A DNA stretch of 34,193 nt from a virus. The DNA is taken from positions 1 to 34,193 of the IMG/VR virus record IMGVR_UViG_3300044858_001244; one strand, given 5' to 3'. The position numbers and the translations under genes are program-made. Below the pieces are notes generated by a model. The model was not told the origin of the DNA. It ran no database searches and saw only the letters and a list, made by a program, of their open reading frames with translations. Shown here piece after piece: positions 1 through 34,193 of this stretch (the first letter of the stretch is position 1; the number at the start of each line of letters is the position of its first letter).

Positions 1-1
1 T

Positions 2-52
2 TGCGAAGAGGATGTACTGGAAGAAATCGAAGACGAGGAGAACGAAGAATGA
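2..52 (+). CDS. C-terminal end of an acidic protein, cut by the left window edge
   Basis: The frame open from position 2 reads a very acidic tail (CEEDVLEEIEDEENEE) and stops at TGA 50-52. This stop overlaps the ATG of the next gene at 49 as ATGA, the coupling arrangement used throughout this arm. The start lies outside the window, so no function can be given. The strongly acidic composition matches the small acidic proteins that follow. Confidence 0.5.
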   Translation, partial: CEEDVLEEIEDEENEE

Positions 53-411
53 AAGCATACTTAATTGACCCATTTGCCCGGACCATCACAGAGGTCGAGT
101 ACAACGGGGACTACAACGAGATCTACAAACTAATAGACTGCGATGTATTCGCCTGTGTGGATATTGACTACGAGGGCAACACGGTCTTTATCGATGACGA
201 GGGGCTGATCACTGGCAAGGAGCAGGAGTTTTTCAACATCACGCACGAGGAGCAGGGGGCATCCCAGCCACTGGCGGGTAGGGGGCTGGTGCTTGGGACC
301 AACGAGGAAGGGGAGTCAGTTGCGCCCAGCCTGACCATCGAGGAACTCCGCAAGCGGGTGAAGTTTATCCCGCTACCACTACTACAGCAGTTTATTCACG
401 AGGGGATGTAA
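49..411 (+). CDS. Small conserved phage-type protein, function unknown
   Basis: A 120-residue protein starting MKAYLIDPFARTITEVEY. The ATG at 49 is chosen over a TTG at position 1 because it overlaps the upstream stop (ATGA) and because the residues before it are basic low-complexity sequence with no protein-like pattern. The N-terminal half looks like a compact alpha/beta fold with alternating hydrophobic and acidic residues. The C-terminal part contains a segment (PLAGRGLVLGTNEEGES) that resembles small phage proteins reporting a stored value or nucleotide, loosely reminiscent of DUF3846-type proteins. That resemblance is from memory and is not a firm assignment. There is no signal peptide or membrane segment. 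It begins a chain of small early-type genes, so a role in host takeover is possible. Confidence 0.75.
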   Translation: MKAYLIDPFARTITEVEYNGDYNEIYKLIDCDVFACVDIDYEGNTVFIDDEGLITGKEQEFFNITHEEQGASQPLAGRGLVLGTNEEGESVAPSLTIEELRKRVKFIPLPLLQQFIHEGM

Positions 412-561
412 ATGGATAAAGAAATCGAAGACGAAGTCGAGGTGCATGGGATCTGCTCCGAGTGCAAGGAGCACTGCTCGGGCATGCTGGTCGAAGAAGA
501 GGACACGTACTCCGAATGTTGCGGCGCGGAAGTTTATAACTACGAAAGGGGAGAAGGATGA
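412..561 (+). CDS. Small acidic zinc-ribbon-like protein
   Basis: A 49-residue ORF whose ATG directly follows the TAA of the previous gene and whose TGA overlaps the ATG of the next gene at 558. It is rich in Glu and Asp and carries cysteines at residues 15, 18, 22, 36 and 37 (CSEC, then ECCGAE). The CxxC plus CCGAE arrangement is common in tiny phage zinc-ribbon proteins, so metal binding is likely. The partner (nucleic acid or protein) is unknown. Both ends are fixed by tight gene spacing, which makes a real gene likely despite its size. Confidence 0.65.
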   Translation: MDKEIEDEVEVHGICSECKEHCSGMLVEEEDTYSECCGAEVYNYERGEG

Positions 562-743
562 GGATCGTCTACATTATCGCCCGGGACAACAAAGAGGAGA
601 TCACCATACCCAGTAAGGAGAGCGTGTACTACTCACCATACCCGGCGTTCCTCTCCCGACAGGCGGCGCAGAAGTACATCGAGGCACTGGGGTTCGACGA
701 GAGCCATAACCTAGTTATTGCCGAATTATTTTTAGGGGAGTGA
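558..743 (+). CDS. Small hypothetical protein
   Basis: A 61-residue protein (MRIVYIIARDNKEEI...) with an ATGA overlap to the gene before. The sequence reads like a single compact alpha/beta domain: a beta strand (RIVYIIA), a loop, then a helix (SRQAAQKYIEALGF) and a closing strand (LVIAELFL). No catalytic motif, cysteine pair or membrane segment is visible. The stop at 743 is one base before the next ATG at 745, and the sequence aggggag upstream of 745 serves as the next ribosome site. Function unknown. Confidence 0.65.
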   Translation: MRIVYIIARDNKEEITIPSKESVYYSPYPAFLSRQAAQKYIEALGFDESHNLVIAELFLGE

Positions 744-744
744 T

Positions 745-1002
745 ATGAACTTTGATACAAGAGTGGAAGTGTGGTTCGGCGAGATGGATGAGGGGACATT
801 TAAGTACGCTGGGTCGGACCCGGAGGACACGATGATCATCCACGTTATCCATGAGAGAAGGCACTTTGAGTTTGGTGATACCTTGATGGACCAAATCCAA
901 GAGTACATGGACAGGAACGGACACCTCGATTTTGTGATCCCAACGCAGTACAGGGGGCGCATAGTATTCTCAAACTACTTCTTTAAGCGGATGGTTCCGT
1001 GA
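745..1002 (+). CDS. Small hypothetical protein
   Basis: An 85-residue protein starting MNFDTRVEVWFGEMDEG, preceded by a good ribosome site (agggga, about 735). It has an acidic first half and a more basic C-terminus (YRGRIVFSNYFFKRMVP). No recognised domain. Its TGA (1000-1002) overlaps a GTG start at 999, so it is translationally coupled to the next gene. Compact spacing on both sides supports it. Function unknown. Confidence 0.65.
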   Translation: MNFDTRVEVWFGEMDEGTFKYAGSDPEDTMIIHVIHERRHFEFGDTLMDQIQEYMDRNGHLDFVIPTQYRGRIVFSNYFFKRMVP

Positions 1003-1217
1003 ACAAACCCGTTGAAAACACATACCTGAAGTTGCTAAATCGGCTCGAAGATATGCTCCAAGACGAAGAGATAGACAACATCATCCCGGCACTGACTACT
1101 CTCTTGGCACAGGCTGGGTGGCTGTCTACGAGGGACAAGAAAGTCTTTGTGGCCTACGTGGTCAACGCGATAGATCGGACCTATGAAGTTATGGAAAAGA
1201 AAAGGAAGAACCAATGA
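999..1217 (+). CDS. Small helical hypothetical protein (GTG start)
   Basis: A 72-residue protein using a GTG start that overlaps the previous stop (GTGA). It is predicted almost entirely helical (TYLKLLNRLEDMLQDEEID, then a second helix, then YEVMEKKRKNQ) with a basic C-terminus. No known motif was recognised. Its TGA (1215-1217) overlaps the ATG of a small membrane protein at 1214, again an ATGA pair. Confidence 0.6.
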   Translation: MNKPVENTYLKLLNRLEDMLQDEEIDNIIPALTTLLAQAGWLSTRDKKVFVAYVVNAIDRTYEVMEKKRKNQ

Positions 1218-1348
1218 TAAACAAAACGAACTGGTGGTATGAGTCAGGGCAAGCCGCCGAAGCGGCGCAAGAATTAGTATGGTTTGTCGTGATTGTTTTT
1301 GTTGGTGTTGGTGTAATCCTATGGTTAAATGATCGCAAAAATAAATAG
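1214..1348 (+). CDS. Small single-pass membrane protein
   Basis: A 44-residue ORF, MINKTNWWYESGQAAEAA followed by one strongly hydrophobic segment (about residues 22-39, LVWFVVIVFVGVGVILWL) and a short basic tail (NDRKNK). The positive-inside rule predicts the N-terminus outside and the C-terminus in the cytoplasm. The start overlaps the previous stop by ATGA, and the TAG stop (1346-1348) forms part of the aggagagt ribosome site of the next gene. It may act at the host inner membrane, for example in superinfection exclusion or lysis timing, but nothing in the sequence decides this. Confidence 0.6.
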   Translation: MINKTNWWYESGQAAEAAQELVWFVVIVFVGVGVILWLNDRKNK

Positions 1349-1357
1349 GAGAGTGAG

Positions 1358-1834
1358 ATGAAATCTTTTGATCAAGACTTAGCATGGCTGGAATATCGCG
1401 ATGTCTTAGAAAATGGTGGAGGTAACTGCCCCTGTTGTCAGAGGTGGGGCAAGATCAATGGCTATCAAATCACCAGCACACAGGTGCGGGGCATGATTTG
1501 GATGTTCCAAAATTTTTTCGAAGACGAGTGGGTTGACTTAGGCAAAGCACCGAAGTGGGTGTTGAGATCAAAGTCGATGGCTACCCTGCACCACTGGGGT
1601 CTACTCGAAACAAAGAAAAATGCGGACAAAAAGGTACGGGGTTCTGGTCTATGGCGGTTGACCCCGTTAGGCCGGGACTTTATACACCGCCATATCACAC
1701 TGCCGAAGTATGCGTTTGTATTTAATAACCGGCTGGAGAAGTATTCCGAAGAACAGGTGGATGTTGTTCAAGCATTGGGTAAAAAGTTTTCATATGAAGA
1801 GTTAATGAATACAACATACGAAGCCACAAAATAG
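1358..1834 (+). CDS. Conserved phage protein with CPCC motif and winged-helix-like region
   Basis: A 158-residue protein preceded by AGGAGAGT (1347-1354), the extended ribosome site used repeatedly in this genome. Near the N-terminus is a cysteine cluster at residues 24, 26 and 27 (NCPCCQRWG). The middle contains helices and a turn resembling a winged-helix wing (LHHWGLLETKK, then GSGLWRLTPLGRDFI), a layout typical of small DNA-binding proteins. Together these suggest a metal-binding, nucleic-acid-associated protein. The exact role is unknown; confidence in the gene is high and in the fold moderate. Confidence 0.8.
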   Translation: MKSFDQDLAWLEYRDVLENGGGNCPCCQRWGKINGYQITSTQVRGMIWMFQNFFEDEWVDLGKAPKWVLRSKSMATLHHWGLLETKKNADKKVRGSGLWRLTPLGRDFIHRHITLPKYAFVFNNRLEKYSEEQVDVVQALGKKFSYEELMNTTYEATK

Positions 1835-1843
1835 GAGAGTGAA

Positions 1844-2062
1844 ATGGCAAAAGTTAAATTAGGTACTTTAATTTATGACACCTCCAAAGAAGAAGGTGTT
1901 GTAGATATTAATTGGGGAGAACTACCTGAAGATGTTATGGGGCTAGATATTCTTAGCGATTGGTCTGCTCAGTTAACAAGGCACTACCACAAAGAAGTTA
2001 CTAAAGTTTTTAAGCACGAAATTAAAACGGGTGAACTTATTAAATTTTGGAGTGCTGATTGA
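1844..2062 (+). CDS. Small hypothetical protein
   Basis: A 72-residue protein (MAKVKLGTLIYDTSKEEG) with a second copy of the AGGAGAGT ribosome site at 1833-1840. The beginning reads as beta strands and the middle and end as helices with several aromatic residues (DWSAQLTRHYHKEVTKVF). No catalytic motif was recognised. The TGA (2060-2062) shares its last base with the ATG of the methyltransferase at 2062, so the two are coupled. Function unknown. Confidence 0.65.
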   Translation: MAKVKLGTLIYDTSKEEGVVDINWGELPEDVMGLDILSDWSAQLTRHYHKEVTKVFKHEIKTGELIKFWSAD

Positions 2063-2649
2063 TGAGCGACTATCAATATACAAAGGATTGGTTTGGTTGG
2101 GCACCCCGTGTGTGGGAGCAGTTAATACCCCATCTACCCGCACGTAAAAACTTTTTAGAGATCGGAGCGTTTGAAGGTCGGTCTGCTGTATGGACCATCG
2201 AGAACATGATGGAGGATGGTGGGGAGATCTACTGCATCGACACATGGGAGGGTGGTGCTGAACACACGCCTGAAGATATGGCAGGGACAGAAGAGCGGTT
2301 CAAACACAACGTAGGTCTGGTCATGGATAACTTCGTTGACCGCCATGTACTGCCAATCAAGAGTACATCTGTGAAAGCATTGGGTGGCTTGATCGCTCAG
2401 AAGAAACAGTTTGATTTCATCTACATTGACGGATCGCACCTAGCCAAAGATGTTTTAACAGACGCCTGTATGTCTTGGCCTTTGTTAAAGAAGGGTGGGT
2501 TCATGGTGTTTGATGATTATCTTTGGAAGCCACAAGGTTTTATTTTATTGCAACGCCCAAAGATTGCGGTAGATACGTTTGTAAATATGTTTGAGGATGA
2601 ACTAATAATTGCCCATACCGGGTATCAACTTATCGTGAGGAAAGCATGA
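2062..2649 (+). CDS. Class I SAM-dependent methyltransferase (Methyltransf_24-like)
   Basis: A 195-residue protein with the Rossmann methyltransferase pattern. Motif I is EIGAFEGRS (about residues 33-41) for SAM binding, an acidic residue closes the second strand (IYCIDTWEGG, about 57-66), motif IV-like is FIYIDGSH (about 119-126) and a later strand is GGFMVFDDY (about 145-153). This matches the family of small methyltransferases acting on sugars or small molecules that often accompany glycosyltransferases, and the next gene is glycosyltransferase-like. The ATG at 2062 is preferred over the in-frame TTG at 2059 because it overlaps the upstream stop by one base. The acceptor substrate cannot be read from sequence. 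Modification of a cell-surface or virion glycan is the likeliest inference; nucleic acid modification is less likely. Confidence 0.85.
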   Translation: MSDYQYTKDWFGWAPRVWEQLIPHLPARKNFLEIGAFEGRSAVWTIENMMEDGGEIYCIDTWEGGAEHTPEDMAGTEERFKHNVGLVMDNFVDRHVLPIKSTSVKALGGLIAQKKQFDFIYIDGSHLAKDVLTDACMSWPLLKKGGFMVFDDYLWKPQGFILLQRPKIAVDTFVNMFEDELIIAHTGYQLIVRKA

Positions 2650-3434
2650 CTGATTGGACTGAAACACCACTTCAACAAGAACAAAAACAAGATCGCCCAT
2701 CATTAATGATTGCCACGCCTATGTACGGCGGGATGTGTACAGGCAACTATGTATCGGGTTTGCTTGGGACTATAAACAAAATGAAATCGGTGGGTGTGCC
2801 CGTTTACTGGGCGCAGATTACTAACGAGAGTCTTATTACCCGTGCTCGCAACGAGTTAGCCCGTCTGTTCTTGGAGAAAGGTTTTGATTACCTGATGTTT
2901 ATCGACGCTGACATTTCTTTTGATGGGCAGGCTGTGGCTACTCTGATGGCGGCTAACCGTGACATCTGCGTGGGTATATACCCCAAGAAAGAGGTTGACT
3001 GGAAACAGGTTGGTAAAGCGGCAAAGATGGGTAAAGAAAGTTTACAGGACTACGGCGGTGCATTTGTAATGAATATGATTAATGGTGTAGAAAAGGTAGA
3101 GACAGATGAGGATGGGGTGTTAGAGGTACGCCACGGCGGTACAGGGTTCATGCTAATCAAGCGCGGTGTGTTTGAGGGCCTGATGCCGCACGTACCAACT
3201 TACCGAACGTCAACTCACAGAGTCGATGGTGAATACATTAAGCCCTTAACCCATGAGTTCTTTGCTACGAGTATTGATGAGACAGGTGCGTTGCTATCTG
3301 AGGATTATCATTTCTGTGATCTGTGGCGTAAACACGGAGGCAAAATCTACGCTAACCCATTCATTAAATTAGAACACGTTGGTACGTATGTTTATGGCGG
3401 GGACTTACTTAAATCGGGGGGCAATCTAAAATGA
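2646..3434 (+). CDS. Glycosyltransferase-like protein (GT-A fold)
   Basis: A 262-residue protein coupled to the methyltransferase by an ATGA overlap. The core (about residues 20-100) has features of GT-A enzymes: a first strand LMIATPMYGG, a helix with SLITRARNELARLFLEKG, then YLMFIDADISFD with a DxD motif (DAD, about 87-89) that would bind the metal-nucleotide sugar. A later HGGTGFMLIKRGVFE (about 160-177) resembles the acceptor-side loop. Such proteins are common in phages that modify glycans or encode host-surface enzymes. Donor and acceptor are unknown. Its C-terminus ends KSGGNLK, the same seven residues that end the next protein, because the DNA there is a repeat. Confidence 0.8.
   Translation: MTDWTETPLQQEQKQDRPSLMIATPMYGGMCTGNYVSGLLGTINKMKSVGVPVYWAQITNESLITRARNELARLFLEKGFDYLMFIDADISFDGQAVATLMAANRDICVGIYPKKEVDWKQVGKAAKMGKESLQDYGGAFVMNMINGVEKVETDEDGVLEVRHGGTGFMLIKRGVFEGLMPHVPTYRTSTHRVDGEYIKPLTHEFFATSIDETGALLSEDYHFCDLWRKHGGKIYANPFIKLEHVGTYVYGGDLLKSGGNLK
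3409..3434 (+). repeat. Left copy of a 26-base direct repeat spanning a stop/start overlap
   Basis: This 26-base stretch matches 4134-4159 at all but two positions (a gggggg run here, aggagg there). It covers the last codons of the glycosyltransferase, the purine-rich ribosome site, the spacer caatctaaa and the ATGA start/stop overlap. Both upstream proteins therefore end in KSGGNLK. The repeat flanks an A+T-rich gene and looks like an insertion or recombination boundary. Confidence 0.85.
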
Positions 3435-4159
3435 CTACAGTAACGTGGTCTGTTTTTAGTAATGAAAATACGCCTTGGGTTCCGTTGGCTTTTTTTGATC
3501 CTGTTCCCGTATATTTGGAATTAGTTGGCTCAAGAAATTTTATTGCTGAAGACGCAAATAATTTTTTTAAGTGCCCCGCTTTAATTGGGTATTTTAAAAA
3601 TACTTTTGTTATTAAATCACCAACTGACATACATTTAACATTTGATTCAGAAAAAAATTGGATTGGTACAAAAAACTTTGATCAAAATTTTTACGACTCT
3701 TTTGTTGAAAACCGATGTAGCGTTAGAGCGGATTCTTCAACGCCTATACTAATGAGTCTAAAACTATACTATTATTTTTATTCTGAAACTTCATGTTTAG
3801 TTGAAATGTTAGATCCAACCATGCACTGCCAACCATGCGTTGAGAATATGCGTGTAATTCCGGGTTCATTTGACATTTCAAAATGGTTTAGGTTTTTACA
3901 ACCTGTTTTTGAAGTTATCGACCCCAGTAAACCGTTAATTATAAAACGAGGCGACCCACTTTATTATGTTCGTTTAGTACCTAAAGATGATAGTAAAGTT
4001 GATTTAGTTTATAAAGAATTTAACAGAGAAATGTTCAACGAAACTAATAAGTGTATGAGTTTAAAATTTGGCCTTAAAAATTTACCTCTAAAAACATTAT
4101 ATGAATTAGGGAAACGCATCAATAAAAATGTTTTTAAATCAGGAGGCAATCTAAAATGA
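3431..4159 (+). CDS. A+T-rich protein of unknown function between repeat copies
   Basis: A 242-residue protein (MTTVTWSVFSNENTPWVP...) whose start and stop both lie inside copies of the same direct repeat (3409-3434 and 4134-4159). Codon third positions are dominated by A and T, clearly unlike the glycosyltransferase before and the gene after. Motif-like segments include KCPALIGYFKNTFVIKSP and a Cys pair (HCQPCVENM). The KCPA..FKN..VIKSP pattern is reminiscent of unnamed proteins seen in other aquatic phages near glycosylation genes; this is a recollection, not a match. No signal peptide or membrane span. The gene is probably real, with clear ribosome site and coupling, but its function is unknown. 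Composition plus repeat borders suggest recent acquisition as one unit. Confidence 0.8.
   Translation: MTTVTWSVFSNENTPWVPLAFFDPVPVYLELVGSRNFIAEDANNFFKCPALIGYFKNTFVIKSPTDIHLTFDSEKNWIGTKNFDQNFYDSFVENRCSVRADSSTPILMSLKLYYYFYSETSCLVEMLDPTMHCQPCVENMRVIPGSFDISKWFRFLQPVFEVIDPSKPLIIKRGDPLYYVRLVPKDDSKVDLVYKEFNREMFNETNKCMSLKFGLKNLPLKTLYELGKRINKNVFKSGGNLK
4134..4159 (+). repeat. Right copy of the direct repeat, carrying an optimal ribosome site
   Basis: Matches 3409-3434 at 24 of 26 positions. Here the purine run is aggagg, a near-perfect Shine-Dalgarno, whereas the left copy has gggggg. It ends the A+T-rich gene and starts the Rap1a/Tai-like gene at 4156 by ATGA overlap. Confidence 0.85.
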
Positions 4160-4482
4160 AAAAACTAATTGTGGGTCTGCTGTTTGTCCCATGCATGGCG
4201 AGTGCCGAGTTTATGAGCGGCAACAGCCTTCATAGCAAAATGACTGGAGATTTTGGTGACAAGATGCAAGCCTTGGGTTTTATTCAAGGGGTGTTTGACG
4301 TGTACGTCAGCGTCACGTTCTGTTCGCCTGATAATGTGACCGCCGGGCAGGTGTCCGACATGGTCAAGAGATATTTGGATAACAACCCCTCCACCCGTCA
4401 CAAAACCGCAGAGTCTCTTATTAACCAAGCCCTGAAACAGGCATGGCCCTGCGCTAACAATCGTGGTGGCACTAGGCTATGA
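4156..4482 (+). CDS. Rap1a/Tai-family-like periplasmic protein
   Basis: A 108-residue protein with a clear signal peptide (MKKLIVGLLFVPCMASA, cleavage after residue 17). The mature part follows the pattern of the Rap1a/Tai family: FMSGNSL, then a helix with ALGFIQGVFD, then FCSPDNVTAGQ, a VSDMVKRYLDNNP segment and a final ALKQAWPC. Family members act in the periplasm as immunity proteins against type VI amidase effectors, but many relatives of unknown role exist in phages and bacteria. The Cys pair expected around the first helix (ELC...C.GYI in typical members) is missing here, while C56 and C99 remain. Placed in a phage, it might modulate a peptidoglycan enzyme or protect the cell from a rival; this is inference. 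The start is fixed by the aggagg ribosome site and ATGA overlap. Confidence 0.75.
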   Translation: MKKLIVGLLFVPCMASAEFMSGNSLHSKMTGDFGDKMQALGFIQGVFDVYVSVTFCSPDNVTAGQVSDMVKRYLDNNPSTRHKTAESLINQALKQAWPCANNRGGTRL

Positions 4483-4658
4483 GCGACCGTGAATATGAGT
4501 TTTTCTGCCCAAGGTGTGGGCATTGTTGCCAACAGCGTGAATGGATTGGGCTGACGGATGAGGAAATAGAAAACCTGTGGGAAATGGCACAGGCGTGGAA
4601 CGCCCCAAAACATTTTTATATTTTGATTGCGGCTAAACTAAAAGAGAAGAACGCATGA
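4479..4658 (+). CDS. Mini-protein with CPRCGHCC metal-binding motif
   Basis: A 59-residue ORF with ATGA overlaps at both ends (start in the Rap1a-like stop, stop in the ATG at 4655). The N-terminus has FFCPRCGHCCQQ (cysteines 10, 13, 16 and 17), followed by IGLTDEEIENLWEMA. A CxxCGxCC motif followed by an LT-x-EEI helix recalls the N-terminal end of the YkgJ zinc/iron-chelating family, but this protein is far shorter than that family. It therefore looks like a stand-alone metal-binding fragment. The tight coupling supports translation. Function unknown. Confidence 0.65.
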   Translation: MSDREYEFFCPRCGHCCQQREWIGLTDEEIENLWEMAQAWNAPKHFYILIAAKLKEKNA

Positions 4659-5287
4659 GTTACATTGTTTCCTCCTTGCCTCCCATAAAATGCTTTGTCC
4701 GCAAAGAGTTTCTTTACAATTTCCACAAGGGTCACGGAGAATTAGAGCCTGCCGTTTGGGTAAGCCTTAAAGCCCTGCGGGGTCAGGTGTTCCGCATCGA
4801 GTCCTTACTGCCTGCGTATGGTGCTCTGTACGACAAACTCCCAATCCATGCTTATGTGTGGAAGGAAGGCCATAGTGATTTGCCGATAGACACTTTGCAA
4901 TTGTGGGACTGCATGGGCTATAGATTCACGATCGTTGAAAAGATTGGGTTGCGTAATCTAGGCGTGAAGTTTCTCGGCAAGAATAAAGAGTGGTACTTTG
5001 GTACATATATGTTTACCGTGGATTTTTGTGCAGACGGAATGGATGTGGATACTGGATTTACTGAGCAGGCCGAGGAGCATAAAAGTTTTAACTGGATCAG
5101 GTTAGAGTCGGGTCAGTTTGCCTGTCAACCCAATAACAGATGTCTTTGGTACGATCAGTCGCTTATACCTGCTGAGACAAAGTTCCCTGATTTCCAAGCC
5201 GCTCAAACTTTTTGGACAGTAGATGGCACACGCAAATGGTCTGCGGGTGATGATTGGTTTTATGACATAAAGGAGAAGAACACATGA
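4655..5287 (+). CDS. Hypothetical protein, 210 residues
   Basis: A 210-residue protein starting MSYIVSSLPPIKCFVRKEFLY. It is rich in aromatic residues and Trp (LQLWDCMGYRF, KNKEWYFGTYMF, RKWSAGDDWFYD), which suggests an all-beta or alpha/beta soluble fold. No signal peptide, membrane segment or recognised catalytic motif was found. I recall similar unnamed proteins in other phages (N-terminal SSLPPIKCFVRKEFLY block) but cannot name a family. Start and stop both overlap their neighbours by four bases (ATGA at 4655 and at 5284). Confidence 0.75.
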   Translation: MSYIVSSLPPIKCFVRKEFLYNFHKGHGELEPAVWVSLKALRGQVFRIESLLPAYGALYDKLPIHAYVWKEGHSDLPIDTLQLWDCMGYRFTIVEKIGLRNLGVKFLGKNKEWYFGTYMFTVDFCADGMDVDTGFTEQAEEHKSFNWIRLESGQFACQPNNRCLWYDQSLIPAETKFPDFQAAQTFWTVDGTRKWSAGDDWFYDIKEKNT

Positions 5288-5598
5288 AAAAAGTAACTAA
5301 GAAAACTACAAAAACTACAAAGTCCCCGCCGATGGCTTTAGTCAAGATAGAGGAGTTAGATAAACTGCTTAAGGGTGTACGGCAAGTAAGCAATGACCTT
5401 GATGAGTTGTCATACAGATTTGATGAGGTCGGTCAGTTGATGGATTCAATAAACTATGATTTCGATTTCAATGACGAAAAGGGATCTTGCTTCTTCTATC
5501 TATCTGAACGGCTATACAAAGAAAACAAAGTACAAATGGAAGAGATACTGCAACGGCTGAATAAGTTGTTATTTGAAGCAAGAGGAATAAGAGGGTAG
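5284..5598 (+). CDS. Coiled-coil hypothetical protein
   Basis: A 104-residue protein with a very basic, Thr/Lys-rich N-terminal tail (MKKVTKKTTKTTKSPP) followed by a largely helical body (KIEELDKLLKGVRQVSNDLDELSYRFDEV and KVQMEEILQRLNKLLFEARG) with heptad-like leucines. The basic tail could bind nucleic acid or membranes. No family recognised. It is coupled to the preceding gene by ATGA and separated by 33 bases from the TctC gene. Confidence 0.65.
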   Translation: MKKVTKKTTKTTKSPPMALVKIEELDKLLKGVRQVSNDLDELSYRFDEVGQLMDSINYDFDFNDEKGSCFFYLSERLYKENKVQMEEILQRLNKLLFEARGIRG

Positions 5599-5631
5599 TA
5601 AACAAAAATTTTAATCAAAGGAGAAGTAACC

Positions 5632-6615
5632 ATGAAAAACCTAGCAGTCTTAGTTTTATCTTTAATCATCAGTGGTTCAGCATTTGCTTGGAAGCCAACT
5701 AAAAACATAACAATGGTTGTGCCATTCCCTCCGGGTAGTGGTAATGACCTGATCGCACGGTCTGTATCTGAGTCGGTATCTCGAACTACTGGGGTCACTA
5801 TTGTTATAGAGAACAAAGCGGGTGCGGGTGGTACGGTGGGTATGATGCACCTAAACACGTTGCCGAATGATGGGCATAGCGTATCGCTTGCCTCGATGGG
5901 TGGCATTACGGCTATGGACTACACGCTACCTAACTTTCATCAAAACCCCCCTTATGACATAGGATCTTTTTCGTATGCGCTCAAGGCAGGGTTCTCGCCC
6001 GTGGTTATTATTGCCAATGCAGATGACCCAGTTAGTACGCCAAAACAATTGATCGATGTGTTAACCAAAGAGAAGGTCGATGTCGGGCACTCCGGTGGTG
6101 GGGGTAGGCTTGGTTTAGAGTCTGCGTTAATTGCGATTGGAGCCAACAAGAATGCAGGGTTAAACAGGGTAGAGCATCGTGGCCCTGCTCAGACTGCCAT
6201 AGATGTTGCGGGTAAACACGTTAGGTTTGGTGCGTTGCCGTTAGCCGTTGCCGTTACGTTCAAAGATGCTAACAAGATAAAGATCATTACGCATACGGCT
6301 AGAGATCCAATCAAGACGCTACCGAACGTGCAACCGTTTAGCACAGTCGTGCCGGGATTTAATGCCACGGTGGATTGGGGTGTGGTGCTACCCAAGAGTA
6401 CCCCTAACGAAGTGCTAGATTGGTACGCCAAAGAATTTGGTAAGGCTTTAGACGATGAAAAGGTAAAGGCTTTCTTTGGTTCAAACTTTTTCTTTGTATC
6501 AGACCCCGCTCTCAGGACACCCAAAGCGTTTGCATCATGGGTAACGGAGCAGAGAAAGAAGAACACACCTGTGGTCAATGAAGTTGTTCGACTAATCAAG
6601 GTAGAGACTAAGTGA
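5632..6615 (+). CDS. Bug/TctC-family tripartite tricarboxylate transporter substrate-binding protein
   Basis: A 327-residue protein, the usual length of the TctC (Bug) family. Residues 1-19 are a Sec signal peptide ending AFA. The mature protein starts WKPTKNITMVVPFPPGSGNDL, with the family's hallmark PFPPGG-type loop (here PFPPGSGND) and the following ENKAGAGGTVGM segment that contacts the carboxylate ligand. Family members bind carboxylates in the periplasm and hand them to TctAB permeases or act as orphan sensors. No permease gene is present, so any transport must rely on host TctAB. A good ribosome site (aaggaga) precedes the ATG. The stop overlaps the GTG of the PP-loop gene. Base composition resembles the phage average, so the gene is not an obvious very recent arrival. 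Identity is strong; ligand unknown. Confidence 0.92.
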   Translation: MKNLAVLVLSLIISGSAFAWKPTKNITMVVPFPPGSGNDLIARSVSESVSRTTGVTIVIENKAGAGGTVGMMHLNTLPNDGHSVSLASMGGITAMDYTLPNFHQNPPYDIGSFSYALKAGFSPVVIIANADDPVSTPKQLIDVLTKEKVDVGHSGGGGRLGLESALIAIGANKNAGLNRVEHRGPAQTAIDVAGKHVRFGALPLAVAVTFKDANKIKIITHTARDPIKTLPNVQPFSTVVPGFNATVDWGVVLPKSTPNEVLDWYAKEFGKALDDEKVKAFFGSNFFFVSDPALRTPKAFASWVTEQRKKNTPVVNEVVRLIKVETK

Positions 6616-7439
6616 AATACCATATCACCGCTGACAATAGGATTGAATGTACTTTAGATTACTCATTGAAGGGTAAAACTAAATCGTTCAAAGAGGAAGT
6701 AGCAGATCACTTTAAACATATTGTGGAAGGCCACGATCAAGTCTACCTGTTGTTTAGCGGTGGTATGGATAGTCGTTTCCTAGCCCTTCTTTTAATGGAA
6801 CTAGGGGTAGACTTCACCGCCATAACTTATGCGTTTAGTTCTAATTATGACGATTATGATTCTCGAGCAAGTAAAGATTTTTCTAAACGACACGGCTTTA
6901 AACACGAACTTTTTAATCTTGAATTAAAAGAGTTTAGGTCTTGTATTGAATATCACTATGAAAAAGGATTGTGTTTCCCCGCTTTAAATACATATTACAT
7001 ACTTACTACTTTGCGACGGTACAATCAACCTAATTGTGTGTTCTTAACTGGTGCGGCTTCAGAATTTATTATTCAAAATAAAAAAATTAATCTTAGTTGG
7101 TTCTTACCTGTTTACCAAACTGTCTACCCAAACATTCATAACTTTACAACTGATAGGATATTGTTTTCTTATCTTGACGAGCCAATAATAAAAGACAATT
7201 GGCAAGATTTATCTTTGGGTAGATTTTATTTAAGAAACAAAGTTTATGGGAGTATTTACTCAGATAAACTAAAAAGCCTTAAGAAAAAAGGGCCGGATCA
7301 TCAACACATGGTGGATTTATTTATAGAAATGACTACTAAAAAATACAACGAAGAAGAATTTTTTAAACGAGTAATCGCCGGAAATTTTACACTTGACTTG
7401 GAAGAGTACTATAACGGAGGCGTAAACAATGGCAGTTGA
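6612..7439 (+). CDS. PP-loop ATP pyrophosphatase (asparagine-synthase-like domain)
   Basis: A 275-residue protein beginning with GTG in a GTGA overlap with the TctC stop. VYLLFSGGMDSRFLALLL (about residues 44-61) contains the PP-loop SGGMDS that binds ATP pyrophosphate in adenine-nucleotide alpha-hydrolase-like enzymes. It is followed by DFTAITYAF and a KRHGFKHELFNL strand, as in the synthetase domain of asparagine synthases. There is no N-terminal glutaminase domain, so it would use ammonia or another nucleophile, or adenylate a different substrate. From about 6840 the gene is strikingly A+T-rich compared with TctC, suggesting separate origin. Candidate roles are amidation or sulfuration of a small molecule, peptide, tRNA or base; nothing fixes the substrate. 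Confidence 0.8.
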   Translation: MKYHITADNRIECTLDYSLKGKTKSFKEEVADHFKHIVEGHDQVYLLFSGGMDSRFLALLLMELGVDFTAITYAFSSNYDDYDSRASKDFSKRHGFKHELFNLELKEFRSCIEYHYEKGLCFPALNTYYILTTLRRYNQPNCVFLTGAASEFIIQNKKINLSWFLPVYQTVYPNIHNFTTDRILFSYLDEPIIKDNWQDLSLGRFYLRNKVYGSIYSDKLKSLKKKGPDHQHMVDLFIEMTTKKYNEEEFFKRVIAGNFTLDLEEYYNGGVNNGS

Positions 7440-7635
7440 GATGACTGATTTTGAGCAGGGGGTGTGGGACTATCTAATGTCTCACCCAAAAACCCCGGTT
7501 CAGGCAAATAAAATCGCAAAGGAGTGGATCGTTAGTAAGACTAGGGTATATCGGGTGTTAGAAAGGTTTGTTGAGAATGGGATCGCGGATGTAGTTCGCA
7601 TCGGATCCAAGAAATTTTATAGGGTGAAAGAATGA
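7429..7635 (+). CDS. Small winged-helix DNA-binding protein
   Basis: A 68-residue protein overlapping the end of the PP-loop gene by 11 bases, with ggaggc upstream of the ATG at 7429 (a second ATG at 7441 is possible). The body reads as a winged helix: QGVWDYLMSHPKTPVQANKI, recognition helix VSKTRVYRVLERFVENG, then wing IADVVRIGSKKFYRVKE. This is the layout of MarR/ArsR-like or phage transcription regulators. Its position suggests control of nearby accessory genes, which is inference. The stop overlaps the next start as ATGA. Confidence 0.75.
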   Translation: MAVEMTDFEQGVWDYLMSHPKTPVQANKIAKEWIVSKTRVYRVLERFVENGIADVVRIGSKKFYRVKE

Positions 7636-7772
7636 CTCCTGAAGAATACAAAGCCGAGATCGAGCGCCTAAAGAAAGAAGTTGAACATTGGAAACAGGCG
7701 TACCATAGAGTCAAGACTGAGAATGAAAAGTTATCGCTTGACTTAGGGATAAAGAATAAGGATTTTATATGA
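7632..7772 (+). CDS. Short coiled-coil protein
   Basis: A 46-residue ORF with ATGA overlaps at both ends. The sequence (MTPEEYKAEIERLKKEVEHW and on to LSLDLGIKNKDFI) is one continuous amphipathic helix with leucines, valines and aromatics at heptad spacing, so a dimeric coiled coil is likely. It could be a small adaptor. Function unknown; its reality is supported only by coupling and composition. Confidence 0.6.
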   Translation: MTPEEYKAEIERLKKEVEHWKQAYHRVKTENEKLSLDLGIKNKDFI

Positions 7773-7975
7773 ACAAAGTTACGCAGTGGATGGTGGATCA
7801 GTTAGTTGCACCTGAGCATCAGTATCTTGATGCCGATGACCCCCCATTAGATTCTTTACGTATGGCATGGCCTTTTAAAACCGATGAAGAAAGGAGGGAG
7901 ATACGAAAGTGGATGCGTAAGCAGGATAAAGCAAGAAAGATTCAGTTTTCAAGTTTTGAAGAAGCCCCATTTTAG
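7769..7975 (+). CDS. Small hypothetical protein
   Basis: A 68-residue protein (MNKVTQWMVDQLVAPEHQYLDADDPPLDSL...) with a start overlapping the previous stop. The C-terminal half is basic and helical (TDEERREIRKWMRKQDKARKI), which might contact nucleic acid. No family recognised. Nine bases separate it from the next ATG, and that spacer plus its stop (ttaggagaac) makes up the next ribosome site. Confidence 0.6.
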   Translation: MNKVTQWMVDQLVAPEHQYLDADDPPLDSLRMAWPFKTDEERREIRKWMRKQDKARKIQFSSFEEAPF

Positions 7976-7984
7976 GAGAACATT

Positions 7985-8170
7985 ATGCAAGGATTTCAAT
8001 TGAAATTAGATTTTGGCGAAGGAGTAGAATGCCAAGAAGAATATGAACGGTTCTTAGAAATTAACAACCTCGAAGATAATAACTCGACTTGGGCTATGTT
8101 TTGTGAGTGTTGGAAATCTTTGCTTCGTGCTGAAGCCATGCTAGAAAAACGGAATCAGCCAGTTCAATGA
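7985..8170 (+). CDS. Small acidic hypothetical protein
   Basis: A 61-residue protein (MQGFQLKLDFGEGVECQEEYE...) with an aggaga ribosome site. It is acidic, has three cysteines (ECQEEYERF, then FCECWKSLL) and ends with a helix. No known fold was recognised. Its TGA overlaps the ATG of the VRR-NUC nuclease at 8167, so it may be co-produced with that enzyme. Confidence 0.6.
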   Translation: MQGFQLKLDFGEGVECQEEYERFLEINNLEDNNSTWAMFCECWKSLLRAEAMLEKRNQPVQ

Positions 8171-8460
8171 CACCCGAAGCAAAGGTTAAAAAGAAAGTTA
8201 CCGCGATACTTAAAGAGCACGGTGCTTTTTACTTTACGCCCGTAACTGGAGGCTTTGGTCATTCGGGTATCCCGGATATCGTGGCTTGCTTTAACGGTAA
8301 GTTCATTGGTATCGAGTGCAAAGCAGGAGACAAGAAACCCACTGCCTTGCAGAATAAAGTCTTGGAAGATATACGAAGCGCAAGGGGATTTGCGTTAGTA
8401 GTGAACGAAAGTAATTTGCAGGACGTAGTTGATGTTATTAATTTTATAAAAGGAGAGTAA
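8167..8460 (+). CDS. VRR-NUC domain nuclease
   Basis: A 97-residue protein made up of a single VRR-NUC domain of the PD-(D/E)XK superfamily. Visible motifs are GHSGIPDIVA (catalytic Asp at residue 37), FIGIECKAG (Glu50, Lys52) and TALQ (Gln62). The stand-alone phage versions are structure-specific DNA endonucleases thought to cut branched or Holliday-type intermediates during replication and recombination. Its place beside the DNA polymerase and other nucleases fits. All catalytic residues are present, so activity is expected. Coupled by ATGA to the preceding small gene. Confidence 0.9.
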   Translation: MTPEAKVKKKVTAILKEHGAFYFTPVTGGFGHSGIPDIVACFNGKFIGIECKAGDKKPTALQNKVLEDIRSARGFALVVNESNLQDVVDVINFIKGE

Positions 8461-8462
8461 CC

Positions 8463-8804
8463 ATGAGTTGGCAAAAAGTTGATGATAAAGAGTTGTTGTT
8501 AGCAATTGACGAAACAGAAGTAGAAGTTCCCCCTGAAGTTGTAGAGGCGATAGCCAAACCACGCCGTGGTCGCCCAAAGAAGAATGATGATAGTTCTTCT
8601 CATGATCCTGTAAACAGCCCGCACCATTACACGGCAGGAGGGGTCGAAACAATTGATTTTATCGAAGCCAAAAAACTTAATTTTCATCTTGGAAATGTGG
8701 TTAAGTATGTCTCTCGCGCAGGGATGAAGGGGCAATACGTACAGGACCTTGAGAAAGCCGCATGGTACCTAGCCCGGGAGATTGAACGCGCCAAGGGGGA
8801 ATAA
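8463..8804 (+). CDS. DUF3310 protein with N-terminal AT-hook
   Basis: A 113-residue protein with the AGGAGAGT ribosome site (8451-8458). The C-terminal half is a DUF3310 domain: DPVNSPHHYTAGG (about 48-60), ETIDFIEAK, then GNVVKYVSRAGMKG (about 77-90) and DLEKAAWYLAREIE. DUF3310 occurs in many phages near nucleotide metabolism genes and is sometimes annotated as a nucleotide kinase, without a settled function. Before it lies KPRRGRPKKN (about 32-41), a canonical AT-hook that binds the minor groove of A+T-rich DNA. The combination suggests a DNA-tethered form. Its TAA overlaps the next ATG as TAATG. Confidence 0.88.
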   Translation: MSWQKVDDKELLLAIDETEVEVPPEVVEAIAKPRRGRPKKNDDSSSHDPVNSPHHYTAGGVETIDFIEAKKLNFHLGNVVKYVSRAGMKGQYVQDLEKAAWYLAREIERAKGE

Positions 8805-8866
8805 TGATATATCTCCTCCAACTTATTTTTCTACTTGTCTGCGTATGGGCATGGGCGTCACGATGA
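8804..8866 (+). CDS. Tiny hydrophobic peptide upstream of DNA polymerase
   Basis: A 20-residue ORF (MIYLLQLIFLLVCVWAWASR) whose ATG overlaps the DUF3310 stop (TAATG) and whose TGA overlaps the DNA polymerase ATG at 8863 (ATGA). It is nearly all hydrophobic, enough for one membrane span. Its role may simply be to couple translation of the polymerase, or it may be a functional membrane micro-peptide. The double overlap is the only evidence. Confidence 0.45.
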   Translation: MIYLLQLIFLLVCVWAWASR

Positions 8867-10683
8867 AAATTCTTACGCTTGATTTTGAAACCTATTACGA
8901 CAAACAATTTAGCCTGTCGAAGATAACCACGGAAGAGTACGTCCGCGATGACCGGTTTGAAGTTATTGGCGTAGCCGTCAAGGAGAATGGTGGTGATACA
9001 GAATGGTTCAGCGGGACCTTTGAAGGGACGAAGGATTTCCTTAATCGGTATGACTGGGGTACTAGTTTTGCAGTTGCCCATAACGCTATGTTTGATGCTT
9101 CTATTCTTACTTGGCGGTTTGGCATCCGTCCTATGGCTTGGCTTGATACACTTAGTATGGCTCGTGCTGTTCATGGCACTGAAGTTGGCGGTTCGCTCGC
9201 TGCTTTGGTTAAACACCACGGCCTCGGTGAAAAAGGCACAGAGGTTGGTGAGGCTATTGGAAAAAGACGGGGTGACTTCTCGCCTAGTGATCTGGATCGC
9301 TATGGGGCTTACTGTTGCAACGATGTGGACCTTACTTACGACCTTTTTAATGTCTTAAGCAAAAAGTTTAGTCGGGTAGAATTTAAACTGGTGGACATCA
9401 CCATACGGATGTTCTCAGACCCGGTTCTACGGCTAGACTTACCACTGCTCGAGCAACATCTTGAAGAGGTTAAAGCCCGTAAAGATAAGTTGTTACGGGC
9501 CGTACAGGAAGACCGCGAGGCTCTTATGAGTAACCAGAAGTTTGCTGAGTTACTAAAAAGATGCGGAGTGGTACCACCCACAAAGATAAGCCCAACGACA
9601 GGTAAAGAGACGCTGGCCCTCGCCAAAAGCGATGCGGCGTTTACTGCGCTGGCTGAACACCCAGATGAGCGGGTGCAAGCGTTGGTTGCGGCGAGGCTTG
9701 GAAACAAGAGCACGTTGGAGGAGACCCGGACTGAGCGGTTTATCAATATCGCCAAGCGCGGCTCGATGCCCGTGCCCTTGCAGTATTACGCGGCTCACAC
9801 AGGCCGCTGGGGTGGCACAGATAAGATTAACCTTCAGAACCTACCGAGCCGGGGGGCTAACGCAGGCAAACTTAAGTTAGCGATTCTCCCACCCAAGGGC
9901 TACGTGCTGATCGACTCAGACTCAGCGCAGATCGAGGCCCGGGTGCTGGCTTGGTTGGCTAATCAATGTGATTTAACAGAAGCATTTGCAAAGGGTGAAG
10001 ATGTATACAAAATCATGGCGTCGGCTATTTATTCGAAGGCAAGCACCGAAATTACGAAGGAAGAGCGTTTTGTTGGTAAAACAACGATCCTTGGTTCTGG
10101 CTACGGAATGGGTGCAAAAAAATTCCAAGCGCAACTTAAAGGCTTTGGTGTGGAGATTTCGGAACAAGAGGCTTCGCACATTATTGCTGTCTACCGTGGG
10201 ACCTATTCATTGATCCCGGAGTTATGGCGCCAAGGCCAAGCCGCGATTGAGGCGATGGCTAGCAATCAGTCTGTGCCGTTTGGTAATGGGGCGGTGGTAG
10301 TCCACGGCAGGGACGGGATCCTTATGCCTAACTCGATGTTCCAGCGGTACCCCAATCTACGAAAGGTATTAGATGAGCAGGGCAAGGAGCAGTACGTGTA
10401 CGACGCCCGCCGGGGGGTCAATAAAATTTATGGTGGAAAGTTAGTGGAAAACATCTGTCAGGGTTTAGCCCGATGTATCATAGGGGAGCAGATGATTAAA
10501 ATCGCCAAGCGGTACAAGGTGGTTCTAACCGTCCACGATGCTGTGGCCTGCATTGCCCCGGAATCAGAGGTAGAAGAGGCTACTAAGTATGTTGAAGAAT
10601 GCATGCGCTGGGTGCCCGACTGGGCTACTGGCTTGCCATTAAATTGTGAAGTTGGTTATGGAGAGAGTTATGGTAAATGTTAA
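8863..10683 (+). CDS. Family A DNA polymerase with 3'-5' exonuclease domain
   Basis: A 606-residue replicative DNA polymerase. The DnaQ-like proofreading domain has Exo I LDFETYY (Asp7, Glu9), Exo II AHNAMFDAS (about 72-80) and Exo III YCCNDVD (about 148-154), all intact. The polymerase domain has GRWGGTDKINLQNLP, motif A DSDSAQIEARVLAW (about 351-364), motif B region ERFVGKTTILGSGYGMG (about 400-416) and motif C TVHDAV (about 554-559). The ATG at 8863 overlaps the upstream micro-ORF and begins directly with the exonuclease strand; a longer in-frame start at 8782 would lie inside the DUF3310 gene and is rejected. Length and order match compact phage polymerases of the T7 type, although no thioredoxin-binding insert is obvious. 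Confidence 0.95.
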   Translation: MKILTLDFETYYDKQFSLSKITTEEYVRDDRFEVIGVAVKENGGDTEWFSGTFEGTKDFLNRYDWGTSFAVAHNAMFDASILTWRFGIRPMAWLDTLSMARAVHGTEVGGSLAALVKHHGLGEKGTEVGEAIGKRRGDFSPSDLDRYGAYCCNDVDLTYDLFNVLSKKFSRVEFKLVDITIRMFSDPVLRLDLPLLEQHLEEVKARKDKLLRAVQEDREALMSNQKFAELLKRCGVVPPTKISPTTGKETLALAKSDAAFTALAEHPDERVQALVAARLGNKSTLEETRTERFINIAKRGSMPVPLQYYAAHTGRWGGTDKINLQNLPSRGANAGKLKLAILPPKGYVLIDSDSAQIEARVLAWLANQCDLTEAFAKGEDVYKIMASAIYSKASTEITKEERFVGKTTILGSGYGMGAKKFQAQLKGFGVEISEQEASHIIAVYRGTYSLIPELWRQGQAAIEAMASNQSVPFGNGAVVVHGRDGILMPNSMFQRYPNLRKVLDEQGKEQYVYDARRGVNKIYGGKLVENICQGLARCIIGEQMIKIAKRYKVVLTVHDAVACIAPESEVEEATKYVEECMRWVPDWATGLPLNCEVGYGESYGKC

Positions 10684-10909
10684 AGGTATAGAGGCGTATA
10701 ACAGTATAGCGTCATTACAGAACACTACGATGAAAATAGATACTTCGTTAAATTACACGGCGCATGAAATAAAAGTAAAAGAGTTATTGAAAGAAGTTCA
10801 TATACATTTATTAGGGCAAGACTTTGTAGCAGCGACATCCACGATTGACCAAGCAATTGTTGAACTACGGTTAATGAGAACGGCTATAAAAAGCCATATA
10901 AAAGAATGA
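10670..10909 (+). CDS. Small helical hypothetical protein
   Basis: A 79-residue protein whose ATG at 10670, preceded by ggagagag, overlaps the last 14 bases of the polymerase. An earlier in-frame ATG at 10646 is possible but has no ribosome site. The C-terminal part is helical (AHEIKVKELLKEVHIHLL, then a second helix TIDQAIVELRLMRTAIKSH), resembling small phage helical-bundle proteins. Function unknown. It is coupled to the RecB-like nuclease by ATGA. Confidence 0.65.
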   Translation: MVNVKGIEAYNSIASLQNTTMKIDTSLNYTAHEIKVKELLKEVHIHLLGQDFVAATSTIDQAIVELRLMRTAIKSHIKE

Positions 10910-11586
10910 AGATTCCTACGTGGTCTTACTCCTCCATTTCACTCTTTGATCAGTGTCCAAAGAAGTACTACCACCTGAAGGTGGTCAAGGACATTAAAGA
11001 ACCGGAGTCTCAGGCCATGTTGTATGGCAAAGATCTGCATCTTGCTGCTGAGGAATTTGTGCGGGACAGCAAAGAGATGCCGGAAAAGTATGCTTTCATG
11101 GTGCCCTTGCTCGAGAAACTAAAGGCCCTCCCGGGAGAAAAGTACTGTGAGTATCAGATGGGGGTAAAGCGTTCCCCGGCGGGCTACCACATGACAAACT
11201 TTTTTGACCCTGAAGCCTACTACCGCGGGATCGCTGACTTACTTGTTATCAATAAAAAAGAAAACGAAGCACGGCTGGTAGACTACAAAACCGGTAAAAG
11301 CGCACAGTATGCAGACATGAAGCAATTGAAACTGCTGGCGGCGGCAACCTTTGTGCACTTCCCCTACATAAAAAAGATCAAGGCCGGACTGCTGTTTGTT
11401 ATCGCTAAAGACTTTGTTACGGAAGAGTACGAGATTACAAAGCGGGACGAATATTTCGCGGAATTTGACCCGATTGTTGAGCGACTAGGGGTGGCTATTG
11501 AATCGGGGGTATGGAACCCCAAGCGCAATTTTACTTGCAAGAATTGGTGCGCAGTACTAAACTGTGTGCATAATGGAAGGGGATAG
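10906..11586 (+). CDS. PD-(D/E)XK nuclease, RecB/Cas4-like
   Basis: A 226-residue nuclease of the RecB/Cas4 type. Motifs in order: SSISLFDQCPKKYY at the N-terminus (Cys17), GKDLHLAAEEF (His45), YRGIADLLV (catalytic Asp111), LVDYKTGKS (Asp126, Lys128), and a C-terminal CKNWCAVLNC (Cys211, 215, 220). One N-terminal and three C-terminal cysteines is the arrangement that holds a [4Fe-4S] cluster in Cas4 and AddB nucleases, although the spacing is not the textbook one. Phage members process DNA ends during replication and recombination, usually as 5'-3' exonucleases. No CRISPR genes are near, so a CRISPR role is not supported. Placement between polymerase and helicase fits replication. Confidence 0.9.
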   Translation: MKIPTWSYSSISLFDQCPKKYYHLKVVKDIKEPESQAMLYGKDLHLAAEEFVRDSKEMPEKYAFMVPLLEKLKALPGEKYCEYQMGVKRSPAGYHMTNFFDPEAYYRGIADLLVINKKENEARLVDYKTGKSAQYADMKQLKLLAAATFVHFPYIKKIKAGLLFVIAKDFVTEEYEITKRDEYFAEFDPIVERLGVAIESGVWNPKRNFTCKNWCAVLNCVHNGRG

Positions 11587-11587
11587 C

Positions 11588-11866
11588 ATGGCTAGGGATT
11601 ACAAGCGTGAATACGCTACATATCAAGGCACTGATGACCAGAAAAAGAAGCGTGCGCTACGCAACAAGGCACGCAGGCAGGCTATCCGTGATGGTAAGGC
11701 TAGCAAGGGGGATGGCACGGACGTGCATCACGTTACGGCTATTTCTAAAGGCGGCGCTAATGGCAGGACCAAAGTGGTTCCGGCCTCTGAAAATCGCTCC
11801 TTTGACCGGGATTCAAAACGTGCATTGATCTCTGAGATCAGTTCGCGGGAACGTAAAAAGAAGTAG
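11588..11866 (+). CDS. Small HNH-like protein
   Basis: A 92-residue basic protein. The ATG at 11588 follows ggggat and sits one base after the previous stop; an alternative ATG at 11564 lies inside the nuclease gene. The N-terminal half is Lys/Arg-rich and helical (KKKRALRNKARRQAIRDG). It is followed by GTDVHHVTAISKGGANG (His47, His48) and ENRSFDRD (Asn69), matching the short DxHH...N...NRSF pattern of small phage HNH-type proteins. No CxxC zinc knuckles are present. It may nick DNA or act as a structural DNA-binding relative; a weakened HNH is possible. Confidence 0.75.
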   Translation: MARDYKREYATYQGTDDQKKKRALRNKARRQAIRDGKASKGDGTDVHHVTAISKGGANGRTKVVPASENRSFDRDSKRALISEISSRERKKK

Positions 11867-11884
11867 TTGTAATTTGTTGTAGTT

Positions 11885-13486
11885 TTGTTTTATCCGAAAG
11901 CGGACACCGCTTTTGGAGGCTTGGCTATCGGAGAGTGCGTGAAAATATTAGAAAACAAAGCGCTTTTATTAAAAGTAAAAGACGCTGAACGGATTACCAA
12001 AGTTATCCCTAAGAGCAGGGTAATGGCGGCGCATCCAGATCATTACGAAGTGCTTGTGCATTGGGGGTTGGAAGAATCCCGGGTGCTAAAAAACCTGAAC
12101 ATTAAAAATGTTCCGTCGCCTATTCTGGGTAACTACAAATGGAACGGTCTGTACAAACCGTTTGATCATCAGAAAACAACTTCGGCATTTCTAACTCTGC
12201 ACAAGCGGGGCTTTTGCTTCAACGAGCAGGGGACCGGCAAAACAGGTTCCGTCATCTGGGCCGCAGACTATTTGATGACGCTTGGATTTATCAAGCGAGT
12301 CTTGGTTATCTGCCCGCTATCAATCATGGAGTCGGCATGGCGTGCAGACCTTTTTAAGTTTGCCATGCACCGATCAGTGGATGTGGCCTACGGCAACCGA
12401 GACAAAAGAAAAACAATTATCGAGGGTTCAGCAGAATTTGTAGTCATTAACTTTGATGGTGTTGAAATTGTTGCTGACGATATTAGTAAAGCAAAGTTTG
12501 ACTTGATTGTTGTGGACGAGGCCAACGCCTACAAGAACCCGCAGACCAAGCGCTGGAAGGTTCTAAACCGTCTGGTTACGCCTGAAACATGGCTGTGGAT
12601 GTTGACGGGTACCCCCGCATCCCAATCGCCGCTCGATGCCTATGGGCTGGCAAAGTTGGTTTCTCCTGACCGTGTGCCGAAGTACATGACGCTCTTCCGG
12701 GATATGGTCCTCTACAAAGTTAGCCAGTTCCGATGGATAGCAAAGCCCAACGCTGACACGGTAGTACACAACGCTCTACAGCCTGCCATCCGGTTCACCA
12801 AGGAGCAGTGCCTAGACCTACCAGAGATGACCTACGTCACCCGGGACATACCGCTTACCCCTCAGCAAACTAAGTACTACGAGATTATGCGCAAGGAAAT
12901 GCTGGTCAGCGCCGCGGGGGAGCAGATAACTACAATCAATGCCGCAGCCAATCTCAATAAATTGCTTCAATTGTCAGGGGGCGCAGTCTATTCGGATACT
13001 GGCGAGGTAGTCCAGTTTGACGCAGGGACTCGGATGTCCGTGCTGGAGGAAGTAATCGACGAGGCGTCTCACAAAGTCTTAGTGTTTGTACCGTTTCGCC
13101 ACGCTATCGAAATCATCACGGAGCACCTGAAAAAGCGCTATGCCGTGGATACTATTCACGGAGGGGTATCAGCCGGGAAGCGCACCCAGATCTTTGAAAA
13201 ATTCCAAAAAGAAAAAGATCCTCGCGTGTTAATTATTCAGCCGCAAGCCGCCAGCCACGGGGTAACCCTACATGCCGCAGACACCATTGTGTACTGGAGT
13301 CCTGTTATGTCAGTGGAGACTTACCTACAAGCAAACGCCCGGGTCCATCGTGCGGGCCAGAAAAACGCGACAACGGTAATCCACCTGCAAGGTAGCCCAG
13401 TAGAACGCAAACTTTACAAAATGTTGCAGGACAAGGTAGACGTACATTTAAAAATTACAGATATGTATACGGAACTTTTATCTTAA
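11885..13486 (+). CDS. SNF2-family DNA helicase/ATPase
   Basis: Up to 533 residues, a superfamily 2 SNF2-type motor. Visible motifs: FDHQKTTSAFL (Q-like), FNEQGTGKTGSV (Walker A, about 111-122), LIVVDEANAYKN (DEAN box, about 205-216), WMLTGTPASQ (motif III), and in the second RecA domain VLVFVPFRHA, VLIIQPQAASHGVTLHAAD (motif V) and ANARVHRAGQKN (motif VI). Phage members remodel replication or recombination intermediates. The start is uncertain: the TTG at 11885 has no ribosome site, whereas the in-frame GTG at 11939 is preceded by ggagagt at 11930-11936, nearly the genome's usual ribosome motif. I give the longer form because the extra residues look protein-like. The gene is followed by a strong promoter. 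Confidence 0.92.
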   Translation: MFYPKADTAFGGLAIGECVKILENKALLLKVKDAERITKVIPKSRVMAAHPDHYEVLVHWGLEESRVLKNLNIKNVPSPILGNYKWNGLYKPFDHQKTTSAFLTLHKRGFCFNEQGTGKTGSVIWAADYLMTLGFIKRVLVICPLSIMESAWRADLFKFAMHRSVDVAYGNRDKRKTIIEGSAEFVVINFDGVEIVADDISKAKFDLIVVDEANAYKNPQTKRWKVLNRLVTPETWLWMLTGTPASQSPLDAYGLAKLVSPDRVPKYMTLFRDMVLYKVSQFRWIAKPNADTVVHNALQPAIRFTKEQCLDLPEMTYVTRDIPLTPQQTKYYEIMRKEMLVSAAGEQITTINAAANLNKLLQLSGGAVYSDTGEVVQFDAGTRMSVLEEVIDEASHKVLVFVPFRHAIEIITEHLKKRYAVDTIHGGVSAGKRTQIFEKFQKEKDPRVLIIQPQAASHGVTLHAADTIVYWSPVMSVETYLQANARVHRAGQKNATTVIHLQGSPVERKLYKMLQDKVDVHLKITDMYTELLS

Positions 13487-13495
13487 AAAAGACTC

Positions 13496-13523
13496 TTGAC
13501 AATGTAAAGAGCAGTGTTATAAT
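13496..13523 (+). promoter_or_regulatory. Perfect sigma-70 promoter
   Basis: TTGACA at 13496-13501 and TATAAT at 13518-13523 are separated by 16 bases; both hexamers are the exact bacterial consensus. It lies in the 59-base gap after the helicase stop, 22 bases before the next ATG, and would start transcription around 13530. It is probably read by the host RNA polymerase and drives the ssDNA-binding protein operon. It is the only such promoter recognised in the window. Confidence 0.88.
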
Positions 13524-13545
13524 TAAGAAAAAACAGGAGAGTGTT

Positions 13546-13974
13546 ATGAATCAAGAAAGTATGTCTATTCAGGATTGCCTGAAAAAGGCAAGCACTGAGC
13601 AGTTAGTAAAATCCTACATCAAAATTCGCGATGCCATCGAAGTATTGGAGCGCGAGCACAAAGAAGCAATTAAGCAACGTGCTGAAAAACAAAGCATGAT
13701 TGAAGAAGAACTTCTTGCTCGATGCAACGATGCTGGTGGCAATATCACGATCCCAACTGTAGGGCGTGTTACCCGTCGTATTATGAAGCGTTACTGGACC
13801 TCTAATTGGCCTGCGCTTTACCAAATCATCAAGGAGAACGATGCGTTTCATTTGTTGCATCAACGCATTACAAACAATGCAATGGATCAGTTCCTTGAGG
13901 AAAACCCAGATCTCATGCCAGCCGGTTTGAATCTGGATAGCAAGCAAACCGTTGTTGTAACTCGAATGTCTTAA
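13546..13974 (+). CDS. Conserved phage protein of unknown function (replication module)
   Basis: A 142-residue protein directly behind the perfect promoter, with AGGAGAGT at 13535-13542. The N-terminal half is a long charged helix (IRDAIEVLEREHKEAIKQRAE...). The C-terminal half has TIPTVGRVTRRIMKRYWTSNW, ALYQIIKENDAFHLLHQRI, MDQFLEENPDLMPAGLNLD and TVVVTRMS. This arrangement (helical start, then strand, W-x-F/L-like helix, xLLxxRI, P-GLN, then VVTR) is a recurrent phage protein found beside ssDNA-binding proteins in podoviruses. I know no experimentally fixed function. It may be a Gam-like or recombination-associated partner. Confidence 0.82.
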   Translation: MNQESMSIQDCLKKASTEQLVKSYIKIRDAIEVLEREHKEAIKQRAEKQSMIEEELLARCNDAGGNITIPTVGRVTRRIMKRYWTSNWPALYQIIKENDAFHLLHQRITNNAMDQFLEENPDLMPAGLNLDSKQTVVVTRMS

Positions 13975-13992
13975 TTTTTAAGGAGAGTAGTC

Positions 13993-14877
13993 ATGTCAGA
14001 TTTAGAACTTTTTAAAGGTGGTATACCGGCTCACTTGCAAAAGAAAGAGTTGGACGAAGCAACCAGATCACTTATGGGTGTGCAAAGCAGTGTTGGTACA
14101 ACAGCAGGCAAACGTATCTCAATCAAGGCGGGTGTATTCCGCATGATTGTGGACGGCGAAGAAGTTGCGCAGAACCAAGACCGTGCAATGAATGTCATCA
14201 TTGTTTCAGCGGCGCCCAAAGACTCGCGCACGTTTTATGCTGAGAAGTTTGTAGAGGGTCAGAAAATATCTGCCCCAGACTGCTGGTCTAATAACGGGGA
14301 CTACCCGGATGCAAAGGCCAAGAACCCTCAGTCCAAGCGTTGCGTGGATTGCCCTCAGAATCAGGCAGGGTCTGCACCCAATGGTAAGCGTGCTTGCCGG
14401 TACAGCCGTCGTGTTGCGGTGTCCTTAGAGAATGATTTGAATGGTGATGTGTATCAACTAACCATCCCAGCAAACTCTTTGTGGAACGCAGACAATGGCA
14501 AACTAGGTATTAAACCTTATGCCGAACTGTTGGGTAGTCATAACCTAAACGTAACAGACGTGGTCACTGAGATCCGTTTTGATACTACTAGTTCTTCTCC
14601 CAAACTGGGGTTCAAGGCTATCCGTCCTTTGACTGAAGAAGAGATCGCTAAAGTACAAGAACTTAGCAAAACTTCTGAGGCTCAAAAGGCTATTGGTCAT
14701 ACCCCTGCCGCGCTTGATGGCGCCGCGCAGCCTGCCGCTTTACCAGCCGCCGAACCCAAATCGGAGCCTAAAGCAGCAAAGCCTGCCGAGCCTATCAAAG
14801 AACCCGTGAAGCGTGAGAAAAAAGACGCTGCACCTAAAGAAGATGTAGGCGAACTTCTCGACGACTGGGCCAACTAA
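13993..14877 (+). CDS. Probable single-stranded DNA-binding protein
   Basis: A 294-residue protein with AGGAGAGT (13981-13988). The body has a four-cysteine set C97-x19-C117-x2-C120-x14-C135, consistent with a structural zinc, followed by strands (RRVAVSLENDLNGDVYQL...). After about residue 230 comes an Ala/Pro/Lys-rich flexible linker ending in an acidic tip EDVGELLDDWAN. A folded core plus disordered linker plus acidic aromatic-containing tail is the hallmark of phage and bacterial SSBs, whose tail recruits polymerase and helicase. Co-location with replication genes and a strong promoter, as expected for an abundant protein, supports this. The assignment is by architecture, not by a named family. 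Confidence 0.75.
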   Translation: MSDLELFKGGIPAHLQKKELDEATRSLMGVQSSVGTTAGKRISIKAGVFRMIVDGEEVAQNQDRAMNVIIVSAAPKDSRTFYAEKFVEGQKISAPDCWSNNGDYPDAKAKNPQSKRCVDCPQNQAGSAPNGKRACRYSRRVAVSLENDLNGDVYQLTIPANSLWNADNGKLGIKPYAELLGSHNLNVTDVVTEIRFDTTSSSPKLGFKAIRPLTEEEIAKVQELSKTSEAQKAIGHTPAALDGAAQPAALPAAEPKSEPKAAKPAEPIKEPVKREKKDAAPKEDVGELLDDWAN

Positions 14878-14902
14878 AAGGGGTGGGGCATCAGCCCCTT
14901 TT
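14876..14902 (+). terminator. Intrinsic terminator or attenuator after the SSB-like gene
   Basis: Starting inside the TAA stop, AAAAGGGG (14876-14883) is complementary to CCCCTTTT (14895-14902). A tighter alternative is GGGGC-ATCA-GCCCC (14885-14898) followed by TTTT. The U-tract is short and the next start codon is only four bases later, so partial termination or control of the downstream regulator is likelier than a full stop. Confidence 0.6.
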
Positions 14903-14906
14903 AAAA

Positions 14907-15134
14907 ATGATTGGATACACAGTTGCTCTTGTAAGAGCGGTTCGACGTGCGCCAAAGCATAAGATCGGTGTTCAACTGGGGCTAGCCTGTATTGAGGCTG
15001 GTGTCCCAGTGACACAGATTGCTAAGGAATTTCGTGTAACCCGGCCTACGATTTATGCGTGGTTCACGGGTAAAGCAAATCCTAATTGGCGGCAAGAAGA
15101 AGCCATTGCTAAATACATAAATAAGTTGGCGTAA
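14907..15134 (+). CDS. Helix-turn-helix DNA-binding regulator
   Basis: A 75-residue protein from ATG 14907 (MIGYTVALVRAV...). A GTG at 14883 is rejected because it lies within the hairpin. The motif GVPVTQIAKEFRVTRPTIYAWFTGK (described in two parts: VTQIAKEF as helix 2, VTRPTIYAWF as recognition helix, about residues 35-53) is a typical Cro/XRE-type or resolvase-type HTH. No ligand or dimerisation domain remains. It probably controls phage transcription or licenses replication. No clear ribosome site is visible, and the start sits directly after the hairpin, so its synthesis may depend on structure or read-through. Confidence 0.75.
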   Translation: MIGYTVALVRAVRRAPKHKIGVQLGLACIEAGVPVTQIAKEFRVTRPTIYAWFTGKANPNWRQEEAIAKYINKLA

Positions 15135-15166
15135 GCCATTCTTAACAAATTTTTTATTGAGAGCGT

Positions 15167-17980
15167 ATGACCTCAAGGAATCTTTTTCTCTCCGCAGTCT
15201 TGCCTACAGACGGCCTGTACTGTGTGGTAGGGTTAAAAAGGGGAACTCCACGGCAGACATTTGTAAGTTCGCTGGAAGAAGTTGATGAGTTAGCAAACAC
15301 TTTGGTAGAACAGCAGTTCGATGTCTACTTTGGTTGCGCTAAATTTGAGACTGACGAAGGACGAACAGCAAAGAATGCTAAATGGTTTAAAGCATTTTGG
15401 CTTGATTTAGATTGTGGTGAGGGGAAAGAGTACGAAGGACAAGCACAGGCACTGACTGCTTTAAAACAGTTTTGCCAAACAGTAGGGCTACCAAAACCAA
15501 CGCTGATTAATTCGGGTCGAGGGATACATGCATACTGGCCTCTAGTTGAGACGGTGTCGTATAACGAGTGGAAACCCGTTGCCGAAGCGTTTAAAAAACT
15601 ATGTGCTGAGAAAGACCTTCACGCTGATCCTTCTGTAACTTCGGATGCCGCACGCATTCTGCGCATACCCGACACACTTAACTTCAAGAACCAAGAAGCA
15701 CCCTATAAAGTTGTAGCCATGTCGTTGTCCGAGCCGCTGGAGTTCGGCGTGTTCAAAGACAAGGTCGGGTTTAACTTTATGGCTACCCTAACCCCGAACA
15801 ACAAAAAAGCACTCGATGACACTACCCGGGCGTTAATAGGTAATCGTATATCGAAGTTCCACAACATAATGTTGAAAGCGAAAAATGGGAAAGGTTGCCA
15901 ACAACTTAGTTATATTTACAAAAACCAAGACTCTGTCAAAGAACCCTTGTGGAGATCTGGCCTTTCTATCGCTCAGTTTTGTCAAGATAGGGAGACAGCA
16001 ATACACCGTCTATCGAGTAAACACCCAAACTACTCCGCTTCCGAAACTGAAGACAAGGCTTCCTCGATCCCCGGGCCACATCGCTGTGAGACATTTGAAA
16101 CAAATAACCCTAATGGGTGCGAAGGGTGCCCACACAAAGGCAAGATCTCTTCCCCAATTCAATTGGGTACCGAGATCGCAGAGGCAACTGCTGAAGATAA
16201 TATTGTTGTTATTAAAAACGAAACTATTGGCACCGAAGTTACAGTGGAGATCCCGCCATACCCCTTTCCTTATTTCAGGGGGAAAAAGGGGGGAGTCTAT
16301 AAACGTGGGATGCCTAACTCAGACTCTGAAGAAGACGGCGAAGACGTATTGATCTACGAACACGATTTCTATGTTGTTAAGCGATTAATTGATCCCCGTG
16401 ATGGTGAGATGGTTTGGATGCGGTTGCACATGCCTAGAGATGGTATCCGAGAGTTTTCAGTTCCACTTACCAGCGTGGGGGCAAAAGACAAACTACGAGA
16501 AATAATTGCTGCCAAAGGCGTGGCGGCTTTAGGTAAACAAATGGACAACATCATGGCTTACATAACAAAGTGGGTTAAAGAACTACAAACAATGACAACG
16601 GCGGAACTTTCTCGGGTTCAGTTTGGGTGGACAGCAGAAAACACATTCATCATCGGAGACCGGGAAATTAAAGCGGGCGAAATAATATACAGCCCACCCT
16701 CGAGCGATACTATTAATCTAGTCCCTGCTTATACAAAGGGCGGCACGCTGGAGAATTGGAGAAAGATTGCGAACTGGTATAACCGTCCAAACATGGAGGC
16801 CCGGGCGTTTAATTTATTTGCAGGGTTTGGAACCCCACTGCTTAAGTTCACAAACCTGAAAGGCGTGCAGATCCACCTAACCGATGACGGGTCGGGTACT
16901 GGCAAGACCTCGATTGAGATGGCTATCAACTCTATTTTTGGGCATCCAGAAAAGACCATGCTGTACGAACAGGATAAGTTTCTGGCTAAGATGCACCGCA
17001 TGGGTACGGTTCAAAACATGCCTGTCTGTATTGATGAGATAACAAATACTGCCCCGGAAGAAATAAGTAACCTTGCATACATATCAACGCAGGGTCGAGG
17101 CCGTAATCGAATGATGACCCAGAGTAACTCCGAGCGTATTAACAATACGACTTGGGCTTTGATTCTCTGGACCTCGGGAAACAAGTCTGTGCATGACGTG
17201 CTCTACAGTATGAAGACCTTTCCAGAAGGCGAGTTGATGCGGGTAGTTGAGATCAATATCCCCAGAGACTTAACAGCCACTAAAGAAGAGTCGGACGAGT
17301 GGTACAACAGCATGTTCGAGAATTACGGTCTGGCGGGGGAAGCCTACATGAAATATGTGGTGGCTCACCAAGAATACATCCGGGACAAGATCAAAGAAAT
17401 CCAAGCCAAGTTTGACGAGGATGCTGGTCTGACTCAACGGGAGCGTTTTTACTCTGCCTTGGCGGCGGTGGCTATAGTGGGCGGCATGATTTCCAAAAAG
17501 TTAGAACTGCACGATATTGAAATCAAGCGGGTCTATCAGTGGGCGGTCAAGCATTTCTCTGGGGCTAGAAGTTCGGTCAAACCTAATTCCCTAGTTCCTT
17601 TGGATCAACTTGGCCTATATCTCAACGAGCACAATCAAAACCTGCTGGTCATTAATAGCGAGATTGATAGCCGCACGAGCATGGAGCAAGCACCCATCCA
17701 GACCCCGTACCGCGAACTGCTAACCCGTTACGAGCCAGATACTCGGCTACTTTTTATCAATACCAAGCACTTCCGGGATTGGTGTACCCAAAACCAAGTT
17801 TCCTATAGGACCATATCTGCCAGCCTAGAGAAAGATGGCGTGGCGCAATTGGGAGTAAAAAAGCGTCTGGCTCGGGGCACAAAACTCAATACGCCCGCGG
17901 TCAACACAATGGTCATTGATACCCGCAAGATAGAGGGGTTCGACATGCAGGAGTACATCCCAAATGGAAATCTTGAATGA
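15167..17980 (+). CDS. Primase-helicase (AEP-like N-terminus, P-loop helicase C-terminus)
   Basis: A 937-residue replication protein. The N-terminal region has an archaeo-eukaryotic-primase-like pattern: FWLDLDCGEG (acidic pair about 79-81), NSGRGIHAYWPL (about 116-127) and ARILRIPDTLNFKN (about 163-177). A cysteine cluster around residues 307-321 (CETF...GCEGCPHKG) is zinc-ribbon-like. The C-terminal half is a DUF927-like ATPase with Walker A GSGTGKTS (about 577-584), Walker B VCIDEI (about 619-624) and a sensor region ALILWTSGN. Such proteins synthesise primers and unwind the fork, replacing separate primase and helicase. Length and order are normal for the family. The start ATG follows gagagcgt. 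It overlaps the next gene by 17 bases. Confidence 0.9.
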   Translation: MTSRNLFLSAVLPTDGLYCVVGLKRGTPRQTFVSSLEEVDELANTLVEQQFDVYFGCAKFETDEGRTAKNAKWFKAFWLDLDCGEGKEYEGQAQALTALKQFCQTVGLPKPTLINSGRGIHAYWPLVETVSYNEWKPVAEAFKKLCAEKDLHADPSVTSDAARILRIPDTLNFKNQEAPYKVVAMSLSEPLEFGVFKDKVGFNFMATLTPNNKKALDDTTRALIGNRISKFHNIMLKAKNGKGCQQLSYIYKNQDSVKEPLWRSGLSIAQFCQDRETAIHRLSSKHPNYSASETEDKASSIPGPHRCETFETNNPNGCEGCPHKGKISSPIQLGTEIAEATAEDNIVVIKNETIGTEVTVEIPPYPFPYFRGKKGGVYKRGMPNSDSEEDGEDVLIYEHDFYVVKRLIDPRDGEMVWMRLHMPRDGIREFSVPLTSVGAKDKLREIIAAKGVAALGKQMDNIMAYITKWVKELQTMTTAELSRVQFGWTAENTFIIGDREIKAGEIIYSPPSSDTINLVPAYTKGGTLENWRKIANWYNRPNMEARAFNLFAGFGTPLLKFTNLKGVQIHLTDDGSGTGKTSIEMAINSIFGHPEKTMLYEQDKFLAKMHRMGTVQNMPVCIDEITNTAPEEISNLAYISTQGRGRNRMMTQSNSERINNTTWALILWTSGNKSVHDVLYSMKTFPEGELMRVVEINIPRDLTATKEESDEWYNSMFENYGLAGEAYMKYVVAHQEYIRDKIKEIQAKFDEDAGLTQRERFYSALAAVAIVGGMISKKLELHDIEIKRVYQWAVKHFSGARSSVKPNSLVPLDQLGLYLNEHNQNLLVINSEIDSRTSMEQAPIQTPYRELLTRYEPDTRLLFINTKHFRDWCTQNQVSYRTISASLEKDGVAQLGVKKRLARGTKLNTPAVNTMVIDTRKIEGFDMQEYIPNGNLE

Positions 17981-18167
17981 GGGGGTCCCGGTCTATATTG
18001 AATGGCATCTTTTGGCCCCGGGGGCATCTTTCTTTATTCCGGCGATTCAAACCACCCAACTGGCCCGGGCAGTCCGTAAAAGAGCCGCGGAGCGGGGGAT
18101 TACCTTAACTCACAGGGTCTGCATAGACAACGGCATGTATGGGGTCAGATTCTGGAGGGTTCCCTAA
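17964..18167 (+). CDS. Small hypothetical protein at end of left arm
   Basis: A 67-residue protein (MEILNEGVPVYIEWHLLAPG...) overlapping the primase-helicase stop by 17 bases. It contains a helix of basic character (QLARAVRKRAAERGI) and ends with strands GMYGVRFWRVP. A small nucleic-acid-binding or adaptor fold is possible. It is the last rightward gene before the terminator at 18241. Confidence 0.65.
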   Translation: MEILNEGVPVYIEWHLLAPGASFFIPAIQTTQLARAVRKRAAERGITLTHRVCIDNGMYGVRFWRVP

Positions 18168-18218
18168 TCAAGAATCCTGTGGTAGATTCCGGAGCGGTGT
18201 ATGGCTATTTATAGTCAT
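18168..18218 (-). CDS. Possible 16-residue micro-ORF with consensus ribosome site
   Basis: On the - strand an ATG at 18218 opens a 16-codon frame (MTINSHTPLRNLPQDS) ending at 18168. It is preceded by AGGAGAGT (18229-18222) with three bases between it and the ATG, identical in motif and spacing to the ribosome sites at 1347, 1833 and 13535. It lies between the ends of the two convergent arms, where no gene was expected. It may be a real peptide, a leader or the remnant of a lost gene. Confidence 0.35.
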   Translation of the reverse strand: MTINSHTPLRNLPQDS

Positions 18219-18240
18219 GGCACTCTCCTCGTAGTACTTT

Positions 18241-18273
18241 ACGCCCTCTGATCCCCTTGGAGGGCGTTTTTTT
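18241..18273 (+). terminator. Strong rightward intrinsic terminator between convergent arms
   Basis: ACGCCCTC (18241-18248) pairs perfectly with GAGGGCGT (18260-18267) across an 11-base loop and is followed by a run of seven T (18267-18273). It terminates the left-arm transcript. On the - strand the hairpin is followed by aaagtact, with no U-tract, so it should not efficiently stop the right-arm transcript. Confidence 0.9.
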
Positions 18274-18275
18274 CT

Positions 18276-21200
18276 CTAGCGACTAATACCTGCGGCCTCC
18301 ATGACCCGATAACCTTGACGGGCAACCTGATCATATATCTTCTGCAACCGGTTAATTTTTTCGCGGCGCTCTTCGGGATCACCTTCGTAGTCCCGTTTAA
18401 GTATGTTGATTTGCGAGCGGATCTGAGCCATCTGATCTTGGATGCGCCGCAACGATGGGGCAACCGACATGAGTTTAATATTTTCCTCATCGCTGATGAA
18501 TTCTTTTAATTCCTCAACGCGGCCCTCTTTCTTCATACGGTTAACCGCGTTAACAGCCTCTTGAGAATTCTTTATCAGATCGTAGAAATCGGTAGCCGGT
18601 TTACTGGTATTTGGGTCAGTCAAGAAGGCTTTAAAGAAACCTTGGTTCTCTAGGTTCTTAGCAGGAGGTTCTTTGCCGGTGGCTGTGGTAATCACATTGC
18701 TTGCCATGCCTGTGGAGAATGAGCCAAGTTCCGCAAAGTAACCTTGGATAAGGTGGTCAATCTTAGCGGGAGACAACCCTATTTCGGATAACCCAAGACG
18801 GCTTAGACTCTTAGCAAACTCACCCGCATTTGGACCTCTCATCTCTACGGGTAAACCCTGATCACTCATACCTTCGATTGCGCGGCCTGTAAACAGCGAA
18901 TGGTTAAATATGGACTCCAGTGCTGGCTTAAAAGCCTGCGGAATTAGCACTGCTTCTCCCGGGAGACTTCTACGCAGACTGCGGAAATAAGAACCTAAAA
19001 CTTCTTTGCCCGTGCTGGTATCTGCCATGTAGCGGACAGCCCCTTCGGGAATGGTCTTAAATAAGAAACCAACCTCAAACGGGATTGGGATTTTAATAAA
19101 TGAGCCAGCACTACCAATAGGGCTTGGCAGTAGCCAGTTATCGTCTTTTACGTTGTCAGGCAGTTTCTTATAGTCCTCATCGTCCTGCATGAGCATTGCA
19201 TAAACCGCAGAAAACACGACCATCATGGCAGCACGTTTTTTAAATAAATCTTGCGCAATTTTCTTTTCGGCAGGATTAAGACCGTATCCCGTAGCCGTGC
19301 GGTATAGAGTATCTAAACTTGTAATAGCCGCCGAGAAGAACGGAATTGAATGACGCAAAACATTCAGCATTTGGGAGTTACCCCGAACCGCAAAGTTAAT
19401 AGACTCCCGCGCCTTATGAACCGCATAGTTGATGGCGTCTTTCTCAGACATGCCTTGCTTAAGTGCATACGCTTTTTCGTTTTTAAAAATTGCTACGCGG
19501 GTGGCAGCGTCAGAGGCTTCGTGCATCCGCATAATTTTGTGGATGGCCTTATCCAACATAGTTGGTGATAGTTTTTCTGTACCTACCTGTTTTAAAAAAT
19601 CTTGAGCAGATGGAACATTAAGCGCCGATGCCCCAACTAAATTAGCCATTGGGTCAATTTGACCGATCACCCCACGCTCTGCAAGTATCCGGGCCTCCTC
19701 CGAATTATCTCTAAGAACCTGTATGTACTCTTTTGCCGCGTGGAACGGGGTAACAATCTGATTTAAGTTACCAGCGATACTTGCGTGGATTGGGTCACGT
19801 ATAAGTTGGCGTATCCAGTAGATTGGGTTAATCAACGCACCAGCCCGTAGGACTTGGGTGGTTGCCGAGATGCCTTTCATCAGCGGACCCAACTCGTAGT
19901 TCATCATTTGAAACGCCACTAAATCATTTGGGTTATCTAAGATGACATGGACTACCCCGTGCTTATCCGCGTTCGGGTTGGTTGGGTCTCTGTATTTTAG
20001 ATTAATATCGGGGTTGCTTGGGTTTGTGGCAATTTTCGCCGCGTCAATGCCCATGCTCATTAACTGCTGCACCGCTACCCGTCGTGTTTGGTTTTGATAA
20101 GCCGCCGCAATCTGCGAAGCATAGTGCTTATCCATGTTCTCCCAAATGTTGCGTTGCAACTCACTGCCTTCAAGATGCTCAATTAACCGAACAGTTTTAG
20201 TGCCAGTGCTTTTGCCGGTGTAGGTTTCTTGTTCACTTGGGAGCAAATCCACCCGGGAGGCGTAGAGCGGCACGTAGAAGTTACGTTTGCGCAGGCGGTC
20301 TGCCTCTTCTTTTGAAAGCAAGCCGGTGTTTTCCCACAGGTCCAGAAGGCTACGGTTGATGTTGCGCCAGATATCCAAAATTTCTTGGACTTCAGGTACG
20401 GCGTCTAACTGTTGCTCGGCCCAGTCTATATGCGCCTGTGTAACTTGCTTCTCACGGTTTAACGTCAAGTCTTTCAGGTACATCTTACGGATGGCCTTAG
20501 CCTCATTTACCAGTTTCATGATGTCAGTCAGGGACGCACCTGCCGCCTTGTACTGCTTGGCTAGGGCTATCTTTTGCTTTGCCTCTAGCATCTTTCCAGC
20601 GGCTATACGGCGACGCTCGGCATCAACTTGTTGGATTTCACGACCCCGCAAAATACGAGAGATTTCAGCCACATACCCACGGCCTGAAAATCCGGTGCCC
20701 TTGACAATATCGTTGTCGTCTAACTTATCAGCAAGAATCTGGGAGCGAGCCATATTATTGGCATCGCGCTGAATAACGATTGACCCATCGCTGTTAACTA
20801 CTGGGATCCCCGTCTGCAAACCTACCTTAATAAGGTTGATGACTTGATTAAACGAACGAATCAGCATATCCGCACGCAACTGACCGTTCTGGAATACCGG
20901 CAAAGAACTCAATGTCTTAGATAACCCAGTCCCCGAATCTACGGCAGCGATACGAAACTTCGTCCACCAGTCTCCATTAAAAGCGTCTGTAATGTTCTTA
21001 GCCGCATCTTTGACCTTTTGGGATGTCGTGGGTGACGGCTGTAACTTTGTCGTAGTTGGCAGAGTGTACTTTTGACCAAGCCCGGGTACGGACGGTCCCG
21101 GTGCAGGCGTAGGTGCCGGGGCTGTTGGAGTTGCGGTTACCCCCGGAGCGATAGCGGAGAAGATGTCCTCTTCTGCTGGTACAGAGGGAGCAGCGCATTC

Positions 21201-24083
21201 TTCTACTTGTATACCCACTGGCCTACCAGCACGCGGCATCGGGGTTACAGGAGTCTGGGAAGTAACTAGTTGTTCGGTAAGACTAAGGATCTCAGCAAGT
21301 GCGGTTTGTGCTCTGGGTGATAGACCGATCAAACGGCGGATCATTTCTACAAACGAATTAAATGCGCTCTTGCCTTTATATTGAATGCCTTCAAGCACAC
21401 GCCGGAAGTCTGCGTTAGTCATTGACCACGACACCATCTCGTCGGCTTTGTGAACGGTTCTACCATAATGTTTAGAACCAAATGCATTTGTACCCGTTAG
21501 AAATTTCAGTTCGTAAGGTTTGATAGTCCCATCACGACGCTTACGCTGTAGTTCTTTTTTAACATGACTACGTAGGTCTTCAATTTCTTTTACGATCCGA
21601 CCTTCATTTGTATTAGGGTTTACCTGCCCATACCGGATCAACGCAATAGTTACCGTATGAAGTAACTCATGCATAACAACTTCATAGGTTGCGCCAAAAG
21701 GACGCCCGGAGCCGGTACCCGAAATTACCAACTCCATTAGATTACCTTTGGGGTATACGTGGCCCGCAGCGCGATTACTTAACTGCAATGCTCGGGACAT
21801 CGAGGGGCTAGTAGAAAGCGTAAACGTAAATTTGTAGCCACGCTTTTTCATACGGTCTACCGCGTCTTTGACTCCTCTCATCATTTCCCGCATAGCAGGA
21901 GGGCCGTTATTTAGCGCGTAGTTAAGCAGTCCATCGTAGTCAAGACCTTTGATCTCGTTTTCGATAGATACATCGGTAATTTTTTTCTCTTCTTCAAATA
22001 CTTTTTCAATCTGCTCTGGTGTTTGTGTGGACTCACCAACTAGACGCTCGTTATACAGATTTACGATGTCTTGGAAGTTGACCGCGCTACCATGACCCCG
22101 ATTAACAAAGCCTAACCATGCGTTCTTTTCTTCCGCATTTAGATCGCCAAACGCAGGGTGATCGTCATTTTTGTGGCGGTTCCAAGCAGCCTCTGGGTCC
22201 ATCGGTGCGGCGGGCGGTGCGGTAACTGGAGGCGCCGGGGGTGCTCCTTCTTCAAATAGGCCAGCCTGCTCGGCACCTTGGAACTGTCGGCTCCTAATAC
22301 CAGTGTCGATGTCCATACCCGTCATGCGTTTGTAGACGGTCTCAAGCAATTCTTTCTGGGCTTCGCTAAGGGCTTTCATGCCAGCCGGTAGACGTGCGGT
22401 GCGGTCAGCCTCAAACAACTGCTCCATCGCTTGGACAGGATCTTCGTTAGTTTTTAGAAACTCGGCTAGCCTGTCATTCAGCGCTTTAGTTGACGCAGGG
22501 TTATTGCCCTTCAGAATCTTAGAAGCACTAGGATCTTGTTTAGCCTCTTTGACGGTGCTCTCTACAGTGCCCGGGAGATCGATGGCTTCGGGTGCCGTTG
22601 GGGTAGGCAAAGGGGTTGGCGCAGGCTGCTCGGTGGGGGCTTTACCCGGGAACAACTCTTGCTGTCCCGTAAGTGGCATCTCCAACTGTTCTCCCTCAAG
22701 TTCTGGGGGTGCAGGCGGGGCGGGGGGTTGTTCTTCGTAGCCAACAACTTTGCCCTCTTTATCCAAAATAGGACGCAGATTTTCTGTGGCTTCGGGCAAT
22801 CTACCTTTTGGTATAACACCAGCCAAGTCTCTCGCGGGAGCAAACCCCGGACCTTCGGGAGTAGCCACGCCCTCTAGTTCTAACTCCGATACCGCAGGCT
22901 CTCCATAAGTGGTAGGAGACACAGGACGGCCCGTAGGTGGTGTGCCGGGAGGTGGCCCCGGGGGTAATCCTTGTGGTTGAGGTGGTTTAGCACCTTCGGA
23001 TTTACCAAATAAAATATCGGTAGACATCTGCAAGCCACCACCGCCAATCGCACCGCGCAGGCCAGAGTCTATAAATTTGACTAGGTTTTCAGGGGTAAAG
23101 ATTTCTTTGTTTTCATCAACAAAGTTGACCGCCGCGGCGTTGGTTACTTCTTGCGCAGCCTCGGTAAGGCCCTCAGTTAAAGCCCCCTTGCCAAGTCCTT
23201 TGGCACCACGCAAGTACCAAGCGCCCACTAGTTCTTCGTTGGTAATCCCTTTTCCCCGGGCGGCTCGTATCAGGCTAACTGGGGTTGCGGCATCTAACAG
23301 GGCGTTAAAGGAACCCGCACCAATTGCCGGTAATAGAGATTCCTGCCCGGTCTCAGAGTAAATAGTCTGAAAAGCAGCGGGAATATTAAGCGCTGCCGAG
23401 CCTATATAGGCACTGCCGACATCTGCCGCTAACTGGTTACGGAACAAGGCTTTTTCTGCCGCCGTTTTACCAAGTGCCGCAGCACGCTGTCCGGCAATAC
23501 CAGATACAAATTCTTCGGCTGCTCCGGGTGCTCCACGCACGGCGGCTTCTTTGGCCTCTTCCAAGGCTTTGCGTTTAGCAATTTCTCCCGCCGCTTGGCT
23601 AGACTTTGCCACAGCCCCCCTAGTAAGGAGGGATCCAAAACCCCCAGTAAAAATACCGGGAAGTAAAGACGCAACGGACTCGCCAAATGCTTCTTTTGCG
23701 TAATTAAGGGCTTGTATCGGGTCTTCTATTTGTTTGTAAGTTTCAAACTCAGCAGGGAAACGCTTTGCAATTTCTTCCTGTGTTTGGATTGCTTCTTCGT
23801 ACTGACGTTTTTTATAGTTTTCAATAGATGGCTGAAAACTTTCGGGAGCAATTTTTTCAAGTGCGGTTGCACCCATAATGGGTATAAAGTCTGCAATCAA
23901 AGACCCTACATTTTTACCGCCTCGTTTTACAGCACTCATAAAGGTGCCGTAATTTTCCACTGCCGTTTTAAATTCTTTAGGACTAAACCCTTCTGTATCT
24001 AAATAGCCATCGATATGGTAAGAGGGCGCACCCTGATCGACCATCTTTTGGACATTGTCCCTAATTCTTGCAAAGTCGGACAT
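18276..24083 (-). CDS. Giant internal virion protein with zincin-like metallopeptidase region
   Basis: A 1935-residue polyvalent protein, probably carried in the virion and ejected with DNA. The N-terminal part has a helical region with hydrophobic glycine-rich segments (ASLLPGIFTGGFGSLL, about 155-170). A long Pro-rich linker (about 370-500) is followed by MHELLHTVT (about 802-810), a zincin HExxH, and about 70 residues later by KADEMVSWSMTN, which matches the third-ligand position (DE.V.EA.TN) of metallopeptidase-like domains in such phage proteins. After a second Pro/Thr linker (about 985-1030) come a coiled-coil-rich region and a C-terminal part with NPIYWIRQLIRDPIH (about 1423-1437), typical of large polyvalent-protein-associated regions. 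Position at the end of the virion operon parallels T7 gp15/gp16. Only the general role is inferable. Confidence 0.85.
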   Translation of the reverse strand: MSDFARIRDNVQKMVDQGAPSYHIDGYLDTEGFSPKEFKTAVENYGTFMSAVKRGGKNVGSLIADFIPIMGATALEKIAPESFQPSIENYKKRQYEEAIQTQEEIAKRFPAEFETYKQIEDPIQALNYAKEAFGESVASLLPGIFTGGFGSLLTRGAVAKSSQAAGEIAKRKALEEAKEAAVRGAPGAAEEFVSGIAGQRAAALGKTAAEKALFRNQLAADVGSAYIGSAALNIPAAFQTIYSETGQESLLPAIGAGSFNALLDAATPVSLIRAARGKGITNEELVGAWYLRGAKGLGKGALTEGLTEAAQEVTNAAAVNFVDENKEIFTPENLVKFIDSGLRGAIGGGGLQMSTDILFGKSEGAKPPQPQGLPPGPPPGTPPTGRPVSPTTYGEPAVSELELEGVATPEGPGFAPARDLAGVIPKGRLPEATENLRPILDKEGKVVGYEEQPPAPPAPPELEGEQLEMPLTGQQELFPGKAPTEQPAPTPLPTPTAPEAIDLPGTVESTVKEAKQDPSASKILKGNNPASTKALNDRLAEFLKTNEDPVQAMEQLFEADRTARLPAGMKALSEAQKELLETVYKRMTGMDIDTGIRSRQFQGAEQAGLFEEGAPPAPPVTAPPAAPMDPEAAWNRHKNDDHPAFGDLNAEEKNAWLGFVNRGHGSAVNFQDIVNLYNERLVGESTQTPEQIEKVFEEEKKITDVSIENEIKGLDYDGLLNYALNNGPPAMREMMRGVKDAVDRMKKRGYKFTFTLSTSPSMSRALQLSNRAAGHVYPKGNLMELVISGTGSGRPFGATYEVVMHELLHTVTIALIRYGQVNPNTNEGRIVKEIEDLRSHVKKELQRKRRDGTIKPYELKFLTGTNAFGSKHYGRTVHKADEMVSWSMTNADFRRVLEGIQYKGKSAFNSFVEMIRRLIGLSPRAQTALAEILSLTEQLVTSQTPVTPMPRAGRPVGIQVEECAAPSVPAEEDIFSAIAPGVTATPTAPAPTPAPGPSVPGLGQKYTLPTTTKLQPSPTTSQKVKDAAKNITDAFNGDWWTKFRIAAVDSGTGLSKTLSSLPVFQNGQLRADMLIRSFNQVINLIKVGLQTGIPVVNSDGSIVIQRDANNMARSQILADKLDDNDIVKGTGFSGRGYVAEISRILRGREIQQVDAERRRIAAGKMLEAKQKIALAKQYKAAGASLTDIMKLVNEAKAIRKMYLKDLTLNREKQVTQAHIDWAEQQLDAVPEVQEILDIWRNINRSLLDLWENTGLLSKEEADRLRKRNFYVPLYASRVDLLPSEQETYTGKSTGTKTVRLIEHLEGSELQRNIWENMDKHYASQIAAAYQNQTRRVAVQQLMSMGIDAAKIATNPSNPDINLKYRDPTNPNADKHGVVHVILDNPNDLVAFQMMNYELGPLMKGISATTQVLRAGALINPIYWIRQLIRDPIHASIAGNLNQIVTPFHAAKEYIQVLRDNSEEARILAERGVIGQIDPMANLVGASALNVPSAQDFLKQVGTEKLSPTMLDKAIHKIMRMHEASDAATRVAIFKNEKAYALKQGMSEKDAINYAVHKARESINFAVRGNSQMLNVLRHSIPFFSAAITSLDTLYRTATGYGLNPAEKKIAQDLFKKRAAMMVVFSAVYAMLMQDDEDYKKLPDNVKDDNWLLPSPIGSAGSFIKIPIPFEVGFLFKTIPEGAVRYMADTSTGKEVLGSYFRSLRRSLPGEAVLIPQAFKPALESIFNHSLFTGRAIEGMSDQGLPVEMRGPNAGEFAKSLSRLGLSEIGLSPAKIDHLIQGYFAELGSFSTGMASNVITTATGKEPPAKNLENQGFFKAFLTDPNTSKPATDFYDLIKNSQEAVNAVNRMKKEGRVEELKEFISDEENIKLMSVAPSLRRIQDQMAQIRSQINILKRDYEGDPEERREKINRLQKIYDQVARQGYRVMEAAGISR

Positions 24084-24092
24084 GGTTGACCT

Positions 24093-25592
24093 TTATTGTT
24101 TTTTGGGTGTTACGCCATACATTTTGCCATAATCGACAGCGGCGGAGGACATAGGTCCGGGAGCGTATGCCTCACCATAAATCTTCTTATACATGGATTG
24201 ATAGGCAGGGTCTCTAGATAATAGCGCATCGGCTTCACGTTCGAGAGTAGCCAACTGATTCTGGTCCATAGCAGTGATATCTAGTTTGCGGGCTTGCACA
24301 ATATTATTCATAGCCGTGCGGCGGGCATTCTGCATCATGTTGAGATACCTTTGCTCTTGTCTTCCACCCTCTATCTCACGACGAAGCCCTGCTTGCTCTG
24401 ATACTTGACGTTCTTTTATAGCCAAATCTCTAGCGTCTTTTTCAAGTTCAAGCGCCAACTTCACATTACCACGAGCGCGGGCATCAGCGGCTTGGTCTAG
24501 TTTGGCTTCACTGTCAAGAATACCTTTTTCACCTTCACGGATCTGGGACATTGCTTTGCTATACTGCTCAATTGCAGGGGTGGCACCAGCAAGATTTTGT
24601 AGGGCGTATTGAGATTTACCCCCAGCAATACCAAGCCCTGCTTGTACTAAACCAAGAGCACCAGCCTTGTCCAGATCCTTGTTAAGTTTTTCTTTGTACT
24701 TTTCTAAAGCCTCACGAGTCTTGGCATCCGGTTCGTCAGAAACGCCAAACTCTTTATAAATGTCCTTAACTTTTTTAGCGTAGTCAGTCATGGCTTTATC
24801 AGCGGCTTTGACATTAACGCCTTCGGTTGACTCATTTTTTGGTACGGCTAATGTTTTTCTAGCATCTGCGATGTTAGCGGCGGATTGCGCTGGCGTTAGC
24901 CCCGGAGCAGAACGAAGTGCCATTTCTGCTGGATCCATTTTACGTAAATCAGCGCCCGTCATCGGACCTTCTGTAGCGGTTTGCTTTTCAGACTTCTCAG
25001 GCTTACTGACCTTTTCGCTTCCGGCTAATTGACGCAGTTCGTTAACATCCATTCTAGTTAAACGGCCCATAATATCTTTAGCCCGCCGACGTTCTTCATC
25101 CGTTTGCGACATAAATAAACCGGGTAGGCTAGAAGCAGAACCATACTTGCCTCTAAGTTCATCTTGAAGTTTTAAAATTTCTAATTCTTCTGCTGTTTTA
25201 TTTCTAAAATTGCTTCCGAAATCTGATGCAAATCTACCAAACGGCGTAGTTGGGCCTCCTTCTTCAAATGCCACAATTCCACCACCTGCGTACTCAGCGT
25301 TATCTAAGTTAGGGGTAGGAAGTGCCTCTAAGCCACCTTCCATCGGAGCCTGAGCAATCGCACCCAGACCAGCCGGAGCCGCTTGTGCGGGAGCCATAAT
25401 ATCTTGGGCTACTGTGCTTTGTGGGGCTTGCTCTTGCATCGCAGCGCCACGCATACGATCAATAAACATACCAGCCATGACGGCTACCGTTGGGTTAAGT
25501 AACCCCATCTGAGCGGCTTGACCTATTTTTTGCTTATCCCCACCATACTTTGCTGCTACCTTCTCAGGCGACATCATATCCATTTCGTTCAT
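24093..25592 (-). CDS. Probable internal virion protein, coiled-coil rich
   Basis: A 499-residue protein between the two other presumed ejection proteins. The N-terminal part has a helix (PEKVAAKYGGDKQKIGQAA) and a hydrophobic Ala/Pro stretch, then AGGGIVAFEEGG (about residues 102-113), a glycine motif that recurs in the 780-residue protein. The middle and C-terminal regions are long charged coiled coils (KLDQAADARARGNVKLALELEKDARDLA, broken by turns). Comparable layouts are seen in internal core proteins of podoviruses; identity rests on position and composition. A gagg ribosome site precedes MNEMDMM. It follows the 302-residue gene after seven bases. Confidence 0.72.
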   Translation of the reverse strand: MNEMDMMSPEKVAAKYGGDKQKIGQAAQMGLLNPTVAVMAGMFIDRMRGAAMQEQAPQSTVAQDIMAPAQAAPAGLGAIAQAPMEGGLEALPTPNLDNAEYAGGGIVAFEEGGPTTPFGRFASDFGSNFRNKTAEELEILKLQDELRGKYGSASSLPGLFMSQTDEERRRAKDIMGRLTRMDVNELRQLAGSEKVSKPEKSEKQTATEGPMTGADLRKMDPAEMALRSAPGLTPAQSAANIADARKTLAVPKNESTEGVNVKAADKAMTDYAKKVKDIYKEFGVSDEPDAKTREALEKYKEKLNKDLDKAGALGLVQAGLGIAGGKSQYALQNLAGATPAIEQYSKAMSQIREGEKGILDSEAKLDQAADARARGNVKLALELEKDARDLAIKERQVSEQAGLRREIEGGRQEQRYLNMMQNARRTAMNNIVQARKLDITAMDQNQLATLEREADALLSRDPAYQSMYKKIYGEAYAPGPMSSAAVDYGKMYGVTPKKQ

Positions 25593-25599
25593 TCTTGCC

Positions 25600-26508
25600 T
25601 CACTTCAGAAGGTTATATACGCCAAGCCCAGCCAATCCCAAACCACCGACCTGTGACGCTACGGATGGGGGTGCCTCGTAAACAGTCTTACCTCCAGTAG
25701 CCGCAAGGTTTGCGCTACCACGGAGGATGTCAGACATAAAGCCAAGTTGCTTATACGGATACTGTTGTTGCTGTAAGAAGTCCTGATACTGGAGGTCAAG
25801 GGCTTTCTGCTGCTCGGCCTGACCCATTGCACCAAAGGCTTCTTGTGCTTTAGCCAAGTCAATACCTGTTTGTTGCTGTCCAATACCCAGTTGACCCAAT
25901 GTAGCACCGGCTTGAGTAGCGGCTTGAGCACCCTGTAGCCCAGCCTGAGTGCCAAACTGCATACCACGCATAGCATCTTCGTAAGCCTTTTGAGATCCCA
26001 CAGCCTGAATGTTTGCCAGATTTTGTTGTAGGTTGCGCTCACGTTCAGTACCAGCAAGAAGTTGACGTGCGCCTCCATACGTACCCTGACGAGCCGCGCC
26101 CAAGTTCTGAGCCAACTGCCCTTTCTGGGCATCACGGATGGCTTCTTGTTTTTGCAGTTCAACCACGTTCTGCATATAAGGAGACATAAAGGCTTGCTGC
26201 GCCATTGGGTCAGTAGCCATCTGCATATACTGTTGACCAGCACCGAGAGCACCAAGACCACCCGCAGCGGCTAACCCAGTACCGGCAGCAAATTGACCGG
26301 GTTGCTGCATAGCAGCCACGTTTTGCCGAACGGCTTGCTGTTCTGGAGTAGCGGTAGCCATACGCTGTCCACCGTAGGCTTGATACGGACTTTCAGTAAT
26401 AGCCTCGGCTTTACCAAGCATCTTCTCCGCATACGGTTGAGCGTACTCAGGTATTGTCGTTTGCGTCGTACTGGTTGGTTGCGGTGCTGGTGATGATGAA
26501 GAACACAT
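25600..26508 (-). CDS. Internal virion protein, T7 gp14-like by position and composition
   Basis: A 302-residue protein, Gln/Ala/Gly rich. A Ser/Pro/Thr N-terminus (MCSSSSPAPQPTSTTQ) leads into long helical repeats (AAMQQPGQFAAGTGLAAAGG, QLAQNLGAARQGTYGGARQLL) and the C-terminus has hydrophobic glycine-rich segments (VGGLGLAGLGVYNLLK) able to insert in a membrane. This matches internal proteins of the T7 gp14 class that form part of the DNA-ejection channel. The Cys at residue 2 is not preceded by a lipoprotein signal. A gaggt ribosome site precedes the ATG. Assignment is by composition and order, not by motif. Confidence 0.72.
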   Translation of the reverse strand: MCSSSSPAPQPTSTTQTTIPEYAQPYAEKMLGKAEAITESPYQAYGGQRMATATPEQQAVRQNVAAMQQPGQFAAGTGLAAAGGLGALGAGQQYMQMATDPMAQQAFMSPYMQNVVELQKQEAIRDAQKGQLAQNLGAARQGTYGGARQLLAGTERERNLQQNLANIQAVGSQKAYEDAMRGMQFGTQAGLQGAQAATQAGATLGQLGIGQQQTGIDLAKAQEAFGAMGQAEQQKALDLQYQDFLQQQQYPYKQLGFMSDILRGSANLAATGGKTVYEAPPSVASQVGGLGLAGLGVYNLLK

Positions 26509-26518
26509 AATTTATACC

Positions 26519-26980
26519 TCAAAATTTGTAGATCATTTGGGTAGCAACTTCGGTAAATCCCATTCTCTTCCAAAGTTTTGCTACACGTAGATCAGTCATT
26601 GCTGAAACCAAAACCCGTTTAACTCCACGGCTACGCAATTCTTCAAGAATGATGCGAACCATCTTTTTCCCTACTCCGTTGCGATGCTCTTTTAAAACAA
26701 AAATAGTATCTTCTTGGGCTATCAGGTCTTGGTTATGCATATCGCTTGTTACGTAAACATTGCTATATCCAACCGCTTTACCTTCTAACCGTAAAACAAA
26801 AGTTAATAACCACCCACCATCGCCAGCCCTTATGTACTCGTCAAGTCTTGGGTTATACGGGGGGTAATGCACTCCCTGCCCTGCTAACCGCTCAACCATT
26901 TCTGAGTAATGCTGCCTGTATAAAGGCTCTAATTCTGAATATGTTTCTTTAAATCTTGCTAGTGTTATCTCGTAATTCAT
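26519..26980 (-). CDS. GNAT-family acetyltransferase
   Basis: A 153-residue GNAT-fold protein. The acetyl-CoA loop is HRNGVGKKM (about residues 99-107), with His where Arg or Gln is usual, followed by helix VRIILEELRSRG and KRVLVSAMTDLRVAKLWKRMGF, the typical beta5-alpha4 and closing motif. GNAT-like proteins occur in the virion module of many podoviruses, where T7 gp13 has been linked to a similar fold, so it could be an assembly factor rather than a free enzyme. Start and stop are tightly joined to neighbours (ATGA with the 780-residue gene). Confidence 0.85.
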   Translation of the reverse strand: MNYEITLARFKETYSELEPLYRQHYSEMVERLAGQGVHYPPYNPRLDEYIRAGDGGWLLTFVLRLEGKAVGYSNVYVTSDMHNQDLIAQEDTIFVLKEHRNGVGKKMVRIILEELRSRGVKRVLVSAMTDLRVAKLWKRMGFTEVATQMIYKF

Positions 26981-29319
26981 GCAGGCATGTATCTTCGTGC
27001 GTTGACTTCAGGGGCTTGTCTTGTGCGTCCTGTCCTTGCTTTTCTAATTTTGTCCATCATCGCATACAACTTCTTAGCCCCGGCTTTGCTTGACCCATTA
27101 CCAAGATGAGATACCACATCTGCCGGAACCACAAACTCACCATCGGCTAACCTAGCCTCCTGCTTACCATCAATATTGGCCTTAATAGAATCGCTCATAC
27201 CGTCGCCACCGCCCGATAAAAACCGTGGGGGTAAAACCGCGCCAAGACCGCCTTTGGCAAAATTCTGTTCAACAGCGGCTTCCATGCTGGAATCTTTACG
27301 ATCTTGAGCAAATCTATAGTAGGGATTACCCTTAAGAGATCTAGATTTACGCTTCTGTACAGAGCCACCCTCGTCGTACTCATCCCGACCATATTCATCA
27401 TCGTAGGTTTGCCCGTTGAGAGCAGTCAGACCACCTTGAGCAGCCTGATAAATACCTTCTGGCTTAAAAGCATATTGCACCTGTGCCCGCTCCCTTGTGT
27501 CCTGCGGGGTGTACATAGGCGTACCCGATGGGTTTGTTATATCTACAGAGTAGGGGCGGATAAAGGATTTTGATTTTGGTAAAGGTGCTGGCTCAGGAGT
27601 CAATGCCGAAGCCACCGTCATACCAGCCGCGGGTAATGTTCCGGTTGGGGTGCTCTTCATAAAGGCACTACGGGCATCGGTTCCAACTTGCCCAGTATCA
27701 AACATATTTTTAAACCCCGTTCCCGCGCTCTCAAACCCAGTAGTGGGAGAGACGGGTATAGAAGGAGTAGGATTGATAACCGGCGCCGTAGCCACTTGTT
27801 GTGCTGTCATACCCGGTGTGCCACCCATACCTTCAAGCAAGCCCGGATCAATGTTGCTTTGAGCCATTTTAAAATATGGGGACTTTGGTGTAAGACCACT
27901 ACTTTCAAGCAAGCCCGGATCAATGCCACTTATGCTTGGATTGGTAGTGATAGGGGAATTGAGTAATTCAGGAGATAAGTTACTTGCAGCCATCTCGGAG
28001 GCGCTAGTTAACCCTGCTTCTGCACCCGTGGCAACTGGGGTTGTAGCATTTGCGGCACCTACTAAACCCTCACCTATACCCGCACCGCCATAGGCTCCTA
28101 AACCTGCCATGAGACCCTTCTTAAGGCTTCCAGTAGCCACGCCCGTTAAAGCACCTACGGCTAATCCAGCCTGAAGGGAGGACATCAATCCAAACCCTGC
28201 TGGGCCAAGAGCAAAGCCAGCCACCATTGGGAGAATAGAACTTAAAAACCCTGCTTCCGGCAGTCCAGTCTGGGGGTTAATTGTGAGCGAACCGCCTTGG
28301 GACATAGCCAAAGCCTGAAGACCTTTGACCTCACCGGGGGTCATGTGGACAAGCATCGTGTCCTGACCACGGCCTTTACTTTGTGTTTGTTGCGCTGCGG
28401 CAAGACCGCCTTGTTCGTAGTTCATAATTTGACCACCTCGGTTATAACTAGGCGAAGCCCCATCAGTACCTTCACTAGACGTAGAATCATTAAACCCAGC
28501 GCTCATCATATTGTCGTGAAACTGAGCCGATTCGGTAAAAGAGTTATCACTGAACATACCGTGATTTTCATTACCAGCAAATTGATTTCCAGAAGGCCCA
28601 CCGTTATCAGAAGAAGTAGAGGTAGAAGTAGGGGCGTTATCAGGGGCGGCAGTAGGGGCAGTAGGGGCAGAAACGGCATTCATTGCCGCACCCTGTTCGG
28701 CGTCTTCAGCATCTTGCACCGCACCCATAACTGTATCGGCAAATGCAGTGGCAACTGCGCTAGGGCTAGTTGTTTGTTGCTGCTGATTCATAGCCGCTAA
28801 GTTAGCAGTTTGAACCGGGTCTATAGGAGTAACTTGTTGCACTGCGGGATTTTCTACAGGGGTGGCTAGGGTGGGATTAATACCCTGAGCAATAGTGTGA
28901 GCCTGCGCTACACCGATAGGATCTAAAGCGTTCTGTAACATACCTAAAGACGTTACCCCAAGAGCATTTAACCCCGTTTGGGTAACAGCCGCCATTGTGG
29001 GGTTTGCAGCGTAGTAAGCCGCCTGATCGGTAGGGGTCATCTGAGACCAACCCGAATTTGTATCGGCTGGAGTTCCTTCCCCAAAACTACCGTACTGACC
29101 ACTAGGGTAAACCCCACCATCTGAACCTTGGTTAAATTGCTGCTTTGGGGTAAGCAAAGTATAACTTTGGGTAATTGGGTTGTATGAATATCTAGGAGCC
29201 GTAGAAGCCCCACCGGATTGAAACCGCTTAACGGGTAAAGATGCTAACCCACCACCTGCCATACCGGGCATGGTGGGGGCGAATCCGTATTGGGGTTGGC
29301 CTATATTGGGATATTGCAT
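26977..29319 (-). CDS. Glycine-rich virion protein, function unclear
   Basis: A 780-residue low-complexity protein. It starts MQYPNIGQPQYGFAPTMPG and contains repeated GG motifs (AGGGLASLPVKRFQSGG, NRGGQIMNYEQGGLAA, AKGGLGAVLPPRFLSGGG). A Gln/Ala/Thr/Ser-rich first third is followed by GRGQDTMLVHMTPGEVKGLQ (about 315-334) and a long hydrophobic glycine segment (ILPMVAGFALGPAGFGLM) likely to interact with membrane. The C-terminal part ends with ARLADGEFVVPADVVSHLGN and KKLYAMMDKIRKARTG, a module I recognise as recurrent in podovirus virion proteins. It contains a 24-codon internal duplication (IDPGLLE repeated). Probably structural: tail, internal core or ejectosome. Exact role unknown. Confidence 0.72.
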   Translation of the reverse strand: MQYPNIGQPQYGFAPTMPGMAGGGLASLPVKRFQSGGASTAPRYSYNPITQSYTLLTPKQQFNQGSDGGVYPSGQYGSFGEGTPADTNSGWSQMTPTDQAAYYAANPTMAAVTQTGLNALGVTSLGMLQNALDPIGVAQAHTIAQGINPTLATPVENPAVQQVTPIDPVQTANLAAMNQQQQTTSPSAVATAFADTVMGAVQDAEDAEQGAAMNAVSAPTAPTAAPDNAPTSTSTSSDNGGPSGNQFAGNENHGMFSDNSFTESAQFHDNMMSAGFNDSTSSEGTDGASPSYNRGGQIMNYEQGGLAAAQQTQSKGRGQDTMLVHMTPGEVKGLQALAMSQGGSLTINPQTGLPEAGFLSSILPMVAGFALGPAGFGLMSSLQAGLAVGALTGVATGSLKKGLMAGLGAYGGAGIGEGLVGAANATTPVATGAEAGLTSASEMAASNLSPELLNSPITTNPSISGIDPGLLESSGLTPKSPYFKMAQSNIDPGLLEGMGGTPGMTAQQVATAPVINPTPSIPVSPTTGFESAGTGFKNMFDTGQVGTDARSAFMKSTPTGTLPAAGMTVASALTPEPAPLPKSKSFIRPYSVDITNPSGTPMYTPQDTRERAQVQYAFKPEGIYQAAQGGLTALNGQTYDDEYGRDEYDEGGSVQKRKSRSLKGNPYYRFAQDRKDSSMEAAVEQNFAKGGLGAVLPPRFLSGGGDGMSDSIKANIDGKQEARLADGEFVVPADVVSHLGNGSSKAGAKKLYAMMDKIRKARTGRTRQAPEVNARRYMPA
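27832..27925 (-). repeat. In-frame direct repeat pair encoding IDPGLLE
   Basis: A 22-base sequence (ttcaagcaagcccggatcaa plus tg) occurs exactly at 27832-27853 and again at 27904-27925, 72 bases or 24 codons apart and in frame. On the coding strand both give IDPGLLE within the glycine-rich virion protein. The exactness suggests recent tandem duplication or selection at the protein level. Confidence 0.8.
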
Positions 29320-29351
29320 AATGGAATTATCCTGAATTTGTCAAGTGAAGT

Positions 29352-29654
29352 CTATGGGGCTATGGTAACTGAGACCGTCCCCACATAGCCAGAAGCAGAT
29401 ACTCCAAGCGGGTAGACGATGTTAGGTAAAGCAATTTTTAAATCCTCTCCTACCCTAAATACGGTGTTGTCCCTTAGCCCATACCCAGAAGTAGGTAGAT
29501 TAATTAGTTGTAGACCATCAAGAACTAATGGGGTTGTGGAGTCTAGTTGGTTAAAGTAAAGGCGAAGTATGCGAATCAGATCCGTGTGGTATCTCTGGTC
29601 GTATTCAACAGGCGGTACAGGTAATGCTGGTGCCCTAAATCCTTGCATCCCCAT
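29352..29654 (-). CDS. Small virion-module protein
   Basis: A 100-residue protein (MGMQGFRAPALPVPPVEYDQRY...) beginning at ATG 29654 in a TAATG overlap with the stop of the stabilisation protein gene. It has an RYHTDLIRILRLYFNQLDS helix and a C-terminal beta-rich end (LGVSASGYVGTVSVTIAP). Small proteins of this pattern follow gp10-like genes in many aquatic podoviruses and are probably virion components. No enzyme motif. 32 bases separate it from the 780-residue gene. Confidence 0.7.
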   Translation of the reverse strand: MGMQGFRAPALPVPPVEYDQRYHTDLIRILRLYFNQLDSTTPLVLDGLQLINLPTSGYGLRDNTVFRVGEDLKIALPNIVYPLGVSASGYVGTVSVTIAP

Positions 29655-31561
29655 TAGCGTTTACCATCCACACGAGCATCTAGTCTAGGCACGCCTAATT
29701 GCCAGTTAACCCCTAAATCCTCTGAACTAATCTTTAACGCCATCTGACGGGCACGGGCACGGATAAATATCTGATCTGTGTAGGCATCTACCGCAGTCTC
29801 AATTACCGGTTTAGAGTCCGTTGTGCCTACAGGTTGAAAACCCGACCCGGGGAAGTTACGGGGGCGGATTTGTAGTGTTACCTCTGGCGTAGCGGCAGTA
29901 GACTTGGCAAAATTAACGTCAGGAAGCATACGACGAGTTAACATAAACTGTTCGCCGTCAGCAATGTCAAAATCAGACGATTGAATATAAGCCGCTATAG
30001 GTGCGCCATCCGCATCTAAACCATTTTCTTGATCGTAGAGAACCCCAACATTGCTTCCATTAGGCGTATTGACCGCCATAGGATATTCACGCAACGGGCT
30101 ATCTAACCATGCAGTCCGGTCAATATTTCCGTAGTACCAGATACGCTCAAGGTAGTTATAGATCACGTAGCGGTCTGGGTAAGCGGAGTTGGCACTTGGG
30201 TACATCCACCAAACTTCATTCCAACCTTCGTTTGTGCCACAAATAATTAAGTCGGCTTGGGTATAGTTAATATCCTGATAGACAAACTGCCGTAGGGTGC
30301 AAGGAAGAGTCTCAACCCGGCCTGAATAGACATAAAACTTGTCATGCCCCATCCAGTAAGTGACGTTATTTACAGTGGTACAGGCTCGTGGGCTAAGAAT
30401 AGAGATGTTATCCGCTAGTTCTTGTAAGCCGAACACATCCGTAGTTCCAAGGAATTGGAAAGAATAAAGGTGCGATTCTGTCCACACCAAGATTTCTTGC
30501 CGTGTTGGAAGAGCACGAACAATATTAGAACCCCTAGAAACTCTTATAAATCCCGCAGAGTTGGTAGGCGTCGGAGTCCATTGGCTCGGATTATCCTGAT
30601 CAGCCCACCTAATAAGAAGGGGGTCAAAATCATCCACATTAGTAGAACCAAAAGGCACACTCCCAAAAGCGAGAAGATGCTTGTCGTTTTGCGATACAAG
30701 AACTTGCATAACCTTGGTTGGTACTGCGTTTGCACTGTATCCATCTGCGGTAGCCTTTGTTGAAAGAAGGATTGCATTGGTCTCAAGCGCCGAAGTTGCA
30801 GTTGTTGAAGACCCTCTAGTCCAATAATAAACAGCCCCATTTCTAATATTGGCAACTAAATCATTATCAAAATTGTCATACCACCAATCGGTACCGTTTA
30901 AAAATACTGGAGTTGTACCTCCAAGGCCCCATTCAGATCTACTCCAAGTATCTGTGCCCCAACCATAACCAAATGTACCGGTTGCAGTACCCACATTTAT
31001 TTGATATTTACCAATCGTTGAACCACCACCATTACCAATGTCTGATGCGTTGGCTGTAACTGGAACAACAATTGTGTACGCATTGGCATTAATTACCGTT
31101 GCAATCTCAAAACCTTGGTTAACATTTAAAATTGCCGCCGTCACATTACCACCCAAAGAAGCGGCGCCGGTAAACTGAACATAATTACCTACTACTGCTG
31201 GATTGCCTGTATCTGCTACCGTTACAGTAGATGAGCCATTAGAGGCCGTAAAAGTTACATTCCCGGCAGATGTTGTTTCTTGAAGTGGGGTGATGTCATA
31301 AAAGTTACCACCAGCCTCCAAGTACAACTTTAGGTTCGTCCCAACGGCTAGAAGATTATCCCCAAAAGTTGTTACGTAGTTAAATAGTTGACGGCAAGTG
31401 CCAAGGAACGTATTAGGAGTCTGCTTAAGCCAGCCACCAATCTTTTGGGGGTAGCCCGAAAGAAAGCGAATTTTGTCGCCCTCGAACCAGCCACCCTCGT
31501 TAGAGTAGTTAGTTTGATCTCGGTTTATTCCCGGTTTAAATCTAAGTGCTATAAATGGCAT
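29654..31561 (-). CDS. Packaged DNA stabilisation protein, P22 gp10-like
   Basis: A 635-residue beta-rich protein. The start MPFIALRFKPGINRDQTNYS and GGWFEGDKIRFLSGYPQKIGGW (split here: GGWFEGDKIRF, SGYPQKIGGW) is the N-terminal signature of the gp10-like tail hub/stabilisation family in podoviruses, with later repeated blades (PTRQEILVWTESHLYSFQF, NNVTYWMGHDKFYVYSG). A separate beta insert about residues 95-210 (VTFTASNGSSTVTV..., TAAILNVNQGFEIATV) is a module found in various phage tail proteins. It plugs and extends the portal after packaging. A gagga ribosome site precedes the ATG. Confidence 0.85.
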   Translation of the reverse strand: MPFIALRFKPGINRDQTNYSNEGGWFEGDKIRFLSGYPQKIGGWLKQTPNTFLGTCRQLFNYVTTFGDNLLAVGTNLKLYLEAGGNFYDITPLQETTSAGNVTFTASNGSSTVTVADTGNPAVVGNYVQFTGAASLGGNVTAAILNVNQGFEIATVINANAYTIVVPVTANASDIGNGGGSTIGKYQINVGTATGTFGYGWGTDTWSRSEWGLGGTTPVFLNGTDWWYDNFDNDLVANIRNGAVYYWTRGSSTTATSALETNAILLSTKATADGYSANAVPTKVMQVLVSQNDKHLLAFGSVPFGSTNVDDFDPLLIRWADQDNPSQWTPTPTNSAGFIRVSRGSNIVRALPTRQEILVWTESHLYSFQFLGTTDVFGLQELADNISILSPRACTTVNNVTYWMGHDKFYVYSGRVETLPCTLRQFVYQDINYTQADLIICGTNEGWNEVWWMYPSANSAYPDRYVIYNYLERIWYYGNIDRTAWLDSPLREYPMAVNTPNGSNVGVLYDQENGLDADGAPIAAYIQSSDFDIADGEQFMLTRRMLPDVNFAKSTAATPEVTLQIRPRNFPGSGFQPVGTTDSKPVIETAVDAYTDQIFIRARARQMALKISSEDLGVNWQLGVPRLDARVDGKR

Positions 31562-31568
31562 GGTTTCC

Positions 31569-32033
31569 TCACGCTACAAGTCCCGGCAAATATACCGTTT
31601 TACCGCCCTGCTTGGTGGCGGTCAAGTTTTGCTTTTTGAGGTTGGCAGGGTCGTAGGAAACATGCACCCAGCCCGAATCCGGCACCCCGGGGGTGTAGAA
31701 CTCAAGGATCAACTGGGTATAGTCAAGGTTCTCCATAATCCAAACGGCTAGGTCTGCGTTGGGGATTCCGGGGATTTCGATGTCAGCGGCTTGTCCCTTA
31801 CAGTGGTCTGAAGTTTTTGATCCTCCAACCTTTGCGTTGACCTCGGGATGACGGAATCCTGAGTTGACCTTGACTCCGGTTTTGAATTGGTCACGGACGG
31901 GCTGCAATATCTTTTCACAGAGTGTTTTAAGATTAGCAATCTCAGCCTCCCCCGGTGTGTTGTCCATGTCATGCCGCAGTGCAGTATCAGACTTCACCAT
32001 TTCGGCAAGAGTAAAGTTAGCGGTCAGATTCAT
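31569..32033 (-). CDS. M15-family peptidase (probable endolysin)
   Basis: A 154-residue single-domain peptidase of the M15_3 type. Zinc ligands are visible in SDHCKGQAADIE (His77, Asp84) and GWVHVSY (His124), with the preceding NSGFRHPEVNAKVGG helping substrate binding. These enzymes cut the peptide cross-links of Gram-negative peptidoglycan. There is no signal peptide, so release through a holin is expected, and membrane-protein genes lie directly upstream. All three ligands are intact, so it should be active. Function as the lysis enzyme is the strongest reading; a virion-associated role is less likely given its size. Confidence 0.92.
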   Translation of the reverse strand: MNLTANFTLAEMVKSDTALRHDMDNTPGEAEIANLKTLCEKILQPVRDQFKTGVKVNSGFRHPEVNAKVGGSKTSDHCKGQAADIEIPGIPNADLAVWIMENLDYTQLILEFYTPGVPDSGWVHVSYDPANLKKQNLTATKQGGKTVYLPGLVA

Positions 32034-32257
32034 TTTGCTTGGTTACTTCCTATTTTAATTCCGGTAATTAGACCAATAAACCCCCCGACAATCGTCTGAA
32101 AGGCTGGCATCAGCATCTCAAAAATCTTGTTGTTATCTACTTTTTCGTCAAATAAGCCAACACAAACCGATACCGTCATGCCCAAAAGGATCATCGACAG
32201 GGAAACAGTCGCAATAATCGTTATCCAAAAACCTAGCCGTTCAAGGTTAGAGTTCAT
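32030..32257 (-). CDS. Small two-span membrane protein, holin candidate
   Basis: A 75-residue protein with two hydrophobic segments, about residues 11-37 (ITIIATVSLSMILLGMTVSV) and 49-70 (LMPAFQTIVGGFIGLITGI), and a short charged tail (KIGSNQAK). It lies directly before the M15 peptidase and is coupled to the previous holin-like gene by ATGA. Size and position fit a class II holin or an antiholin pairing with the larger protein upstream. Which of the two is the real pore former cannot be told from sequence. Confidence 0.75.
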   Translation of the reverse strand: MNSNLERLGFWITIIATVSLSMILLGMTVSVCVGLFDEKVDNNKIFEMLMPAFQTIVGGFIGLITGIKIGSNQAK

Positions 32258-32694
32258 TTCTTCTTGTCCATGATTTCGTCAAGTTGAGCACTTTTCTCTT
32301 TAGATCCCTGACTAGACCCAAAGTAGTAGCCAAGCACCATAGTCATGGCAGAGGTCAGGGCGCCCAGAACGTAGATCAGGATGTCCTTGGACTGACTGTT
32401 GACCTCAACGAATATGATGACCAAGAACAAAATAAAAGTCAGCGACACGGTACCCAAGGCCAGAATCGGGGTAACGATCTTATTTATAGTCGGCGCAAAC
32501 TGGCTGGTTGCAATTTCGATCTCCCGCTTACGGGCAGAGTCCATCTCTTTTACATGAGCCTCAAGTTCAGCCAACTGACCCTTCTGAGCCATTTCCATAA
32601 GCGTAGCCTGTGCCTTTGCTTTGGCCTCTGGGTCAGGCAGAACCTTGTCGAGAACCTTTTCCCCAATACTTAATAGTGCGGCAATTGGTAACAT
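32254..32694 (-). CDS. 3TM-type holin family protein
   Basis: A 146-residue membrane protein. An amphipathic N-terminal helix (AALLSIGEKVLDKVLPDPEAK) and a charged helical linker (about residues 21-65) precede two strong spans, about 73-97 (ILALGTVSLTFILFLVIIFV) and 103-126 (DILIYVLGALTSAMTMVLGY), with a Ser/Lys-rich cytoplasmic tail. The DPEAKAKAQA linker and span arrangement match the GTA_holin_3TM family, which releases phage or gene transfer agents. It is coupled to the next small membrane gene by ATGA. Holin is likely. Confidence 0.82.
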   Translation of the reverse strand: MLPIAALLSIGEKVLDKVLPDPEAKAKAQATLMEMAQKGQLAELEAHVKEMDSARKREIEIATSQFAPTINKIVTPILALGTVSLTFILFLVIIFVEVNSQSKDILIYVLGALTSAMTMVLGYYFGSSQGSKEKSAQLDEIMDKKK

Positions 32695-32696
32695 CT

Positions 32697-32843
32697 TTAC
32701 CCTTTCGTTGCTAGATAGAGGCCCACGTTGCTAAAAGCGTAACCTGCAAAAACTATTGCCATTGCTACGTTACCCTTAGCGCCCTGCTCAAACCCAATGT
32801 AGGCGTAGATACACCCCACAAAAATCATTAGCCAAGGACTCAT
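32697..32843 (-). CDS. Small membrane protein in the lysis cluster
   Basis: A 48-residue ORF (MSPWLMIFVGCIYAYIGFEQ, then GAKGNVAMAIVFAGYAFSNVG) with two hydrophobic segments joined by a short turn (EQGAKGN). Its ATG (32843) overlaps the TGA of the phosphoesterase as ATGA, and its stop lies two bases before the ATG of the 3TM holin. It is probably an accessory membrane protein of the lysis cassette. Similar tiny two-span proteins beside holins are known in aquatic phages, but no function is established. Confidence 0.65.
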   Translation of the reverse strand: MSPWLMIFVGCIYAYIGFEQGAKGNVAMAIVFAGYAFSNVGLYLATKG

Positions 32844-33781
32844 ACTCTTTGCCCCCGGAAGTAAGCCACCCCGTTGATAACCTCACAAAGTTCTGGCGGC
32901 AGTAACTTACCGTTCTCAAATGTGAGCACACAGAACCCTGAGCACCAGTTGACCGGGTTCATCTCGGTGTACGTGAATTGATCTGAATACGGTTCAGCAA
33001 GCGTCCCGGCATCGACCCCCCACCGACGACCATCGTAATCTGAAAAGGGGGTGGTTTTTAACTGATGTAAGTGACCAGTCACTATCGAGCGCCCCGATTT
33101 CAGGGCATTGTTCCACGTACTGTGGATTCCATTGTGATAGCGATGCTTGATGATTACCGAGCCATTAACATCGATACGCCAGCCAGTATGCCAACCCGGA
33201 AAGTATGCAAACAGGTCGCTAAACTCAGATAGTTCTGGGGCGTTCTGGGCAATGTAGTTAAAGAGTCGGACATCGTGGTTGCCGTAAGTCCAAAGTTTTG
33301 TTGCGTTCTTTGATGCCTTTGCAATCTCATCTAATCGGTCTTGACAGGCTTCTATCTCTTGCTTTGGTGTTGGTGGGTTAGTACCCATTAGGGCCGCGTG
33401 TCGGCTGATTCTAGCCCCATCAAAGACATCCCCGTTTAGGACGATGGTCTTTGGCTTAAATTCTGTCAGCAGGGAAACAAACGCCTTATGCGCCGTGGTT
33501 GATTCTTCGGGCCAGTAGTGGCAGTCACTTGCAATAAATATGTGACCCTTTTCTACCGTGTGCTCTATCACCCTGCGATTCTCAGGTATGAAAGTATTGC
33601 GCTTGGTTTCTTGTGGCGCACAGTAGGCTGGCAGAGGAATCCCTCGCTCCATTTGAATCTTAGCCTTGCGCTGACCAAATCCTCGCACAGACATACCAAC
33701 GTGTTCAGCAGCCAACTTAGTGCTGCCAAACCTTTTCATTGAGGTGATGATCTCTTCGTCAGATACTCTTTTTAACGCCAC
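32840..33781 (-). CDS. HTH-calcineurin-like metallophosphoesterase fusion
   Basis: A 313-residue protein in two parts. Residues about 6-42 form a helix-turn-helix (ITSMKRFGSTKLAAEHVGMS, VRGFGQRKAKIQ) like those that open phage terminase small subunits or transposase-type proteins. Residues 80-245 carry the metallophosphoesterase motifs ASDCHYW (Asp86, His88), NGDVFDG (Asp118), YGNHD (Asn168, His169), KHRYHNGIH and TGHLHQ (His237, His239), all intact. The domain hydrolyses phosphodiesters or phosphomonoesters; a DNA-directed nuclease or phosphatase is inferred from the HTH. It begins with GTG (33781) after aagga and overlaps the HslV-like gene by 23 bases. Confidence 0.88.
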   Translation of the reverse strand: MALKRVSDEEIITSMKRFGSTKLAAEHVGMSVRGFGQRKAKIQMERGIPLPAYCAPQETKRNTFIPENRRVIEHTVEKGHIFIASDCHYWPEESTTAHKAFVSLLTEFKPKTIVLNGDVFDGARISRHAALMGTNPPTPKQEIEACQDRLDEIAKASKNATKLWTYGNHDVRLFNYIAQNAPELSEFSDLFAYFPGWHTGWRIDVNGSVIIKHRYHNGIHSTWNNALKSGRSIVTGHLHQLKTTPFSDYDGRRWGVDAGTLAEPYSDQFTYTEMNPVNWCSGFCVLTFENGKLLPPELCEVINGVAYFRGQRV

Positions 33782-34193
33782 GGGGTTTCCTTGGTAATTT
33801 CATTTCGTCAATAGGGCCATGAGAACTTGAGTCATACATACAAGCAATCTCAACCGCCTCCTTCGGAGAAGCCCCGTAATGCATTGCCGCTATGGCAAAG
33901 TTGGCTCCTGTCCCTATACTCCAAAAATCATTCTTAATTTTCGCCGGAATGATTGAACTCTCGTATATCCACAAACCATCTTGTCTTAATGCAATTACCG
34001 TAACTTCAGTATCGGAATCCAAATCACCACCGGCCTCCATTACTTGATAAAACTTTAGAATCTTGTCCCAGTCACCGCAGGCACCGTAAATACAATCCTT
34101 ACCCTGCCGTAACTTCTCTACTAAGTAAAAACTATCATCACCGCTTACCATGCTATCTGCGGCAATTTCTCCCGTAGAAAACTTAGCAGCGAT
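33759..34193 (-). CDS. HslV/proteasome-like Ntn hydrolase, 5' end beyond the window
   Basis: At least 144 residues, with the frame open to the right edge. The visible beginning IAAKFSTGEIAADSMVSGDDS aligns by eye with the first strands of HslV and proteasome beta subunits (TTIAA-x-GxIAxDS), then CIYGACGDWDKILKFYQVM and the later DFWSIGTGANFAIAAMHYGASPKEAVEIACMYD match the GSGxxxAxAAxxxGxxxxxAVxxA block of the fold. The catalytic N-terminal Thr would be just outside the window. Phages carry such genes sparsely beside structural genes; a role in capsid maturation or host protein turnover is possible. No HslU-like ATPase is in the window. An internal ATG at 34151 is rejected as the start because the coding pattern continues upstream. 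Confidence 0.8.
   Translation of the reverse strand: MAAKFSTGEIAADSMVSGDDSFYLVEKLRQGKDCIYGACGDWDKILKFYQVMEAGGDLDSDTEVTVIALRQDGLWIYESSIIPAKIKNDFWSIGTGANFAIAAMHYGASPKEAVEIACMYDSSSHGPIDEMKLPRKPRGVKKSI

Follow-up and report, generated by a model that had tools for sequence, protein, structure and literature searches.

What might a secreted solute-binding protein of a bacterial transport family do for a phage? Phage auxiliary genes are usually viewed as recent host loans. The question is raised here by a tctC-like gene in a 34.2-kb virus record, which is classed as linear and was analyzed over its entire length (the window). A sequence-only reading had described its product as a phage-borne secreted TctC/Bug protein, located among phage genes and unaccompanied by TctA or TctB. 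The setting is that of a phage, as the window also encodes a DNA polymerase, a helicase, a primase/helicase, an endolysin, and virion and DNA-ejection proteins. There is a single TctC match in the window. We likewise recognized no TctA or TctB when the translations of its ORFs were read by eye, and by this reading the window does not appear to encode a complete TctABC transporter, with TctA alongside TctC. A 1,935-aa ORF on the minus strand (18276-24083), among the virion genes, probably encodes a large internal or ejected virion protein. The features around tctC are as follows.

4156..4482, +, second secreted protein of the cassette, Rap1a/Tai immunity-like (PF18602, E 3.7e-18)
4655..5287, +, phrog_3704 family gene (E 2.2e-72)
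5284..5598, +, left flanking gene, 104 aa, joined directly to the 7429 gene in sister phages
5599..7425, +, two-gene insert of tctC and the PP-loop gene, missing from sister phages; edges accurate to within a few bases
5617..5628, +, Shine-Dalgarno region AAAGGAGAAGTA upstream of the tctC ATG, from the sequence
5632..6615, +, tctC-like gene, putative secreted solute-binding protein of the phage clade (Pfam, AlphaFold, Foldseek, tree)
6612..7439, +, PP-loop ATP pyrophosphatase-like protein, 275 aa, LLFSGGMDS, GTG start
7429..7635, +, right flanking gene, 68-aa winged-helix protein (TrmB-like), which anchors a variable cargo slot in ~60 related contigs

The tctC ORF is intact, with an ATG start and a TGA stop, and encodes 327 aa. 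The Pfam family PF03401 (TctC) matches the protein over profile positions 1-271 of 274 with 87.3 bits (cut-off 27, E 1.6e-24), consistent with the earlier description of a full-length TctC. A sequence search of the PDB returned TctC/Bug proteins throughout (BugD, 4.6e-25), and these are also the nearest solved relatives in a profile search. An AlphaFold model, for which 15 phage relatives were supplied, has a pLDDT of 91.4 and a pTM of 0.86 and contains the two-domain, Bug-type flytrap fold. The top Foldseek matches are BugE, Bug27, TphC, BugD and MatC, and AdpC is grouped likewise. TM values are 0.73-0.89 for the listed solved TctCs and 0.67-0.74 for apo 4x9t. The N-terminus has a positive start, a hydrophobic helix at residues 2-14 and AFA preceding W20, as read from the sequence and the model. 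Residues 1-19 form a putative Sec-type signal peptide (MKNLAVLVLSLIISGSAFA/W), identified by eye as in the sequence-only reading. The signal peptide ends in [FLM]AW in all 69 clade members checked. The protein matches no PHROG family, and no study of phage TctC/Bug proteins was found in the open-access literature, with few subscription journals and preprints covered. Both agree with the earlier remark that this is not a standard auxiliary metabolic gene.

Comparison with related phages revealed that tctC arrived together with one other gene. The insert is clean, ~1.83 kb in size, and contains exactly tctC and the PP-loop gene. It follows the stop of the 5284 gene and ends before the 7429 gene starts. 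We gathered 64 related contigs by scanning for the small winged-helix gene at 7429. The site is empty in L094-L099, L021, L112, L122-L124 and L150, where the 5284 gene is followed by the 7429 gene with ~3 bases separating stop and start. The sister phages L095 and L097 are ~97% identical to the window in DNA over 6.2 kb. TctC is absent from 100 records of close relatives of the window phage (0/50 and 0/50), indicating that tctC is a strain-level insert in this phage group. The block also occurs, with 1 mismatch over 14,612 bases, on L001, a separate IMG/VR contig. A chimeric assembly or a join to host DNA, the check that had been asked of the block, is ruled out by this second contig and by the exact empty sites in the sister phages.

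The slot before the winged-helix gene, or the neighboring cassette, is a hypervariable cargo site across relatives. Cargo in the same slot, named by eye, includes PAPS-reductase-like (L109), oxygenase-like (L103 and L136) and HNH (L100) genes. Their positions, with one further cargo, are given below.

L109:5213-5998, PAPS-reductase-like cargo
L103:5372-5989, oxygenase-like cargo
L100:4761-5069, HNH cargo
L135:3176-4246, HD/oxygenase-like cargo

Many related phages also have the Rap1a/Tai-like (PF18602) protein, and finding a T6SS-immunity-like protein in phages at all is unusual. A relative of the phrog_3704 gene adjoins tctC on its upstream side in L160 (53% identity).

Sequence searches placed the window TctC among other phage proteins. 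A pattern search with the whole protein found L001 alone, and with its N-terminal part two more phage contigs. An alignment of three phage TctCs as the query retrieved relatives in 74 viral contigs. Run on 85,000 genomes of bacteria and archaea, the same alignment found nine loci, which at 22-27% identity are ordinary TctCs. A profile of 15 dereplicated phage TctCs was also run on genomes to offset the bias of short patterns. Its best scores were 179 bits in 399 Burkholderiales genomes and 175 bits in 398 genomes across Pseudomonadota, and an alphaproteobacterial class, from which 385 genomes were run without a positive control, gave nothing at the threshold. The TctC of L283, which is outside the model and was found via its PP-loop neighbor, scores 315 bits even though it lacks the WQPTK signature. 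On plasmids there is no close relative of the window TctC, the best match being ~30% identical. A recent host capture was rejected on the absence of close relatives from plasmids, the 85,000 genomes and ~1,180 Pseudomonadota genomes.

A maximum-likelihood tree was built from the phage rows and the best bacterial matches from the ~1,180 Pseudomonadota genomes. In it, the 16 main phage rows group together as a single clade to the exclusion of every bacterial row (support 99/100, stem 1.58), and the window groups with L160 and L161 (100/98). The HMM and tree checks proposed earlier thus confirm the family and separate the phage homologues from the bacterial rows, and the idea of a lone host acquisition gives way to a phage-only clade. 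Nor does the window TctC lie close to any bacterial row of this tree, whereas a PstS-type, host-derived auxiliary gene would be expected to lie close to the copy of its host. By sequence comparison, this clade has at least 70 proteins and none in the bacterial genomes searched. The median dN/dS is 0.076 over 260 pairs of phage TctCs, which are not independent and in many of which dS is high. This ratio indicates that the phage tctC genes are kept by strong purifying selection. The presence of this branch in dozens of phage contigs and in no searched bacterial genome suggests long use by phages for their own ends.

Some TctC-like sequences lie outside this clade. One viral contig, L158, has an ordinary TctC. 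Three further rows, a second set of short paralogs, stand apart on a very long branch. One very divergent short TctC-like paralog is found at L157:6328-8386 (the contig is also L185), with others in L173 and L201. The short paralogs are ~288-300 aa, and at some loci they directly precede a 397-aa protein with a PP-loop-like SAGRDS motif. Two human-gut 'phage' scaffolds with TctC were excluded as evidence, being unverified and unannotated, and one of them lying on a long branch.

The phage clade also has a distinctive pocket. The ligand loop of the TctC family has the motif P-F-x-A-G-G-x-x-D (PMC5812351). The PFPPG-type loop that had been noted is present as PFPPGSGND at P31-D39, which retains P, F, D and the first G. 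The second conserved glycine, however, is S36, a position occupied by G in 41 of 50 bacterial rows and by S in 5. For the rest of the pocket we used the terephthalate contacts of TphC (PMC8556258). In the alignment, the clade has Asn at the position of TphC A36, a backbone contact. At the D37 position Glu is found in 66 of 69 clade members, and the window retains Asp. Both the T179 and N197 positions are Pro in 70/70 members, and the F244 position is Trp. Pro at the N197 position is outside the commonest residues of the 50 bacterial rows. Positions that contact the TphC ligand are altered across the clade, and the phage ligand may therefore not resemble the known ones. The alignment suggests that the ligand or the binding mode of the phage clade differs from those of characterized TctCs. 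These clade-specific changes also make the earlier guess of a C4-C6 carboxylate uncertain.

The second gene of the insert is tightly linked to tctC. Its GTG start shares 4 nt (GTGA) with the tctC stop, and tctC is translationally coupled to it, a pairing that recurs in three other phages. The PP-loop gene directly follows tctC in four distinct phages, with a 4-nt overlap in the window/L001, L160 and L161 and a 4-nt gap in L283. A reverse search that started from the PP-loop protein returned L283 independently, together with L281 and L282, in which the gene occurs without TctC (L281:3425-4822, L282:4001-4834). In L281 it is located directly after an oxygenase-like gene. The earlier interpretation of a secreted, phage-borne TctC without its transporter is retained, as is, as a possibility, its idea of uptake through host permeases, but it had missed both this coupling and the phage-only clade.

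PP-loop proteins of the window subgroup are 275-297 aa. The SGGxDS nucleotide-binding motif is present as SGGMDS at residues 49-54 and is invariant in the alignments. Matches to Asn_synthase (PF00733, 18.3 bits vs 21), QueC (PF06508, 19.0 vs 22) and DUF7411 are all under the Pfam cut-offs. A profile search found MJ0690, asparagine synthetase and NAD synthetase, all with low scores, and the chemistry is thus fixed no further than ATP-dependent adenylation, which we infer from the motif. The AlphaFold model is poor (pLDDT 54) and its Foldseek matches are weak. Because of this low pLDDT, only the N-terminal ATP-binding part of the model is believed.

Several carriers of the clade encode phage proteins. 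G110, a 383-kb record, encodes a T4-type portal and prohead protease. Other carriers encode a phage DNA polymerase (L192, L203), a baseplate wedge protein (L215), PhoH (L182), a DNA ligase (L165), an endolysin (L160) and a tail-fibre protein (L156/L161). The T4 portal is matched in 1 of 50 carrier records, many of which are fragments.

The gene neighborhoods are conserved. In 47 of 72 loci tctC overlaps the following gene by 4 nt. Its commonest neighbors are a weakly sulfotransferase-like protein (61/72 loci), a divergent methyltransferase-like protein (58/72), a 227-aa protein with an HxD...H pattern and no Pfam match (53/72), TilS-like PP-loop proteins (24/72) and a class-I glutamine amidotransferase (18/72). 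At 80% identity the loci fall into 15 groups, many being near copies, and these counts therefore overstate independence. The HxD...H pattern suggests that the 227-aa protein may be an Fe/2-oxoglutarate oxygenase. In the closest relatives of the window the PP-loop protein is the sole partner. The synteny check in other phage genomes that had been proposed finds both conserved operons and the TctC-PP-loop pair of L160, L161 and L283. Many phages have two or three TctC paralogs. At L162:6357-10404 TctC genes alternate with genes for helical proteins whose match to AurF is very weak, and a glutamine amidotransferase-like gene comes next.

TctA was found by HMM in two of 50 related phage records, many of them fragments. 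In L165 it is beside TctC (PF01970, 264 bits), and in G110 it is far from the main TctC. At L165:5434-7947, TctA and then a 348-aa secreted protein without a Pfam match lie directly upstream of TctC; this protein is possibly a divergent binding protein. In G110, a jumbo phage record, TctA is beside a weak TctC-like frame (locus L242, 372100-373918).

We propose that the window TctC is a periplasmic ligand binder that feeds a host TctA-type permease, and that the PP-loop enzyme uses the imported compound; we give this reading a probability of about 0.5. The Sec-exported, Venus-flytrap TctC/Bug protein would fill the host periplasm during infection and bind a small, probably carboxylated metabolite. 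It would then hand the metabolite to a host-encoded TctA/TctB-type permease, and the infected cell would thereby go on importing a compound needed by the phage. The coupled PP-loop enzyme would act in the cytoplasm, where it would probably adenylate the imported compound or its product. A precedent is the orphan PstS of cyanophages, which keeps phosphate uptake going during infection (PMC10976474). Most bacterial TctCs are orphans (PMC5812351) and are thought to share permeases (PMC5812351; PMC11452294). Because of this, and because two related phage records encode TctA, the missing TctA/TctB says little. Counting against an uptake role, the neighbors in most relatives are not transport or catabolic genes, 48 of the 50 phage records are without TctA, the pocket is altered across the clade, and L281 and L282 have the PP-loop gene without TctC.

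There are other readings. A possible but doubtful one is a phage-specific scavenging-and-tailoring module. In it, a TctC with an altered pocket would capture an external metabolite, and a host TctA (in a few phages, their own) would bring it in. Phage enzymes coupled to TctC (PP-loop ATPase, amidotransferase, sulfotransferase, oxygenase, methyltransferase) would then use it to modify the surface or the virion. It is rather unlikely that the protein binds its ligand in the periplasm with no transport at all, as a decoy, in anti-superinfection, or by detoxifying sequestration or presentation of a metabolite. Most records are without a permease, many phages have several paralogs, and the Rap1a-like secreted protein is alongside; however, the strongly conserved flytrap fold and the TctA of two phages favor delivery. 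Transport may also have been lost in a tailoring pathway for a surface glycan or other molecule, which TctC would help by binding an exported intermediate or precursor. The operon partners and the changed pocket are consistent with this, but most partner annotations are weak and the closest relatives of the window have the PP-loop partner alone. In addition, the partners have no signal peptide by eye and would therefore work in the cytoplasm, apart from an exported TctC. Such a helper role is about equally unlikely.

A ligand-loaded TctC could instead act on a host sensor kinase and reset host metabolism. Signaling by TctC-type proteins has a precedent in Bordetella, where citrate-bound BctC acts with BctE (PMC5812351), but no sensor or regulator is linked to tctC and the data give no specific pointer, making this improbable. 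Far less probable still is a gene that does nothing for the phage, whether an ordinary host gene captured recently or an artefact of assembly or of a prophage. The sequence-only reading was unable to exclude it, and L158 illustrates an ordinary TctC on a viral contig. It is opposed by the second contig, the empty sites, the phage-only clade and the purifying selection.

The preferred uptake reading has broader implications. Here a periplasmic binding protein has turned into a separate phage lineage that recurs among metagenome phages and is marked by a distinct pocket signature and operon. If TctC imports a metabolite, the PstS principle would be widened from phosphate to organic compounds, and this would be a testable case of phages controlling host uptake. 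The orphan TctC problem, the role of unpaired binding proteins, also gains a system that can be tested gene by gene.

The TctC family, orphan TctCs, orphan binding proteins in phages, a tctA domain hit in a SUP05 virus and a few Bug-labelled phage proteins were already known. Apparently undescribed in the literature covered are the phage-only clade and its pocket signature, the pairing of TctC with the PP-loop gene, and a phage TctA beside TctC. The window TctC resembles the Bug/TctC proteins (BugD, BugE, Bug27, AdpC, MatC, TphC) in its PF03401 match, fold, length, putative signal peptide, P-F-x-x-G loop and Asp39, and orphan status is usual among them as well. Unlike them, the phage TctCs form a separate clade, with Ser for the second glycine of the motif, Asn at TphC A36, Pro at T179 and N197, Trp249, Trp264-Tyr265 and the PP-loop coupling. 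Uncultured Caudovirales phage entries labelled 'PBP2_Bug_TTT domain containing protein' or 'Bordetella uptake protein' have the same fold (A0A6J5T247, TM 0.85 and 31% identity to the window TctC); we found no study of them in the literature, and the labels are apparently automatic. A tctA domain hit on a SUP05 viral contig was reported as a phage auxiliary metabolic gene with its role stated as unknown (PMC4164917). It is a TTT component as here, but a permease domain alone, with no TctC mentioned. Cyanophage PstS is likewise an orphan periplasmic binding protein encoded by phages, and it is expected to supply a transporter of the host. However, phage PstS copies cluster with those of hosts, are of several origins and show no synteny (PMC10976474), whereas the TctC clade is phage-only and syntenic.
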